64,000 bases of DNA from Ereboglobus sp. PH5-10 (lineage in GTDB: Bacteria; Verrucomicrobiota; Verrucomicrobiia; Opitutales; Opitutaceae), in assembly GCF_029504735.1 (NCBI RefSeq), contig NZ_JAQFIP010000003.1:62001-126000 (forward strand), read 5' to 3'. The notes under the pieces were generated by a model that was not told the origin of the DNA, did no database searches, and worked only from the letters and a program-made list of their open reading frames with translations. This document shows, one piece after another, positions 1 to 64,000 of this stretch. Made by a program: the position numbers and the translations under genes. Within the stretch, counting starts at the first letter, position 1. Every line of letters starts with the position of its first letter.

Positions 1-613
1 GTTTTTGGCCGACGTATTTGGTGTGGAGAAATTTTTCGAAAAGCTCGGCCTTGTGGAGCCGCCGGAGGATGCGCGTTTTCTCGGCCTTGTTGAACGCGGG
101 CTGGAAATGATTCGGCTCGATCGCCGACTGAATCCAGCGGCGCACCTCCGTGTCCTGAATGTGGATATACTCGACGCCGATCGTGCCGCAGTAGGTTTTT
201 TGCAGCGCGGCGATCAGGTCGCGCAAACGCATCCGCCCGCCGTCGAGATAGTGGCCGATGTCGAACGACTCGTCGAGGTCCGCCGCGGTCAGTCCGAACT
301 CGGCGAGCGAAAGGCGCGGCGCCGGTCCGGGCGGCGGCGAAAGCGGATCGAGATGAGCCTGCAAATGCCCGATGCTGCGGTAGTGGTAAATGAGCGAGTG
401 GACTTGCGATTGCTTGAGCGAGTCGATGGCGGGCGCGCCCGCGAGCGCGGCGCCGATTGACGCGGGCGTGGCCGACGCGCCGTTGCCGAGCATGAAGCCT
501 TGGAAAAACGCGCGCCACGCGGGATCGACCGAATCGGGATCGTCGAGCCAGCCACGGTATGCGGCCTCGATCAAATCGGCATTCGCGCGCGTCGGAAATG
601 AAAGCGAGTTCAT
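1..613 (-). CDS. sucA: 2-oxoglutarate dehydrogenase E1 component, N-terminal part (cut by window edge)
   Basis: Reading the minus strand from the ATG at 613 gives about 204 uninterrupted residues that run off the left edge. The start MNSLSFPTRANADLIEAAYR, then a Trp/Asp-rich stretch ending WRAFFQGF, then YHYRSIGHLQAHLDPL, is the typical N-terminus of the thiamine-diphosphate E1 of the 2-oxoglutarate dehydrogenase complex, which decarboxylates 2-oxoglutarate in the TCA cycle. The thiamine-binding and catalytic domains lie outside the window. No sucB/lpd partner is visible because they would lie to the left. It is transcribed away from the SUI1-like gene. Identity rests on the N-terminal motif pattern only. 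Confidence 0.85.
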   Translation of the reverse strand, partial: MNSLSFPTRANADLIEAAYRGWLDDPDSVDPAWRAFFQGFMLGNGASATPASIGAALAGAPAIDSLKQSQVHSLIYHYRSIGHLQAHLDPLSPPPGPAPRLSLAEFGLTAADLDESFDIGHYLDGGRMRLRDLIAALQKTYCGTIGVEYIHIQDTEVRRWIQSAIEPNHFQPAFNKAEKTRILRRLHKAELFEKFLHTKYVGQK

Positions 614-804
614 TGCTGAATTGTTTGGGCGAACGATACACGCGCGGGCTCCGCGGCTCAAGATGAAAGGGGCGCCGCAACATCGCCGCGCCACGCACCG
701 TGTTTGACCGTTAGTAATGGATTGCGCGCCGCTCCATCAAGCAGCGTAATCCGACGCAAAACACCGCCATCCGCTTCACACAAGACACACGAAACCACCG
801 CATC

Positions 805-1224
805 ATGAGCGCCGACAAACACACGCGAAAAATTCCGACCGACGGCGGACGGGACCTCACGCAAAACGTCTTCGCATCGCTTTCGGGTTTGGAAAATCTG
901 AAACCCGCCCCCGCATCCGCGCCAGCGCCACAATCATCTCCGCCTGTAACGCAGCCCAAGTCCACCGCGCCCGCAAAAAACCGCGGCCGCGTTGACGTGG
1001 TTCGCGAAAAAGCCGGGCGCGGTGGCAAGACCGTCACGGTCGCGCGCGGTTTCACCGGCATCGGCCTCCCCGAAAAAGAGGCGCTCGCCAAAAAAATGCG
1101 CGCCGTCTGCGGCACCGGCGGCACGGTCAAGGACGGCCGCATCGAAATCCAGGGCGACAAGCGCGACGAAGTCGCCCGCATCCTTGCCGAGGCCGGCTTC
1201 CGTCCGGTGTTCGCCGGCGGCTGA
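805..1224 (+). CDS. SUI1/eIF1-like translation factor (YciH family)
   Basis: A 139-residue protein. The first ~55 residues are a Pro/Ala-rich, probably disordered linker. The C-terminal ~80 residues form a SUI1 domain: RGGKTVTVARGFTG, then a Lys-rich LAKKMRAVCGTGGTVKDG and IEIQGDKRDEVARIL. Bacterial YciH/SUI1 proteins bind the small ribosomal subunit and influence initiation fidelity; that role is inferred from family. It precedes the DUF3857 gene by about 60 bases on the same strand and is divergent from sucA. The N-terminal extension is longer than in E. coli YciH. Confidence 0.85.
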   Translation: MSADKHTRKIPTDGGRDLTQNVFASLSGLENLKPAPASAPAPQSSPPVTQPKSTAPAKNRGRVDVVREKAGRGGKTVTVARGFTGIGLPEKEALAKKMRAVCGTGGTVKDGRIEIQGDKRDEVARILAEAGFRPVFAGG

Positions 1225-1286
1225 TTTTCGGCCTTTCGAATCCGTCCCATCGGTCTTATCTGTCTTATCCAAAAAAACATTTTCCC

Positions 1287-4200
1287 ATGTCACAACGCCA
1301 CCTCGCCGCACTCGCGCTCTTCCTTCTTTCAGCCCTTCAGTCCTTCAGTTCTTCAGCCTTTCCCGATCTCTCGGCTATCACCACAGAGCGCTACCCCGAC
1401 GCCGATTCCGTTCTTGTGGACGAAATCATTCGCACACGTTACGCCGCCGACGGCTCGGCTTTCACACGCGCCGAAACATTCGTGAAAATCCTCACTGAAA
1501 AAGGCCTCCGCGAAAACCGCACCCACAGCATGGCCTATAATATCTTTTACGAAAGCACCGTCGTCACACTCGCCCGCATCATCCACCCCGACGGCACGGC
1601 CACGCCCATCGACATCGCCGCCAACACAAAGGAAATGACCAACCGCCGCTCGATGGCCGCAAACATCTACGACCCAAACAACAAAATCCTCACCCTCGCC
1701 CTCCCCGGCCTCAAGGTCGGCGACACCCTGCACATCGTCAAGGAAACCACCACCAAGCGTCCGCGCATGAAAGACACCTTCTGCGACTGGCAATCCTTCG
1801 AGAGCACCAGCCCGATCATCCGCAGCACCTACGAAGTTCGCGGCCCGAAGGACAAACCCCTCGCAGCCACCGCCATCCTCGACAAAAACGGCGACACGCT
1901 CACCGCCGCCACCCGCGTCGAGGGCGATGAAATCATCCACACATGGATCGCGCGCGACGTCCCCCAGGCGTTTCCCGAACCCTCGATGCCCGCCTTCTAC
2001 ATTTGCACGCAACGCCTCCTCGTCAGCACCGTCGCCACTTGGGAGGAAGTTTCCAAATGGTATTCCTCCATCTGCGAACCCCACCTCGCCAGCACGCCCG
2101 AAATCGACGCCAAGGTCGCCGAGCTCATCGCGCCGCCCGCCGGCTCCACCACGCCGCTCACCGACGACGAAAAAATCCGCCGCGTCTTCCGCTTCGTCTC
2201 GCAGGAAATCCGCTACATGGGCATCACCCTCGAAAAAGATTCGCCCGGCTTCGAACCCCACGACGTCAGCCTCACATTCAACAACCGCTACGGCGTTTGC
2301 CGCGACAAGGCCGCGCTCCTCGTCACCATGCTCCGCGCCGCCGGCTTCGACGCCGCGCCCGTCCTCATCAACGCCGGCCCGCTCGTTGATCCCGAGGTCC
2401 CGAAAATTTATTTCAACCACGCTGTCACCGCCGTCCGCCTCGCCGACGGCACCGACATCCTCATGGACTCGACCGACGAAAACACCGCCGACCTCTTCCC
2501 CAGTTACCTCGCCAACAAAAGCTACCTCGTAGCCCGCGCCGAAGGCGACACACTCCGCGTCTCGCCCGTCGCCCCGCCCGAGGAAAACATGCTCCGCGCC
2601 GCCACGCGCATCACCATTGCCGACGACGGCTCGGCCACCGGCGACATCACGCTCGACTTCAGCGGCATCAACGACAACGCCTACCGCGGCTCATTCGCCC
2701 GCGCCAAGCCCGAGGACATCCGCCGCTGGCTCGAAACCCTCCTCAAAAATCAAATCCCCGGCGCCACCCTCACCGCGCACGAAATCACCCCGCGCAACGC
2801 GATGGACACCACCCGGCCCCTCCACGCCGCGATCTCCTTCTCGGCGCCCGACTACTTCACCGTTGCCCGGGGGAAAACCATTCTCAACACACCCTGGTTC
2901 GGCGCCGACTTCTCCATCGCCTCGCGCTTTCTCGGCAACGGCACCGCGCTCGCCAAACGCCGCTTCCCCCTCGAAATCCCCTACACCTGCGGCCTCGACG
3001 AAACGCTCACGCTAAACCTCCCGCCGCGCATCGGGGACACCCTCGCCCTTCCCGACGAAACCCGCGTCGAACTCCCCGCCGTCACCTACGAAAAAACTTT
3101 CACGCGAAACAAAAACGTCATCACCGGCAAACTCGCCATGCGCCTCCGCGCCCCCCGCGTGGCCGAGGGCGAACCCTACGCGCAACTCAAGGACGCCCTC
3201 AAGGACATAGAGTATTCCGACCGCCAGGCCCCCGTGCTCGCCGCCAAATCCAAAACGCAACTCACCCCCGACATCCGCACCCTCAACAACGAACTCACCA
3301 TCACGCTCGACGACGCGCACAACTGGACGCGCCGCCGCGCCGTCCGCAAGCAAGTGCTCACCTACGCGGGCAAAAAAAATCACTCCGAAATCAAGCTCAA
3401 CTACAACCCCGTCTGGGAAACCGTCACGCTTGACCACGCCACCGTCACACTCAAGGACGGCGGCACGCGCACCGTCTCCCCCGAGGAAATCAACATCATG
3501 GACGCCCCCTGGGTTGCCCGCGCCCCGCGCTACCCCGCCGCAAAAACCATGGTCATCTCGCTCCCCGGCGTCGAGGAAGGCGCGACCATCGACACCCAAA
3601 TCACCACCACCCACAAAAACAAACCCTGGTTCGCCCTCTCGCAGTCCTATTTTGGTTTCGATCCCATCGACGCCTACACATTCACCCTCAACACCGCCGC
3701 CGGCGTAAACCTCTCCACCACCCCCGCACTCGCCGCGCTCGCCGATTCCCCAGACGAAAACCAAAATCCGAAAACAGGAACCCGCTTCCGCGTCAGCGGC
3801 TCCCGCACCGCCTCGCCCCGCGAGGGAGCGCTCCCGCCCCGCTCCTATCTCGGCCCCGTTTATCAAGCCACCACACTCAACAACCCCGCCGATTACGCGC
3901 GCCTCATCAACGCCGCCGTCGCGCCCCTCGCCGAACCCACCGCCGCCATCCGTGCCAAGGCCGCCGAACTCACCGCCGCCGCCAAAACCGAAACCGACCG
4001 CGTCGTCGCCATCCGCGATTACATTGCCCGCCACGTCCGCAACGCCGGCCCCAACTTCACCGACCTGCCGCTCTCCTGCCTCACGCCCGCCGAAAAAACC
4101 CTGGCCGACGCCTACGGCAACACCGCCGACCGCGCCATCCTCCTCGCCGCGCTCCTACGCGCCGCCGGCCTCGAACCCGAATTCCTCCTCGCCGGCTCGC

Positions 4201-5057
4201 GTGTCACAAAATTCTATTGGCAGGAAGACGACCTCTTCCCCGCCGATTCCTTCAGCCACCTCGCAGTTCGCGTCCAGGCGGACGGCGAAACCTGCTACCT
4301 CGACCACCTCAGCCTCTACGCCGACCCGCACGCCACCTCGCTCGAGGATTGCATGGTCATTGCACTCGCCACCGGAAAAATCGAAACAATCACCCCCGCG
4401 CCCAAATACCAAACCACCAGCCGCACAGACTGGCAAATAATCCTCTCCCCCGAAGGCGACGCCGCGGTCACATTCACCGCGCCCCACTACGGCGCCAACC
4501 ACGAAAGCCTCAAGCGCCGCTTCACCGAAATGACACCCGAGGACCGCGACCGTTATCACCAGTCGTGCATGACATGGATTTCGCAAGCCGCCCAACCACG
4601 CGGCGGCTTCGAGACCAACCTTGACTACCCCGCCACCTATTCGTTCTCCGCCGACGTCGCCCGCTACGCGGTCCGCAGCGGCGACTACCTCTACTTTCAA
4701 CTCCCCGCCGCCTCAACCTCGCCCACGCCCGCCGGCCCCGACACTCGCATCCACCCCCTCTTCGCCACCGCGCACCGCGACTCCACAATCCAGTGGACAA
4801 TCACGCTCCCCGAAGGTCTCGAAGTCGAAGCCGCCCCCGAAAACCTCTCATGGACCGGGCCCGGCGACTACGGCCAAATCGCAGTCATCACGGCAACCAA
4901 GACCGAAAACGCCCGCACCACGCTCACGATCACGCAAACCATCAACCTAAACCCCGCAGTGATCCCCGCCGCAAGCTACTCAACCCTCCTCGAACTCAAC
5001 CGCCGCCTCAGCCAACCCAGCCAATGGCGCGTGCTACTGAAGAAAATTAAGAAGTAA
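1287..5057 (+). CDS. Secreted DUF3857 / transglutaminase-like protein, duplicated architecture
   Basis: A 1256-residue exported protein. A signal peptide covers about residues 1-25. A DUF3857 domain (about 40-190) is followed by a transglutaminase-like fold with YGVCRDKAALL at 335-345, putting the catalytic Cys at 338, and a later FNHAVTAV and LMDSTDEN that supply the expected His and Asp. A second DUF3857-like block and a second transglutaminase-like block follow. The second reads YGNTADRAILLAALLRAAG (from 943), with Thr946 where Cys is expected, so it is probably catalytically dead. In Bacteroidota and Verrucomicrobiota such proteins are surface or periplasmic; the substrate is unknown. Part of the signal peptide is encoded by a short repeat also found near aroA. 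It lies just upstream of the macroglobulin gene on the same strand. Confidence 0.88.
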   Translation: MSQRHLAALALFLLSALQSFSSSAFPDLSAITTERYPDADSVLVDEIIRTRYAADGSAFTRAETFVKILTEKGLRENRTHSMAYNIFYESTVVTLARIIHPDGTATPIDIAANTKEMTNRRSMAANIYDPNNKILTLALPGLKVGDTLHIVKETTTKRPRMKDTFCDWQSFESTSPIIRSTYEVRGPKDKPLAATAILDKNGDTLTAATRVEGDEIIHTWIARDVPQAFPEPSMPAFYICTQRLLVSTVATWEEVSKWYSSICEPHLASTPEIDAKVAELIAPPAGSTTPLTDDEKIRRVFRFVSQEIRYMGITLEKDSPGFEPHDVSLTFNNRYGVCRDKAALLVTMLRAAGFDAAPVLINAGPLVDPEVPKIYFNHAVTAVRLADGTDILMDSTDENTADLFPSYLANKSYLVARAEGDTLRVSPVAPPEENMLRAATRITIADDGSATGDITLDFSGINDNAYRGSFARAKPEDIRRWLETLLKNQIPGATLTAHEITPRNAMDTTRPLHAAISFSAPDYFTVARGKTILNTPWFGADFSIASRFLGNGTALAKRRFPLEIPYTCGLDETLTLNLPPRIGDTLALPDETRVELPAVTYEKTFTRNKNVITGKLAMRLRAPRVAEGEPYAQLKDALKDIEYSDRQAPVLAAKSKTQLTPDIRTLNNELTITLDDAHNWTRRRAVRKQVLTYAGKKNHSEIKLNYNPVWETVTLDHATVTLKDGGTRTVSPEEINIMDAPWVARAPRYPAAKTMVISLPGVEEGATIDTQITTTHKNKPWFALSQSYFGFDPIDAYTFTLNTAAGVNLSTTPALAALADSPDENQNPKTGTRFRVSGSRTASPREGALPPRSYLGPVYQATTLNNPADYARLINAAVAPLAEPTAAIRAKAAELTAAAKTETDRVVAIRDYIARHVRNAGPNFTDLPLSCLTPAEKTLADAYGNTADRAILLAALLRAAGLEPEFLLAGSRVTKFYWQEDDLFPADSFSHLAVRVQADGETCYLDHLSLYADPHATSLEDCMVIALATGKIETITPAPKYQTTSRTDWQIILSPEGDAAVTFTAPHYGANHESLKRRFTEMTPEDRDRYHQSCMTWISQAAQPRGGFETNLDYPATYSFSADVARYAVRSGDYLYFQLPAASTSPTPAGPDTRIHPLFATAHRDSTIQWTITLPEGLEVEAAPENLSWTGPGDYGQIAVITATKTENARTTLTITQTINLNPAVIPAASYSTLLELNRRLSQPSQWRVLLKKIKK
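1326..1362 (+). repeat. TTCAG-rich short repeat inside a signal-peptide coding region
   Basis: This stretch is made of the unit CCTTCAG repeated with small variations. It matches the reverse complement of 13782-13812 at 30 of 31 positions, and overlaps in content with 13926-13959. Here it encodes the hydrophobic/serine part of the signal peptide of the DUF3857 protein. Confidence 0.7.
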
Positions 5058-5209
5058 GGGGTAAGTTTCGAGCGGAAAGACATTCCGTCGTTAAGAGGCA
5101 AAAACCAAAGCCTCAAAAAAGCCTCCCCTTCCCCGCATCACTGCGATAGCTTTTTCGCGCACCCACATTCACATCCGCGACTCACCACTCGCTGCACTTC
5201 CTCTTCGCC

Positions 5210-8200
5210 ATGCACCTCCGCCGCCTCGCCCTCGCACTCCTGTTTTCACTCTTCACCCTTCACCCTACACTCTTCGCGGCAGACCGCGCCGCGGACTGGC
5301 GCGCTGTCGCCGACGCACAAAAAGCAGGCCAGCCCCAAACCGCCGCCGCCGCGCTCGACAGTATTATCACCAACGCGCTTGCCGATGGTTCTCATGCCGA
5401 GGCGCTGAAAGCCATCCTGCAAAAAACGCAAACCGACGCCTCCGGCGAAAAACAAAAAGAGCAATCCGCTTACGTTATTCGCGCACTCAATGCCTGGCTC
5501 GCCGACACGCCGCCCGCCGACACCAACGGCAATGCTCGCCCAACGCTTTCGCCGCAAATGCGCCCGCTTCTTGAAACCGCACTCGCGAAAACTTGGTGGG
5601 CGTATTATCAAGCCAACCGTTGGCAACTCCTCCGACGCACACAAACCACCGAGCCCCCCTCCGACGATTTCCTCACTTGGGGCGCACGTCGTGTTCTTAC
5701 CGAAACCGCCTCGCACTTTGAAGCCGCGCTCGTCGATTCCGACACGCTTCAAAAAACACCCATCGCCACGCTCGCCCCCCTCCTCCTCAAAGGCAAATTC
5801 CCCGACGCCTACCGCCCCACCCTCTACGATTTCCTCGTCCACGAGGCTATCGCTTTCTACAGTGCGGGTGAACAAGGTGTTCCCAAATCCGAGGACGCCT
5901 TCGAACCCACTCCCGACTCCCCCATCCTCGGCACCCTCGAAGAATTCCTCGCATGGAATACTGCCAGCACTGGGAACGCCAGTGTCTCGCCGGCATTGCG
6001 CGCCATTCAACTTTACCAACAGCTCCTCCGCTTCCATCTCAGCGACCCCTTTCCCCCGCATGCCCTCGCCGACGCCGACCTCGCCCGCATCACATGGGCG
6101 GCCAAATTCCTCGGCAACAACGACACTACACGCAAACGCCACGCCGACGCCCTCCGTGCCTTCATCGACCGCTGGGAATACGACGACACGCGCATCGCTG
6201 TCTTCGCTTGCGCCCGCCTTGCCAAGCTTCTCGAAATCGCCGATCCCGCGGCCTCGCACGCAGCCGCAACACGGGGAGTCTCCATTGACAGGCGCGGCTA
6301 TGACAAGACCTGCCACGAAATCATAGAGCGCCTCGAGCATCCTTCAATAACCGAACTCATCACCGAATACACATGGCCTGCAGATCCCGACGCAACCATG
6401 CCCGGCATCACCGTCCGCTATCGCAACCAAACCCAAATACACTTCCGAGCCATCCCCGTTGAGTGGGAAACCTTCCTGAAAAAAAAGAACAATCGCCTCA
6501 GTCGTTTTTCGGAAAAAAATCGCCTCGAAATCCTCTCGCTCGCCCCCTCCAAAACCTGGACTGCCGAGCTTCCCGCCACACCCGATTATTGTTATCGCGA
6601 GGAAAAACTCCCCGCCCCTCGCGATCTTGAGCCCGGCTTTTACTTCATCGTCGCCAGCCTCTACAAAACCGACCTCTTTTCCGAGGAGCACAACATCACC
6701 GCATTCTCTCCCGTCTGGGTTAGCACGCTCGCCATTGTTCGCAACGAAGCTCGCGACGGTCGCATCTCGGGCTACGTCGTTGACGCCACCACTGGCGAAC
6801 CCATTGCCGACGCCACCGTCCACGCATGGCAGTCCACCGACAGCAACGAACGCGTCCCGCTCACACCCGCGCGCACAAACATCGACGGGGCATTCGAGTT
6901 CGCAAACACCGGCGCATCTTCACGCAAATACCACGATTACACCGTCCTTGCCACGGCCCTCGACGGACAAGCCATCTCAACCAAAACCCCCGTTTACATC
7001 AGAAACCCGACAGACAAAGCCAGTGCCTCCAAACAAATTTTCTTTTTCACCGACCGCTCCATCTATCGCCCCGGTCAAACGATCCAGTTCAAGGCCGTCC
7101 TCCTCCGCGCCAACGCCGCGCGCGACAACAACAAACCCCTCGCAAACCGCAGTGTGACCGTCGTCCTCAGCGACCCCAACAATAAGGAGGTCTCCCGCGT
7201 CGAATTCCGCACCAACGATTTTGGCTCCATCTCCGGCTCCTTCACCGTTCCCGCAGGACGTCTCGCGGGGCACTATCGCCTTCACGCCATCGACAAACAA
7301 GGCGGCGCCTCCTTCCGCATCGAGGAATACAAACGCCCCAAGTTTGAAGTCTCGCTCCCCGCGCCCGAAACCGCGCCCAAGCTCGACAGCGTCGTCACGC
7401 TCTCCGGCACCGCCATCGCCTACACCGGCGCGCCCATTGATGGGGCCAAGGTCAAATGGCGCGTTCGCCGCCTCGTCCGCGTGCCCGATTGGTGTTGGTG
7501 GTTCATCCCCGCAAGAACTGACCGCGAAGTAGCCCACGGCACCGGAGGCACTGATCTCGCCGGAAAATTTACCATCACCTTTGACACAATCCCCGACAAA
7601 ACCGTCGACGCTAAAAATGAGCCCGTCTTCGACTACGCCATCACCGCCGAAATAACCGACGCCACAGGCGAAACCCGCACGGTCACCCGCGTCATCTCCG
7701 TGGGCTATACCGCGCTCGCTGCCACTGTTTCCGCTGGCGAATGGCAAACCACTGATGATCCAGTCTTCTTCAATCTCGCCACAAAAACCCTCGACGGCAC
7801 CGCCCAAACAACCACCGGCACTCTTGCCATTCACGCCCTCAAGCAACCCTCCACAGTCCCGCAACCCGCGCTCCCCGCCATCTACCGCCACTTTAAAAGC
7901 AAGAATTCACCCGAGCCAAACCCCGCCGACATCCGGGGCTGGCCCGAGTCCGTCGTCGTCGCCACGCAAACCTTCACCACCGCCGCCGACACAGGCGTCG
8001 CCGAACTCACCGAAAAACTTCCCGCCGGCATTTACCGCGCCATTGTAAAAACCAAGGACCGTTTCGGAAAACCCGTAACCGCACGCACCGAGTTTCGTGT
8101 TCTCGAACCCGACTCCAACCGCTACGGCGTCAAGGAAAGTTTCAATCTCGCCGCGCCCTCATGGACAGCCCAACCGGGCGACACCATCAACGCCCTCTGG

Positions 8201-11200
8201 TCCTCCGGTTACGACAGCGCCCGCGCGCTCGTCAGCATAGAGCAAAACCAAAAAGTGCTTCGCCGCTTCTGGACAAAATCCGGCATCACCCAGCAACAAA
8301 TCTCCATCCCTGTCAGTGAATCCATGCGCGGCGGCATCACCCTTCGCATCTTCCAAATGCGCGACAACCGCCTCGTCTCAAAATCCCGGGAAATCGAAAT
8401 TCCGTGGGACAACAAGCGTCTCAAAATCACGTGGGAGCACTTCAATTCCAAACTCGTCCCCGGCGGACGAGAAACATGGGCAGCCAAAATCGCCGGTCCG
8501 GATGCCCGTAAAACTGCCGCTGAAATGACCGCGGCCCTCTACGACGCCTCGCTCGACCAGTTTTATTCGCACGGCTGGGGCGACCTCTCCGGCATCTTTC
8601 GCAGAAACCGCAACAACACTTCATGGACCGCGACCAACGCCCTGAATTCCTTCACTCTAAAAACTAAAAACACTCCACAGAAACGCACTCGAACTGTCAT
8701 CAAGTCACCCTATCGGCACTGGAATAACGCGATCTTCCGATACTGGCATAGGAATGCGTTCTCTTTTAGGGATGGTGCTGATGTTGTTGTATTGGAAAAA
8801 TTCACAGTTAGTAGTGGCCGTTCCAGAAAATCCAAAATTGCTTCGGGCAAGCAAAGCGCACAGCCGACAAGCGAACAAGATGTAGTGAGAGTCGGCGGAC
8901 TGGATCCAAAGTATGCAGGCTTTAGCATGGACGGGATTACGTTGGCCAGTGGAGGCGGAAACTCGACTGACCGAGCAAACGCCTTTCGGGTATATAATGA
9001 AGATGCCGAAACAAAGACCAGGCCATCCTCATCTCCCGCCCCCGACCTGACCGCCGTCACTGCGCGCAAGAACCTCAATGAAACAGCATTCTTCTTCCCG
9101 CAACTCCTCACTGATTCGGACGGCTCCGTGCGCATGGAGTTCACCGTGCCCGAGGCGCTCACGCGCTGGAAGTTCCTCGGCTTCGCGCACGACAAACAAC
9201 TGCGCTCCGCCATCCTCACCGACACCGCCGTCACCGCAAAAGACCTCATGGTGCAACCCAACCCGCCGCGCTTCCTGCGCGAGGGCGACACCGTCGAGTT
9301 CACCGTCAAAGTCACCAACATGACGGACAAGCCGCAAACCGGATCCGCCCAGCTCACCTTCGCCGACGCCAGCACGCTGAAAGACATGGATATATTCACC
9401 TTTGAAACAATAGATGGTGAAGCTAATCGCCCCAAGCGTCCTTTTACATTGGCACCAAATTCATCGAAAACAATTTCATGGCGCATTTATGTTTCCGACG
9501 GCCAGGGTTTCCTCACCTACAAAGCCGTCGCCTCCACCGGCGCGGTCAGCGACGGCGAGGAGGGTTTTCTGCCCGTCCTCAGTCGCCGCCAGCTCGTCAC
9601 CGAATCCATCACGCTGCCCGTCCGCGACAAAGGCACTTACACATTCAGCTTCGACAAACTCGCCGCATCCGCAACCGACACCACCCTTCGCCACGAATCC
9701 CTGACCGTGCAAATGACCGGCAACCCCGCTTGGTATGCCGTGCTTGCGCTGCCCAACCTCATGGAATACCCGCACGAATGCACCGAGCAACTCTTCAACC
9801 GCTACTACGCCAACGCCCTCGCCGCGCACATCGCCAACTCCGACCCGAAAATCGCGCGCGTCTTCGAGCAATGGCGCAACACCCCCGCGCTCGAATCGCC
9901 CCTCCTCAAAAACGAGGACCTCAAATCCGTGCTCATCGAGGAAACCCCGTGGCTGCACGACGCCACGCGCGAAAGTGAAAACCGCCGCGCCATCGGAAAT
10001 CTCTTCGATGCCAACCGCACCGCCGCGCAAACCCAGGCCATCATCGCGCAACTCGCCGAGCGCCAGATGAACGACGGACTCTGGGCATGGTTCCCCGGCG
10101 GACGCGGCAGCGACTACATCACCCGCTACCTCGTCGCCGGATTCGCGCGCCTGCGCCACTTCGAGAAAAAATCCGTCCAGGGGGGCGCGCGCGTCCCGCG
10201 TGCTGACACAGGCGTCCCGCCTGTTGCCCAAGCCATGCTCAAGCGCGCCGTCACCGCGCTCGACGCCGCCCTCGCCAAACACCACGCAGAGCTCATTGCC
10301 ACGGAAGACTTCAACCCCGCCGACAACCACATCCGCAGCGCCGACGCATTCCAACTCTACACGCGCAGCTTCTACCTGAAGGAAATCCCCATCCCCGACA
10401 CCGCCCGCGCCGCCTACGACTTCTACGCCGCGCAAGCCCGCAAACACTGGCTCTCGCTCCCGCGCCAATCCCAAGGCCACGCCGCTCTCGCGCTCGCCCG
10501 CATGGGCGACACCGCCACACCCGCCGCCATCGTCACCTCGCTCAAACAACACGCCAAAAACCACGACGAACTCGGCATGTATTGGGCCGACACCAACCGC
10601 GGCTGGTTCTGGTGGCAGGCCCCAATCGAAACCCAGGCGCTCATGATCGAAGTCTTCGACGAAGTCGCGCGCGACTCCCAAGCCGTCTCCGACCTCCAAC
10701 TCTGGCTGCTCAAGCAAAAGCAAACCCAAGCCTGGCCCAGCACCAAGGCGACCGCCGACGCCGTCTACGCGCTGCTCCTGCGCGGCGCCGACAAACTCGC
10801 ATCCGACGCCCTTGTCACCGTTTCACTTGGCGGCAAAAAAATCGCCCCTGCCCAATCCGAAGCCGGCACCGGCTATTATCGCGAACGCATCCCCGGCCCC
10901 TCGATCACACCCTCAATGGGAGAAAAAATCACCGTCACCAAAACCGACGCCGGACCGGCGTGGGGCGGCGTCACCTGGCAGTATCTTCAAACCATCGACA
11001 AAATCACCCCGCACGAAGGCACGCCGCTCACGCTCAAGAAAACCCTCTGGAAACAAATCAACACATCGAGCGGCCCAACCCTCGTCGCGCTCGACAAAAC
11101 CAAGCTCGAACCCGGCGACACCCTCATCGCGCGCATCGAACTGCGCACCGACCGCGACATGGAGTTCGTGCACTTGAAAGACCAACGCGGCAGCGGCACC

Positions 11201-11440
11201 GAGCCGGTCAACGTCCTGAGCGGCTACCGCTGGAAAAACGGCCTCGGTTACTATGAAAGCACGCGCGACACCGCCACGCACTTCTTCATGGACTGGCTGC
11301 CCGCCGGCACGCACGTGTTCGAGTATCCGGTGCGCGTGCAACTGCGCGGCGTCTACGAAAGCGGCATCGCCGAAATCCAGTGCATGTATGCGCCCGAATA
11401 CAACTCCCACTCCGCCAGCACCACCCTCGTCGTCGAATAG
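5210..11440 (+). CDS. Alpha-2-macroglobulin family protein (bacterial, thioester type)
   Basis: A 2076-residue protein with a signal peptide (MHLRRLALALLFSLFTLHPT to about residue 23). A carboxypeptidase-regulatory-like domain (GRISGYVVDATTGEPIADA, about 522) precedes an MG2-type segment with TDRSIYRPGQTI (about 613). The A2M core begins at NETAFFFPQLLTD (about 1288) with PEALTRWKFLGFAHDK. The thioester is intact: HECTEQ, Cys1524 to Gln1527, followed by the alpha-helical thioester domain. Bacterial macroglobulins trap proteases that attack the envelope. Its usual partner, penicillin-binding protein 1C, is absent; the neighbour is a DUF3857/transglutaminase gene. Bases about 8640-9010 are clearly AT-richer than the rest and encode a plug-like insert. 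A palindromic insertion at about 10190-10225 adds a linker in the thioester domain. Confidence 0.92.
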   Translation: MHLRRLALALLFSLFTLHPTLFAADRAADWRAVADAQKAGQPQTAAAALDSIITNALADGSHAEALKAILQKTQTDASGEKQKEQSAYVIRALNAWLADTPPADTNGNARPTLSPQMRPLLETALAKTWWAYYQANRWQLLRRTQTTEPPSDDFLTWGARRVLTETASHFEAALVDSDTLQKTPIATLAPLLLKGKFPDAYRPTLYDFLVHEAIAFYSAGEQGVPKSEDAFEPTPDSPILGTLEEFLAWNTASTGNASVSPALRAIQLYQQLLRFHLSDPFPPHALADADLARITWAAKFLGNNDTTRKRHADALRAFIDRWEYDDTRIAVFACARLAKLLEIADPAASHAAATRGVSIDRRGYDKTCHEIIERLEHPSITELITEYTWPADPDATMPGITVRYRNQTQIHFRAIPVEWETFLKKKNNRLSRFSEKNRLEILSLAPSKTWTAELPATPDYCYREEKLPAPRDLEPGFYFIVASLYKTDLFSEEHNITAFSPVWVSTLAIVRNEARDGRISGYVVDATTGEPIADATVHAWQSTDSNERVPLTPARTNIDGAFEFANTGASSRKYHDYTVLATALDGQAISTKTPVYIRNPTDKASASKQIFFFTDRSIYRPGQTIQFKAVLLRANAARDNNKPLANRSVTVVLSDPNNKEVSRVEFRTNDFGSISGSFTVPAGRLAGHYRLHAIDKQGGASFRIEEYKRPKFEVSLPAPETAPKLDSVVTLSGTAIAYTGAPIDGAKVKWRVRRLVRVPDWCWWFIPARTDREVAHGTGGTDLAGKFTITFDTIPDKTVDAKNEPVFDYAITAEITDATGETRTVTRVISVGYTALAATVSAGEWQTTDDPVFFNLATKTLDGTAQTTTGTLAIHALKQPSTVPQPALPAIYRHFKSKNSPEPNPADIRGWPESVVVATQTFTTAADTGVAELTEKLPAGIYRAIVKTKDRFGKPVTARTEFRVLEPDSNRYGVKESFNLAAPSWTAQPGDTINALWSSGYDSARALVSIEQNQKVLRRFWTKSGITQQQISIPVSESMRGGITLRIFQMRDNRLVSKSREIEIPWDNKRLKITWEHFNSKLVPGGRETWAAKIAGPDARKTAAEMTAALYDASLDQFYSHGWGDLSGIFRRNRNNTSWTATNALNSFTLKTKNTPQKRTRTVIKSPYRHWNNAIFRYWHRNAFSFRDGADVVVLEKFTVSSGRSRKSKIASGKQSAQPTSEQDVVRVGGLDPKYAGFSMDGITLASGGGNSTDRANAFRVYNEDAETKTRPSSSPAPDLTAVTARKNLNETAFFFPQLLTDSDGSVRMEFTVPEALTRWKFLGFAHDKQLRSAILTDTAVTAKDLMVQPNPPRFLREGDTVEFTVKVTNMTDKPQTGSAQLTFADASTLKDMDIFTFETIDGEANRPKRPFTLAPNSSKTISWRIYVSDGQGFLTYKAVASTGAVSDGEEGFLPVLSRRQLVTESITLPVRDKGTYTFSFDKLAASATDTTLRHESLTVQMTGNPAWYAVLALPNLMEYPHECTEQLFNRYYANALAAHIANSDPKIARVFEQWRNTPALESPLLKNEDLKSVLIEETPWLHDATRESENRRAIGNLFDANRTAAQTQAIIAQLAERQMNDGLWAWFPGGRGSDYITRYLVAGFARLRHFEKKSVQGGARVPRADTGVPPVAQAMLKRAVTALDAALAKHHAELIATEDFNPADNHIRSADAFQLYTRSFYLKEIPIPDTARAAYDFYAAQARKHWLSLPRQSQGHAALALARMGDTATPAAIVTSLKQHAKNHDELGMYWADTNRGWFWWQAPIETQALMIEVFDEVARDSQAVSDLQLWLLKQKQTQAWPSTKATADAVYALLLRGADKLASDALVTVSLGGKKIAPAQSEAGTGYYRERIPGPSITPSMGEKITVTKTDAGPAWGGVTWQYLQTIDKITPHEGTPLTLKKTLWKQINTSSGPTLVALDKTKLEPGDTLIARIELRTDRDMEFVHLKDQRGSGTEPVNVLSGYRWKNGLGYYESTRDTATHFFMDWLPAGTHVFEYPVRVQLRGVYESGIAEIQCMYAPEYNSHSASTTLVVE
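10186..10226 (+). repeat. Palindromic insertion within the macroglobulin gene
   Basis: Arms acaggcg (10208-10214) and cgcctgt (10218-10224) flank a 3-base loop, preceded by a GC-rich gcgcgtcccgcgtgc segment. In frame it encodes a Gly/Pro/Val linker containing RADTGVPPV, out of character with the helical domain around it. This looks like an in-frame repeat insertion of the type also seen in dnaE and gyrB. Confidence 0.45.
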
Positions 11441-11449
11441 GAAAACCCC

Positions 11450-11524
11450 ATCGCGGAAACGCGGAAGAGCGGAAGCACGGAAACAAATCTCATTCTGATT
11501 TCCGCCCTTCCGCGCTTCCGCGAT
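11450..11524. repeat. Imperfect inverted repeat after the macroglobulin gene
   Basis: The 17-base arms at 11450-11466 and 11508-11524 pair at 16 of 17 positions. The inner sequence continues the CGGAA/TTCCG pattern. There is no T-run, so it is not a classical intrinsic terminator, though a strong hairpin could form in the transcript. Confidence 0.65.
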
Positions 11525-11613
11525 TAAAACCGGTTTCAGCCGCGCCATTAAGAAGTGAAAGAGGCCAGGTTTTCTGACTTCTTAAATCTTAAATCTTAAT
11601 TCTTAATTCCCCC

Positions 11614-12477
11614 GTGCTCGACCACCTCGCAATTCTCGCTCCCGGACTCCTCGGCGCATCAGTCGCCAAGGCCGCCCGCGCGCGCAACGCCGCGCGGAGC
11701 ATCACCATCTGGGCGCGCCGCCCCGAAACGCGCGACGCGCTTCGCGCCCAACCCTTCGCCGACACCATCGCCGATACGCCCGCCGACGCCGTTCGCGACG
11801 CCGACCTCGTAGTGCTCGCCGCGCCCGTTGAAAAAATCATCGAGCTCGCAGTGCAAATCGCCCCCGCGCTCAAACCCGGCGCCATCGTCACCGATGTTGG
11901 CAGCGTCAAGGCCCGCATCTGCCGCGAATGCGCCGCCGCCATGCCGCCGCACGCGCTCTTCATCGGCTCGCATCCCATGGCCGGCAGCGCAAAAAGCGGC
12001 TGGGAAAACGCAGATGCCAGCCTCTTCGAAAACTGCACCACCTTCGTCATGCAGCCCGAAAACGAGCTGCAAGTCAGCGCGTTCGCCTTCGCACTCAAAG
12101 TCGCCTCAGTGTGCGATTTTTGGGACAGCCTCGGCGCCACCCCTGTCATCGTCACGCCCTCGCAGCACGACGAAATTGTCGCGCACATAAGTCACCTCCC
12201 GCAAGCGCTCGCCACCACGCTCGCCGCGCTCCTCGCGAAAAAAAATCCCGAGTGGCGCGACTACGCCGGCAACGGCCTGCGCGACACCACGCGCATCGCC
12301 GCGAGCGACGCCACCATGTGGGTTGATATCTTTCAACAAAACCGCAACGACATCCTCCGCGCCCTCGACGCCTGCCAGGCCGAGCTTGCCGCCTTCCGCG
12401 ACGCCCTCGAAAAAAACGACTGGCCGCAACTCCGCGCCCGCCTCGAAACCGGCAAACAATTCCGCGACGCGTTATGA
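11614..12477 (+). CDS. tyrA: Prephenate dehydrogenase (tyrosine biosynthesis)
   Basis: A 287-residue NAD(P)-dependent dehydrogenase starting at GTG. The N-terminal nucleotide-binding segment reads LAILAPGLLGASVAKAA, where the first glycine of the usual GxGLxG is Ala-Pro. It continues with VVLAAPVEKI, VTDVGSVKARI and IGSHPMAGSAKSGWENAD, the last being the characteristic prephenate-binding region. TyrA oxidatively decarboxylates prephenate to 4-hydroxyphenylpyruvate. Its stop overlaps the aroA start (ATGA at 12474-12477), so the two are probably translationally coupled. No ACT or chorismate-mutase domain is fused. Confidence 0.88.
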   Translation: MLDHLAILAPGLLGASVAKAARARNAARSITIWARRPETRDALRAQPFADTIADTPADAVRDADLVVLAAPVEKIIELAVQIAPALKPGAIVTDVGSVKARICRECAAAMPPHALFIGSHPMAGSAKSGWENADASLFENCTTFVMQPENELQVSAFAFALKVASVCDFWDSLGATPVIVTPSQHDEIVAHISHLPQALATTLAALLAKKNPEWRDYAGNGLRDTTRIAASDATMWVDIFQQNRNDILRALDACQAELAAFRDALEKNDWPQLRARLETGKQFRDAL

Positions 12478-13793
12478 ACCCGCTTCCCGCGCAACTTCCC
12501 GTCATTCCGATCACGCGCCCCGTCTCCGGCGAAATCACGCTGCCCGGCTCGAAAAGCATCACCAACCGCGCGCTCATCCTCTCCGCGCTTTGCGACGCCC
12601 CCGTCACGCTCACCGGCGCGCTTTTCAGCGAGGACACCGCGCTCATGATCGCCGCCCTGCGCCAGCTCGGCCTCGAAATTGAAACCGACGAACTCGCCCG
12701 CACAATTCGCGTCTCCGGCCAATCCGCGATTCGCAATCCGCAATCCACATTCACCGACATTCACGTTGGTCTCGCCGGCACCGCCGCCCGCTTCCTCACC
12801 GCGCTCTGCGCCGCCGCGCCGCGCGGCGTATATCGCATCGACGGCGTTCCGCAAATGCGCAAGCGCCCCATGCGCGGCCTGCTCGACGCGCTCACCTCGC
12901 TCGGCGCCGACATCCATTTCCTGGGCGAGCCGCACCACTTTCCCGTTGAAATCCACGCGCGCGGCCTGCGCGGCGGCCCGGTCGAAATCGACGCCACGGA
13001 AAGCAGCCAGATGCTCTCCGCGCTCCTCATGATTTCGCCGCTCTGCGAAACACCGCCCGACATCCGCCTCTCCGCCCCCGTGCGCCAGCCCTTCGTTGAA
13101 ATGACGAAAAGAATGATGGCGCAATTCGGATTAAAAAACGCAGCGCAAACCCATGGACTGGAAGCCCGTGCCACCGCCTACGCCATCGAGCCCGACGCCA
13201 CCGCGGCCAGCTATTTTCTCGCGCTCCCCCTCGTCACCGGCGGCACACTCGCGCTCAATGCCCTTCGCGGCCCCGGCTCCGGCAGTCTGCAAGGCGACAC
13301 CCGCTTCGCCACCGTCCTCACGGAACTCGGCCTCGGTATCCAAGAAACGGATACAGGCCTGACCGCCACCGCCGCGCGACTGTCCGCCATTCCGCATTCT
13401 TACAATTTCAACGAATTTTCCGACACCTTCCTCACCCTCGCCGCGATCGCGCCGCTCCTTCCGCATCCCGTGCGCATCACCGGCATCGCGCACACGCGCA
13501 AACAGGAAACAGACCGCGTCGCCGGCATGGCGCGCGAGCTCGCGCGCCTCGGCCAGCACGTCATCGAAACCGGGGACTCGCTCGAAATCCACCCGCGCCC
13601 GCTCCTCGCCGGACAAACCATCGACACCTATCACGACCACCGCTTCGCCATGAGCTTCGGCATTCTCGGCTGCCACGACCTCCACGGCGACGGACGCCCC
13701 TGGCTCACCATCGACAACCCCGCCTGCTGCGCGAAAACCTTTCCTGATTTTTTCGAGCAACTCGAAAAAATCAGGGAAAAGCTGAAGGACTGA
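12474..13793 (+). CDS. aroA: 3-phosphoshikimate 1-carboxyvinyltransferase (EPSP synthase)
   Basis: A 439-residue enzyme of the shikimate pathway joining shikimate-3-phosphate and phosphoenolpyruvate. Family motifs are LPGSKSITNRALILSAL (Lys27 in the active-site loop), VGLAGTAARFLTAL, DGVPQMRKRPMRGLLDAL and SDTFLTLAAIAPLL. It overlaps tyrA by 4 bases. Length is normal. The last codons lie in two repeats: a perfect 15-base inverted repeat (13743-13775), and the TTCAG-type repeat in which the stop codon sits. Confidence 0.96.
   Translation: MNPLPAQLPVIPITRPVSGEITLPGSKSITNRALILSALCDAPVTLTGALFSEDTALMIAALRQLGLEIETDELARTIRVSGQSAIRNPQSTFTDIHVGLAGTAARFLTALCAAAPRGVYRIDGVPQMRKRPMRGLLDALTSLGADIHFLGEPHHFPVEIHARGLRGGPVEIDATESSQMLSALLMISPLCETPPDIRLSAPVRQPFVEMTKRMMAQFGLKNAAQTHGLEARATAYAIEPDATAASYFLALPLVTGGTLALNALRGPGSGSLQGDTRFATVLTELGLGIQETDTGLTATAARLSAIPHSYNFNEFSDTFLTLAAIAPLLPHPVRITGIAHTRKQETDRVAGMARELARLGQHVIETGDSLEIHPRPLLAGQTIDTYHDHRFAMSFGILGCHDLHGDGRPWLTIDNPACCAKTFPDFFEQLEKIREKLKD
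13743..13775. repeat. Perfect 15-base inverted repeat at the 3' end of aroA
   Basis: The arms cctgattttttcgag (13743-13757) and ctcgaaaaaatcagg (13761-13775) are perfectly complementary with a 3-base loop. They lie inside the coding sequence, encoding about PDFFEQLEKIR. An A/U-rich stem of this kind could act as a bidirectional termination or stability element before the aroA stop. Confidence 0.8.
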
Positions 13794-13959
13794 AGGACTG
13801 AAGGGCTGAAAGAAAAACAACGCATCAGCAAAAAATCTCAAATCGCGCGCACATATCCACATTTTCACACTTCACCTTTCACGCACAAATCCTACAGCCT
13901 TGGCAGATTCGCACTTCGTTCGGAACAGCCCTTCAGTTCTTCAGCCTTTCAGTCCTTCA
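13782..13959. repeat. TTCAG/CTGAA inverted short repeats flanking the aroA-cmk gap
   Basis: The left arm (13782-13812) is a CTGAAGGA-type repeat that includes the aroA stop. The right arm (13926-13959) is the inverse CTTCAG-type repeat just before cmk. Between them are about 110 bases with no gene. The same repeat occurs at 1326-1362. Confidence 0.65.
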
Positions 13960-13960
13960 C

Positions 13961-14611
13961 ATGTCTCCCTTCATCATTGCCATCGACGGCGGCGCAGCCT
14001 CCGGCAAATCGTCCACCGCCCGCGCGCTCAGCGAGCGTTTCAACCTTCTGCATGTTGACACCGGCTCGTTCTACCGCGCCATCGCCGCCGAGCTCCTTCG
14101 CCGAAACCTCACCCCCGACGATCTTCCCGCCATCCGCACCGCGCTTCCGGAAATCAGCCTCGACACACAAGTCAACGGACGCACCGCGCACATGAAAATC
14201 GGCGGACACCCCATAGACACCGCCGAAATCCGCACGCCCGAGGTCAACGCCACCGTCGCCCGATTCGCCGCCATCCCTGAAGTCCGCGCCGCGCTTCTCG
14301 CCTACCAGCGCGGGCAGGCCGATGTCGCCTGCACTCACGACCTTCGCGGCCTCGTGATGGAAGGCCGCGACATCGGCTCGGTTATTTTTCCCGACGCGAA
14401 CCTCCGCTTTTTCCTCGACGCCGACCCCGTCAAGCGCGCCGAGCGCCGCCGGAAGGAAGGCCTGATGGACAAAGTCGCCGAGCGCGATGTCCTGGACAAC
14501 ATTCGCCTCCGTGAAAGCGCCAAGGGTGCGATCATGATCGACAGCACAAACCTCGACCTGCCCCAAGTCGTCGAAAAAATCTCCGGCATCGTCGCTGAAA
14601 AACTCACATGA
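13961..14611 (+). CDS. cmk: Cytidylate kinase
   Basis: A 216-residue nucleoside monophosphate kinase phosphorylating CMP/dCMP with ATP. The P-loop is IDGGAASGKSSTARALS near the N-terminus, then the CMP-site segment LLHVDTGSFYRAIA, and MEGRDIGSVIFPDANLRFFLDA followed by a basic lid (KRAERRRKEG). Start at ATG 13961, just after the right TTCAG repeat. The aroA-cmk-plsC order is common in several phyla; rpsA, often next, is not here. Confidence 0.95.
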   Translation: MSPFIIAIDGGAASGKSSTARALSERFNLLHVDTGSFYRAIAAELLRRNLTPDDLPAIRTALPEISLDTQVNGRTAHMKIGGHPIDTAEIRTPEVNATVARFAAIPEVRAALLAYQRGQADVACTHDLRGLVMEGRDIGSVIFPDANLRFFLDADPVKRAERRRKEGLMDKVAERDVLDNIRLRESAKGAIMIDSTNLDLPQVVEKISGIVAEKLT

Positions 14612-14628
14612 ACCGCATCAGCCAGCAA

Positions 14629-14709
14629 GGTAGGGCGAAGCCTCAGGCTGAGCCGCAATCATCCGCAAACCCAAGTCGCTCACGGCTCAGCCGGAGGCTT
14701 CGCCCTACC
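14629..14709. repeat. 27-base inverted repeat element, copy 1 (cmk-plsC gap)
   Basis: The left arm, 14629-14655, begins ggtagggcgaagcctc. The right arm, 14683-14709, ends ggcttcgccctacc. The arms pair at 26 of 27 positions around a 27-base spacer. Near-identical arms occur at 42580-42642 and 49832-49912, which defines a dispersed palindromic (REP-like) family. Confidence 0.88.
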
Positions 14710-14726
14710 CTCGCAAACGCGCGCGC

Positions 14727-15386
14727 ATGAGCTACGCCTTTCGCCAAATCGAAATGGATCGCTGGTATGGGTTTTTCCTCTACCTCGACGCCGTGTTGAT
14801 GGACATCGCGTTTCGCGGCGATGTTTACGGCCAGGACAACCTGCCCAAGCGCGGGCCGTATATGATCGCGTGCAACCACGCCAGTTTTCTCGACCCGCCG
14901 CTCGTCGGCGCGTTTCTGCCGCACCAAGTGCGCTTCTTCGCGCGCAAGACACTTTGGAAACCCGGCTTCGCGAGCTGGTGGCTCAACGCTGTCGGCACGA
15001 TTCCCGTTGACCGCGACGGCGGCTCCGACGTGAAGGCGATCAAGGCCGTGCTGCAAACGATGAAGGACAAGAAGGTCGTGATCATGTTTCCCGAGGGCAC
15101 GCGCTCGCCCGACGGTAGCCTGCAAACCGCCAAGCCCGGCGTCGGCATGTTTGCCTGTCGCACGGGCGTGCCGATCGTGCCCGCGCGCATTTTTGATTCG
15201 CACAAAGCCTTCGGCACCGATGGGAAACTCCACCCCTGCACGCCGGTGCCGGTCGTCTATGGCAAACCGCTCGGCCCCGCCGACTACGACGATCCCTCAA
15301 AAGGCAAGGAACGCTACCAGCACGCCAGCGACATCATCATGTCGCGCATCGCCGAGCTCCAGCGCCCCAACCCGCCGGTGATTTGA
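14727..15386 (+). CDS. plsC: 1-acyl-sn-glycerol-3-phosphate acyltransferase
   Basis: A 219-residue membrane-associated acyltransferase converting lysophosphatidate to phosphatidate. The catalytic NHxxxxD box is NHASFLD (His51, Asp56) and the glycerophosphate-binding motif is FPEGTRSPDG (121-130). A hydrophobic segment around residues 14-30 probably associates with the membrane. It follows cmk with only the palindromic element between them. Confidence 0.9.
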   Translation: MSYAFRQIEMDRWYGFFLYLDAVLMDIAFRGDVYGQDNLPKRGPYMIACNHASFLDPPLVGAFLPHQVRFFARKTLWKPGFASWWLNAVGTIPVDRDGGSDVKAIKAVLQTMKDKKVVIMFPEGTRSPDGSLQTAKPGVGMFACRTGVPIVPARIFDSHKAFGTDGKLHPCTPVPVVYGKPLGPADYDDPSKGKERYQHASDIIMSRIAELQRPNPPVI

Positions 15387-15480
15387 TCCAGGTGAAGACA
15401 TCCGCTTGCCCAACGCAGCGGATTGCGCCACAAAAACGGATGTCCCAACGCCCCTTCCCTGATTAAAAAAATCACCGAAT

Positions 15481-16059
15481 ATGAAAACCGTGAGACAGTT
15501 CATGATAATAATGCTGGCGACTGTGCTCTCGGCTGGCGCGCTCAACGCGCGGGACATTTCGGATTACATCAAGGAACTCGACGAGAGCCCGTATCCGGAA
15601 ATGGATAAGGAATATTATTTGAGGCACTGCATTTGGTTTGAGCGGGGAAAGCACAAGACGACCAATTACGCGCGCGGTGAAATGCTGCCCGTGAACACGA
15701 AGGTGACGCTCCTCTATTTGTCCGGCAGCGACATGTCCATTCGGGTGAATGAAACGGGCAAGGTTGTGAAGGTGAACAACGTGATCAATTTTTCGAGAAA
15801 ACACATGTCAACGATCGCCCGCCTCATGCTGTCACCGAAAGAGGTTTCCGTCAGCGGGGAATTTGCGGAAAGCATCCGCAACGGCGAGCCGCGCCTTGGC
15901 ATGACAAAGGAGGAAGTCGTCATGACGCGCGGCTGGCCCCCGGCGCACAAGACCGATTCGCTCGTCCGGGACAAATGGATGTATTGGAGCAGCAAGCTCG
16001 TCGTGCACACGCTGGAGTTTGAGGGCGAAAAGCTCGTCAAGGGACGCGGGATACACTGA
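15481..16059 (+). CDS. Secreted BamE/SmpA-like protein, tandem family copy 1
   Basis: A 192-residue protein with an N-terminal signal sequence (about residues 1-23, ending SAGALNARD, no lipobox Cys). A conserved N-terminal half shared by all three copies contains SDYIKELDESPYPE, KEYYLRHCIW and a TNYARGEMLPVNTKV strand-like segment. The C-terminal half has LGMTKEEVVMTRGWPPAH (139-156), then W-Y and FEGEKL. The G-M-T-x-x-E-V ... G-x-P ... W-x-Y ... F-x-x-x-K-L layout is that of BamE/SmpA-type small beta domains. Function is unknown; periplasmic or outer-membrane association is inferred. About 60 percent similar to copies 2 and 3 by eye. Confidence 0.75.
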   Translation: MKTVRQFMIIMLATVLSAGALNARDISDYIKELDESPYPEMDKEYYLRHCIWFERGKHKTTNYARGEMLPVNTKVTLLYLSGSDMSIRVNETGKVVKVNNVINFSRKHMSTIARLMLSPKEVSVSGEFAESIRNGEPRLGMTKEEVVMTRGWPPAHKTDSLVRDKWMYWSSKLVVHTLEFEGEKLVKGRGIH

Positions 16060-16212
16060 GCGGAAAAACCTGATTGAGGCCTGGCGGGGAGAGACCCCGC
16101 GGCCCGCGCGCGCCCTGGGTGCAACGCGGGCTTGAATGCGTTTCCGTTTTCATTTTTTCTAGTCTTAGAACAAAAAACTTTTTCCGTTCAAAAACCTCAA
16201 AATCCAAAAAAC

Positions 16213-16791
16213 ATGAAAACGCTAAAATGGTTCGCGACATTAACAATGGCGGCTTTGCTCTCATCGGGCGCGCTCAATGCGAGGGATGTTTCCGATTACC
16301 TCAAGGAACTCGAAAAATCCCCGGCGCCCGAGCCGGGCAAGGAGTATTACCTGCGCTATTGCATCTGGCATGAAAACGACGCGCACAACACCACCAACTA
16401 CACGCGCGGCGACCTCGTGCCGGCAAACACCAAGGTGACGCTTCTCGAATTGTCCGGCAGGAGAATGACCATTCGGATAAGCACGACCGGAGCCACCGTG
16501 AAAATCGACAACGCGGAAAAGTTCACCCGGAAAAACATGAAAATAATCGCCCGCAACATGCTCTCGCCGACCGAGGTTTCGATCAGCAAGGAATTCGCCG
16601 ACAGCATTCGCAACGGGGAATTGCGCATCGGCATGACCAAGGAGGAGGCAATCATGGCGCGCGGCTGGCCTCCGGCGCACAAAACCGGCTCGCTTACGCG
16701 CGACACATGGACCTATTGGAGCAGCCGCTTTGTCACGCAGGCGGTCGTGTTCAAGGACGGCAAATTGGACGCGGGACGCGGCATCAATTAA
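16213..16791 (+). CDS. Secreted BamE/SmpA-like protein, tandem family copy 2
   Basis: A 192-residue paralogue, the closest to copy 1. The start at 16213 (MKTLKWFATLTMAALLSSGA) is chosen over an in-frame upstream ATG because it restores the signal peptide and aligns with copies 1 and 3. It keeps ALNARDVSDYLKELEKSP, KEYYLRYCIW, TNYTRGDLVPANTKV and IGMTKEEAIMARGWPPAH (139-156), then WTYW and FKDGKL. A Rho-independent terminator follows, and copy 3 has its own terminator, so the copies are probably separate transcription units. Confidence 0.75.
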   Translation: MKTLKWFATLTMAALLSSGALNARDVSDYLKELEKSPAPEPGKEYYLRYCIWHENDAHNTTNYTRGDLVPANTKVTLLELSGRRMTIRISTTGATVKIDNAEKFTRKNMKIIARNMLSPTEVSISKEFADSIRNGELRIGMTKEEAIMARGWPPAHKTGSLTRDTWTYWSSRFVTQAVVFKDGKLDAGRGIN

Positions 16792-16823
16792 CCAACTGGC
16801 GCGCACCCAAACGCCCGCATGAG

Positions 16824-16858
16824 GAACCCCGCGAAAAGCCGCGGGGTTCTTTGTTTTT
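16824..16858 (+). terminator. Rho-independent terminator after copy 2
   Basis: The 9-base stem gaaccccgc / gcggggttc (16824-16832, 16841-16849) with an 8-base loop is followed by tttgttttt. Confidence 0.85.
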
Positions 16859-16992
16859 CAGAGGGAAAACAGCCCGCCATTGAAACAAAAAGGTATTTTC
16901 CCCGCGCGTCTTTTTTGTAAAAAAACTGAAAACCCAAAAACTTTCGGACTGGAATGAAAACTTTTTAGGCAATTTGAGTCTAATACCAATGT

Positions 16993-17589
16993 ATGAAAAC
17001 AATAACCCGTTTTGTGGCCGCCGCCCCCCTTGCATTCCTGCTCGCGTTTTGCGGAACGCTTCGCGCCGGAGACATCGCCGATTACGTCAAGGAAATCGAG
17101 AAGGCGCCGATCCCAGAGGAAGGGAAAGCGTATTATCTACGCCACGCCATCTGGTGCGAGATGTGGAAATATGACGCGACGAATTATGCCCGTGGCACAT
17201 TGCTGCCGATCAACACAAAGGTGCGCGTCGAGAAAATGCTCGGCGAAACAATGTCGATTCGCGTGATCTCAAGCTCGCAACTCGTCTGGATTCGCAACCG
17301 GACCAAATACACCGACAAGAGCATGTATGAGGTCGCGCGGCGGATGCTTTCGGAAAAGGAAATTTCACTGAAGGGCCACGAGAAGGAAACGGCGGCGGCC
17401 ATACAAAGCGGGCGAATGATTTTGGGGATGACCAAGGAGGAAGTCATCATGGCCCGCGGCTGGCCGCCCGCGCATCGCACGCCATCGCTCGACCTGAACA
17501 CATGGGTTTACTGGCCGAGCCGGTTTGTCACGCAGACAATCATCTTCAAGGACGGCAAGCTCGCCGAAGGGCGGGATATCGGCAACTGA
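16993..17589 (+). CDS. Secreted BamE/SmpA-like protein, tandem family copy 3
   Basis: A 198-residue and more divergent paralogue. The signal peptide is MKTITRFVAAAPLAFLLAFC to about residue 25. It contains a Cys at 20 (LLAFCGT), possibly a lipobox but without clear consensus. The shared core is GDIADYVKEIEKAP, KAYYLRHAIW, TNYARGTLLPINTKV, LGMTKEEVIMARGWPPAH, then WVYW and FKDGKL. A strong terminator follows directly. It appears to be a lineage-specific expansion: the same domain pair three times in 2.1 kb. Confidence 0.75.
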   Translation: MKTITRFVAAAPLAFLLAFCGTLRAGDIADYVKEIEKAPIPEEGKAYYLRHAIWCEMWKYDATNYARGTLLPINTKVRVEKMLGETMSIRVISSSQLVWIRNRTKYTDKSMYEVARRMLSEKEISLKGHEKETAAAIQSGRMILGMTKEEVIMARGWPPAHRTPSLDLNTWVYWPSRFVTQTIIFKDGKLAEGRDIGN

Positions 17590-17603
17590 CGCGCCGGGAG
17601 CGC

Positions 17604-17640
17604 AAAAAAAGCACAGACAGAAATGTCTGTGCTTTTTTTA
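17604..17640 (+). terminator. Rho-independent terminator after copy 3
   Basis: A 16-base stem (17604-17619 with 17624-17639) containing gcacagaca/tgtctgtgc and a gaaa tetraloop, flanked by A and T runs. It could terminate in both directions and so also serve the convergent oxidoreductase gene. Confidence 0.9.
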
Positions 17641-17665
17641 ACGTGTTTTGCGACGATTCGCGTGC

Positions 17666-18763
17666 TCAGCACTTCGCCGGCCTGCCGGTTTTGGCGCTGG
17701 TGTAGAGGGCGTCGATGATGCGCATGAGCGTCACGGCCTCGGTGGCGGTGTTGAGCGGTTTTTCGCGGCCTTCAATCGCGGCGACAAAATTCGCGGCGGC
17801 GCTGACGCGCCCCATCGTCTCATCGGGGGGAACGATAATTTCGCGGTTCACGGAATGGCCGTTTTCCTGCGAGTAGAGTTCGCAAGTGTCGGTCGCGGTG
17901 GAATCGATGCCATCCTGGCCGAAGAGACGGCGGACGAGTCCACCGGCCTTGGTGCCCTGAAAGGCGACGGAAACCTCCTCGCGTTTGACGAGCTCGGCCC
18001 AGGATGACTGCATGGTGAGCACCTGGCCGGTCTTGAAACGGATGAAGCCATGGCAGGCGTTTTCAACGTCGGTGACGCCGTTTTTTGCGTCGGGAATGCC
18101 CCACGGTCCCTTGAACTGTTTGTCGGTGATGAAGTCGGTGAAGGTTTGTCCGAGCGCCCATTCGGGTTCGGGGTAGCCCATGAAGTGGAGCGCGAGGTCG
18201 AGCATGTGGAGGAGGTCGATCACGGGACCGCCGCCGGAGAGCGCCTTGCTGGTGAACCAGCCGCCAAAGCCGGGAATGCCGGTGCGGCGAACCCATTTGG
18301 CCTGCGCGGAGTTGACGCGCCCCGCCACCCCCTGGTCGATGTAGGCTTTCATGGCGCGCGATTCGGGACGGGCGCGGTTGTTAAAATCAAACATGAGCGT
18401 GCGCCTGGCCTTTGCGGCGGCGGTGGCCATGGCGCGGGCTTCGCGGGCGTTGAGCGCGGGCGGTTTTTCGCAGAAAACGTGCTTGCCGGCCTTGAGCGCC
18501 TGAAGCGCGAGCGGCGCGTGAAATTTGTTGGGAACGATGATTGAGACCGCGTTGATTTCGGGGCAGTCGCGGAGCATTTCCTCAACACTGCCGAAAGAGC
18601 GGGCTACGTTCTCGCGCGCGGCGGTTTTTGCGGCGGCGGCGGGATTGGTGTCGGCGATGGCGGCTATTTCAGCGCCCGCGGAGCGGAAGCCTTCCGCGTG
18701 GTAGCGGGACATGCCGCCCGCGCCAATGATGCCGATGGTGGTTTTCTTCGAGGATTTTTTCAT
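17666..18763 (-). CDS. Gfo/Idh/MocA family oxidoreductase
   Basis: A 365-residue NAD(P)-dependent dehydrogenase. The Rossmann motif IGIIGAGGMSRYHAEGF is at the N-terminus, and HVFCEKPPALNAREARAM is the conserved EKP motif. Starting at 18763 (MKKSSKKTTIG) places the Rossmann strand at the usual distance; an upstream in-frame ATG would add 13 unlikely residues. Family members oxidise sugars, inositols or their derivatives; the substrate cannot be read here. It lies 88 bases downstream of the glycosidase-like gene on the same strand, suggesting a shared carbohydrate role. Confidence 0.9.
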   Translation of the reverse strand: MKKSSKKTTIGIIGAGGMSRYHAEGFRSAGAEIAAIADTNPAAAAKTAARENVARSFGSVEEMLRDCPEINAVSIIVPNKFHAPLALQALKAGKHVFCEKPPALNAREARAMATAAAKARRTLMFDFNNRARPESRAMKAYIDQGVAGRVNSAQAKWVRRTGIPGFGGWFTSKALSGGGPVIDLLHMLDLALHFMGYPEPEWALGQTFTDFITDKQFKGPWGIPDAKNGVTDVENACHGFIRFKTGQVLTMQSSWAELVKREEVSVAFQGTKAGGLVRRLFGQDGIDSTATDTCELYSQENGHSVNREIIVPPDETMGRVSAAANFVAAIEGREKPLNTATEAVTLMRIIDALYTSAKTGRPAKC

Positions 18764-18851
18764 GGGTTGGGTAAAACGTGCGAAACAATGCGGAGGATGC
18801 AAGCCAACTCAATTCCTGCCCGGGCGCGGGCGGCGGGCGCGGGAGCGGCGC

Positions 18852-20663
18852 TTATTTTCCGGCGACGATGTAGCTCATCGACTTCACTTTCCTGCCGTTG
18901 TAATCGAAGTCCGTGGCGCGATAGTTCGTCACGATGGCCGTGCCGTCGGAAAAACTCGTCTTGAACACGTTCTCGGCAATCTGGTCGTGCCCTTCCATCG
19001 TCTCATACTGGAGATGCTTGAGGCGTTCGAATTCGTCGAAACCGCGTTTCACGGCCCTGACCGATTCAGCCAGCTCCTCGTCGGTGTCGCAGCGCAAATC
19101 CTCCACGCCCATCCAAGCTCGGTTGCCCTCGCGGTAATTCGAGTAAAAATAATACAGCGGGCGTCCGGCGAACTCGATCATCTTCAATTGTGTGAACGGT
19201 TTTTTAATCGTGTAATTCGTGGCGCGGGAAAACGGCGTGCTCAAAATGTAACCGCTGTAGACGAGTTGCCAGAACGGCACATGGCGATCCACGAGGCTGG
19301 GCAGCGGTTTGTCCGGATCGTAATGAATGGAAACATACAGGGCGTAATCCAGGTGCGGCAAACAGTGGTCGAAGCCGCCCTCCGAGGCCACGCCGCCGAA
19401 AACCGACTGGGCGTCGCCCATGATTTTCCGGGCCCATTCGGCGTAGCCTTCCTTGGTCAGGGGATGCTCCGGCGAATAGCAGGCCATCGGGGTGATGATC
19501 GAAAAAACGTCGATGTAATGCGCGCCGCGGAATCCGAGATCGCGGATTTTTCGGTGGTCGTCCCTGGCAAAGCGCTCATACATGCGCTGCGGGCAGGCCA
19601 GATACGCCACGCCGCCGCTGAGCGGTGGCTTCTGCCGGGCCATCGAGCCGTCCTTGAGGCGTATCACGTCGCGGCCATCGTCCCAAAGCCCGGCGATCCG
19701 GGAGACGCTGTAGATGTCGTAATTGCAAGTGTGGCAGACGATTTGATAACCCTCGTGTTGCGTTTTCTTAATCGCGGCCCGGAGTTTCGCCTCGCCGCCG
19801 AGCCGTTCGTCAACGGGAAACAGTTGGGGAAACCGGCCGTCGTGGCCGCCGATGTTCCAGCCGACAAGGCAGAACTCCGCCTTGTCGACGCCCTGCTTTT
19901 TGAACTCGGCGACGATTTGCTGGAAGCGGTCGAAGGAAACGGCGACTTTCATCGGCGGCTCGTTTTCGGCGTTCTGTTCCTCGACGCTGGTCGGCATCGG
20001 TTTCCATCCCATTCGAACCCTCACTTCCATCGACTCGGCGGCGTATTTTAACCCGGGGTTTTCCTTGACCCGGTCGCGAAGCGGGCGGATGAGTTTTCGT
20101 TGAAGCTGGAATTGCCGGTAAGTCCTGGCCATGTCGGCGTAGGTGGCGTCCCTGCCGAGCTGGTGAAACTCGATCTTCAGGTCGTCGCAAGCGTCGTCGC
20201 CGTGGAGTTCCAGCCGGGGAAAGACGGTGTATTTGTTATCCTCAACCCTCGCCATCTGGAAGAGATAGTAACGCATGCCGGTGGCGATCACCGTCATGGC
20301 CGCCTTCGGGGTTTTGACGCCGAACATCGGCATCGAGATGCGCGAGTTTCGATAATGGCCGTCTATCCGGGCCTTGAACTCACCATACATGCCATCGCTG
20401 AAAACGTAAAACCCGCCGTCTCCCGCCGTCGCCGTGGCGAAGGGGTGGTGGATTTCGGCGTATTTCACATTTTTAGGAATATCATTTTTTGGGATGTTGA
20501 GATAGTGAACGCCGCCCTCCTGGCGGAGCGGGGCGGTTTTCCACTCCGTTCGATCATCCATAAAGGTATAAAAAAGCCTCGCCTCGAGATCGTCCGCGCA
20601 GGACGAGACGGAACCAAGCATGAGAAGACTTAACACACACAAAACGAATTGCTGTTTCATCAT
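18852..20663 (-). CDS. Secreted glycosidase-like protein (DUF5696-like, TIM-barrel type)
   Basis: About 603 residues with a signal peptide (MMKQQFVLCVLSLLMLGSVS, then SCADD, a possible lipobox). The N-terminal half looks like an all-beta region. The C-terminal half has barrel-like strands with acidic ends: KAEFCLVGWNIGGHDGRFPQ, YQIVCHTCNYDIYSV, FRGAHYIDVFSII and VASEGGFDHCLPHLDYAL. These resemble DUF5696/GH101-related glycosidases, in which the strand-end Asp/Glu are catalytic. The start at 20663 is preferred over a far upstream ATG that would add 80 unrelated residues before the signal sequence. The substrate is unknown. It probably forms a unit with the downstream Gfo/Idh/MocA gene. Confidence 0.6.
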   Translation of the reverse strand: MMKQQFVLCVLSLLMLGSVSSCADDLEARLFYTFMDDRTEWKTAPLRQEGGVHYLNIPKNDIPKNVKYAEIHHPFATATAGDGGFYVFSDGMYGEFKARIDGHYRNSRISMPMFGVKTPKAAMTVIATGMRYYLFQMARVEDNKYTVFPRLELHGDDACDDLKIEFHQLGRDATYADMARTYRQFQLQRKLIRPLRDRVKENPGLKYAAESMEVRVRMGWKPMPTSVEEQNAENEPPMKVAVSFDRFQQIVAEFKKQGVDKAEFCLVGWNIGGHDGRFPQLFPVDERLGGEAKLRAAIKKTQHEGYQIVCHTCNYDIYSVSRIAGLWDDGRDVIRLKDGSMARQKPPLSGGVAYLACPQRMYERFARDDHRKIRDLGFRGAHYIDVFSIITPMACYSPEHPLTKEGYAEWARKIMGDAQSVFGGVASEGGFDHCLPHLDYALYVSIHYDPDKPLPSLVDRHVPFWQLVYSGYILSTPFSRATNYTIKKPFTQLKMIEFAGRPLYYFYSNYREGNRAWMGVEDLRCDTDEELAESVRAVKRGFDEFERLKHLQYETMEGHDQIAENVFKTSFSDGTAIVTNYRATDFDYNGRKVKSMSYIVAGK

Positions 20664-20801
20664 AGTTTTTTGGGAGCGGGTAATAACAGGCGTTGCGCCA
20701 AGGGCTGACAAATAGGTGCCGGCCCTTGTTGTGCAAGCTGTTTTGCGGTTGATTTGGCGGGGGCAAAAACGGCATGGTGTTTTCCGAAAACCGCAAACCC
20801 C

Positions 20802-22328
20802 GTGAGCTTCAAAAAAAACAGGTCCCCCCGCTTTTATTTCCGCGCATTGCTTCTGGCCGTGGCGTGCATCCTCGGCGCGACGAGGGCGGGCGCGGCGGAA
20901 CAATGGTTGCGGCTTTCAAGCAAGCATTTCGACATGCTCAGTTGCACGGACGAGAACGACTCGCGCCGCGTGCTCGCCGAAATGGAGCGGTTTCGCATGG
21001 CGTTTTTCACCTGGTTCGACGAGCGCAAGATGTATTACCCGCGCCCGTTGATTTTTGTGTTCAACTCCAACGCGCAATTCAAGCCATACAACAAGATGGC
21101 CGACGGCACGCATGCGCACCGGGGCGGCGTTTTTATGAGGAGCCAGCTCGGGCCGCGCATCGCGATGCCCCGGGGATCGTCGGGCCGGGGCATGACAACG
21201 GTTTTTCACGAGTGCGCGCACTCGCTGGTCGCGGCCTCGGGGCTGCGGCTTCCTCTCTGGCTCAACGAGGGTGTGGCGGAGGTGTTCGAGACGTTCGGCA
21301 CGCGTGGCGGCGAGCCGGTGCTCGGCATGCGCAGCAACAAGCACATGCGGCTGCTGCTCGTTAAACAACTCATCCCAATGGACGAGTTTTTTAACGTCAC
21401 CATGCAGTCGCCCCACTACACCGATCCCGCGAGGATGAGGTTGTTTTACGCTCAGGCGTGGCTGGTCACGCACTACATAATGCTCGGGCCGCGTGGCCGG
21501 TCGCAGCCGGCCGAAAACCTCCGGAAATACATTGAGCTGTATAAAAAGAAACGGAAACCGTCCGAGGCGGATTTTCGCGAGGCGTTCGGGCTCGGTTACG
21601 CGGAGCTGGAGCGCGTGCTGCGCGCTTATGTGATAAGCGACCACAACAGGCATTATTCGCCGAGGCTGCCCGCGGCGTCCACGCACGACGGCGTCACCTG
21701 CCGCAAGGCGGAAATGCGCGAGGTCGAGTGCGAACTGGCCGCCTTGAAAATCCGGATGACCCACGATCACAGCGAGCGATCCACGAAGCGTTTTGAGCGG
21801 TTGGTGAAAAAATACGGGGATTACCCGCGCGTATGGGAACTGTATGCGGAGATTTCGCCGCGCGACAAAAAAAACGCCCATGTCGAAAAAGCCGTGGCGC
21901 TCGGCTCGCGCAATCCGCTGGCGCGCCTGTGGATTTTGCGCGAAGGCGTAAACGGCATCCGCTGGTCGCTCAGCAACCACATGACGGATGAGGAGGCGGC
22001 AAAGCTGCGGCAAAATGCGGCGTCGGTGCTTGAGTTGGAACCGGATTGCATGGAGGCGCACGCATTGCTCGCGACGGTCGAGTCGCAGTGTGAAACGATG
22101 AACGATTCCGCGCTGGAGCGCGCGAAAGCGGCGATGGCCGACATGAACGAAGCCGAGTATCACCAAACACAGCTCGCGATCGCGGTGGCGTGCTGGCGGG
22201 GTGGCGACAACGAACAGGCGCGCGAGATCGCCGGGCAACTGCTCGAAGAACCCGGCTTAAGCGCGACAATAAAGCTCCGCGCGACGACGCTGCGCAATCG
22301 CATCGCGCGCTCTGCGCGGAAGAACTGA
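20802..22328 (+). CDS. Secreted HExxH peptidase-like protein (peptidase MA / DUF1570-like)
   Basis: About 508 residues starting at GTG 20802, which gives an N-terminus with a signal peptide (FYFRALLLAVACILGATRAG). An upstream TTG start would add 16 residues before the signal. The zinc motif is TVFHECAHSL (His136, Glu137, His140), and LWLNEGVAEVFE supplies the downstream Glu, as in gluzincin peptidase-MA domains. The C-terminal ~200 residues are helical, with TPR-like pairs of helices. It is divergent from the glycosidase-like gene. Substrate unknown. Confidence 0.75.
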   Translation: MSFKKNRSPRFYFRALLLAVACILGATRAGAAEQWLRLSSKHFDMLSCTDENDSRRVLAEMERFRMAFFTWFDERKMYYPRPLIFVFNSNAQFKPYNKMADGTHAHRGGVFMRSQLGPRIAMPRGSSGRGMTTVFHECAHSLVAASGLRLPLWLNEGVAEVFETFGTRGGEPVLGMRSNKHMRLLLVKQLIPMDEFFNVTMQSPHYTDPARMRLFYAQAWLVTHYIMLGPRGRSQPAENLRKYIELYKKKRKPSEADFREAFGLGYAELERVLRAYVISDHNRHYSPRLPAASTHDGVTCRKAEMREVECELAALKIRMTHDHSERSTKRFERLVKKYGDYPRVWELYAEISPRDKKNAHVEKAVALGSRNPLARLWILREGVNGIRWSLSNHMTDEEAAKLRQNAASVLELEPDCMEAHALLATVESQCETMNDSALERAKAAMADMNEAEYHQTQLAIAVACWRGGDNEQAREIAGQLLEEPGLSATIKLRATTLRNRIARSARKN

Positions 22329-22419
22329 GCTAACGCGGTGCCGCCGCCAATTCCGCGAGTTCGGAAGCTTGGTGTTGCCGAGGGCGGGGAGTTTGTGTTC
22401 CATTAACGCCATTTCCCAA

Positions 22420-23127
22420 ATGGCACCCGTCAATCTTCCAGCTCAGGACACACCACAGGCAAGGCATCCATTGCTCACGAAATTGAGAAACGGTTTTGTC
22501 GCGGGATTGGTGCTGCTGGCGCCAATCGGAATCACGGCATTTGTGTTCTCGTGGGTTTTCAAAAAATCGGGCGGCATTTTGCGTCCGCTGTTCCAGGGAT
22601 ACCTGCCGGAATGGATCAAGCCGGACAGCATCATCTGGGATATTTTTTCCACGCTTGTGCTGATTGCGTTGATCACAGTGCTGGGGCTTGTGTCGCGGTA
22701 TGTCATGAGCCGGTGGTTCTTGAAATTCGTTGACCGGCTGATCCGGAGCATTCCCGGAGTAAGCGCGGTCTATGGCGCGGTGAAGCAGATCATCGACACG
22801 TTCAGCACCAAAAACAAAAACGTGTTCAGCAAGGTGGTGCTGGTGCAGTTTCCGAGAAAGGGCATGTATTCGGTTGGTTTCCTCACAAACGAGATGGTCG
22901 GCGAGGTGCAGGAAAAAACGGCCGAGAAGGTCTCGGCGGTGTTTGTGCCAACGACGCCAAATCCGACGACGGGCTTTCTAATCATGCTACCGAAGGAGGA
23001 TATCATCGAACTGGACATGACTGTGGGCGAGGGAATGAAGATGATCGTGTCGGTGGGCGCCGTTGCCCCGCCGTGGCCCTCCGCCGCTCCGAAGCCGGAG
23101 GCTTCAGAACTAATGAAGAATGAATAA
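22420..23127 (+). CDS. DUF502 integral membrane protein
   Basis: About 235 residues. Two transmembrane helices are evident: NGFVAGLVLLAPIGITAFVF and ISTLVLIALITVLGLV-type sequence around residue 75. The DUF502 signature follows: RSIPGVSAVYGAVKQIIDTF, VVLVQFPRKGMYSVGFLTN and VPTTPNPTTGFLIMLPKEDI. Family members are widespread, of uncertain function, and possibly membrane-stress or transporter related. The start at ATG 22420 fits family alignments. The last ~20 residues (Pro/Ala/Glu) contain a small gaagccggaggcttc palindrome and look like repeat-derived tail. Confidence 0.9.
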   Translation: MAPVNLPAQDTPQARHPLLTKLRNGFVAGLVLLAPIGITAFVFSWVFKKSGGILRPLFQGYLPEWIKPDSIIWDIFSTLVLIALITVLGLVSRYVMSRWFLKFVDRLIRSIPGVSAVYGAVKQIIDTFSTKNKNVFSKVVLVQFPRKGMYSVGFLTNEMVGEVQEKTAEKVSAVFVPTTPNPTTGFLIMLPKEDIIELDMTVGEGMKMIVSVGAVAPPWPSAAPKPEASELMKNE

Positions 23128-23260
23128 TGTAGAATGGGCGGCATGTTACATCACCAATGGCACGCATGCGTAGGACGTTCCCGCCGGGACCGCCGCGTTT
23201 GTTTATTGCCGCACACGGCGAGCGAGCCCGGCCCGGGCCGGAAATGAAGGGCGGTTCGCC

Positions 23261-23887
23261 ATGGCGAGGCTTACTCTTTCGACTGATGCGTTCGTGCTGT
23301 TGAGGCGTCCCTCGACATCGGACGCGTTTCAAGTGCTCTCGGTGTTTTCCGAGACGCAGGGATTGCTGCTGGTGTTGCAGCGTGTTTCGAAAGCAAAGCG
23401 AAAAGGCGAGGTGGCGATGGCGCTGGATCTTTTCAACGAGGTGTCGCTGATGCTCGAAAGCTCGAACCAAGGGCAAACATGGTTTGTGCGCGAGGCCCGC
23501 GTGCTGAGAAGCGCGGAGGGGATCGGGCGCAATTACGAGGCGTTGCAGTGCGCGTCGGCGTTTGCGTGGCTCGTGGCGCAAAACACAATTCCCGAGGAAA
23601 CACGGGCGCGGGTGTATGCACTATTGGGACAGGCGTTTGGCGCGTTCGCGGAATCGCCGCGTCCGGATGTGGCGTATGTGAAGGCGCTGTATTGCCTGGC
23701 GCGCGACGAGGGATATCCGGTGAAACAGGAGTGGGTGCGCTCGCTCGCGGCCGCGGATCGCGCACAGGTGGCGGAACTGCTCAACAAACCGCTCGCTGAG
23801 CAATCGGCAAACGCGGAAGCCGTGGGAAGATTGCGCGAACGCCTGGAGGCATGGGTGCGCACGCAGACGGACATTATTGTTGGCTAA
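23261..23887 (+). CDS. recO: DNA repair protein RecO-like
   Basis: A 208-residue protein. The N-terminal ~80 residues have an OB-fold pattern with DAFVLLRRPSTSDAFQVLSV and ETQGLLLVLQRVSKAKRK, as in RecO, which helps RecR load RecA. The helical remainder (ALQCASAFAWLV, YVKALYCLARDEGYPV) also fits, but the CxxC zinc-binding pairs of many RecO proteins are absent. Convergent with the DAHP synthase gene. The assignment rests on pattern and length. Confidence 0.6.
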   Translation: MARLTLSTDAFVLLRRPSTSDAFQVLSVFSETQGLLLVLQRVSKAKRKGEVAMALDLFNEVSLMLESSNQGQTWFVREARVLRSAEGIGRNYEALQCASAFAWLVAQNTIPEETRARVYALLGQAFGAFAESPRPDVAYVKALYCLARDEGYPVKQEWVRSLAAADRAQVAELLNKPLAEQSANAEAVGRLRERLEAWVRTQTDIIVG

Positions 23888-23958
23888 ACCACAAATCACG
23901 CCCCCTTAAAAAAGCGTTTTTCGGCGATCCGAATTCGTATTAGAAAAACGAATACAAA

Positions 23959-25086
23959 TTATTTCATCCCGGCAACGGCCTTGCGCCGACTGCGGACGGC
24001 TCCGGCGAGTTGCTCCAGGATCGGCTCGGTTTGCTCGAACGAAATGCAGGCGTCGGTGATGCTCACGCCGTATTTGTCCGGCTTGTCCTGCCTGCCTTCG
24101 CGCAGGTGGCTTTCGAGCATCACGCCGGCAATCGCCCGCGTGCCGGCGGCGACTTGCCGCGCCAAATCCGCGGCGACCGCAGGCTGCCGGCGATGGTCTT
24201 TCTCGCTGTTTCCATGCGAGCAATCCACGACAACAACGCCGGGGTGTCCCGCATTCGCGAGCAGCGCGGTCGCGTCGGCAATGTGCCCGGCCTTGTAATT
24301 GACGCCGGTGCGCGCGCCGCCGCGCAGGATGAGGTGCGCGTCGGGGTTGCCGGTCGTGTTGAAAACTGCCGCCGCACCGTCGTCCGCCACGGAGGGGAAC
24401 CAGTGCGGACGTTTGGCCGCGCCGAGCGCGTCGACGGCTATTTGCACGCTGCCGGTGGTGTCGTTTTTGAAGCCAACCGGCATCGGCAGGCCCGACGCCA
24501 GCTCGCGGTGAACCTGACTTTGCGATGTGCGCGCGCCAATGGCGCCATAGCAAACCATGTCCGCGATGTATTTCATGATGATTGTGTCGAGAAATTCGGT
24601 CGCCGCCGGCACGCCCGTTTTAATCATGTCGCGAAGCAGTTGCCGCGCGATGCGCAGGCCGTCGTTAATCCTGAAACTATTGTCGATATACGGGTCGTTG
24701 ATCAGGCCCTTCCATCCGGCGACGGTGCGCGGCTTTTCGAAATAAGCGCGCATGACGACAAACAAATCCTCCCCGTGTTTTTTCCCGAGCGCCGCCAGCC
24801 GCCGGGCGTATTCGAGCGCGGCCTCCGTGTCGTGAATCGAGCACGGGCCGGCAATGACAAGCAGGCGGTCGTCGCGCTGTTTCAAAATGTCGCCTATCTG
24901 CGCGCGCGCCCCGGTGACGAATTCGGCCTCCGACGGCGACAGGGCTAATTCCTCGATTAAAACCGCGGGCGGGAGCAGCGCGCGTGAATACGATATGCGC
25001 GGCGCGGGGGCGCGTCTTTCGTCATGGGTGACGCTTATCGTCAAGTCTGCGCAAGGCGTCGGAATGCAGGGGAGTGAGGAAATCAT
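23959..25086 (-). CDS. aroF: 3-deoxy-7-phosphoheptulonate synthase (type I DAHP synthase)
   Basis: A 375-residue first enzyme of the shikimate pathway, condensing phosphoenolpyruvate and erythrose-4-phosphate. Diagnostic segments are LLVIAGPCSIHD, VVMRAYFEKPRTVAGWKG, GARTSQSQVHRELASGL, PVGFKNDTTGSVQIAVDA, HLILRGGARTGVNY and VVVDCSHGNSEKDH (metal and substrate ligands). The start at 25086 (MISSLPCIPTPC) fits the normal length; an upstream ATG would add 24 residues. The symbol aroF is by class; which isozyme or feedback type it is cannot be told. It is unlinked to the tyrA-aroA pair. Confidence 0.93.
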   Translation of the reverse strand: MISSLPCIPTPCADLTISVTHDERRAPAPRISYSRALLPPAVLIEELALSPSEAEFVTGARAQIGDILKQRDDRLLVIAGPCSIHDTEAALEYARRLAALGKKHGEDLFVVMRAYFEKPRTVAGWKGLINDPYIDNSFRINDGLRIARQLLRDMIKTGVPAATEFLDTIIMKYIADMVCYGAIGARTSQSQVHRELASGLPMPVGFKNDTTGSVQIAVDALGAAKRPHWFPSVADDGAAAVFNTTGNPDAHLILRGGARTGVNYKAGHIADATALLANAGHPGVVVVDCSHGNSEKDHRRQPAVAADLARQVAAGTRAIAGVMLESHLREGRQDKPDKYGVSITDACISFEQTEPILEQLAGAVRSRRKAVAGMK

Positions 25087-25233
25087 TTGTGTGATATGCC
25101 GGGGCGGTGAAAGTGCGGTTACCGAGCTTGAGACGCTTCCTATTCGCCGTGGTAACAACGCTCCGAATTTACAGGGGAAGGTGTGCGCGCGGCGTGCCGT
25201 GATGTTGTGGCGAGTGTGATTGTTTAGTTTTTC

Positions 25234-26619
25234 CTACATGATTTCTTTCAACAGCCCGCCCGTGGGGACGCCTTCGGCTGGCGTGGGCATGGCGCGCACG
25301 TCGAGGCCTTGCGGGTTTGGCAGGCGGGCGGCGGGGTCGATTCCGAGCTGGTGATAAACGCTTCCGATGACATCGCACGGATAGACGGGGCGCTCTTTCA
25401 CGTCCTCGGCCTTTGCGTCCGACGCGCCGACGATTTGGCCGCCCTTGAAACCGCCGCCGGCGATCACGGTGCTGAACACCCTGCCCCAATGTCCGCGACC
25501 TCCGTTCCAGGGGGCCTCCCACATGACGCGCGGCGTGCGTCCAAACTCGCCGCCGATCCAGACGATGGTGCTTTCCAACAGCCCGCGCTCCGACAAATCC
25601 TGGAGCAGGGTCGCCACGCCTTGGTCGAACTCGGGCAGCATTCGCTTCATTTCCGGGAAGTGGTCTTTGTGCGTGTCCCAGCCGGGATATTTTATAATGA
25701 CGCAGGGAACGCCGCGCTCGACCAGCCGGCGCGCGACGAGGCATGACTGCCCGAAGGTCGTCCGGCGCGGCGCGGATGCGGGCGCGGCGGAGCCGGAGCT
25801 TTGCACCACCGTGGCGCGTCCGTAGCGGTCGCGCAGCGCGTCGTTTTCGCCGGAGAGGTCGAAGGCTTTTGCGCCGTCGCCGATGATCATGTCGTAGGCC
25901 TGGTCCTGCGAGCGCGCAAACGCCTCCAGTCCCGGATTGCCCGGATGCGCGCCGTTCAGCGCGTCGAGTTTGTGGAGCAGTTCGCGCCGCTTGCGCTGTT
26001 GTTCGTCGGTGAGGCCTTCCGCGACGATTCCCTCGACGATGAACCGCTCCTGCGCCGGGTCGCCGCCGGTTGCGAAGGGCCTGTGACGCGTTCCCAAAAA
26101 TCCCGCCTCGTCGAAACGTCCCAGCGGCTCGGTCAGGGTGATGTAGGGCGGAAGCTGGCCCTGGTAGCCGCCGGCGTAACCTTTGAGCAGCGAGACAACG
26201 GCGCCCGCGCACGGATAGACGAGCTGGCCGCCGGGCGTGCGTCCGGTTTGCGTCATGTAGGTCGCGGTTTCGTGGGCGTCGCTGCCGTGCGTCATGCTGC
26301 GGATGATGGAATATTTGTCCGCCTGCTTCGCGAGCAGCGGCAGCATTTCGCCGATTCGTATGCCGCTCACATTGGTCTCGATTGCCTTGCGGAGCGGACC
26401 GCAAAAATCGGCGCCGCATTCCGGTTTGGGGTCGAAGGTGTCGATGTGCGACGGGCCGCCGTCCATCCAGATTTGAATCATCGCCTTTGCCTTGCCGCCG
26501 GCTCCGGGCAGTTGCGGCTCGGCGAGCGCGCGAATCGTCGCGTTGCCGGCGAGGTAGAGTCCCGCCGCGCCCCAAAAGCTGTGTTTGAGCATTTCCCGGC
26601 GTGTGATGAGTTTTTTCAT
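25234..26619 (-). CDS. DUF1501 domain secreted protein
   Basis: A 461-residue protein. The N-terminus MKKLITRREMLKHSFWGAAG carries a twin-arginine-like export signal. The body is a DUF1501 (sulfatase-like alkaline-phosphatase fold) protein: AMIQIWMDGGPSHIDTFDPK, MTHGSDAHETATYMTQTGR, VIIKYPGWDTHKDHF and VWIGGEFGRTPR. DUF1501 proteins are expanded in Planctomycetota and Verrucomicrobiota, usually beside DUF1549/DUF1553 genes, as here (20 bases downstream of one). The reaction is unknown; roles in polysaccharide degradation have been proposed. Confidence 0.92.
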   Translation of the reverse strand: MKKLITRREMLKHSFWGAAGLYLAGNATIRALAEPQLPGAGGKAKAMIQIWMDGGPSHIDTFDPKPECGADFCGPLRKAIETNVSGIRIGEMLPLLAKQADKYSIIRSMTHGSDAHETATYMTQTGRTPGGQLVYPCAGAVVSLLKGYAGGYQGQLPPYITLTEPLGRFDEAGFLGTRHRPFATGGDPAQERFIVEGIVAEGLTDEQQRKRRELLHKLDALNGAHPGNPGLEAFARSQDQAYDMIIGDGAKAFDLSGENDALRDRYGRATVVQSSGSAAPASAPRRTTFGQSCLVARRLVERGVPCVIIKYPGWDTHKDHFPEMKRMLPEFDQGVATLLQDLSERGLLESTIVWIGGEFGRTPRVMWEAPWNGGRGHWGRVFSTVIAGGGFKGGQIVGASDAKAEDVKERPVYPCDVIGSVYHQLGIDPAARLPNPQGLDVRAMPTPAEGVPTGGLLKEIM

Positions 26620-26638
26620 GGGTTTGTCCTCTCTTTGG

Positions 26639-28195
26639 TTAATGGCGGAATTGAAACTCCGCGCTGTTGATGAGAGCCCAGGCCACGTCGAGGCAGAGGG
26701 CTTGTTTGTCGGCGGCGGTTTGTTGGTGCGCTTTTATGATCGCGCGCTCGGCGTCCGTCGGCGGACGCGACAGAATCGTCAGGTAAAGTTCATCGACCAA
26801 GGCGGCGGTTGTTTTTGCGCGGTTGGCCATGGTGCGAAGCGCGGCGCTTTGCTCCAGCTTGCCGCGAATGTGATTTGAGTTCAGCAGGTGCAATTGCTGG
26901 GCGGCGGTCGGCGTGGGATTGCGTTGCTCTGACTCCAGGCCGGTGTCGCGCGGCGAGCGCCCGAACAGTTCGAGAAAAGGACTGCTGATGCTCGCGTCCG
27001 CCAGCGCGATCGCGCGCTGCTCCTCGGGCATGTAGGTGAACGGCTCGGGAATGTGGCTGATGTATTTTTCGCGCGCGCCCGTGATTTGATTGATGGCGTC
27101 GATCAGCACCTCGGCTTCCAGCCGGCGCACGGGATAAGATGCGAAGTCCGTTTCGCCGCGCGCGTTTTCGTCCGCCGGTTTCGACGAAAGCTGGTAGGTT
27201 CGCGAGTTCAGGATGAGCCGGAAAAGGTGTTTCAGGTCGTATCCGCGCGCCACCAGTTCGCGTTCCAAATAATCGAGCAATTCGGGGTTGCGCGGCGGGT
27301 TGTCGTCGCGGATGTCGTCGGGCTCGTGGACGATTCCGCGACCGAGCAGCCAATACCAAGCGCGGTTGGCGAGGCTGCGCACGAACCACGGATTTTTGGG
27401 ATCGACCAGCCACGCGGCAAAAACCGCGCGCGGGTCTTGCATCGGGGAAAGCGTCACGGGCGTGCCGTCCGGGAAGCGCGCGGACGCCGGGCCGGTCGCT
27501 TTTGCGAAATCGAAGAACACAATTTCCTCCTTCCATTCCGCGGTGGCCTTGTAGCCCACGCGCGAAAAGAAGACCGCCATGTCCGCCTGTTTTTCAGCGG
27601 GCCAGCTCTCGATGCGCGCGCCCATGAACGTGAGCGCCACCGTGCGGGCGATGCCGTCGGGAGTGCGCTCGCGCATGGCGCGGTAAAAGTTGACCGGCGG
27701 CTTGCGCATGTTGCTGCCGCTGGCGGTGAGCAGCTCGCGGGCAAAGCGGTCGCACGGCACGTTGTCCCTGATGCTCGCGCGAATCCAGCGGTGATAGGAT
27801 TGCGCGGCGTTGGGCCAGAGGTTGATGGGGAACTCCGATTTCACGCGCAGCAAATTGCCCCACTTCATCGCCCAGTAGTCAGCGAACTCGTCGCGTTGCA
27901 GGAGCCGGTCGATGAGAATGCCGCGCTTGTCCGGGTTTTTGTCGGACAAAAATTGCCGCGCCTCCGCGGCGCTCGGCAGCGTGCCGATGACATCGAGAAA
28001 AACACGGCGCACAAACACCTCGTCGGAGCACAACTCCGCCGGCTGGATTTCCCGCGCTTTCAAGTTTTCGAAAACAAGCGCGTCGATTTTGTCGGGAGAG
28101 GACGGCACGGGTGTTTCGTTGGAAATTGCATCGGCGCCCGACATCACCGCCGCCAGGAGCGTCGCCGCAAGGAGAAGGCTGTTGTGAGTATTCAT
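26639..28195 (-). CDS. DUF1549 / DUF1553 (PSCyt2-PSD1) secreted protein
   Basis: A 518-residue protein with a signal peptide (MNTHNSLLLAATLLAAVMSG). The DUF1549 domain (about 37-240) has DEVFVRRVFLDVIGTLPSA, RDEFADYWAMKWGNLLRV and SYHRWIRASI. DUF1553 (about 275-500) has NRAWYWLLGRGIVHEPDDIR, NPELLDYLERELV and LILNSRTYQLSS. The start at 28195 places the signal peptide correctly. The fused N-terminal cytochrome seen in many relatives is missing. It is the first gene of a two-gene operon with DUF1501, and the 23-base motif at 28221-28243 lies 25 bases upstream. Confidence 0.92.
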   Translation of the reverse strand: MNTHNSLLLAATLLAAVMSGADAISNETPVPSSPDKIDALVFENLKAREIQPAELCSDEVFVRRVFLDVIGTLPSAAEARQFLSDKNPDKRGILIDRLLQRDEFADYWAMKWGNLLRVKSEFPINLWPNAAQSYHRWIRASIRDNVPCDRFARELLTASGSNMRKPPVNFYRAMRERTPDGIARTVALTFMGARIESWPAEKQADMAVFFSRVGYKATAEWKEEIVFFDFAKATGPASARFPDGTPVTLSPMQDPRAVFAAWLVDPKNPWFVRSLANRAWYWLLGRGIVHEPDDIRDDNPPRNPELLDYLERELVARGYDLKHLFRLILNSRTYQLSSKPADENARGETDFASYPVRRLEAEVLIDAINQITGAREKYISHIPEPFTYMPEEQRAIALADASISSPFLELFGRSPRDTGLESEQRNPTPTAAQQLHLLNSNHIRGKLEQSAALRTMANRAKTTAALVDELYLTILSRPPTDAERAIIKAHQQTAADKQALCLDVAWALINSAEFQFRH

Positions 28196-28220
28196 GTGAT
28201 TGCGCGCATCATAGCGGCGG

Positions 28221-28243
28221 CAACCTTTGCGGAAGATGAGCGC
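28221..28243 (-). promoter_or_regulatory. Shared upstream motif, copy before the DUF1549-DUF1501 operon
   Basis: A 23-base identical core beginning (plus strand) caacctttgcggaagatgag and an adjoining A-run are also found at 32300-32322. On the minus strand each is followed by a TATGAT-like (here) or TAGGAT-like (other copy) hexamer, so a common promoter or operator is possible. The start codon is 25 bases downstream. Confidence 0.5.
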
Positions 28244-28324
28244 GCAAAAAAATTCGTTTTGAGAAAGAGTTCGCCCGCCGGGACAAGTTGCCGTTGAATC
28301 CGGTTTCAACCAAAGGATTCAGCC

Positions 28325-29074
28325 ATGCAACTCACCCCCTCCGGCGGTTATCGCCGCCTTGATTCGTGGACGCTCGCGACCATCGCCCAACTGGCCAATT
28401 TGCGGTTTTGCAAAAAATTTCTCACGCGAAACATCGACCCCACCGGACGGCATTACGACCAGATGACCCAGGCGGCCCGCTCGGGAAAGGCGAACATCGT
28501 CGAAGGCTCGGCGCGCTCCGCGACGTCAAAGGAAACCGAGATGAAGCTCACGGATGTCGCCCGCGCGTCGCTCGGCGAGTTGCACAGCGATTATGAGGAC
28601 TGGTTGCTTTTTCGAGGGCAGGCACCCTGGCGCAAGGATTCCCCGGAGTCGCAGGCGATCTACAACGTCCGGCTTTCGCCCGCCAAATACGGGAACGATT
28701 ATGTGCACGATTCCTGCGTCCGCATTTTGGAGGAACAAAAGAAATTCGCCCGTTGGCTGGATTCTGACGACTCCTGCGTCGTGGCCAACGCCATGCTGAT
28801 AATCCTGTCGCGAACGATAAACATGCTCATCCGGCAGACCGAGGCGCAGGGGGAGAAATTCACCGAGACCGGCGGTTTTCGGGAGCAGCTCACGGAGGAG
28901 CGCGTGAAGGCGCGCGCCATAAAAGAAAACGCGCCCGCCTGCCCGGAGTGCGGAAAGCCGATGAAAAAACGCGTCGCAAAATCGGGCAAAAACGCCGGCG
29001 GGGAATTCTGGGGTTGCACGGGGTATCCGGAGTGCAAGGGCACCCGGGAGGTGCAGCGAGAGGGCGACAGGTAG
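28325..29074 (+). CDS. Four-helix-bundle suffix protein with topoisomerase-type zinc ribbon
   Basis: A 249-residue fusion. Residues about 1-190 are a four-helix bundle of the 23S rRNA intervening-sequence-protein type (YDQMTQAARSGKANIVEGSA, MKLTDVARASLGELHSDYED, plus two further long helices). About 205-245 is a C4 zinc ribbon like that at the C-terminus of bacterial topoisomerase I: PACPECGKPMKKR and FWGCTGYPECKGTRE. The combination matches the family called four helix bundle suffix domain. The zinc ribbon suggests nucleic-acid binding; the cellular role is unknown. It lies divergently beside the DUF1549 operon and convergent with the PPC gene. Confidence 0.85.
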   Translation: MQLTPSGGYRRLDSWTLATIAQLANLRFCKKFLTRNIDPTGRHYDQMTQAARSGKANIVEGSARSATSKETEMKLTDVARASLGELHSDYEDWLLFRGQAPWRKDSPESQAIYNVRLSPAKYGNDYVHDSCVRILEEQKKFARWLDSDDSCVVANAMLIILSRTINMLIRQTEAQGEKFTETGGFREQLTEERVKARAIKENAPACPECGKPMKKRVAKSGKNAGGEFWGCTGYPECKGTREVQREGDR

Positions 29075-29155
29075 CGACGGGGGGCGACAGGCGGCGACCA
29101 GTTGCGACGGGCATCGACGGGGTTTAAAACACTCGCTACCTGTCGGCACCCGTCG
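29064..29155. repeat. GCGAC-type repeats at the junction of two convergent genes
   Basis: Degenerate tandem units of gcgacagg/gcgacggg fill the gap. An inverted pair cgacaggtagcg / cgctacctgtcg is placed so that both convergent genes end in the same GACAGGTAG context. No T-run is present. Confidence 0.5.
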
Positions 29156-31319
29156 TCCCGGTCGACCCCGTCGAAACTTCGCCCCCGACAACCTCAAACG
29201 CAATCGCCGGCAAACACCCCAGCGGCACCCGCCGGGGGTTCTTCCTCGGCGCGCCGGGCGGCGTTGTGTCTTTCGCGACGAACTCCGCGATCAGGTTGCC
29301 CGCGCCGGGTTTTATTTTTTCGGCGTCCGCCTCGATCTCGAGGACAATGTCCCCGTTTCCCAGGGAGAAATTCTTGAGCGCAATCCCCTCCGGCGGATTG
29401 AGCAGGCGCACCTGGCCCGTGTCGGACGGCAGGTAGCGCGGCACGCGGAATCGCGCCTTCACCACGCCGCCGCGCGCGGGAATTTTTAGCGGCCCGCGTC
29501 CGAGAAATTTCGCCGGGGCGGCGGGCGCGTGTTTTTCACCGACAAACACAAACCAGTCCGCGCCCGGCACGAGGTGCTGGTAAAAGAACGCCTGCGTCAT
29601 TTCCTGCGCGGGAACGGCGGCGCGCACAATCTTGCGCCCGTCGATTTTCGCACGGCCCTCCAGTGCGAGTTTGAACAGCGTGTTTCCGCGCGACGCCGGC
29701 GCCGTCAGCGTGCATTGCACTTTGTCCTGATGCGCGGGAATGACTCCGCCGCCCGGCGAAAACCCGGTGCTCGCGTCTTTTAATGTCAGCGTGATTTCAC
29801 CATCAAAACCGTCGCGGCGAAGCGCGTAGACAGTCACGGGCTGCGTCGCGTTGGCGCGCATGTTGAGCGTGGACGGAACGACGCGCAGCGCGAAATCCGG
29901 CTGCGGCGGACTGATTCGCAGCAGGTAGCCGTATTCGCCGCCGCCGTTTTGTTGCGTGTCGCCGATGTGCGCATAATAAACACCGTCCGCCGGAAGCGTG
30001 ACCGCGAGATAGGAGTCGGCGTGGTGCGTGTTCAGGCCGGAGCCCTTGTCCTCGTGGTCGTCGTTGAAGCCGATTCGATTTCCGGCGGCGTCGGAAATGA
30101 TGAGCAGCGAGTCGAGCGGCGAATCGAGCCGGCGCGCGTAAACCTCGGCCACAACACGCGCGCCCGCCTTGCCCTCGAAACGGAAAACGTCGATGTCGCC
30201 CGGTTCGTCGATGCGCCCCTTGATGACAACCGGCGGCGCAACAGGCTGCGCGTCGTCGGGCGTGTTGTTCGGCTCCTTCTCCGGCGTTTGCGCGGCGAGC
30301 GCGTTGTCAGTCGGCGCGGGTTTCGCGAGCAGCGCCGGTTCGCCAACGCGGATGCGATACACAAAATCGTCGCGCCCGCGGTAAAGGTTGTCCCGAATTT
30401 CGAGCACATACTCTCCGTCCGCGGGAATCTCATAACGAAGAACCGGGTCGGCGTGAATCTGCACATCGCCGGCGGCGCGCAATTCCTTTCCCGACGAATC
30501 AAACATCGAAACCGCCGACTGCATCCAGCCCGGAACCGTGTCGGCGAGATACGGCAAAAGTTCGCGCGCGCTGACATCGACGACGAGCGTTTGTCCGCGC
30601 CGCGCCTTGAGGCAAAAACGATCCGCCTCGCCCGGCAAAATCCGCCCGTTGATCGTCGTCGGCAGCGTGACGGCCATCGGCGGCGCATCGTTGCGACCCG
30701 CCTTCACGCGACTGTCGGGATCATTCACCGTCTTTTGTATCCGCACCCAATTTTCATCCTTCCCCGAGTCCGGCTCGCGGCATTCGGAAAGCGCGCCGAC
30801 TTGAAAAACCAGCGCGTTGGTCAAGCCCGTCGCGGTGACGAGCCGCAGCTCGCGGTTTCCCGGCGGCGCATCCGGCGCGATGCTAATCTTGACGGCAACT
30901 TGTTCGCCGATTGCCGGCGTGATTTTCGATTTTTCATGCAACGCAAGTTTCCGGTTGAGCTTCCGAATCTCCTCGCGCGTCGCGGGGCTTCTTTGTTTGC
31001 GCAATTCCTTCAACTTGCCGCGCGCCTCGGCGGCCTGCTTTCCGGAGAGCAGCGGCTCCGCGGGAATCACGACCGCGCGCACGCCGTCGCCGGACACAAT
31101 GGCGGCGTTGGGCGCGACGAGGTATTGTCCGCCGACAGTCACCTCAACGGTCGTCCCCTGCCCTCCGCCCGCCGGATAAACGTAGCCGATGTGCGGCGCA
31201 AAATCCTGCGCGAGCGCAAGCCCGCCCGCCGCAAGCGACAATGCCAGCAACACCGGCGCGGTCGCCAGGCGCGAGCGTGGCGGTTTCATTTTGGATTGGG
31301 TGGCGTTCATGGCGCGCAT
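29136..31319 (-). CDS. Secreted PPC-domain protein
   Basis: A 727-residue exported protein. The signal peptide is best read from MKPPRSRLATAPVLLALSLA (start 31289); earlier in-frame ATGs at 31319 and 31310 are possible. After the signal comes HIGYVYPAGGGQGTTVEVTV, an IPT-like beta domain, then a helical KLKELRKQRSP segment, and two or more pre-peptidase C-terminal (PPC) beta domains: GEADRFCLKARRGQTLVVDV with YVLEIRDNLYRGRDDFVYRI, and GDIDVFRFEGKAGARVVAEV with YYAHIGDTQQNGGGEYGYLL. Such proteins occur with DUF1501/DUF1549 clusters in this superphylum and are likely cell-surface carbohydrate or protein binders. It is 8 bases downstream of the esterase gene. Confidence 0.82.
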   Translation of the reverse strand: MRAMNATQSKMKPPRSRLATAPVLLALSLAAGGLALAQDFAPHIGYVYPAGGGQGTTVEVTVGGQYLVAPNAAIVSGDGVRAVVIPAEPLLSGKQAAEARGKLKELRKQRSPATREEIRKLNRKLALHEKSKITPAIGEQVAVKISIAPDAPPGNRELRLVTATGLTNALVFQVGALSECREPDSGKDENWVRIQKTVNDPDSRVKAGRNDAPPMAVTLPTTINGRILPGEADRFCLKARRGQTLVVDVSARELLPYLADTVPGWMQSAVSMFDSSGKELRAAGDVQIHADPVLRYEIPADGEYVLEIRDNLYRGRDDFVYRIRVGEPALLAKPAPTDNALAAQTPEKEPNNTPDDAQPVAPPVVIKGRIDEPGDIDVFRFEGKAGARVVAEVYARRLDSPLDSLLIISDAAGNRIGFNDDHEDKGSGLNTHHADSYLAVTLPADGVYYAHIGDTQQNGGGEYGYLLRISPPQPDFALRVVPSTLNMRANATQPVTVYALRRDGFDGEITLTLKDASTGFSPGGGVIPAHQDKVQCTLTAPASRGNTLFKLALEGRAKIDGRKIVRAAVPAQEMTQAFFYQHLVPGADWFVFVGEKHAPAAPAKFLGRGPLKIPARGGVVKARFRVPRYLPSDTGQVRLLNPPEGIALKNFSLGNGDIVLEIEADAEKIKPGAGNLIAEFVAKDTTPPGAPRKNPRRVPLGCLPAIAFEVVGGEVSTGSTGTTGADR

Positions 31320-31327
31320 CGTGATTG

Positions 31328-32404
<1,077 letters not shown>

Positions 32405-32420
32405 TTAACCGTTTTCCGAC

Positions 32421-33080
32421 ATGCGACTCCTCATCATCGAAGACGAAGCCGACATGCTGCGCAGGCTCGCAAAAATCATGCGCGCCGAGGGCTACGCCGT
32501 GGACACGGCGGCGGACGGCCAAGAGGGATTATACAAGGCGCAAGAAAACGACTACGACCTGATCCTGCTCGACGCGATGCTGCCCGTGTTCGACGGATGG
32601 GAATTGCTGGCGCGATTGCGAAAAACAAAAAAGACACCCGTGCTCATGCTCACCGCGCGCGACGCCAGCGCGGACCGCGTGCGCGGCCTGGACAACGGCG
32701 CGGACGACTACGTGGCCAAACCCTTCGACCTGCCGGAACTGCTCGCGCGCGTGCGCGCGCTCATTCGCCGCGGAGCCGAGACCGCGAGCAGCCGGATCGA
32801 CTTTGGCGAAATCGTCATCGACACCGCGCAACGCTGCGCGTGGCGGCGCGGCGAGGCCGTGACGCTGCAACCAAACGAATACGCGCTGCTGGAATACCTC
32901 GCGCTGCACCGCGGCAAACTCGTCACGCGCACCACGCTCTACGAGCACCTTTTCGACGAAAACGAGGAGACGCTCTCCAACCTGCTCGACGTGCGCGTGT
33001 CCAACCTGCGCCGAAAACTCGGGCAGGATTTTATCGTCACCAAACGCGGGCACGGCTACGGCATCGGCATCGAACCATGA
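32421..33080 (+). CDS. OmpR-family response regulator
   Basis: A 219-residue two-component regulator. The receiver domain has acidic residues EDE (7-9), the phospho-acceptor Asp51 in LILLDAMLPVFDG, MLTARDA and the Lys of DYVAKPFD. The C-terminal winged helix has LQPNEYALLEYLALHRGKLV, then TLSNLLDVRVSNLRRKLG and TKRGHGYGI. It overlaps the histidine kinase start by 4 bases (ATGA). Members of this subgroup often respond to metals or envelope stress; the signal here is unknown. Confidence 0.95.
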   Translation: MRLLIIEDEADMLRRLAKIMRAEGYAVDTAADGQEGLYKAQENDYDLILLDAMLPVFDGWELLARLRKTKKTPVLMLTARDASADRVRGLDNGADDYVAKPFDLPELLARVRALIRRGAETASSRIDFGEIVIDTAQRCAWRRGEAVTLQPNEYALLEYLALHRGKLVTRTTLYEHLFDENEETLSNLLDVRVSNLRRKLGQDFIVTKRGHGYGIGIEP

Positions 33081-34456
33081 AACGCCGCCATTCCATCCGA
33101 GTGCGTTTGCTGGGCCACATCGGTCTGCTGCTCCTCCTCGTGCTCGCCGGCTTCGGCTATGTGGCATGGCAGCGCGACAGCGCGGCGCGAATCGCCGCCG
33201 TTGACCGCGAGCTTGAGCAAAGGCTGAACCTGCTGATCGTCGGCTACCGCCCCGACACCGGGCAACGCCTGCGCGAAGTCAGCGAGCCGCGCCTGTCGCC
33301 CCGCGCGCTCGAACTCCTCGCCAACGAAGGCGGCGAGCCGTTCTACTACCGTGTGTGGCACGGCAATGGCCGCGTGCAAGGGCACTCCGACGACGCACCC
33401 GAAATACCGCGCCCCGCGCAAACGGCGAAGGGAAAAATCCTGAGGATGCGGGGCGAGTTTCGGGAACTCGTCCATTTCACGCCCACGGGTCGCTGCTTTT
33501 TAGTCGGGCGCGGCATTCGGGACGAACGCGCCGCGATGCGCGCCGACGCCCTCTCGCTCGCCGCCATCGGCGCGGGCGTGCTGTTGCTCGGCCTCGCGCT
33601 CGCCTGGTGGATCGCCTCGCGCGTGACGCGCCCGCTCGCGCAAGTCAGCCGCACCGCAAAACAAATCGCCACCGGCGACCTCTCGCGCCGCATTCCCGTC
33701 CCCACACCCGAGGACGAACTCAGCGAAGTCGCCAGCGTGCTCAACGAAACCTTCGCCCGCCTGGAGGACGCGTTCGCGCGACAAAAGCAATTCACCGCCG
33801 ACGCCTCGCACGAACTTCGCACGCCGGTCTCGCTCATTCTCACGCATGCGCAAGGCGCGCTTTTGCACGAGCAAACCCCCGCCGAGTATCGCGAGGCGCT
33901 CGCCGACTGCGTGAGCGCCTCGCGGCGGATGAAAACGCTCATCGACGCACTGCTCGACTTCACGCGCTTCGACGCCGGGGCCGAGACACTCGCTCGCGAA
34001 CCTTGCGACCTCGCGGAGCTCGCCGGTGATTGCGCAAAGCAACTTCGTCCTCTCGCCGATGCGAAAAACCAGCGCCTCGAAATACAACTCGCGCCCGCGC
34101 CCTGCCTCGGCGATTCCACGCGACTGGCGCAAGTCATCACCAACCTGCTCACCAACGCCATTCAGCACACACCCGCCGGCGGAACCATCACTGTGCGAAC
34201 ACATCTCGACGACAACGCGCGCGTCTCCATTTCCGACACCGGCGATGGAATCGCGCCGGAGCAACTTCCGCGCCTCTTTGAGCGATTCCACCGCGCCGAC
34301 GCCTCGCGCGCTCGCGCCACCGGCGGCCTCGGCCTGGGCCTCGCCATCTGCAAAGCCATCATGAAAGCCCACGGCGGCGACATCACCGTCGAAAGCGAAA
34401 TCGGAAAAGGAACAACATTCACGGCAACCCTGCCGACCGTCATTACACGGGCATAG
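33077..34456 (+). CDS. Sensor histidine kinase
   Basis: A 459-residue membrane kinase. The start at 33077 (MKRRHSIRVRLLG) is required by the overlap with the regulator; any earlier in-frame start would overlap most of that gene in another frame. TM1 is GHIGLLLLLVLAGFGYVAW, then a ~140-residue periplasmic sensor region, and TM2 is AIGAGVLLLGLALAWWIA. HAMP follows (SRVTRPLAQVSRTAKQIATG). The HisKA box is ASHELRTPVSLIL (His245). HATPase_c has NLLTNAIQHTP, DTGDGIAPEQLPRLFERF and GGLGLGLAICKAI. Confidence 0.95.
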   Translation: MKRRHSIRVRLLGHIGLLLLLVLAGFGYVAWQRDSAARIAAVDRELEQRLNLLIVGYRPDTGQRLREVSEPRLSPRALELLANEGGEPFYYRVWHGNGRVQGHSDDAPEIPRPAQTAKGKILRMRGEFRELVHFTPTGRCFLVGRGIRDERAAMRADALSLAAIGAGVLLLGLALAWWIASRVTRPLAQVSRTAKQIATGDLSRRIPVPTPEDELSEVASVLNETFARLEDAFARQKQFTADASHELRTPVSLILTHAQGALLHEQTPAEYREALADCVSASRRMKTLIDALLDFTRFDAGAETLAREPCDLAELAGDCAKQLRPLADAKNQRLEIQLAPAPCLGDSTRLAQVITNLLTNAIQHTPAGGTITVRTHLDDNARVSISDTGDGIAPEQLPRLFERFHRADASRARATGGLGLGLAICKAIMKAHGGDITVESEIGKGTTFTATLPTVITRA

Positions 34457-34467
34457 CTTGCGCCCGT

Positions 34468-34887
34468 TCAGTCTTCGCCCTGCCAGTCTTCTATTGCGAG
34501 ACCGGGCACGCGACCAAACTCGCCGACATTATGCGTAACCACGGTTGCACCGAGCGCAAGCGCGTGACCAGCGAGCATCAGGTCGTAAGGTCCGATGGGT
34601 TGCGCGTTGGGTTTGAGCGCCTCCAAATAAGCGCGCACACGAGCCGCGTGAAACGCGGCTTCCTCGTTAAATGGCGCAATATCGTCAAAAACCTCGCGTA
34701 ATGTTTCCAATCGTTTCGCAAAAGCAGGAATGTCGGGGCGGCGATTCACGCCGTATTGCAACTCCATGAGCGGAATGGCGGACAGTTTACAATCCTGAAT
34801 GTGCGCTAGAGCTTTGGCCTTTAGTGCAAGGTCGCGTCCGCGCAAAAAGCGCGAGAGCACGTTTGTGTCGGGCAGGTAGAGCGGCAT
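34468..34887 (-). CDS. vapC: VapC-family PIN-domain toxin
   Basis: A 139-residue PIN-domain ribonuclease. The first acidic residue is Asp7 in YLPDTNVLSRFL. A Glu follows in SAIPLMELQYGVNRR, an Asp in GPYDLMLAGHALALGA, and the C-terminal VapC pattern is THNVGEFGRVPGLAIEDW. The start codon overlaps the vapB stop by one base (TGATG), the classical arrangement. It would cleave RNA, probably tRNA, when freed from VapB. Confidence 0.93.
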   Translation of the reverse strand: MPLYLPDTNVLSRFLRGRDLALKAKALAHIQDCKLSAIPLMELQYGVNRRPDIPAFAKRLETLREVFDDIAPFNEEAAFHAARVRAYLEALKPNAQPIGPYDLMLAGHALALGATVVTHNVGEFGRVPGLAIEDWQGED

Positions 34888-35096
34888 CAGGGACGTTCGA
34901 GCGGTGGAAGAACCGGGGGGGTTTTATAGAGTTTTTCGATCGCACGGCGGCGGCGCGCCTGATCGGCGGGGTCGATAAGCGTGACCGTCGATCCGTTTTT
35001 CACCAGTTGCACAGTCTTGCTTTTGAAGCGGAAGCCCTTCGGCAGACGCACGGCCTGCGAATTGCCCGCCTTGAAAACTTTTGCCGTTGTTGTCAT
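34887..35096 (-). CDS. vapB: VapB-family antitoxin
   Basis: A 69-residue protein. The N-terminal AbrB/MazE-type DNA-binding hairpin (AKVFKAGNSQAVRLPKGF) is followed by a flexible Arg/Pro-rich tail (RRRRAIEKLYKTPPVLPPLE) that would wrap the toxin. It is first in the vapBC operon and likely autorepresses it. Confidence 0.92.
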   Translation of the reverse strand: MTTTAKVFKAGNSQAVRLPKGFRFKSKTVQLVKNGSTVTLIDPADQARRRRAIEKLYKTPPVLPPLERP

Positions 35097-35102
35097 GTGC
35101 TC

Positions 35103-35131
35103 ACGGTGTATCTACGCGACGTGGCTGTCAA
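35103..35131 (-). promoter_or_regulatory. Possible vapBC promoter
   Basis: A perfect TTGACA (minus strand, 35131-35126) lies 30 bases before the vapB ATG. The -10 hexamer at 17-base spacing is poor (CACCGT). If used, transcription would begin close to the ATG, giving a leaderless or nearly leaderless mRNA. The rest of the 212-base gap to potA shows nothing recognisable. Confidence 0.3.
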
Positions 35132-35308
35132 GTGACGGCATGCCGGATTGCGCTGGATATTTCGAGGATCAGGTTATTGCTTTGCGCGTTGCGTTATTGG
35201 GGAGAGAGTGTGTGGGGGCCTTCAAAATCGAGTTTCCCTTCACTCAAACAATTACAGTGAAAATACGGGGCGCCATGCCACAGTTTGATTTTCCATTGCC
35301 TGACTATC

Positions 35309-36388
35309 TCAATCGTCGGGCAGCACGACTACGAGGTCGTCGGCGTGGAGGCCGCACCAGACTCGGTCGCCTTGGTGGAAGGCTTCCTGGAGCGCGCTTT
35401 CGTTCGCCACAAGCGCGGTGAGTTGCGTGGTGCCGTTCACACACTGGATGCCGAGGCGGTCGATCGCGCCTTGGAACACCTCCTCGGTGATGTGCGCCTC
35501 GAAGACGTTTTCAGCGTCGATGGGGTGTTTCGAAATAAAGACTTTTTCGGGGCGCACGGTGACGATGGCGCACGTCATTTCGGCGGGCCATTGCGAGAGG
35601 CTGATGGTGAGCTCGAGGCCGCCCTCGACACGGACGCGTCCGTTGACGCCGTTGCGCGAGATCATCTCGGCCTCAAGGAGGTTGGCCTCGCCGATGAAGT
35701 CGGCGACAAAGGCGGTTTTCGGATGGTGATAGATTTCGTCGGCGGTGCCGAGTTGCTCGAGTTTGCCCTTGTTGAAGACCGCGATGCGGTCGCTCATCGT
35801 AAGCGCCTCCTCCTGGTCGTGCGTGACAAAAACGAAAGTGATACCGAGGTGCTTTTGGAGGCGTTTGAGCTCGAACTGCATTTGCACGCGCAGCTTGGCG
35901 TCGAGCGCAGAGAGGGGTTCGTCGAGGAGAAGCACCGTCGGACGGGGAACAATGGCGCGGGCGAGCGCGACGCGCTGGCGCTGGCCGCCGGAGAGCTGGT
36001 GCGGGTAGCGGTCCTCGAAACCTTCGAGCGCGACGAGTTTAACAACGTCGGCGATGCGTTGGCGGGCCTCGGCCTCGGCGACTTTTTTCATGCGCAGCCC
36101 GAAGCCGATGTTGTCGCGCACGGTCATGTGCGGGAAGAGCGCGTAGGATTGGAAGACTTGGTTGACGTTGCGGCGGTAGGGCGCGAGGTCGGTGACGTCT
36201 TCGCCGTCGATAAAGATTGTGCCTTCAGTGGGGTGCTCAAAACCGGAGAGCATTCGGAGGAGTGTCGTTTTCCCGCAGCCGGAGGGTCCAAGGAGTGTGA
36301 GGAATTCTCCCGTCTGCACCTCAAGGGTCACGTCGTTGACCGCAGTGAAGTTTCCGAACCGTTTGGTGACTCCGTTTATCTGGATCAT
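35309..36388 (-). CDS. potA: Spermidine/putrescine ABC transporter ATP-binding protein
   Basis: A 359-residue ATPase. Walker A is GPSGCGKTT (34-42), then a Q-loop in NVNQVFQSYALFPHMTV, signature LSGGQRQRVALARAI, Walker B TVLLLDEPLSALD and VTHDQEEALTMSDRIAV. The C-terminal TOBE-type domain (MTCAIVTVRPEKVF) is typical of PotA. Last in a four-gene set transcribed potC-D-B-A. It is 219 bases from potB, a wide gap for this operon, containing a possible short reading frame that ends exactly at the potA ATG. Confidence 0.93.
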   Translation of the reverse strand: MIQINGVTKRFGNFTAVNDVTLEVQTGEFLTLLGPSGCGKTTLLRMLSGFEHPTEGTIFIDGEDVTDLAPYRRNVNQVFQSYALFPHMTVRDNIGFGLRMKKVAEAEARQRIADVVKLVALEGFEDRYPHQLSGGQRQRVALARAIVPRPTVLLLDEPLSALDAKLRVQMQFELKRLQKHLGITFVFVTHDQEEALTMSDRIAVFNKGKLEQLGTADEIYHHPKTAFVADFIGEANLLEAEMISRNGVNGRVRVEGGLELTISLSQWPAEMTCAIVTVRPEKVFISKHPIDAENVFEAHITEEVFQGAIDRLGIQCVNGTTQLTALVANESALQEAFHQGDRVWCGLHADDLVVVLPDD

Positions 36389-36607
36389 TATACGGCGCTG
36401 GATTCAGGCGCGCGCAGCGTTCCGGGGTCGTAGGGCGGCTGTGCGTGGTTTTCGTGCTGAGGATTTGCCTGCATTTCAATGCGTGGGTTGCGATAATGAA
36501 AATCTATGGAGGAACGAAAAAGGATATCGTGCGAAAAAATGCGATGAAAATTACGCGTGTTCGGAAAGTTTTTTGCAGTCGGCGCGCGCGCGCGAACAAC
36601 CGGGCCG

Positions 36608-37495
36608 CTACTGGTGCTGGTTTCGTTTCGACGCGCGGTATTGAACAAAGGCGTAGGCGGCGACGAACAGGACGGTGAAGATCACGCCGAGCGCGGCGCC
36701 GAAGGGCCAGTTGCGCGCCTTGCCGAATTGGTTTTGGATGACGTTGCCGATGAGCATGTCGCGCCCGCCGCCCATGAGGTCGGTGACGGCAAACATGCCG
36801 ATGGCGGGCACGAACACGAGCAGGATGCCGGCGGAGATGCCGGGCCAAGTGAGCGGGATGATAACGTCGGAAAACGCGCGCATGGGGCCGGCACCGAGGT
36901 CGTGCGCGGCGTCGACGAGCGACTCGTCCACTTTTTCCGCGCTGCCGTAGATCGGCAGAATCATGAAGGGCAGGTAGGCGTAAACGAGGCCGAGAATGAC
37001 GGCGGAGGGCGTGTAGAGGATTTCGAGGGGCTGCGGGATTATTCTGGCGGACTCGAGCAGGCCGTTAAGGAGGCCGTTTTGGTTGAGGATGGTAATCCAG
37101 GCGTAGGTGCGGATGAGAAAGCTGGTCCAAAAGGGAATCATCACGAGCATGATGAGGCGGTTGCGGATCGTTTCGCTCTGTCGCGCGATGAACCACGCGA
37201 CGGGGTAGCCGATGGCGATGCAGAGCACGGTGGTGATCGCCGCGTAGAGCACCGAGCGCCAGAGGATGCGCAGGTAGATGGGGTCGAACGCGCGCTGGTA
37301 ATTGTCGAGCGTGAAGGTGTAAACGATGCGCCCCATGTCGTCGCGCTGGCAGAAGCTGTAAACGAGCAGGATGAGCAGGGGCGCGACGACAAAGAGGACA
37401 AGCCACAACACCATCGGCGTAATGAGCAGCCAGCCAAAGAGCCGGGGGCGCTTGGCATGGCCGGTGTTGTTGTCGGGAAGTGTTACGGCTTGCAT
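36608..37495 (-). CDS. potB: Spermidine/putrescine ABC transporter permease
   Basis: A 295-residue inner-membrane permease with about six transmembrane helices (first: LLITPMVLWLVLFVVAPLLI). The EAA-type loop that contacts the ATPase reads LVDAAHDLGAGPMRAFSDVIIPLTWPG. It is PotB-like, with the long N-terminal periplasmic loop. It follows potD, separated by a 30-base perfect palindrome. Confidence 0.92.
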   Translation of the reverse strand: MQAVTLPDNNTGHAKRPRLFGWLLITPMVLWLVLFVVAPLLILLVYSFCQRDDMGRIVYTFTLDNYQRAFDPIYLRILWRSVLYAAITTVLCIAIGYPVAWFIARQSETIRNRLIMLVMIPFWTSFLIRTYAWITILNQNGLLNGLLESARIIPQPLEILYTPSAVILGLVYAYLPFMILPIYGSAEKVDESLVDAAHDLGAGPMRAFSDVIIPLTWPGISAGILLVFVPAIGMFAVTDLMGGGRDMLIGNVIQNQFGKARNWPFGAALGVIFTVLFVAAYAFVQYRASKRNQHQ

Positions 37496-37509
37496 GGGTT
37501 GGTGTGGCG

Positions 37510-37539
37510 CGTAGGGGCGTCGCTTGCGACGCCCCTACG
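37510..37539. repeat. Perfect palindrome between potD and potB
   Basis: The 14-base arms cgtaggggcgtcgc and gcgacgcccctacg enclose a tt loop. There is no T-run beyond it. Closely related sequence is embedded in gyrB at 62655-62681. It may modulate the relative amounts of potD and potB mRNA. Confidence 0.85.
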
Positions 37540-37541
37540 TT

Positions 37542-38591
37542 TTAGCGTCCGGCGGCGTTTTTCAGGTCGGTGTAGAGCTGGTCGGTGAGTTCTCCGCTGC
37601 CGGGGATGTCGCGGAAGAGTTGTATGTTGGCCATGTTTGGATAGCTGGCGACATTGTCGAGCTCCTCCTGGGTGAGGAGTTTGCGCGCGGCTCCGTTCGG
37701 ATTGGTGTAGGGGAAGACCCTTGAGATTTCGCGGCTGACCTCGGGGCGCATGATGTAGTCGATGAACTTGTGGGCGGCCTCGGTGTTGCGCGCATTGTGC
37801 GGAATGGCGAACACGTCCACGTAGAAATGCGCTCCCTCCGCGGGACGGACGTATTGGAATTTTTTGTTTTCAAACCAGAGGCGCGCGGCCTCGCCGTTCC
37901 AGACAACGCCGATGTCAACGTCGCCGTTGCTGAGGGAGTTTTTCGGGCTGTCGGAGTCGTAGATTTTGATGTATTTCATCCACTCAGCAATCACGGGGCG
38001 GGCACGCTCGAGGTTTTCCTTGGTGATGTTGTTGATGGGAATGCCGAGCGTCTCGAAGGCGCAGGTGACCAGTTCGCGTCCGTCGTCAAGGACGACGATG
38101 CGTCCGGCGTATTTCGGCTGGAAGATGTCCTTGTAGCCGCGGATCTGCTCCTTGACTTTCTCGGTGTTCACGACGATGCCGACGCCGCCGACCATGAAGG
38201 GCACGGTGAATTTTTGCCCGGGATCATAGGCGAGTCTTTTGAACTCGGGCATGATGTTTTCGAAGTTGGGGAGCTTTGTGTAATCGAGCGGAAGGAGCAG
38301 GTTGTTTCTTATCATGCCCTCGGCGATGTAGTCGCAGGGCTGGATGATGTCGTATTTGGTGCCGCCGGCCAGAACCTTGTTGAGCATTTCCTCGCCGGTG
38401 GCGAAGGTCTCGTAATTGACCTTGATGCCGGTTTCCTTGGTGAATTCGTCGATCACCGACTGGGGTATGTATTCGGACCAGGCAAACAGGTTGATCTGCT
38501 TGTTTGGCTCGGTGGTGCGCGAACAGGACGCGAGCCCGGCTGCAAGGGCAACCAGGGCGGAGAGCATGGCGATGAGGATTGGTTTTTTCAT
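37542..38591 (-). CDS. potD: Spermidine/putrescine-binding lipoprotein
   Basis: A 349-residue solute-binding protein. The lipoprotein signal ends LAAGLASCSRT, so Cys23 is the lipidated residue. The mature protein starts QINLFAWSEYIPQSVIDEFT and has YETFATGEEMLNKVLAGG, YDIIQPCDYIAEGM and VPFMVGGVGIVVNTEKV, all typical of PotD/PotF. It binds polyamines outside the membrane and delivers them to PotB/PotC. Which polyamine is preferred cannot be told. Confidence 0.9.
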   Translation of the reverse strand: MKKPILIAMLSALVALAAGLASCSRTTEPNKQINLFAWSEYIPQSVIDEFTKETGIKVNYETFATGEEMLNKVLAGGTKYDIIQPCDYIAEGMIRNNLLLPLDYTKLPNFENIMPEFKRLAYDPGQKFTVPFMVGGVGIVVNTEKVKEQIRGYKDIFQPKYAGRIVVLDDGRELVTCAFETLGIPINNITKENLERARPVIAEWMKYIKIYDSDSPKNSLSNGDVDIGVVWNGEAARLWFENKKFQYVRPAEGAHFYVDVFAIPHNARNTEAAHKFIDYIMRPEVSREISRVFPYTNPNGAARKLLTQEELDNVASYPNMANIQLFRDIPGSGELTDQLYTDLKNAAGR

Positions 38592-38651
38592 GGTTTTGGC
38601 TGGGACAATGGATGAGCGGTTTGCGAGGCGGGTGTTGTTGCTGGCGAGGGG

Positions 38652-39476
38652 TTACTTGCGCGTGCTGATCTTGCGCAGGTATTCCGAGAAGAAAACAAAA
38701 ACGACGGTCGTGATCACGAACACCGTGGAGAGGGCGTTGAGGGTGAGGTCGAGGCCGACGCGCGCCTTGCCGTAAACGACGATCGGCAGCGTTTGCGAGC
38801 CGGGGCCGCGCGTGAAGAAGGTGACAATCAGCTCGTCGAGCGAAAGCGTGAAGGCCATGAGCGCGCCGGAAAGAATCGCGGGCTTCAGGCACGGAACGAT
38901 GACGAGCCAGAACGCCTGGAGCGGTTTCGCGCCAAGATCGAGCGCGGCCTCCTCAAGCGCCGGGTCGAGCCCGTGCAGCCGCGCTTGCACGGCCACGAGC
39001 ACAAAGGGAAAACAGAACGTGATGTGCGCGATGGTCACCGTCGTGAAACCGAGCTCCATGCGCACAACCGTGAACAGGATGAGCAGGCTTATGCCCATGA
39101 CGATCTCGGGCATGATCATCGGCACGCAGATCAGCGTCTGGAGGGTTTTGGAAAACTTATACTTGTAGCGATGCAGCAGCCACGCGCCGGTTGTCCCGAC
39201 GATGACGGATGCGATGGTCGTGGCGACGGCGATGACGAGGGAGTTTTTCAGCGACTCCATTATGGGCGTGTTGCTGAACAGCGCCTCATACCATTTCAGC
39301 GAAAGCCCGTCCCACGCCTTGCTGTTTTTCCCGCCGTTAAACGAAAAAACGACAAGGATGAGAATCGGCAGGTAAAGAAAAATGAACACGATCACCGTCC
39401 ATGCGGCGAGGCCTCGATTTAGAATCTTGAGGCCCGACGCCGGCAGCAGGCGCATCAGGAAGGACGGTTTGCTCAT
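38652..39476 (-). CDS. potC: Spermidine/putrescine ABC transporter permease
   Basis: About 274 residues with six hydrophobic helices (first: AWTVIVFIFLYLPILILVVF). The PotC-type sequence YEALFSNTPIMESLKNSLVI is present, and the EAA loop is LEEAALDLGAKPLQAFWLVI followed by ALMAFTLSLDELIVTFF. The start at 39476 (MSKPSFLMRLLP) is preferred; the upstream extension does not resemble the family. First gene of the operon. Confidence 0.92.
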   Translation of the reverse strand: MSKPSFLMRLLPASGLKILNRGLAAWTVIVFIFLYLPILILVVFSFNGGKNSKAWDGLSLKWYEALFSNTPIMESLKNSLVIAVATTIASVIVGTTGAWLLHRYKYKFSKTLQTLICVPMIMPEIVMGISLLILFTVVRMELGFTTVTIAHITFCFPFVLVAVQARLHGLDPALEEAALDLGAKPLQAFWLVIVPCLKPAILSGALMAFTLSLDELIVTFFTRGPGSQTLPIVVYGKARVGLDLTLNALSTVFVITTVVFVFFSEYLRKISTRK

Positions 39477-39790
39477 CGAACGGGAAACGGAAAAATCGGT
39501 GTGAAGAAACGTGAAAAAAGAAGCGCACGTTTCAAAGGCAATTGTTCCGTAATGCAAGGCGGGTTTGCGATTTGGGGCAAAAAAATGCCCCCGCCTCGCC
39601 ATTTTGAACGGGAGGCGGAGGTGTCGAGCTCTGCGAAATGCAAATAAAGCCTGGCGATGAGGCTACCGATTCCGCGCGGCTGCCGGCAGCACAACGCACA
39701 ACGATGCATTGCGCCTCCCAGCTTTCGGCCTTCCCGTCTTTCCTCCCGAATCAGTGCGGAATCAAATCACCTCAAATTGCGGCGAAAGGC

Positions 39791-40468
39791 TCAACGCACC
39801 CCGTCCGTCGGGACGGGCGGTTTCGCGCGCGCCAGATCCCGCTGGCGATAGTGCACGATGTATTTTTCGTGAAAATAGTCCCCGGCGTCGGCAAGCGTCT
39901 CGGCGAGCGAAAGCACGCGCGAAGGGGCGATTCCGAGCGCCTCCTCCTCGGCGGCAAGAGCCCCGCCCTTCCAATAAATCACGCCGTTGCCGGGCGAACT
40001 CTTTTCACCGGGGCGCGCATGCGCGCGAATGAGCTGGATGAACGCGGGCAGCGACGTGACCGCGCGCCCCGTTACAAAATCGTATTCGCGCCGGAGCGTT
40101 TCGACGCGGATGTTCCTCGCCTCGACATTGCGCAGGTCGAGACGCTGCGCGATGTCGGCGACGACGGTGATTTTTTTGCCGACCGAATCGGCCAGCGTGA
40201 ACCGCGCCTGCGGATAAAGCGCCGCGAGTATCAATCCGGGAAACCCGCCGCCGGTGCCGACATCAAGCACGGTCGCGCCATTCATGAGCCGCAGAAACTT
40301 CACCGCGGCGACGCACGGCGCGTAATGGTGCCACTCGAGGTTGTCGATGTCCTTGCGCGAAACGAGATTGATCTTCGCGTTCCACTCGCGATGCAGCGAC
40401 GCCATGCGCTCAAGGAGCGCCCATTGCGCGGATGTGATCTCGGGAAAAAGCGGCTTAAGGCGTTGCAT
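39791..40468 (-). CDS. rsmG: 16S rRNA (guanine-N7)-methyltransferase RsmG
   Basis: About 225 residues. The SAM motif VLDVGTGGGFPGLILA, preceded by INLVSRKDIDNLEWHH (the conserved N-terminal pattern) and followed by NVEARNIRVETL and YDFVTGRAVTSL, identifies RsmG (GidB), which methylates G527 of 16S rRNA. The start at 40468 (MQRLKPLF) gives a normal length. The usual gidA/parA neighbours are absent. The C-terminus is slightly extended and basic. Confidence 0.92.
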   Translation of the reverse strand: MQRLKPLFPEITSAQWALLERMASLHREWNAKINLVSRKDIDNLEWHHYAPCVAAVKFLRLMNGATVLDVGTGGGFPGLILAALYPQARFTLADSVGKKITVVADIAQRLDLRNVEARNIRVETLRREYDFVTGRAVTSLPAFIQLIRAHARPGEKSSPGNGVIYWKGGALAAEEEALGIAPSRVLSLAETLADAGDYFHEKYIVHYRQRDLARAKPPVPTDGVR

Positions 40469-40623
40469 GATTTTTTTGTTACAATGAACACACGGCCAGC
40501 GCGAAAAATGAGGCAAGTCCGGATTTTTTTACCCCGGAATTTCCAACACCCCGCCAATGCGAAAAATCGCCCCAAACAATGTCATCCATTAGATGACACT
40601 CCCCGTGAAAAACAGCGCGTGTT

Positions 40624-41061
40624 TCAAGCGTTTTGGAGCGCCTGCTCGCCCAGCACGGTCAACAGGACCTCGCGCGTGTGGGGCTCGCGGCGATGCTCCC
40701 ACAAATACACGCCCTGCCATGTGCCGAGCAACAGCCGGCCATTCTTGAGCGGCACGGTTTCGCTCGTGCGGGTGAGCGCCGTTTTTATGTGACTCGGCAT
40801 GTCATCGGAACCCTCAAACGTATGCGTGAAATGAGGGTCTCGTTCCGGCACGAGGCGGTTCAACCACGCCTCCAAATCCGCGCGCGCCGACGGATCCGCG
40901 TTTTCCATGATCACCAAACTCGCGCTCGTGTGACGGCAAAACACCGTCGCAACGCCGCTCGCAATCCCCGAGCGCGCAACCTCGCGCTCAAGCTGGCCGG
41001 TGATTTCGTGAAGCCCTTGCGAGCGTGTGTGAATTGTGAACGTGGCGTGATGAACCGGCAT
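40624..41061 (-). CDS. YjbQ / UPF0047 family protein
   Basis: A 145-residue protein. The UPF0047 signature is present: VFCRHTSASLVIMENADPS, then LPKERDPHF-like sequence (RLVPERDPHFTHTFEGSDD), MPSHIKTALT and LLGTWQGVYLWEHR. The conserved His/Glu residues form the presumed active site. E. coli YjbQ has thiamine-phosphate synthase side activity; the physiological role is unsettled. The start at 41061 (MPVHHATF) fits the family; upstream in-frame residues do not. Confidence 0.92.
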   Translation of the reverse strand: MPVHHATFTIHTRSQGLHEITGQLEREVARSGIASGVATVFCRHTSASLVIMENADPSARADLEAWLNRLVPERDPHFTHTFEGSDDMPSHIKTALTRTSETVPLKNGRLLLGTWQGVYLWEHRREPHTREVLLTVLGEQALQNA

Positions 41062-41221
41062 AAAATATTCGGAAAAACTATTCGCCTGCGATGCGAGGGC
41101 GCAACCCAAAGCAATACCGCAATCAAACATTGACCGCGCGCGCGCGCATCATCACCGTGTTCGGTTTCAAAATTTCAAACATCCAGGCAAACACGCTTCC
41201 AACACCTCCCATTTTCTCAAC

Positions 41222-42544
41222 GTGAATATCGATATCAAAGACGTCTCCACCACACGCAAAAGCATGGCTGTTTCGCTCACAAAAGACGAAGTCGCCGCCG
41301 AGCACAAGGCCGTGCTTGCCGAATACATGAAGCACGCCCGCCTCCCCGGATTCCGCCCCGGCAAGGCGCCCGCCGCCATGGTCCAGCGTCAGTTTGGCAA
41401 ACAAATCGACGAGGAGTTCAAGCAACGCGTCGCCTCCAAGGCCTACCGCGACGGCATCAAGGAATCCAAGCTCGACGTCCTCACCATCACCGACATCCAG
41501 ACCGGCGACATCAAGCCCGACGCCGACGCCACCATCACCGTCACCGTCGATGTGCGCCCCGAGTTCGAGCTGCCCGACTACAATGAGCTGCCCACCGCCA
41601 TCGCCCCCACCGACCCGACCGACGAGGAAATTGACGCCGCCATCAACGCCCTTCGCTCCGAAAGCGCCAAGTTCGAAGTCAGCCAGGGCCCCGCCAAAAA
41701 AGGCGACTACATCAAGCTCTCCTACGAAGGCACGCTCGATGACAAACCGCTCGCTGAAATTGTCGGCGACAAACAAATCTACGCCAAGGCGCCCACCACG
41801 TGGGAGGAAGTCGAAGGCGAGCACGAGGGAGTGATCCCCGGCCTCGGCAAACACCTCGCCGACGTGAAACCCGGTGACAAAAAAACCGTGCCCGCCACCT
41901 ATCCGGAACAATTCGAGGGCGTGCCCGCCCTCGCCGGCAAGACCGTCAGCTACGCCATCGAAGTGCAGGAAATCCGCACCCGCGAGCTTCCCGCCCTCGA
42001 CGAGGAGTTTTTCAAGACTCAAAACGTCGAAAATCTCGACGCCCTCAAAACCCGCGTCCGCGAAGGACTCAAAAGCCGCAAGGAATACGAAAACCGCCAG
42101 TCCCAGCGCCGCCAGATCACCGACACGCTGATCGGCAAAACCGAGTTTGAAGTCCCCGCCTCGCTCCTTGAGGACGAAACGCAAGGCGTTCTCCGCAACA
42201 TCGTCGAGGACAACATGCGCCGCGGCGTCCCCGAGGAGGAACTCGAGAAAAACAAAAAAGAGCTCTACGAAAGCGCCCAGAAATCCGCGCTCATCCGCGC
42301 CAAGACCCGCCTCATCCTCGCCAAGATCGCCGAGAAGGAGGACGTCAAGGTCGATGAAAAAGACATCGACGCCTTCATCTACCGCGAAGCCATGATGACC
42401 CGCCAGAGCCCTGACAAACTCGTCAAGGAACTCACCAAGGATCAGAGCCGCCTCCGCGCCGTCCAGCAGGCAATCATCATCGACAAGGCGCTTGATCTGG
42501 TCGTCTCCAAGGCCAAAATCTCCCTCGTCACGCCCAAGGCTTGA
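41222..42544 (+). CDS. tig: Trigger factor (ribosome-associated chaperone, PPIase)
   Basis: A 440-residue protein beginning at GTG. The N-terminal ribosome-binding domain has the signature LPGFRPGKAPAAMVQRQFG. The central FKBP-type domain (about 155-240) has GDYIKLSYEGTLDDKPL and VIPGLGKHLADVKPGDKKTV. A long helical C-terminal chaperone domain follows. It docks at the ribosomal exit tunnel. It is followed by clpP, a common order, with a palindromic element in the gap. Confidence 0.95.
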   Translation: MNIDIKDVSTTRKSMAVSLTKDEVAAEHKAVLAEYMKHARLPGFRPGKAPAAMVQRQFGKQIDEEFKQRVASKAYRDGIKESKLDVLTITDIQTGDIKPDADATITVTVDVRPEFELPDYNELPTAIAPTDPTDEEIDAAINALRSESAKFEVSQGPAKKGDYIKLSYEGTLDDKPLAEIVGDKQIYAKAPTTWEEVEGEHEGVIPGLGKHLADVKPGDKKTVPATYPEQFEGVPALAGKTVSYAIEVQEIRTRELPALDEEFFKTQNVENLDALKTRVREGLKSRKEYENRQSQRRQITDTLIGKTEFEVPASLLEDETQGVLRNIVEDNMRRGVPEEELEKNKKELYESAQKSALIRAKTRLILAKIAEKEDVKVDEKDIDAFIYREAMMTRQSPDKLVKELTKDQSRLRAVQQAIIIDKALDLVVSKAKISLVTPKA

Positions 42545-42579
42545 CGCCTCTGGCACAATCTTAATCCAGAACAAAAACC

Positions 42580-42642
42580 GGTAGGGCGAACCCTCCGGGT
42601 GAGCCGTTCCGAATTCGGCTCAGCCGGAGGCTTCGCCCTACC
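42580..42642. repeat. 27-base inverted repeat element, copy 2 (tig-clpP gap)
   Basis: The left arm, 42580-42606, begins ggtagggcgaaccctccg. The right arm, 42616-42642, ends ggcttcgccctacc. The loop is 9 bases. The right arm is identical to that of copy 1. Confidence 0.88.
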
Positions 42643-42661
42643 GCTCTAAACTTAAACCTTC

Positions 42662-43273
42662 ATGAGCTACTATCTTCCCTACGTCGTTGAAAACACAGGC
42701 CGCGAAGTCCGCCAGTGGGATATTTACAGCCGCCTTCTCAAGGACCGCATCGTTTTTATCGGTTCGCCCATCGACGATGTCGTTTCAAACAACGTCATCG
42801 CCCAGCTGCTCTTCCTTCAAATGGAAGACCCCAAGAAAGACATCCACCTCTACATCAACTCCCCCGGCGGCGTTGTCACGGGCGGCATGGCAATCTACGA
42901 CACGATCAACTTTCTCCAGTGCGACGTCGTCACCTACTGCATCGGCATGGCCGCGAGCATGGCCACCGTGCTGCTCGCCGCCGGCACCAAGGGCAAGCGA
43001 TTCGCGCTCCCCAACAGCCGCGTCATGATCCACCAGCCCTCCGGAGGCGCGGGCGGCCAGGCGGCCGACATCGCCATCGCCGCGCGTGAAATCATCCGCT
43101 GGCGCGCAACACTCAACGAGGTCATCGCCCGCCACACGGGAAAAACCGCCGCCCAAGTCGAAAAAGACTCCGACCGCGACTATTACATGACCGCCCACGA
43201 AGCCAAGGACTACGGCCTCGTCGACCAAGTCGTCGAATCCACCCGCCAGGTGCAAACCATCGCCACCGCTTAA
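42662..43273 (+). CDS. clpP: ATP-dependent Clp protease proteolytic subunit
   Basis: A 203-residue serine protease with catalytic triad Ser99 ([11 protein letters not shown]), His124 ([10 protein letters not shown]) and Asp173 ([12 protein letters not shown]), as in E. coli ClpP. It forms the double-ring protease driven by ClpX/ClpA. It follows tig; clpX, the usual next gene, is replaced by rpsB-tsf. Confidence 0.97.
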
Positions 43274-43516
43274 CCCGTCGCGTGATTCAAGGCGTCAGGC
43301 CCCGGTTCCACACCCCGGCCCGTGATCAGTTTTCCAACCCAAAACTGACCCAAACATTTTCTTGCCACACGCGCCGCAGCCCTATGTTTTTATCAGCTTT
43401 CCTCCGCACAACGCGGTTTGGAAAAACCAACAACACAACAATAACCAAAACATCCAAAACGATCGCAAGGCGGCCCGTAGGCCGGCCTGTGTAGTCGCCA
43501 AAGATACATAGATCAC

Positions 43517-44413
<897 letters not shown>

Positions 44414-44471
44414 TTCGCGTGCGCAACCGAGCACAAAAACTCAAAACCCAAACTTACATATAAAATTAAAA

Positions 44472-45065
44472 ATGAGCACACCCGTTTCCGCACAAACCGT
44501 TAAGGAACTCCGCGAAAAGACCGGCGCCGGTCTCCTCGACTGCCAGAAAGCCCTCGCCGAAACCGGCGGCAACATTGAGGAAGCCGTCACCCTCCTCCGC
44601 AAAAAAGGAGCCGCCACCGCCGACAAAAAGGCCGGCCGCGCCACCAAGGAAGGCCTCATCTGGAGCTACATTCACAGCAACAACAAAGTCGGCGTCCTCA
44701 TCGAAGTGAACTGCGAGACCGATTTCGTCGCCCGCAACGAAGACTTCAAGGCCTTCTGCAACGACCTCTGCCTCCAAGTCGCAGCGTCCAGCCCGCTCTA
44801 CGTCACCCGTGACGAAGTGCCCGAGGCCGCCATCGCCGCCGAGCGCGAAATCGCCGTTGCCCAAGTGCAAGGCAAGCCCCCCGCGGCCATCCAGAAAATT
44901 GTCGAAGGCAAGCTCGAGAAATACTACTCGACCATCTGCCTCCTCGACCAGCCCTTCGTGAAGAACCCGGACAAAACCATCAAGGAAATCCTCACCGAGA
45001 AAATCGCGACCATCGGCGAGAACATGAGCATCCGCCGCTTCACCCGCTACCAGCTCGGCGCCTAA
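44472..45065 (+). CDS. tsf: Elongation factor Ts
   Basis: A 197-residue protein starting at ATG 44472. The N-terminal UBA-like domain has VKELREKTGAGLLDCQKALA. The core begins VGVLIEVNCETDFVARNEDF. EF-Ts exchanges GDP on EF-Tu. It is shorter than E. coli EF-Ts (283), with one core subdomain as in thermophilic and cyanobacterial forms. An earlier in-frame start inside rpsB is rejected. A terminator follows. Confidence 0.97.
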   Translation: MSTPVSAQTVKELREKTGAGLLDCQKALAETGGNIEEAVTLLRKKGAATADKKAGRATKEGLIWSYIHSNNKVGVLIEVNCETDFVARNEDFKAFCNDLCLQVAASSPLYVTRDEVPEAAIAAEREIAVAQVQGKPPAAIQKIVEGKLEKYYSTICLLDQPFVKNPDKTIKEILTEKIATIGENMSIRRFTRYQLGA

Positions 45066-45097
45066 TCCGGCCGCGCGAAAAATTCATCCAACACCAC

Positions 45098-45129
45098 AAA
45101 CGCTCCGCCCAAAACGCGGGGCGTTTTTT
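45098..45129 (+). terminator. Rho-independent terminator after tsf
   Basis: An 11-base stem from aaacgctccgc to gcggggcgttt (one wobble), with a loop of about 7 bases, followed by a T-run (to 45129). Confidence 0.88.
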
Positions 45130-45133
45130 AGGG

Positions 45134-46414
45134 TCAAAACTGTTTCGCCACCGAGGCGAAGCGGCGCGCGGCTTCCGCCAAGTCCGCGGTGCCAAGCACG
45201 CCAAAGCTCAAGCGGATGAAATTCTTTTCCGGCGAATCACCGAAGCACAAATCTCCCGGCACATAAAGCACGCCCGCCTCAATGCATGCGCGGCAAAAGG
45301 CCGAGTCCATGCCCGTGTCGAGTCCGCGCGGCGCCTCGAGCCATATGTATAACCCGCCGGCCGGCTCAACCCATTTCCAGCCGCGCTCGCGCAAACCGGC
45401 ACCGGCAAGCGCGCCGTGCAACGCGAGCATTTTCGCCTGGTATGCCGGCCTCAGGCGCGCGAGCTGGCGTTCGTAATTCTTGCCCGCCAGGGCATGCTCC
45501 ATGATTGCCTGTCCGAAATTCGCGGAGCCAAAATCATGGTGGCCTTTCACATGGAGCATCCTGCCGCGCCACGCCTCGTCGGTGCATGCGCCGTAACCGA
45601 CCTTCAAACCCGTCGCGAAGGGTTTTGTGAGCGTGGCGGTGTAAAGTTTCGGGAACGGCTTCCAAGCCGGAAGGGCGAGCACACTGCGCGCGCTGTATTC
45701 ATTTTCAAAATACAATTCGCGATACGCGGCGTCCTCGATCACCGGAATGAACATGCCTCGCGCCGCGAGAGTTTCGGCGATGCCGTTCTTTTCCGACTCG
45801 TCGAGACAGCGCGCCGACGGGTTGCAGAAATAGCTCACAAAATAAACCGCGCGCACACGGCGCCCCTCCTCGCGCAAGTCATCGAGCAGCTTGCCAAGCG
45901 CAACGGTGTCGATGCGGTTTCCCGCGTCGATGGGCAGCGAGCGAGCCTCAATGCCCAGGCCGCGCAGCATTTCCAAAAAAACAAAATAGCTCGGACGATC
46001 CACCAGCACGACATCGCCCGGATCGCACAGCACCTGCATCGCCAGATACAGCGCCTGTTGCGAGCCGTTTGTAATGAACACCTCCCGCTCGGACAGGCTC
46101 CCGTCACTCCCGAGACGGTCCGCGCGCGAAATCCGTTCCGCAATCAACCGGCGCAAAATCGCGCGCCCCTGGTTTGTGCCGTATTGGAGAAACTCATTGT
46201 TGCTCGCCACCGCGTCCGCGCACAACGCCCTCCATGCCTCGCCGACAAAATCCACCGGCAGCGTGGCATTGTCCGTGAACCCCGCCGCAAGCGACAACAG
46301 CCCCGGCGTTTCCAGCGCCATCGTCATGAGGCGGGCGATTGTCGGCGGAGCGGCGCGCTCGCCGAGCCGGGAAAACATAGCGGTGTGTTCGTGCGTGTTG
46401 TGTGATGCGGACAT
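45134..46414 (-). CDS. PLP-dependent aminotransferase (class I/II fold)
   Basis: A 426-residue fold-type I enzyme. FITNGSQQALYLAMQVLCDP, DRPSYFVFLEML, a Tyr/Asn pair (SYFCNPSA), EDAAYRELYF and the lysine region ATLTKPFATGLKVGYG (PLP-Lys) are as in LysN/2-aminoadipate-type and MocR-like aminotransferases. No N-terminal GntR DNA-binding domain is present. The start at 46414 (MSASHNTHEHTAMF) is chosen by alignment; an internal Met 12 residues later is an alternative. The substrate is not determinable. Confidence 0.85.
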   Translation of the reverse strand: MSASHNTHEHTAMFSRLGERAAPPTIARLMTMALETPGLLSLAAGFTDNATLPVDFVGEAWRALCADAVASNNEFLQYGTNQGRAILRRLIAERISRADRLGSDGSLSEREVFITNGSQQALYLAMQVLCDPGDVVLVDRPSYFVFLEMLRGLGIEARSLPIDAGNRIDTVALGKLLDDLREEGRRVRAVYFVSYFCNPSARCLDESEKNGIAETLAARGMFIPVIEDAAYRELYFENEYSARSVLALPAWKPFPKLYTATLTKPFATGLKVGYGACTDEAWRGRMLHVKGHHDFGSANFGQAIMEHALAGKNYERQLARLRPAYQAKMLALHGALAGAGLRERGWKWVEPAGGLYIWLEAPRGLDTGMDSAFCRACIEAGVLYVPGDLCFGDSPEKNFIRLSFGVLGTADLAEAARRFASVAKQF

Positions 46415-46560
46415 GAGAGAAACGTCCGCAAACAAAATACTTCGGTCCCGGTTTGGCGACGCTTGTTTTTTTAAACACGGGTGCCGTGCCAAGGTTTGTT
46501 TTTTTAACAGCCGGGGCGTGCTCGCCGGGCGCGACAAGAATTACGAGGAGGAAACGCGCC

Positions 46561-46609
46561 GGTTTCGACGTTTCAAGCGGTGGCAACAATCCACCAACCA
46601 CCCCACCCC
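46561..46609. repeat. Dispersed intergenic repeat, copy A
   Basis: About 38 of 49 positions match 56776-56824, sharing ggtttcgacg, agcg, caacaatcc and caacc-cccc blocks in the same order and spacing. Nature unknown. Confidence 0.45.
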
Positions 46610-46675
46610 ATTAACGCCGCGCCTGAAAAATGGTCTTATTCGGATAATGGTGTCACGGAATGGCGCAAACAGCGC

Positions 46676-46704
46676 TTGCAAGCCGCGCCGGACATTCGTC
46701 TTAA
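46676..46704 (+). promoter_or_regulatory. Possible promoter of tRNA-Leu
   Basis: TTGCAA (46676-46681) and TCTTAA (46699-46704) are separated by 17 bases, about 33 bases before the mature tRNA. The -10 is a weak match. Confidence 0.3.
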
Positions 46705-46736
46705 TTTGCGCTTCTTGCTGGCAGCAAACCGCTCAT

Positions 46737-46820
46737 GCCCGGGTGGTGGAATGGCAGACACGAGGGTCTTAGAAGCCCTTGCCGAATGGCGTGCAGGTTC
46801 AAGTCCTGTCCCGGGCACCA
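46737..46820 (+). tRNA. tRNA-Leu (anticodon UAG)
   Basis: The acceptor stem gcccggg (46737-46743) pairs with cccgggc (46810-46816), followed by discriminator A and an encoded CCA. The anticodon arm aggg-t / g-ccct encloses the loop cttagaa, giving anticodon TAG, which reads CUN leucine codons. A long variable arm (ttgccgaatggcgtgc) and a T-arm with ggttcaagtcc complete a class II tRNA. Total 84 bases. A short T-run follows. Confidence 0.95.
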
Positions 46821-46886
46821 TTTTTCGCGCGTCGCAATGACCGGAAATGCGATCAGGCGGTCGCATCGCCGCCGTTTGATTTCGAA

Positions 46887-47732
46887 TTATTTCGCCAGCA
46901 ATTTTTCGAGTTGCTGTTCGAGGTCGTTACCGCGCAGGTCGGTGGCGACGATCTTGCCCTCCGCGTCCAGCAGGTATGTGGTGGGAATCGTTTCGACCCC
47001 GTATTTTTCGGAAAGCGTGTTTTGAGGATTGTCGCCTTCAAAGTATTGCGGCCACGGCATTTTTTGCTGCTCAATGTATTTCAGGAGCGCAGCCTTGTCG
47101 CGATCGAGGCTGATGCCAATTATCTCAAATCCCTTGTCGTGATATTTTTGATACGCGGCGAGGACGTTCGGAATTTCCGCGACACACGGCGGGCACCATG
47201 TCGCCCAAAAATCGATGAGCACCACCTTGCCCTTGAATTGCGAAACAGTGAGCGGTTTTCCAGCGATGTCGGTCACGGAAAAATCGGGAAACACCTTGCC
47301 GGGTTGCAGCGCGGCCCTTGTCGCCTGTATCTCGCGAAGCTGCTTGAGTTGCTTGAGCATGTCGTCGACATGCGCGGCGGCCTGGGAGGTTGGATAATCC
47401 GTCTTGATGCGTTTCACAAGCGCCTCGGCCTTGTCGAAATCGGTGAGCACCTCGGCGTAAAAACCGGACTTCATGACGAGCACTTCGGCGAGCTCATCCG
47501 CGGGCGCCTTCGGATTGGCGGCGATGATTTTATCGAACTCGGCGAGTTCGCCCGCAAACGCGGCCTCCGTTGGCTGTCCGGAAAAGTTTTGCAGCTTTTG
47601 GCGAAGCGAGGTCACCACCTTGCCCACGGCCGTCCGCACGTCGCCCGTTCCAGTCTGGGCGTTAATGGCCGGCGCGCACACGCCCGCCGCAATTGTCGCT
47701 GCAATCAAAATCATCCAGTGCTTCGTTTTCAT
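46887..47732 (-). CDS. TlpA-like thioredoxin-fold protein, copy 1
   Basis: A 281-residue secreted redox protein. Signal peptide MKTKHWMILIAATIAAGVCA. A helical ~120-residue N-terminal region (coiled, with TPR-like repeats AELAEFDKIIAANP and DFDKAEALVKRIKTDYP) is followed by an AhpC/TSA-like thioredoxin domain with FWATWCPPCVAEIPNV (Cys180, Cys183), IIGISLDRDK and TIPTTYLLDAEGKIV. It would reduce or exchange disulfides in the periplasm. It is in tandem with a paralogue 122 bases upstream on the same strand. Confidence 0.88.
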   Translation of the reverse strand: MKTKHWMILIAATIAAGVCAPAINAQTGTGDVRTAVGKVVTSLRQKLQNFSGQPTEAAFAGELAEFDKIIAANPKAPADELAEVLVMKSGFYAEVLTDFDKAEALVKRIKTDYPTSQAAAHVDDMLKQLKQLREIQATRAALQPGKVFPDFSVTDIAGKPLTVSQFKGKVVLIDFWATWCPPCVAEIPNVLAAYQKYHDKGFEIIGISLDRDKAALLKYIEQQKMPWPQYFEGDNPQNTLSEKYGVETIPTTYLLDAEGKIVATDLRGNDLEQQLEKLLAK

Positions 47733-47854
47733 GAATTGTATAAGCTGTGTTAGAGTCATTGGCGGCGGGTTTGTTCAACCGGCCTTCCGTAAAACGCATG
47801 CAAAATTCCAGGGTCCCACGCGGACGCGCGCGTCGCGCAAACCCGCGGGGGCGA

Positions 47855-48754
47855 TTACTTGCCGAGCGCCTTGCGGACTTGCTTGTCGAGTTCGTCGCCG
47901 TGAAGATTTTTCGCGATGATGCGGCCTTCGCGATCGAGCAGAAATGTCGTCGGAATCGAAAGCACGCCATATTTCTCAACCAGCCCGCCGTCCCACGATT
48001 TCCCATCGCAAGCCTGCCGCCAGGGCATGTTGTTTTTCGCGATGAAAGCGCGCAATGTCGCGATGTCCTTGTCGAGACTGATGCCGATCACCTCAAAGCC
48101 GTCGGCGCGGTATTTTTGATGCGCGGCAATCACGCCGGGCATTTCTTCGCGGCACGGTGGGCACCATGTGGCCCAAAAGTCCACGAGCACGATCTTGCCG
48201 CGATACTGCTCCAGTGAAAGCGGCTTGCCGTCGATGTCCGTCAACGCAAACGCGGGGAACTGCACGCCGGGCTTGAGCGAGTCGCGGATCGCCATGCGCA
48301 CTTTGCGCGCCTCGGCCTTGGCAATGTATTCCCCGACCCTGCCCGCCTGCGTGGTTGAGGGAAACTCGGTTTTTATCCGACGGTAAATTTCAATCGCCTT
48401 GTCGGGATTGTCGAGGAAGCGCTGGTAAAGCGATCCTTTCGTGACAAGCACCCGCGCCACGTCGTCGCTCTGCTCGGCCTTGTGGGTGGCGACGATTTCG
48501 TCGAGCGCGGCGATCTCCTCCTTGAGCAATTTTTCCGTGGCCTCATCGACCGCGGCCAGTTTTGCGCTGATACGTTTTTCAACCGCCTCCAATTTTGCCG
48601 CGACGCCTGTTTTCCCGGATGCGGTTTGCACGGCCGCGAGCCATGCCGCCTGATCCGCCGCGCAGCTGCCGCAGAGCTCGCGCCCGGCAAATATGACCGC
48701 AAGCGGCGCGATGATGGCGAAAAGGAGATATGCGTATGGCAGACTTTGTTTCAT
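47855..48754 (-). CDS. TlpA-like thioredoxin-fold protein, copy 2
   Basis: A 299-residue paralogue of copy 1. The N-terminal hydrophobic segment (YLLFAIIAPLAVIFA) is followed at once by RELCGSCAAD, an extra CxxC (Cys28, Cys31). A helical region follows (KAIEIYRRIKTEFPSTTQAG), then the thioredoxin domain with FWATWCPPCREEMPGV (Cys198, Cys201), VIGISLDKDI and IPTTFLLDREGRI. The N-terminal Cys pair may act as an internal redox partner or bind metal. Copy 1 has only a single Cys in its signal region. Confidence 0.88.
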   Translation of the reverse strand: MKQSLPYAYLLFAIIAPLAVIFAGRELCGSCAADQAAWLAAVQTASGKTGVAAKLEAVEKRISAKLAAVDEATEKLLKEEIAALDEIVATHKAEQSDDVARVLVTKGSLYQRFLDNPDKAIEIYRRIKTEFPSTTQAGRVGEYIAKAEARKVRMAIRDSLKPGVQFPAFALTDIDGKPLSLEQYRGKIVLVDFWATWCPPCREEMPGVIAAHQKYRADGFEVIGISLDKDIATLRAFIAKNNMPWRQACDGKSWDGGLVEKYGVLSIPTTFLLDREGRIIAKNLHGDELDKQVRKALGK

Positions 48755-48809
48755 GGGTGGGTTTGATGGTTGGTGGTCGCAAATTGTGTGGCAGAAATCG
48801 CCGTCCGTG

Positions 48810-49784
48810 TCAGCCGCGCATGAGCGCCTCGATTTTATTTTTCGATTTAATCACGTTTTCCACGGACACGCGCGGGCTGAGCTCAAGCACCAGCTTGTGA
48901 TGCGGTTTCCAAAAACGGCTGACCATTTCAAAATCGATTTCCCCCGCGCCGATGGGCTGGTGATCGCGGCCGTCGGCGGTCGTGTCGTGCAAATGGAATC
49001 CGGCAAGCCGCCCGGCGTTTTTCTCCAAGTGCTCGCGGTGCGAAAGGATGCCCAGCTGCTCCTTCAACCGCGCATGCCCCGTGTCGTGCCAGTAGGCGGC
49101 GGTGTTGGGCCGCGCAAGGCCGTCGAGCAATTCCCCGAACTGATCGTCAAGCGGCAGCTCGTCGGGACGCTCGCGGTTTTCAAACCCAAGCGTCACGCCG
49201 CGCTCGACCGCGTATTCGCGGATTTCCCCGATGCTCGCGCGCACCTGATTCCAGTAGGGGGGCATGCGCTCGCGAACTTTTCGGAGAACTTTTTCGCGCA
49301 ACGCCGCAAAGTCCGCCTCGCCCGCAAAACGCGCCGGCGCGTCACTCGCGCTGTAATATTCATCGGCGCGGGCGAGCAGTTTTTTCACAGGATTCCTCCA
49401 CCAAAAACGCACGCTGCCCAAATGTGTCACCAGCACCCGCGCGCCAACCTGCGCCGCGAAATCCAGCGAACGCCGCGTCTGCCGCACCCATTGATCGTGA
49501 TGCGTAGGATCGCCGACCGACGGCTCGTAGGCGTTAGGCGCGGGACGGCTGAACCCCGTCGGAAGCGGGCAAAAATTGTGCGTCGAGCTGATCTTGATCA
49601 CGCCTTTCTCAAGCGCGCGCAAAATTCCCGGCACCAGCGTGACCTGAACCCCGTGGCTCAACTCCGCATGGGAAAACCCCATATCCGCAATCTCGCGCAA
49701 CATCGCGTAACCATCCGTGTGCCGGTGCGAACACCAGCACGTGGAAAGCGCGAGCGGCGGAAAACTGGATTCGGCGGGGCGCAT
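48810..49784 (-). CDS. Sugar phosphate isomerase/epimerase-like TIM-barrel protein
   Basis: A 324-residue protein of the xylose-isomerase-like / AP endonuclease 2 superfamily. Typical strand-end motifs are LSTCWCSHR, MGFSHAELSHG, VLVTHLGSVRF, VTLGFENRERPDELP, AAYWHDTGHA, GFHLHDTTADGRDHQPIGAG and LVLELSPRV, giving the Glu/Asp/His/Glu metal ligands. The substrate is unknown; it has no obvious sugar-pathway neighbours. Confidence 0.8.
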   Translation of the reverse strand: MRPAESSFPPLALSTCWCSHRHTDGYAMLREIADMGFSHAELSHGVQVTLVPGILRALEKGVIKISSTHNFCPLPTGFSRPAPNAYEPSVGDPTHHDQWVRQTRRSLDFAAQVGARVLVTHLGSVRFWWRNPVKKLLARADEYYSASDAPARFAGEADFAALREKVLRKVRERMPPYWNQVRASIGEIREYAVERGVTLGFENRERPDELPLDDQFGELLDGLARPNTAAYWHDTGHARLKEQLGILSHREHLEKNAGRLAGFHLHDTTADGRDHQPIGAGEIDFEMVSRFWKPHHKLVLELSPRVSVENVIKSKNKIEALMRG

Positions 49785-49831
49785 TTGAGGTCAATGTGAC
49801 AGCGTCATTTGTTTGAAATTCACAGGATAAC

Positions 49832-49912
49832 GGTAGGGCGAAGCCTCCGGCTGAGCCGTTCATCTTTCAGGCGATTTGGCGCTTTCGGCTCAGCTGGAGG
49901 CTTCGCCCCACC
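49832..49912. repeat. 27-base inverted repeat element, copy 3
   Basis: The left arm, 49832-49858, begins ggtagggcgaagcctccggc. The right arm, 49886-49912, ends ggcttcgccccacc. The spacer is 27 bases, as in copy 1. It sits in the 256-base gap between the isomerase-like gene and rpsU, which otherwise holds only the rpsU terminator. Confidence 0.88.
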
Positions 49913-49975
49913 CATGGAAATGCAAAAAAACACGGCCATGGGCATAACAAGCCTGCCCCTCCCCTTCCCCGCAAA

Positions 49976-50014
49976 CACAAAAACCGCCTGCGACATCGAA
50001 GTCATCAGGCGGTT
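49976..50014 (-). terminator. Rho-independent terminator of rpsU
   Basis: On the minus strand aaccgcctg (50014-50006) pairs with caggcggtt (49990-49982), followed by a T-run. It lies about 27 bases after the rpsU stop. Confidence 0.8.
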
Positions 50015-50040
50015 CGAAAGTGAAAACAGCGTGTCTACAC

Positions 50041-50238
50041 TCAGTCCGCGTAACGGCGGCGGAGCATGGCGGTGAAGGCCATGACCTTCTCCTTGCGGCG
50101 GCGCTTGTCACAAGGTTTTTCGTAGTAACGCTTTGCGCGAACACCACGGATGATGTTTTCGCGCTCGAGCTTCTTCTTCATGCGGCGGAGCGCACGATCA
50201 ACGGGCTCGTTTTTGCGGATTTTGATTTCGATGGACAT
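50041..50238 (-). CDS. rpsU: 30S ribosomal protein S21
   Basis: A 65-residue, very basic protein: MSIEIKIRKNEPVDRALRRM, then KRYYEKPCDKRRRKEK, the S21 pattern. It binds near the anti-Shine-Dalgarno end of 16S rRNA. Divergent from dnaE, with its own promoter and terminator. In E. coli rpsU heads the rpsU-dnaG-rpoD operon; here it is monocistronic. Confidence 0.96.
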   Translation of the reverse strand: MSIEIKIRKNEPVDRALRRMKKKLERENIIRGVRAKRYYEKPCDKRRRKEKVMAFTAMLRRRYAD

Positions 50239-50275
50239 GTGTGTTTCTTAACGGATTGGTCGGAAAAAGATGTGA

Positions 50276-50304
50276 ACTACGCAGGATATCCGCCCCCGCG
50301 TCAA
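50276..50304 (-). promoter_or_regulatory. Probable rpsU promoter
   Basis: TTGACG (minus strand, 50304-50299) and CGTAGT (50281-50276) are spaced by 17 bases, about 38 bases before the rpsU start. Confidence 0.4.
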
Positions 50305-50454
50305 ACGAAATTTGCCCGGTTTTTCGTCCTCCAGAGTTTTGTTATTCACGTCCAAATTATTTCATTCATTTTGCCCGTTGATAATTCCCGCCGCAGGCGT
50401 TGCCATTTGTTTTTTCCATCTTCGATTTCAACTTTCGGTTTTTCCATTTTTCCC

Positions 50455-53400
50455 GTGTCCGCTCCCATCGTCACCAACGTCACGCCCTCCGCGCCCGCGA
50501 AGGACTTTGTCCACCTCCACGTCCACTCCGACCGCTCGCTGCTCGACGGGTGCTGCCAGGTTGACAAACTTTGCAAACACGCCGCGTCGCTCGGCATGAC
50601 CGCGCTCGCCCTCACCGACCACGGAAATCTCTTCGGCGCGATCGACTTTTACAACGCCGCAAAAAAGCAAAACCTCAAGCCCATCATCGGTTGCGAAATC
50701 TACCTCGTCGAGGGCTCGCGCCTCGAAAAACAGGGCCGCGCCGAGGACGGCAAATCCTACTACCACCTCGGGCTTCTCGCCAAAAATCTCACCGGATACC
50801 AAAACCTCCTCAAGCTCGTCTCCGACGCGCACCTGCACGGCTTTTATTACAAACCGCGCGCCGACTGGGAAACGCTCGCAAAATACTCCGAGGGCCTCAT
50901 CGCATTCTCCGGCTGCCTCGCCGCGATCATCCCGCAACACCTCATGCACGACCGCGAGCGGGAGGCTCGCGCCGCATGCGCCCGTTTTGTCGAAATTTTC
51001 GGCAGGGAAAACTTCGTCATCGAAATCCAGGACCACGGCATCCCCGAGCAAATCAAAATCATCCCCGGACTGCTCAAGCTCGGCGAGGAATTCGGCCTGC
51101 GCGTCATCGCCTCCAACGACGTCCACTACATCCGCGACACCGACGCCGACCCGCACGACGCCATGCTCTGCATCCAGACCGGCGCCAAGCTCGACGAGCC
51201 CAACCGCATGCGTTTCGACACGAAGGAATTTTACCTCAAGTCGCACGACGAAATGGCGCGCCTCTTCGCCGAGGTTCCCGAGTCGATCACCAACACCCGC
51301 GCCATCGCCGAGATGTGCGACCTCGAAATCCCGTTCCCGAAAGGCTCCGAGCGCTACCCCAAATACCCACTGCCCGTCGAAATCAAAAGCGTGTATTCAC
51401 CTTCTGAATACCTCCACAAGCTCTGCGTTGACGGCCTCAAGCAACGCTACGGCGTTGACCACGACGAAGTCGCCGCGCGCCCCGCCGTCGCCGAACGGCT
51501 CGAAAAACTCGCCACCGCCCTCGTCGCCGGGCAAAAGGCCGTCGAGGAGCGAGGCATCACAATCGACAAGCTCGCCCCCGACGAAAAACCCCAGCCGCCC
51601 GACAACAACGGCCTCGCGCCCGAGGAGATACTCGTCGTGCGCACCGCCTACGAGCTCGCCATCATCAACCTCACCACCTACGTCGATTATTTTCTCGTCG
51701 TCTGGGATTTCATCCGCTGGGCCAAGGAGCACGACATCCCCGTCGGCCCGGGCCGCGGCTCCGGCGCCGGCAGCCTTGTCGCCTACCTCCTTTCAATCAC
51801 CAACATCGACCCCATCCGCTTCGGCCTGCTATTCGAACGCTTCCTCAATCCCGAGCGCGTTTCCGCGCCCGACTTCGACATCGACTTTTGCATGCGACGC
51901 CGCGGCGAGGTCATCGACTACGTCCGCGAAAAATACGGGCGCGACTGCGTCGCCAACATCATCACCTACGGCACCATGGGCGCGAAAATGGCCATCCGCG
52001 ACATCGCCCGCGTCAACAGTCTCCCCTTCGCCGACTCCGACCGCATCGCGAAGATGATTCCCGACGAGCTCAACATCTCGCTCACCGACTCGATCAAAAA
52101 ATCCGCCGAACTCCGCCTCGAAATCGACCGCAACCCCGGCACCAAGCGCATCATCGACACCGCCCTCGTCGTCGAAGGCATGGTGCGCAACACCGGCAAG
52201 CACGCCGCCGGCATCATCATCACCGACAAGCCGCTCGACGAGTTCGTGCCGCTCACGCTCCAGGAAGGCGACGTCACCGTGCAATACGACATGAGCGCCG
52301 TGGGCAAACTCGGCCTCCTGAAAATGGATTTTCTCGGCCTCAAAACCCTCACCATCATTTCCGACGCCGTTGAAAACATCCGCCGCACCGCCGCACCCGA
52401 TTTCGACATCGAAAAAATCCCGCTCGACGATCCCGTCACCTATAAACTCCTCAACGCGGGCAAAACCGTCGGCGTCTTCCAGCTCGAATCCGAGGGCATG
52501 CAAAACGCCGCGCGCCAGGTCGGCATCTCGTCGATCGACGACATCAACGCCATCTCCGCGCTCTACCGCCCCGGCCCGATGCAATTCATCCCCACCTACG
52601 CCGCCGGCAAAAAAAATCCCGCGTCAATCGTCTATCCGCACCCGCTCCTCGAGCCCGTCCTCAAGGAAACCTTCGGCGTCATCGTCTATCAGGAGCAGGT
52701 CATGGAATGCGCGCGCGTCATCGCCGGCTTCACCCTCGGCGGCGCCGACATGCTCCGTCGCGCAATGGGAAAAAAGGACGAGGCCGAGATGAACCGCCAG
52801 CGCGGCATCTTCGTTGAAGGCGCGAAAAAGACCCTCAACCTCGACGCGAAGAAAGCCAACGAAATCTTCGACTTGCTCCACAAGTTCGCGCAATACGGCT
52901 TCAACAAATCGCACTCCGCCGCCTACGCCATGATCGCGTATCAAACCGCGTATATGAAGGCCAACTACCCCGTGCAATTCATGGCCGCCGTGCTCACCGC
53001 CGAACTCGGCAACGCCGAAAAAGTCTCGCACTTCATCGCCGAGGCCGAGGCGATGGGCATCACCGTCCTCGGCCCCGACATCAACGAGTCCGGCCCCAAC
53101 TTCACCCCCGTCATCGCACGCCCCGCCAGGTCGGGTGGCACGGGCGACTCGCCCGTGGGATCGGGTGGCATGGGCGACTCGCCCATGCCCTCGGGCAAAA
53201 TCCGCTTCGGCCTCGCCGGCATCAAGGGCGTCGGCGAGCAAGCCGCCGTCAAATCGCGCGACGAACGCGACGCCCACGGCCCCTACACCAGTTTCGAAAA
53301 CTACATCCTCCGCTCCGACCCGCGCGCCATCAACAAGCGCGTGCTCGAAAACCTCGTCGCCACCGGCGCGTTCGATTTCAGCGGCGTGGAACGCGAAACC

Positions 53401-54426
53401 CTTTTTCCCCGCATCGACCTCGCCCTCGGCGCGCTCTCCGAGCTTCAGCGCAAATACCCCGCGCTCAAAAAAGACGCCGGCAAACCCAAGGAGGAAGCCC
53501 CCGCCGGCACGATGCTCTTCGACCTCGGCGCGATCGACAGCGCCCCGCCCCTTCCGCCCATGGGCGAACTCGAAAAAGAATTCGCCCAAATCCTGAAACA
53601 CTCGCGCAAAGTCACCCCCGCCGCGCCCGCCGCCGCAATCGACGACGACAACGACACGCTCGCCCTCGGCGCGGTCGCCAAGGGCAAAAAGAAAACAGCG
53701 TCCACCGGCGCCGCCGAACGCATCCTCACCAAGGAAAACCGCCTCCAGTTTGAAAAGGAACTGCTCGGCTTCTACGTCAGCGGACACCCGCTCAACGAAT
53801 ACGCCGGACTCGTCGAGGCGCTCGACACCTACGCGATCGGCGACCTCATCACGCTGCCCGACCGCACCGAGTTTCGCCTCTGCGGCATTTGCGGCAACAT
53901 CGCCAAACGCCTCTCGAAAAAAGACAACCGCCCCTGGGCCTCGTTTGGCCTCTCCAACAAAAACGGCGCGATCACGCTCAACATGTTTGCGAGCACCTAC
54001 GAGGAATACGGCGCGGCGCTCGCGGAAAACGCCCTCGTGGCCGTGCAAGGCATGGTGCAAGTCAACAAGGAAGGCGAAAAGCGCATCCAGATCAACGAGT
54101 GTTATCCGCTGGTGCCGTTCATTGCGCAAAATATCCGGCGCATCACCTGGCTGCTAAAACCCGATCATCCCGAATTGCCCGAATTCCTAAAAGCGTTGCG
54201 CAAAACCCTCGACCAAACTCCCGGAAAAACCGAAACCTCCTTCGCGTTTCTTTTCGAGGACCGCGTCGCGCCCATCGCCGAGGCCGCCGATTCACTGGCA
54301 TGGACTTTCACGACCGAGTGCTTCAACCAAATCCGCAACCACCCCGCGGTCCTTGGCGCGCAAATCCATGCCGGGCCGCTCATCCTCAAGCGCCAGGAAC
54401 GCCGCTGGGCGCCGAAACGGGATTAG
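50455..54426 (+). CDS. dnaE: DNA polymerase III alpha subunit
   Basis: A 1323-residue replicative polymerase. The start is GTG 50455, giving SAPIVTNVTPSAPAKDF before the PHP domain HLHVHSDRSLLDG (His20, 22, 24). A far upstream in-frame start would run through the rpsU promoter region. The polymerase core has GPGRGSGAGSLVAYLLS, the catalytic PDFDIDF (Asp475, Asp477) and SLTDSIKKS. The later FNKSHSAAYAMIAYQTAYMK, the OB fold (about 1130-1220) and the tail are normal. A Gly/Ser/Pro insert (SGGTGDSPVGSGGMGDSP) near residue 896 comes from tandem palindromes. Total length exceeds E. coli DnaE (1160). Confidence 0.96.
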   Translation: MSAPIVTNVTPSAPAKDFVHLHVHSDRSLLDGCCQVDKLCKHAASLGMTALALTDHGNLFGAIDFYNAAKKQNLKPIIGCEIYLVEGSRLEKQGRAEDGKSYYHLGLLAKNLTGYQNLLKLVSDAHLHGFYYKPRADWETLAKYSEGLIAFSGCLAAIIPQHLMHDREREARAACARFVEIFGRENFVIEIQDHGIPEQIKIIPGLLKLGEEFGLRVIASNDVHYIRDTDADPHDAMLCIQTGAKLDEPNRMRFDTKEFYLKSHDEMARLFAEVPESITNTRAIAEMCDLEIPFPKGSERYPKYPLPVEIKSVYSPSEYLHKLCVDGLKQRYGVDHDEVAARPAVAERLEKLATALVAGQKAVEERGITIDKLAPDEKPQPPDNNGLAPEEILVVRTAYELAIINLTTYVDYFLVVWDFIRWAKEHDIPVGPGRGSGAGSLVAYLLSITNIDPIRFGLLFERFLNPERVSAPDFDIDFCMRRRGEVIDYVREKYGRDCVANIITYGTMGAKMAIRDIARVNSLPFADSDRIAKMIPDELNISLTDSIKKSAELRLEIDRNPGTKRIIDTALVVEGMVRNTGKHAAGIIITDKPLDEFVPLTLQEGDVTVQYDMSAVGKLGLLKMDFLGLKTLTIISDAVENIRRTAAPDFDIEKIPLDDPVTYKLLNAGKTVGVFQLESEGMQNAARQVGISSIDDINAISALYRPGPMQFIPTYAAGKKNPASIVYPHPLLEPVLKETFGVIVYQEQVMECARVIAGFTLGGADMLRRAMGKKDEAEMNRQRGIFVEGAKKTLNLDAKKANEIFDLLHKFAQYGFNKSHSAAYAMIAYQTAYMKANYPVQFMAAVLTAELGNAEKVSHFIAEAEAMGITVLGPDINESGPNFTPVIARPARSGGTGDSPVGSGGMGDSPMPSGKIRFGLAGIKGVGEQAAVKSRDERDAHGPYTSFENYILRSDPRAINKRVLENLVATGAFDFSGVERETLFPRIDLALGALSELQRKYPALKKDAGKPKEEAPAGTMLFDLGAIDSAPPLPPMGELEKEFAQILKHSRKVTPAAPAAAIDDDNDTLALGAVAKGKKKTASTGAAERILTKENRLQFEKELLGFYVSGHPLNEYAGLVEALDTYAIGDLITLPDRTEFRLCGICGNIAKRLSKKDNRPWASFGLSNKNGAITLNMFASTYEEYGAALAENALVAVQGMVQVNKEGEKRIQINECYPLVPFIAQNIRRITWLLKPDHPELPEFLKALRKTLDQTPGKTETSFAFLFEDRVAPIAEAADSLAWTFTTECFNQIRNHPAVLGAQIHAGPLILKRQERRWAPKRD
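53131..53190. repeat. Two tandem palindromes inside dnaE
   Basis: A 30-base unit beginning tcgggtggca occurs twice. Each contains a perfect palindrome: cacgggcgactcgcccgtg (53139-53157) and catgggcgactcgcccatg (53169-53187). The reading frame is kept, adding about 20 Gly/Ser/Pro-rich residues. Confidence 0.82.
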
Positions 54427-54668
54427 TTTTTTGGTTCGCCCCGCCAAAAGACATTTCCCCACGACAGTTTAAGCCGAAACCGCTCTGGATCAAACGACGC
54501 CCTTGCGGCGAGGCACATGGTTCCTTCCTCAAGCCCGGCTGTTATTTGTTTCAAAAATTCCCCCGCCTCTTTTCGGAAATCCACCTTGTGCACGGACGCC
54601 GATGAGGGCAGTTTACCAGTGCTGCGAAACAGGCGCGAATGGTTCGCGCGCGTTTCTTTTTTCCCATC

Positions 54669-56765
54669 ATGAAACCCAAAATACTTCTGCTCGCCCCCCT
54701 CCTTTTCGCCATTTTTGCGGGCGCGGCAAACGCCGGCACCATCACCATCAAGTCGCTGCTCGATGAAATGACCGACCGCGACGAACGCGCGCGCTTCCCC
54801 GAGCCCGCCTTCACCTGCGCGCAATTCAGCAGCTACGATCGCGCCTCAGTCGCGCCGGACAAACCCGGCTGGTTCGCCAACTCCGACCGCTCCATGTTCC
54901 TCCGCGTCGAGCGCAACAACGGACGCCGCGAGTTCGTCATGTTCGACGCCGGCGGCCCCGGCGCAATCGTCCGCTTCTGGATGACGTTCGCCGGCAAGGA
55001 TTGCGGGCGCGGCACCATGCGCATTTACATCGACGGCGACGACGCGCCTGCCGTCGAGGGCGCGGCGTTCGACATCCTCAGCGGCAGCATCATCGCAGGC
55101 CCGCCGCTCGCCGCGTCCGTCTCCGAGGAAACGCCCTACGAACGGCGCGGGCACAACCTCTACTTCCCGATTCCCTACGCGAGGCATTGCAAAATCACCT
55201 ACGAAAGCGAACGGCTCAGCGAGGACGATCCCGGCGCGAAAAAGGGCGGCACCGAGCGCGTCTATTACAACATAAATTACCGCTCGTATCCCGCCGGCAC
55301 GCCCGTCGAGTCCTTCTCAAAATCCGTCGTGCAACGCCACGCCGGTGCCATCGCCAACGCGCAGGCGCAACTCGCATCCGGCGCCGCGGGCCTCACCATC
55401 AACATCGACGGATATATCACCAACCTCGCCACCAGCCTCGAGCCCGGCGCGAGCCGTGACGTCACCCTGCGCGGCGGCCCTGCCGCCATCGACTGCATCG
55501 CACTGCACCTAGGCGCGGAAAATCAGGAGCAGGCACTCCGCTCCACCATCCTCGAAATCGCGTTCGACGGCGAGCAAACCGTCCGCGTGCCAATCGGCGA
55601 TTTCTTCGGCATCGGTTACAAACAACTTCGCACAAACACCTATTACACCGCGACGGAGAAATCCGGATTCATGCGCGCCGCATGGATCATGCCGTATGAA
55701 AAAACCTGCACCATCACGCTGCGCAATCTCGGCGCGCAAACCGTCCACATGGGCACTTCCGTCGTCATAATCAAAGATTGGAAATGGGACGCGCGCTCCA
55801 TGCACTTCGGCGCGGGCTGGCGCCAATACACCAAGGTCCTCGCCGGCCCTCATGACAAAGCCGTCGACCTCAACTACGCCGAACTCCGCGGCAAGGGCGT
55901 TTATGTCGGCGACAATCTCGCCATCTTCAACACCACCTACCGTTGGTGGGGCGAGGGCGACGAAAAGGTCTATGTTGACGGCGAAAAGTTCCCCTCGCAC
56001 ATCGGCACCGGCACCGAGGATTATTACGGCTACGCATGGTGCCGCCCCGAGGGCTTCACCGGGCATCCGTTCATCGCGCAGCCCTTGGGCGAAGGCAATT
56101 TCGCGCCAAAACTTTCCGTCAACACCCGGTATCGCGGCCTCGACGCCATCCCCTTCGACAAATCGCTCCGCTTCGACATGGAACTGTGGCACTGGTCGCC
56201 CACGCGGGTGAACTACGCGCCCGCCGCCTTCTGGTATATGCTCCCCGGCGGACGCAGCCTCGCGCCCGACAACACCGCCGACGCCCGCGAACCCGTCGCG
56301 CTCGACCGCTCCGACATCATCCCAAGCGATCTCCAAGGGGACAAGGCCGGCGCGCTCTTCATTGAGGGCGAGGATTTGCTCGTTGAAAAAACCACCTCCG
56401 GAAAAGCCGCCGCGCAATCAATCAAGCGACCCATGCCGTGGAGCGGCGGCGCGCAACTCTGGTGGCGTGATCTCAAGCCCGAAGCCCGCGCCACCTTTGC
56501 CTTTTATTCCGACGTCTCCGGCCGCTTCGACATGACCGCATTCCTGACCACCGCGAACGACTACGGCACATTTGATGTCCGGTTGAACGGAAAAATCGTT
56601 TTCAAAAATCTCAACCTCAACACGCCCGAGCTCTACACCACCACCGCGCAAGCCGGCGTCGAACTCGTCAAGGGCAAGAACACCCTCGAGGTCGAACTCG
56701 TCGCGCCGTCCAAGCATCCCGGCGGCAAAACTCACTTCGGCCTCGACAGGCTGCTGTTCAAGTGA
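54669..56765 (+). CDS. DUF2961 (GH172-type) secreted protein
   Basis: About 698 residues. The signal peptide runs MKPKILLLAPLLFAIFAGAA (start 54669; an earlier in-frame ATG adds 10 residues). DUF2961 core motifs: FSSYDRASVAPDKPGWFANS, MFDAGGPGAIVRFWMTFAG, RIYIDGDDAPAVEG, FPIPYARHCKITYES and GTGTEDYYGYAWC (the acidic TEDYYG region is near the presumed active site). A C-terminal beta domain (about 590-698) looks like a carbohydrate-binding module. Characterised DUF2961 enzymes, now GH172, act on fructofuranosyl or arabinofuranosyl linkages; the target here is unknown. Confidence 0.86.
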   Translation: MKPKILLLAPLLFAIFAGAANAGTITIKSLLDEMTDRDERARFPEPAFTCAQFSSYDRASVAPDKPGWFANSDRSMFLRVERNNGRREFVMFDAGGPGAIVRFWMTFAGKDCGRGTMRIYIDGDDAPAVEGAAFDILSGSIIAGPPLAASVSEETPYERRGHNLYFPIPYARHCKITYESERLSEDDPGAKKGGTERVYYNINYRSYPAGTPVESFSKSVVQRHAGAIANAQAQLASGAAGLTINIDGYITNLATSLEPGASRDVTLRGGPAAIDCIALHLGAENQEQALRSTILEIAFDGEQTVRVPIGDFFGIGYKQLRTNTYYTATEKSGFMRAAWIMPYEKTCTITLRNLGAQTVHMGTSVVIIKDWKWDARSMHFGAGWRQYTKVLAGPHDKAVDLNYAELRGKGVYVGDNLAIFNTTYRWWGEGDEKVYVDGEKFPSHIGTGTEDYYGYAWCRPEGFTGHPFIAQPLGEGNFAPKLSVNTRYRGLDAIPFDKSLRFDMELWHWSPTRVNYAPAAFWYMLPGGRSLAPDNTADAREPVALDRSDIIPSDLQGDKAGALFIEGEDLLVEKTTSGKAAAQSIKRPMPWSGGAQLWWRDLKPEARATFAFYSDVSGRFDMTAFLTTANDYGTFDVRLNGKIVFKNLNLNTPELYTTTAQAGVELVKGKNTLEVELVAPSKHPGGKTHFGLDRLLFK

Positions 56766-56775
56766 CCCGGGCTGC

Positions 56776-56824
56776 GGTTTCGACGGTTAGAGCGATCTCA
56801 ACAATCCGACAACCGCCCCGCCCA
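56776..56824. repeat. Dispersed intergenic repeat, copy B
   Basis: Matches 46561-46609 at about 38 of 49 positions. It lies between the ends of the DUF2961 gene and the convergent membrane-anchored unknown. Confidence 0.45.
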
Positions 56825-56876
56825 AAACGATCCTGCGATTTCCAAAACCGCGCCCGGCCCGGTCAATCAAGCCGGC

Positions 56877-57845
56877 CTATCGCATCGGCCCCAGCATCCA
56901 GAGTTGATACTGGATTTTTTCTATTTCGTCGAAGAGGCCGAGTTCGGCGGCGGCGCGCATGCGCAGGCGCAGCACGAGTTCCGACTCGGCCCAGTCGGCC
57001 GGCAGGCGCGATAACGCGAGCCAGCCGTCGCCCATGCGCGCCGGTTTGCTCCAAAGCGCGTCAATCGCCTCCATGACAAGATCGGCGGGCGCAAGCGGAA
57101 GCGAGGCGTCGGTCGCACCGGGCGAGACGAGGAAACGCATCGCGCCGACCTGTGTCTCGCTGCCGGCTTCCCTGACGATGACGTTGTAGATGCGATCCGC
57201 GCGCAGCACGCGATCCTGCGTGGTTTCGAGTTGGTCGATGCGCAAGGGCGGGAGCACGTTGATCGCGACACGGGGTGGAGCGACGGGATCGGCGGGATCA
57301 ACAACCGCCACGTCATAACGCACGCCGGGGCGCGGCTCCCACGTGATGATCGGGTTGGTAAAACGCGTCACACCAAAAGGCGAGGTCACCAGCACGCGCC
57401 CCGTGCTTTCGCGCGGACCGCCGTAACGCGCCGTGATGAGGATTTCTTTTGGCGAAACCAGAAAATCGACCGCGTCCTTCTTGGGCTCCCGCGCGGGTTC
57501 GGGGCGGAGGGTTTCGGGACCCTTGATTTTTTTTGAGGAGGCGTCACCAGGGTGCACGACGATGATGTTTGCGCGCGCGGGCACCTCAATGGCCGAGCCG
57601 GAGGGAACGGCGAGGGTTGTTTCGAACAGAATGTTTTTCCCATTAACACGAACCGTGGTCGCGCCGCCGGGGGAAACGAGATAGGCGGCGGGCAGCACGG
57701 GCTCGGGCTCCTTGCCCCATGCGCGCATGAAAAACGAAACCGCCACGCCGGCGAACACGACGGCGACCACAAAACCCGCCGCCGCAAGCCGTATGATCCG
57801 CCGCCGGCGCCGTTCCTCGGGGGTGAGTCGGAAAAGTTCGTCCAT
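56877..57845 (-). CDS. Membrane-anchored protein of unknown function
   Basis: About 322 residues. A cytoplasmic basic start (MDELFRLTPEERRRRRIIRL) leads into one TM helix (AAAGFVVAVVFAGVAVSFFM). The remainder looks periplasmic and mostly beta: AAYLVSPGGATTVRVNGKNI, then a FecR-like SAIEVPARANIIVVHPGDAS, and a C-terminal helical region (ALSRLPADWAESELVLRLRM). Some features recall FecR-type prefix domains, but no family is recognised with confidence. Start 57845 is chosen because upstream in-frame sequence has no membrane-protein character. Confidence 0.6.
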   Translation of the reverse strand: MDELFRLTPEERRRRRIIRLAAAGFVVAVVFAGVAVSFFMRAWGKEPEPVLPAAYLVSPGGATTVRVNGKNILFETTLAVPSGSAIEVPARANIIVVHPGDASSKKIKGPETLRPEPAREPKKDAVDFLVSPKEILITARYGGPRESTGRVLVTSPFGVTRFTNPIITWEPRPGVRYDVAVVDPADPVAPPRVAINVLPPLRIDQLETTQDRVLRADRIYNVIVREAGSETQVGAMRFLVSPGATDASLPLAPADLVMEAIDALWSKPARMGDGWLALSRLPADWAESELVLRLRMRAAAELGLFDEIEKIQYQLWMLGPMR

Positions 57846-57938
57846 GATGCGCGCAACATGAAGGGGAAATAAGGCGGAAAGGGAAAGCAAAACACGCCTC
57901 GCTTTTTTCCGGGCGTTTTTCAATCTTCCCCGGATATT

Positions 57939-58421
57939 ATGAGCACGGAATCAACCGAATCACTTGTGGACATCGTGGCCAATGCGGCCGCGACGGCGAC
58001 GGAGCGCCCCTCGTGGGACGAATATTTCATGGCGACGGCGCTATTGATCTCGACGCGCTCGCCGTGCGAACGCCTGCATGTCGGCTGCGTGATCGTGAGC
58101 GGCGGCGCGCGCAAAAACCGCATCGTGGCAGCCGGCTACAACGGCTACCTGCCCGGCGTGCCGCACATCTCCCGGGTGCGCGACGGGCACGAGCAATCAA
58201 CCGTGCACGCAGAGCAAAACGCGGTGGCCGACGCCGCGCGCCGCGGCAGCTCGGTGGAAGGCTGCATCGCCTACGTCACACATTATCCGTGCATCAACTG
58301 CGCAAAAATCCTGTCCGCCGCCGGCATCGCCGAAGTGCGCTACCGCGACGACTACAACAACGACCCGATTGTCGCCCCCATGCTCGGTGACGCCGGCGTG
58401 CGCATCGTAAAGCTGGATTAA
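57939..58421 (+). CDS. dCMP deaminase-like protein
   Basis: A 160-residue zinc deaminase. The zinc motifs are STVHAEQNAVADAAR (His-Ala-Glu) and THYPCINCAKILSAAG (Pro-Cys-x-x-Cys), with WDEYFMATALLISTRSPCER near the start and YRDDYNNDPIV near the end, the dCMP deaminase (ComEB) pattern. It converts dCMP to dUMP for thymidylate synthesis. Upstream of rplM. Confidence 0.9.
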   Translation: MSTESTESLVDIVANAAATATERPSWDEYFMATALLISTRSPCERLHVGCVIVSGGARKNRIVAAGYNGYLPGVPHISRVRDGHEQSTVHAEQNAVADAARRGSSVEGCIAYVTHYPCINCAKILSAAGIAEVRYRDDYNNDPIVAPMLGDAGVRIVKLD

Positions 58422-58576
58422 GCCCTGGCGAACAATGCCGATTCCATCGCAAAATGGCGCGTCGTCCGGGCAAATGACAGCCGGCGACACGGCGCAAAAA
58501 AGGGAAAAACGGCGGTTTTTGCAGCCGCCGCGCCCACCGAAAATCTCTCGATTTGAATTTTTCCCAACTTCCGTGG

Positions 58577-58604
58577 TTGACAGTCACCCGCCGTGCGCTA
58601 CCAA
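58577..58604 (+). promoter_or_regulatory. Probable promoter of rplM-rpsI
   Basis: A perfect TTGACA (58577-58582) and TACCAA (58599-58604) are spaced by 16 bases, about 18 bases before the rplM start, so the leader would be very short. Confidence 0.45.
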
Positions 58605-58622
58605 TCAACCCCTTTTCCTTTC

Positions 58623-59054
58623 ATGAAAACGTTCCTCGCCAAGAAAGAGACAGTGCAGCCCAAGTGGTATCTCATCGATGCCGACGGGCTCGTGCTCGGC
58701 CGTCTCGCAGTTAAAGTCGCCAATATTATTCGCGGCCGTCACAAGGCCACCTACACTCCGCATGTTGACACCGGCGATTACGTTGTGGTCATCAACGCCG
58801 AGAAAGTCGCGCTCACCGGCAAGAAAGACGAGCAAAACGAATACATGTTCTTCTCCGGCTACGTCGGCGGCGAAAGCTATCGTTCCCTCGCCCAGATGCG
58901 CGAGCAGAAGCCCGAGTTCATCATCACCCACGCGGTCAAGGGCATGCTCCCGAAAAACCGCCTCGCGGCCCAGATGCTCAAGAAACTGCGCGTCTTCAAG
59001 GGCCCGAACCACACGCACGAGGCGCAAAACCCCGTCACAATCACTCTCAAATAA
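58623..59054 (+). CDS. rplM: 50S ribosomal protein L13
   Basis: A 143-residue protein starting at 58623 (MKTFLAKKETVQPKWYLIDA). L13 motifs: VLGRLAVKVANIIRGRHKAT, GDYVVVINAEKVALTGKK and AVKGMLPKNRLAAQMLKKLR. It is followed after 7 bases by rpsI, the conserved L13-S9 operon. Confidence 0.98.
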   Translation: MKTFLAKKETVQPKWYLIDADGLVLGRLAVKVANIIRGRHKATYTPHVDTGDYVVVINAEKVALTGKKDEQNEYMFFSGYVGGESYRSLAQMREQKPEFIITHAVKGMLPKNRLAAQMLKKLRVFKGPNHTHEAQNPVTITLK

Positions 59055-59061
59055 TTAGCCC

Positions 59062-59457
59062 ATGAGCGAAAAAGTCATCCACCTCGGCACTGGCCGTCGC
59101 AAAACCTCGGTCGCCCGCGTCCGCCTTTCCGAAGGCTCGGGCAAGTTCGTCGTCAACGAACTCGAATACGACAAGTATTTCCCGCACGAAACCTTCTCCA
59201 AGGCCGCCTGCGCCCCCTTGATCGTCGCCGAGATGCGCGACAAGGTTGACGTGACCGTCCTCGTTGACGGCGGCGGCGTTTCCGGACAGGCCGGAGCCGT
59301 TGCGCACGGCATCGCCCGCGCCCTCCAGAAGCTCAATCCCGAGCTTCGTCCCGCGCTCAAGAAGGCCGGCCACATCCGCCGCGACCCGCGCGAGAAAGAG
59401 CGTAAGAAAGCCGGCCAGCCCGGCGCCCGCAAGCGCTACCAGTTCTCCAAGCGCTAA
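59062..59457 (+). CDS. rpsI: 30S ribosomal protein S9
   Basis: A 131-residue protein. [14 protein letters not shown] near the N-terminus, [20 protein letters not shown], and a basic C-terminal tail ending KRYQFSKR that reaches the decoding site are diagnostic. Paired with rplM and followed by a terminator. Confidence 0.98.
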
Positions 59458-59491
59458 AGACCGCGCCAGTTTTCTTCCAATTTGGAAACCG

Positions 59492-59521
59492 AAACGCCCT
59501 CGAAACCGGGGGCGTTTTTTT
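59492..59521 (+). terminator. Rho-independent terminator after rpsI
   Basis: The stem aaacgccc (59492-59499) pairs with gggcgttt (59510-59517) and is followed by a T-run. Confidence 0.85.
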
Positions 59522-59593
59522 GTGCGTATGTTTTGGAGAAGGAACCTCGCTTTTTTTGCAATACCTATCACTCTGCTAGCAATCGCGAAACCA

Positions 59594-60235
59594 ATGAAGA
59601 ATTTGCTCCTCTCAATATTGTGCAGCACGTTAGCTACCCTGCTGCATGCAGAAACAACTCCAATTCCAGAAACAATCGTTGCGGATGGATTTTCTGTAAC
59701 TTACAAAATCGACGCCCCCGCGCAATGGAACGTGAGTGTCTTGGATAACAAGACACGGATATGCTATAAGCGTCAAAGTGAGAATGCGATGGGCGATTTT
59801 AATGTGATAAAAGTGTCGATTGCCGCCAAATTGCTGACGGAAAAAGACCGTAAGATAGCCGACTCGATGATAAGAAAGGACATTCCGAAATTTCACAAAA
59901 AAACCTTTGGCGACCGGCAATCACTTCTCTTTGAAAAAAAGCCTGTGTTTGAATCAAAAATTGGAAGCGTCTTTTTCTATAAAAGCCGATTTGACGAATG
60001 GCGGGAAACCCAACGAGGAAGGAATCGTCCATTTGATACATCTCGGTTATTTCTTTCGTATGCAGCATTTATATTACCCAAGGATTACAAGACCAATGGA
60101 TATGCCTATATTGTCACGGGCATCGAGATGAATCCCGAATACACCAAAATCCCATCAACCAACCCCCGTTTGCTGGATATATTTCAAGGTATTTTGACAG
60201 GCGTAACGGAGAATCCGGATACAAAGGCCAAATAA
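59594..60235 (+). CDS. Secreted protein of unknown function, AT-rich
   Basis: About 213 residues from ATG 59594: a signal peptide MKNLLLSILCSTLATLLHAE, then a mature protein beginning TTPIPETIVADGFSVTYKID with a QWNVSVLDNKTRICYKRQSE beta-like stretch. No known domain is recognised. Base composition and codon use are visibly AT-richer than the surrounding ribosomal and gyrase genes, suggesting recent acquisition or weak selection. An alternative start at 59528 (MFWRRNLAFF) would add 22 residues and a second hydrophobic stretch. Confidence 0.6.
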   Translation: MKNLLLSILCSTLATLLHAETTPIPETIVADGFSVTYKIDAPAQWNVSVLDNKTRICYKRQSENAMGDFNVIKVSIAAKLLTEKDRKIADSMIRKDIPKFHKKTFGDRQSLLFEKKPVFESKIGSVFFYKSRFDEWRETQRGRNRPFDTSRLFLSYAAFILPKDYKTNGYAYIVTGIEMNPEYTKIPSTNPRLLDIFQGILTGVTENPDTKAK

Positions 60236-63185
<2,950 letters not shown>

Positions 63186-63192
63186 TAAAAAA

Positions 63193-63292
63193 AAGGAGTC
63201 AGAATACAGAAGTCAGGAGACAGGAGAAAAAACCTCCGGCAACCCTCAAGCCCTCTGTATTCCGACTCCTGACTCCTGTATTCTGACTCCTT
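63193..63292. repeat. 27-base inverted repeat between gyrB and gyrA
   Basis: The arms 63193-63219 (aaggagtcagaatacagaag...) and 63266-63292 pair with a single mismatch around a 46-base spacer. The spacer also holds a second partial copy of the right arm (ctgtattccgactcctga). No T-run fits an intrinsic terminator. Confidence 0.8.
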
Positions 63293-63306
63293 CCTCCTTT
63301 TCATAA

Positions 63307-64000
<694 letters not shown>

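Follow-up and report, generated by a model that had tools for sequence, protein, structure and literature searches.

A tandem triplet of exported SH3-like and BamE-like proteins from a family that recurs in aryl-polyene gene clusters

Three adjacent genes in the window, as we call the whole 64 kb stretch of DNA that was analyzed, encode exported paralogs with a predicted SH3-like N-terminal domain and a BamE-like C-terminal domain, and many loci that hold homologs, one of them in a genome of the same genus, are located in aryl-polyene (APE) gene clusters, a location that constitutes the novelty of the finding. The interpretation that we prefer, and that we consider to have about an even chance of being correct, is that the triplet arose by lineage-specific triplication within a widespread but unnamed family of periplasmic docking or adaptor proteins of the cell envelope, whose members serve as APE accessory proteins in several lineages. 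In several lineages, gene linkage shows that the family belongs to APE clusters as an accessory component; the paralogy, predicted domain folds, synteny and purifying selection of the triplet and the distribution of the family were likewise established by computation. The features discussed are the following:

15481-16059, forward strand: gene 1, a 192-residue exported SH3-like plus BamE-like protein (open reading frame, AlphaFold model, syntenic ortholog).
15610-15780, forward strand: N-terminal SH3-like domain in gene 1, roughly residues 44-100 (model strands E44-E99).
15880-16056, forward strand: C-terminal BamE-like domain in gene 1, roughly residues 134-192, with equivalents in genes 2 and 3.
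16213-16791, forward strand: gene 2, a 192-residue paralog, its start taken as the ATG at 16213.
16824-16858, forward strand: terminator-like hairpin with T tract, 3' of gene 2 (folding energy; kept in the same-genus genome).
16900-16992, forward strand: AT-rich block, candidate promoter or 5' region of gene 3, nearly unchanged in the same-genus genome.
16993-17589, forward strand: gene 3, a 198-residue paralog and the most divergent of the three.
17604-17639, forward strand: terminator-like hairpin, 3' of gene 3 (-28 kcal/mol, z -5.9).

An earlier note on this DNA had described three tandem secreted paralogs of about 195 residues, and this description holds, with lengths of 192, 192 and 198 residues, pairwise identities of 47-61% and starts that resemble signal peptides. 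Over their full length genes 1 and 2 are 61% identical, genes 1 and 3 47-49% (E=1e-62) and genes 2 and 3 53%, and as evidenced by a search of the genome they are its only full-length copies. For gene 2, the list of open reading frames holds an upstream TTG at 16132 as an alternative start. All three proteins begin with MKT-, followed by a hydrophobic core and the sequence 'LNA/RD' or 'LRA/GD', and no convincing lipobox was found in any of them. Note that a 160-residue lipoprotein with a distant BamE-like pattern is encoded on the reverse strand of contig C1 of this genome (L004:1330-1809). It resembles the triplet weakly and over the C-terminal half only, and the weak matches observed in many Opitutaceae may be its orthologs.

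AlphaFold modeling of gene 1 and gene 3, based in each case on an alignment with homologs, gave mean pLDDT values of 90.6 and 90.5, respectively, and the secondary-structure elements of the two models come in the same order. When both models were used in PDB fold searches, in which no single match attained E<=0.001, the N-terminal domain was matched mostly by small barrels of the SH3/Tudor type, and it is a predicted SH3-like barrel. In gene 1 it carries the signature YY.R...TNY.RG..P.NTKV...N, to which corresponding stretches exist in the other two genes. The earlier note had called this domain shared but unfamiliar; it is indeed shared, but the models and the SH3/Tudor matches make it less unfamiliar than it had seemed, and while the C-terminal motif is conserved as described, the proteins are not simply divergent elsewhere, the N-terminal domain being well conserved too. 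In many verrucomicrobial members of the family (L023, L029, L018, L024 and others) an extra N-terminal segment, LTN(D/E)..V.KM..AGL...TI, precedes the SH3-like domain; Pfam has no name for it.

The C-terminal pattern GMTKEE..RGWPPAH..W.YW...F.KL is present as reported before, in gene 1 as GMTKEEV...RGWPPAH...W.YW...F..KL, and, judged by sequence profiles and by the models, the C-terminal domain is truly, though remotely, related to BamE and is used in another protein. In hhalign, the family C-terminal domain aligned to a canonical BamE profile, built from three sequences only, with a probability of 94.9 and a P of 4e-8, as compared to 0.0 for the N-terminal domain and 4.4 for the best of 100 column shuffles. 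The BamE/SmpA profile PF04355 was matched weakly by 29 of 43 homologs (E<=0.1, best 7e-5), while gene 1 itself scored 12.1 bits (E=0.18), below the gathering cut-off of 23.2 bits, and genes 2 and 3 gave no match; the profile thus sustains a remote similarity but not membership at the cut-off. In the fold searches with the models of genes 1 and 3, the top PDB match of gene 1 is BamE from Neisseria gonorrhoeae (5wam; E 0.038, probability 0.93), whereas BamE is absent among the 50 matches listed for gene 3. Taken as remote homology, the BamE-like C-terminus is supported by the weak PF04355 matches, the hhalign score and the top fold of gene 1.

The same homology speaks for a more literal reading, in which the proteins would be diverged BamE that acts as a BAM accessory and, in a lineage that has no canonical BamE, works with BamA and BamD to insert beta-barrels. 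It is in line with this that the genome of the window encodes two Omp85 proteins and has no BamE above the Pfam cut-off; none above this cut-off was found in six related genomes. We nevertheless regard this explanation as unlikely. Of 17 genomes that contain a family member, 10 encode canonical BamE above the cut-off in a separate gene, the QGN motif, located before the first helix in the canonical BamE used here, is found in 0 of 49 family rows, and no linkage of the family to bam genes was seen. Moreover, a full-length member is present in only 8 of 200 genomes of the window's taxonomic family, so that most relatives manage without it. In the BAM sense, the label 'outer-membrane-assembly-like' given earlier is unsupported, with no QGN, scores below the cut-off and canonical BamE separately encoded in 10 of the 17 genomes.

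Pfam and NCBIfam returned nothing above cut-off for the three proteins alone, and neither these nor PADLOC provided a family name for the whole protein. PADLOC gave no convincing match on the family, hence no sign of the defence role that was considered and rejected, and a viral fold library yielded no meaningful match. A contig search with the three window proteins alone found no homologs; these were retrieved once relatives were added as queries, and come from Opitutaceae and other Verrucomicrobiota, Methylococcales, Marinobacter, Gilvimarinus, Arenicella, Desulfobacterota, Campylobacterota and Planctomycetota. In a phylum-wide sample, 108 of 388 genomes contained a family match, a few of them C-terminal only. 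Many gammaproteobacterial and campylobacterotal homologs have a lipobox, as counted with a strict regular expression that missed some evident ones. In Sulfurimonas SAG-AH-194-C20 (L049:4875-6233) a family member, apparently a lipoprotein, carries a caspase (Peptidase_C14) domain as a fusion.

Unsupervised clustering of the genes neighboring the homologs revealed recurrent ketosynthases, glycosyltransferases, acyltransferases, FAD halogenase-like enzymes, MMPL exporters and LolA-like proteins, and Pfam searches on the neighbors identified an ApeI-like dehydratase, aromatic amino acid lyase, GT2, LPLAT, 4HBT, MMPL and LolA_3 as well as ketosynthase and FkbO/Hyg5 chorismatase. With the 18 ApeA-R proteins of E. 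coli CFT073 as independent queries, 11 of the 45 loci with a homolog (44 of the loci being distinct) had at least two APE genes within a distance of 5 kb. Eight loci of canonical BamE, taken from genomes that also contain homologs, served as controls, and none of them had such a pair. Against an assumed chance of about 0.6% that a random 10-kb stretch touches an APE cluster, 11 of 45 lies far outside what chance would give (binomial 5e-15, with loci treated as independent of relatedness). Verrucomicrobial APE queries added further loci, and in several Verrucomicrobiota a chorismatase lies beside or near the homolog. The linkage recurs in Gammaproteobacteria, Campylobacterota and Verrucomicrobiota: in Methylovulum miyakonense (L040:4998-5561) the order is apeC-D-E-F-G-H/I-[gene]-J-...-K, at another locus (L046) the homolog follows apeR, and in a genome of the same genus as the window (G555, locus L124) it heads the APE cluster. 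Within the window's taxonomic family, an ApeM-type exporter is present in 8 of 8 family-positive genomes versus 69 of 200 overall (hypergeometric 1.5e-4, uncorrected for relatedness, the eight genomes representing five genera only). A derivation of the family from ApeA or ApeN by divergence was considered and rejected for lack of sequence similarity. In the literature searched, to which subscription journals mostly did not belong, we found no paper tying BamE-like proteins to aryl polyenes.

The 64 kb window itself contains no APE genes, and the triplet is unlinked to the APE cluster of its genome, where an ApeM-type exporter, ketosynthases, ACP, LPLAT and GT are found at the ends of contigs C19 and C29. 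This APE-type cluster is apparently split between the two (G000:C19:40312-42222 and G000:C29:1-7216; L173, L174). The link of the triplet to APE is thus indirect and follows from the shared family, the same-genus copy inside a cluster and the APE genes in the genome. The earlier statement that the proteins match no named system remains valid for the window copies, which are not APE-linked, but is narrowed by the many homologs that sit in APE clusters.

Many Marinobacter, Gilvimarinus, Arenicella and Desulfobacterales loci have no APE cluster within 5 kb of the homolog, and other relatives lack APE genes, so that APE is not the sole role of the family. In the phylum sample, a full-length ApeM match is absent from most of nearly 100 family-positive genomes outside Opitutales, and in these the gene often has other neighbors, which indicates a broader envelope module; this module entered APE clusters repeatedly or early and was lost from or is absent in others. 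These observations lend an appreciable, if lesser, probability to the explanation that the proteins are general envelope or peptidoglycan adaptors, whose SH3-like domain would bind a wall or envelope ligand while the BamE-like domain docks an outer-membrane partner, with APE one recruitment of several and the window copies unrelated to it. Its case includes the members without APE neighbors, the separation of the window copies from the APE cluster of their genome, and the finding that in other families of the phylum (L195-L213) the homolog often precedes genes for an NAD-dependent epimerase and a Mur-ligase-like protein, the latter label being our reading of the sequence and not a Pfam result. 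However, APE linkage in Gammaproteobacteria, Campylobacterota and Verrucomicrobiota, a same-genus genome included, is too frequent for a single isolated recruitment.

On the preferred reading, of docking proteins with an accessory role in APE clusters, the family members would be periplasmic, lipid-anchored where a lipobox is present and soluble in the case of the window copies. The SH3-like barrel would bind a ligand or partner, the BamE-like domain would dock at the outer membrane, and jointly they might help to place or organize envelope lipid or protein there. APE lipids sit in the outer membrane, and the proposed route involves ApeM with the LolA/LolB-like ApeL and ApeN (PMC8253772). An exported docking protein would fit this route, and for APE-linked members the cargo could be the APE lipid, handled beside the ApeL/M/N-type transport proteins. 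The window copies, duplicated and away from the APE cluster, may have moved to other envelope substrates. A bolder version, in which the unnamed family is a dedicated outer-membrane-side factor for APE lipids in several phyla and the triplet comprises unlinked duplicates acting on the same or related envelope lipids, we hold to be doubtful. For the triplet, an APE-related or general envelope role is our best current guess.

In the complete genome G524 of the same genus the triplet is found in the same order with the same neighbors on either side, and gene 1 is 98% identical to its syntenic ortholog. Approximate dN/dS values against the same-genus orthologs are 0.13 for gene 1, 0.31 for gene 2 and 0.075 for gene 3, similar to or not far above those of neighboring genes, and the triplet is under purifying selection. 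In the family tree gene 1 pairs with gene 2 as its sister (98/93), and the triplet copies cluster, at moderate support (83/91), with the copies found in close relatives, from which the triplication appears lineage-specific. Among the 200 genomes surveyed in the taxonomic family, an intact triplet was found in two same-genus genomes. The term lineage-specific, as used in the earlier note, thus fits the triplication and not the protein family, which spans several phyla. That three near-redundant copies stand in tandem where most relatives have one or none could also be taken to mean that a minor secreted protein was duplicated into redundant or decaying copies without distinct function. This is highly improbable, as in two genomes each of the three genes is intact, retains its syntenic position and evolves under purifying selection, and the terminators are preserved.

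Two of the genes had been proposed to have their own terminators, and hairpins with T tracts were indeed located 3' of genes 2 and 3. The first, missing from the list of the pattern scanner, consists of a hairpin at 16824-16849 followed by TTTGTTTTT, and the region 16805-16870 folds with -27.9 kcal/mol (z -3.3). The hairpin after gene 3 is identical in a same-genus relative by DNA alignment, while none was found 3' of gene 1 (z -1.7). Separate promoters for the triplet genes are plausible, and a candidate is the AT-rich block of about 90 bp 5' of gene 3, almost invariant in a relative in which the remaining spacers have changed; a scan for consensus promoters gave a sole sigma-70-like match, inside gene 1 and at chance level. 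The triplet is flanked by plsC/cmk/aroA upstream and by a Gfo/Idh-type oxidoreductase gene on the opposite strand downstream. A functional operon of the triplet with its window neighbors was rejected, as the neighbors are ordinary and same-genus synteny spans the entire region. Elsewhere in the window (1287-11440), a DUF3857/transglutaminase protein (1287-5057) and a bacterial alpha-2-macroglobulin (5210-11440) are encoded side by side.

Aryl polyenes are yellow membrane pigments, and an exported protein without a name that recurs in their gene clusters offers a concrete new candidate, testable via a visible pigment; moreover, the family has a BamE-like domain employed outside canonical BamE and fused to an SH3-like barrel across several phyla. 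With BamE/SmpA/OmlA (PF04355) it shares the common pattern G-M-[TS]-K..V...G.P....W.Y...F...L, the profile similarity and the fold match of gene 1. It differs in the additional SH3-like N-terminal domain, in an extra PP.HeTPSL..d.W.YW.SRF signature, in the lack of QGN and lipobox in the triplet and its scores below the Pfam cut-off, and in that it coexists with canonical BamE elsewhere. With the SH3/Tudor small barrels the N-terminal domain has the predicted fold in common, but it matches no Pfam SH3 family, and it has a shared TNY.RG..P.NT.V signature. The ApeA-R proteins of E. coli CFT073 have no sequence similarity to the family, of which the E. coli cluster contains no homolog; like ApeL, ApeM, ApeN and the lipoprotein ApeA, however, the family members are exported, often as lipoproteins, and at many homologous loci are encoded in the APE cluster.
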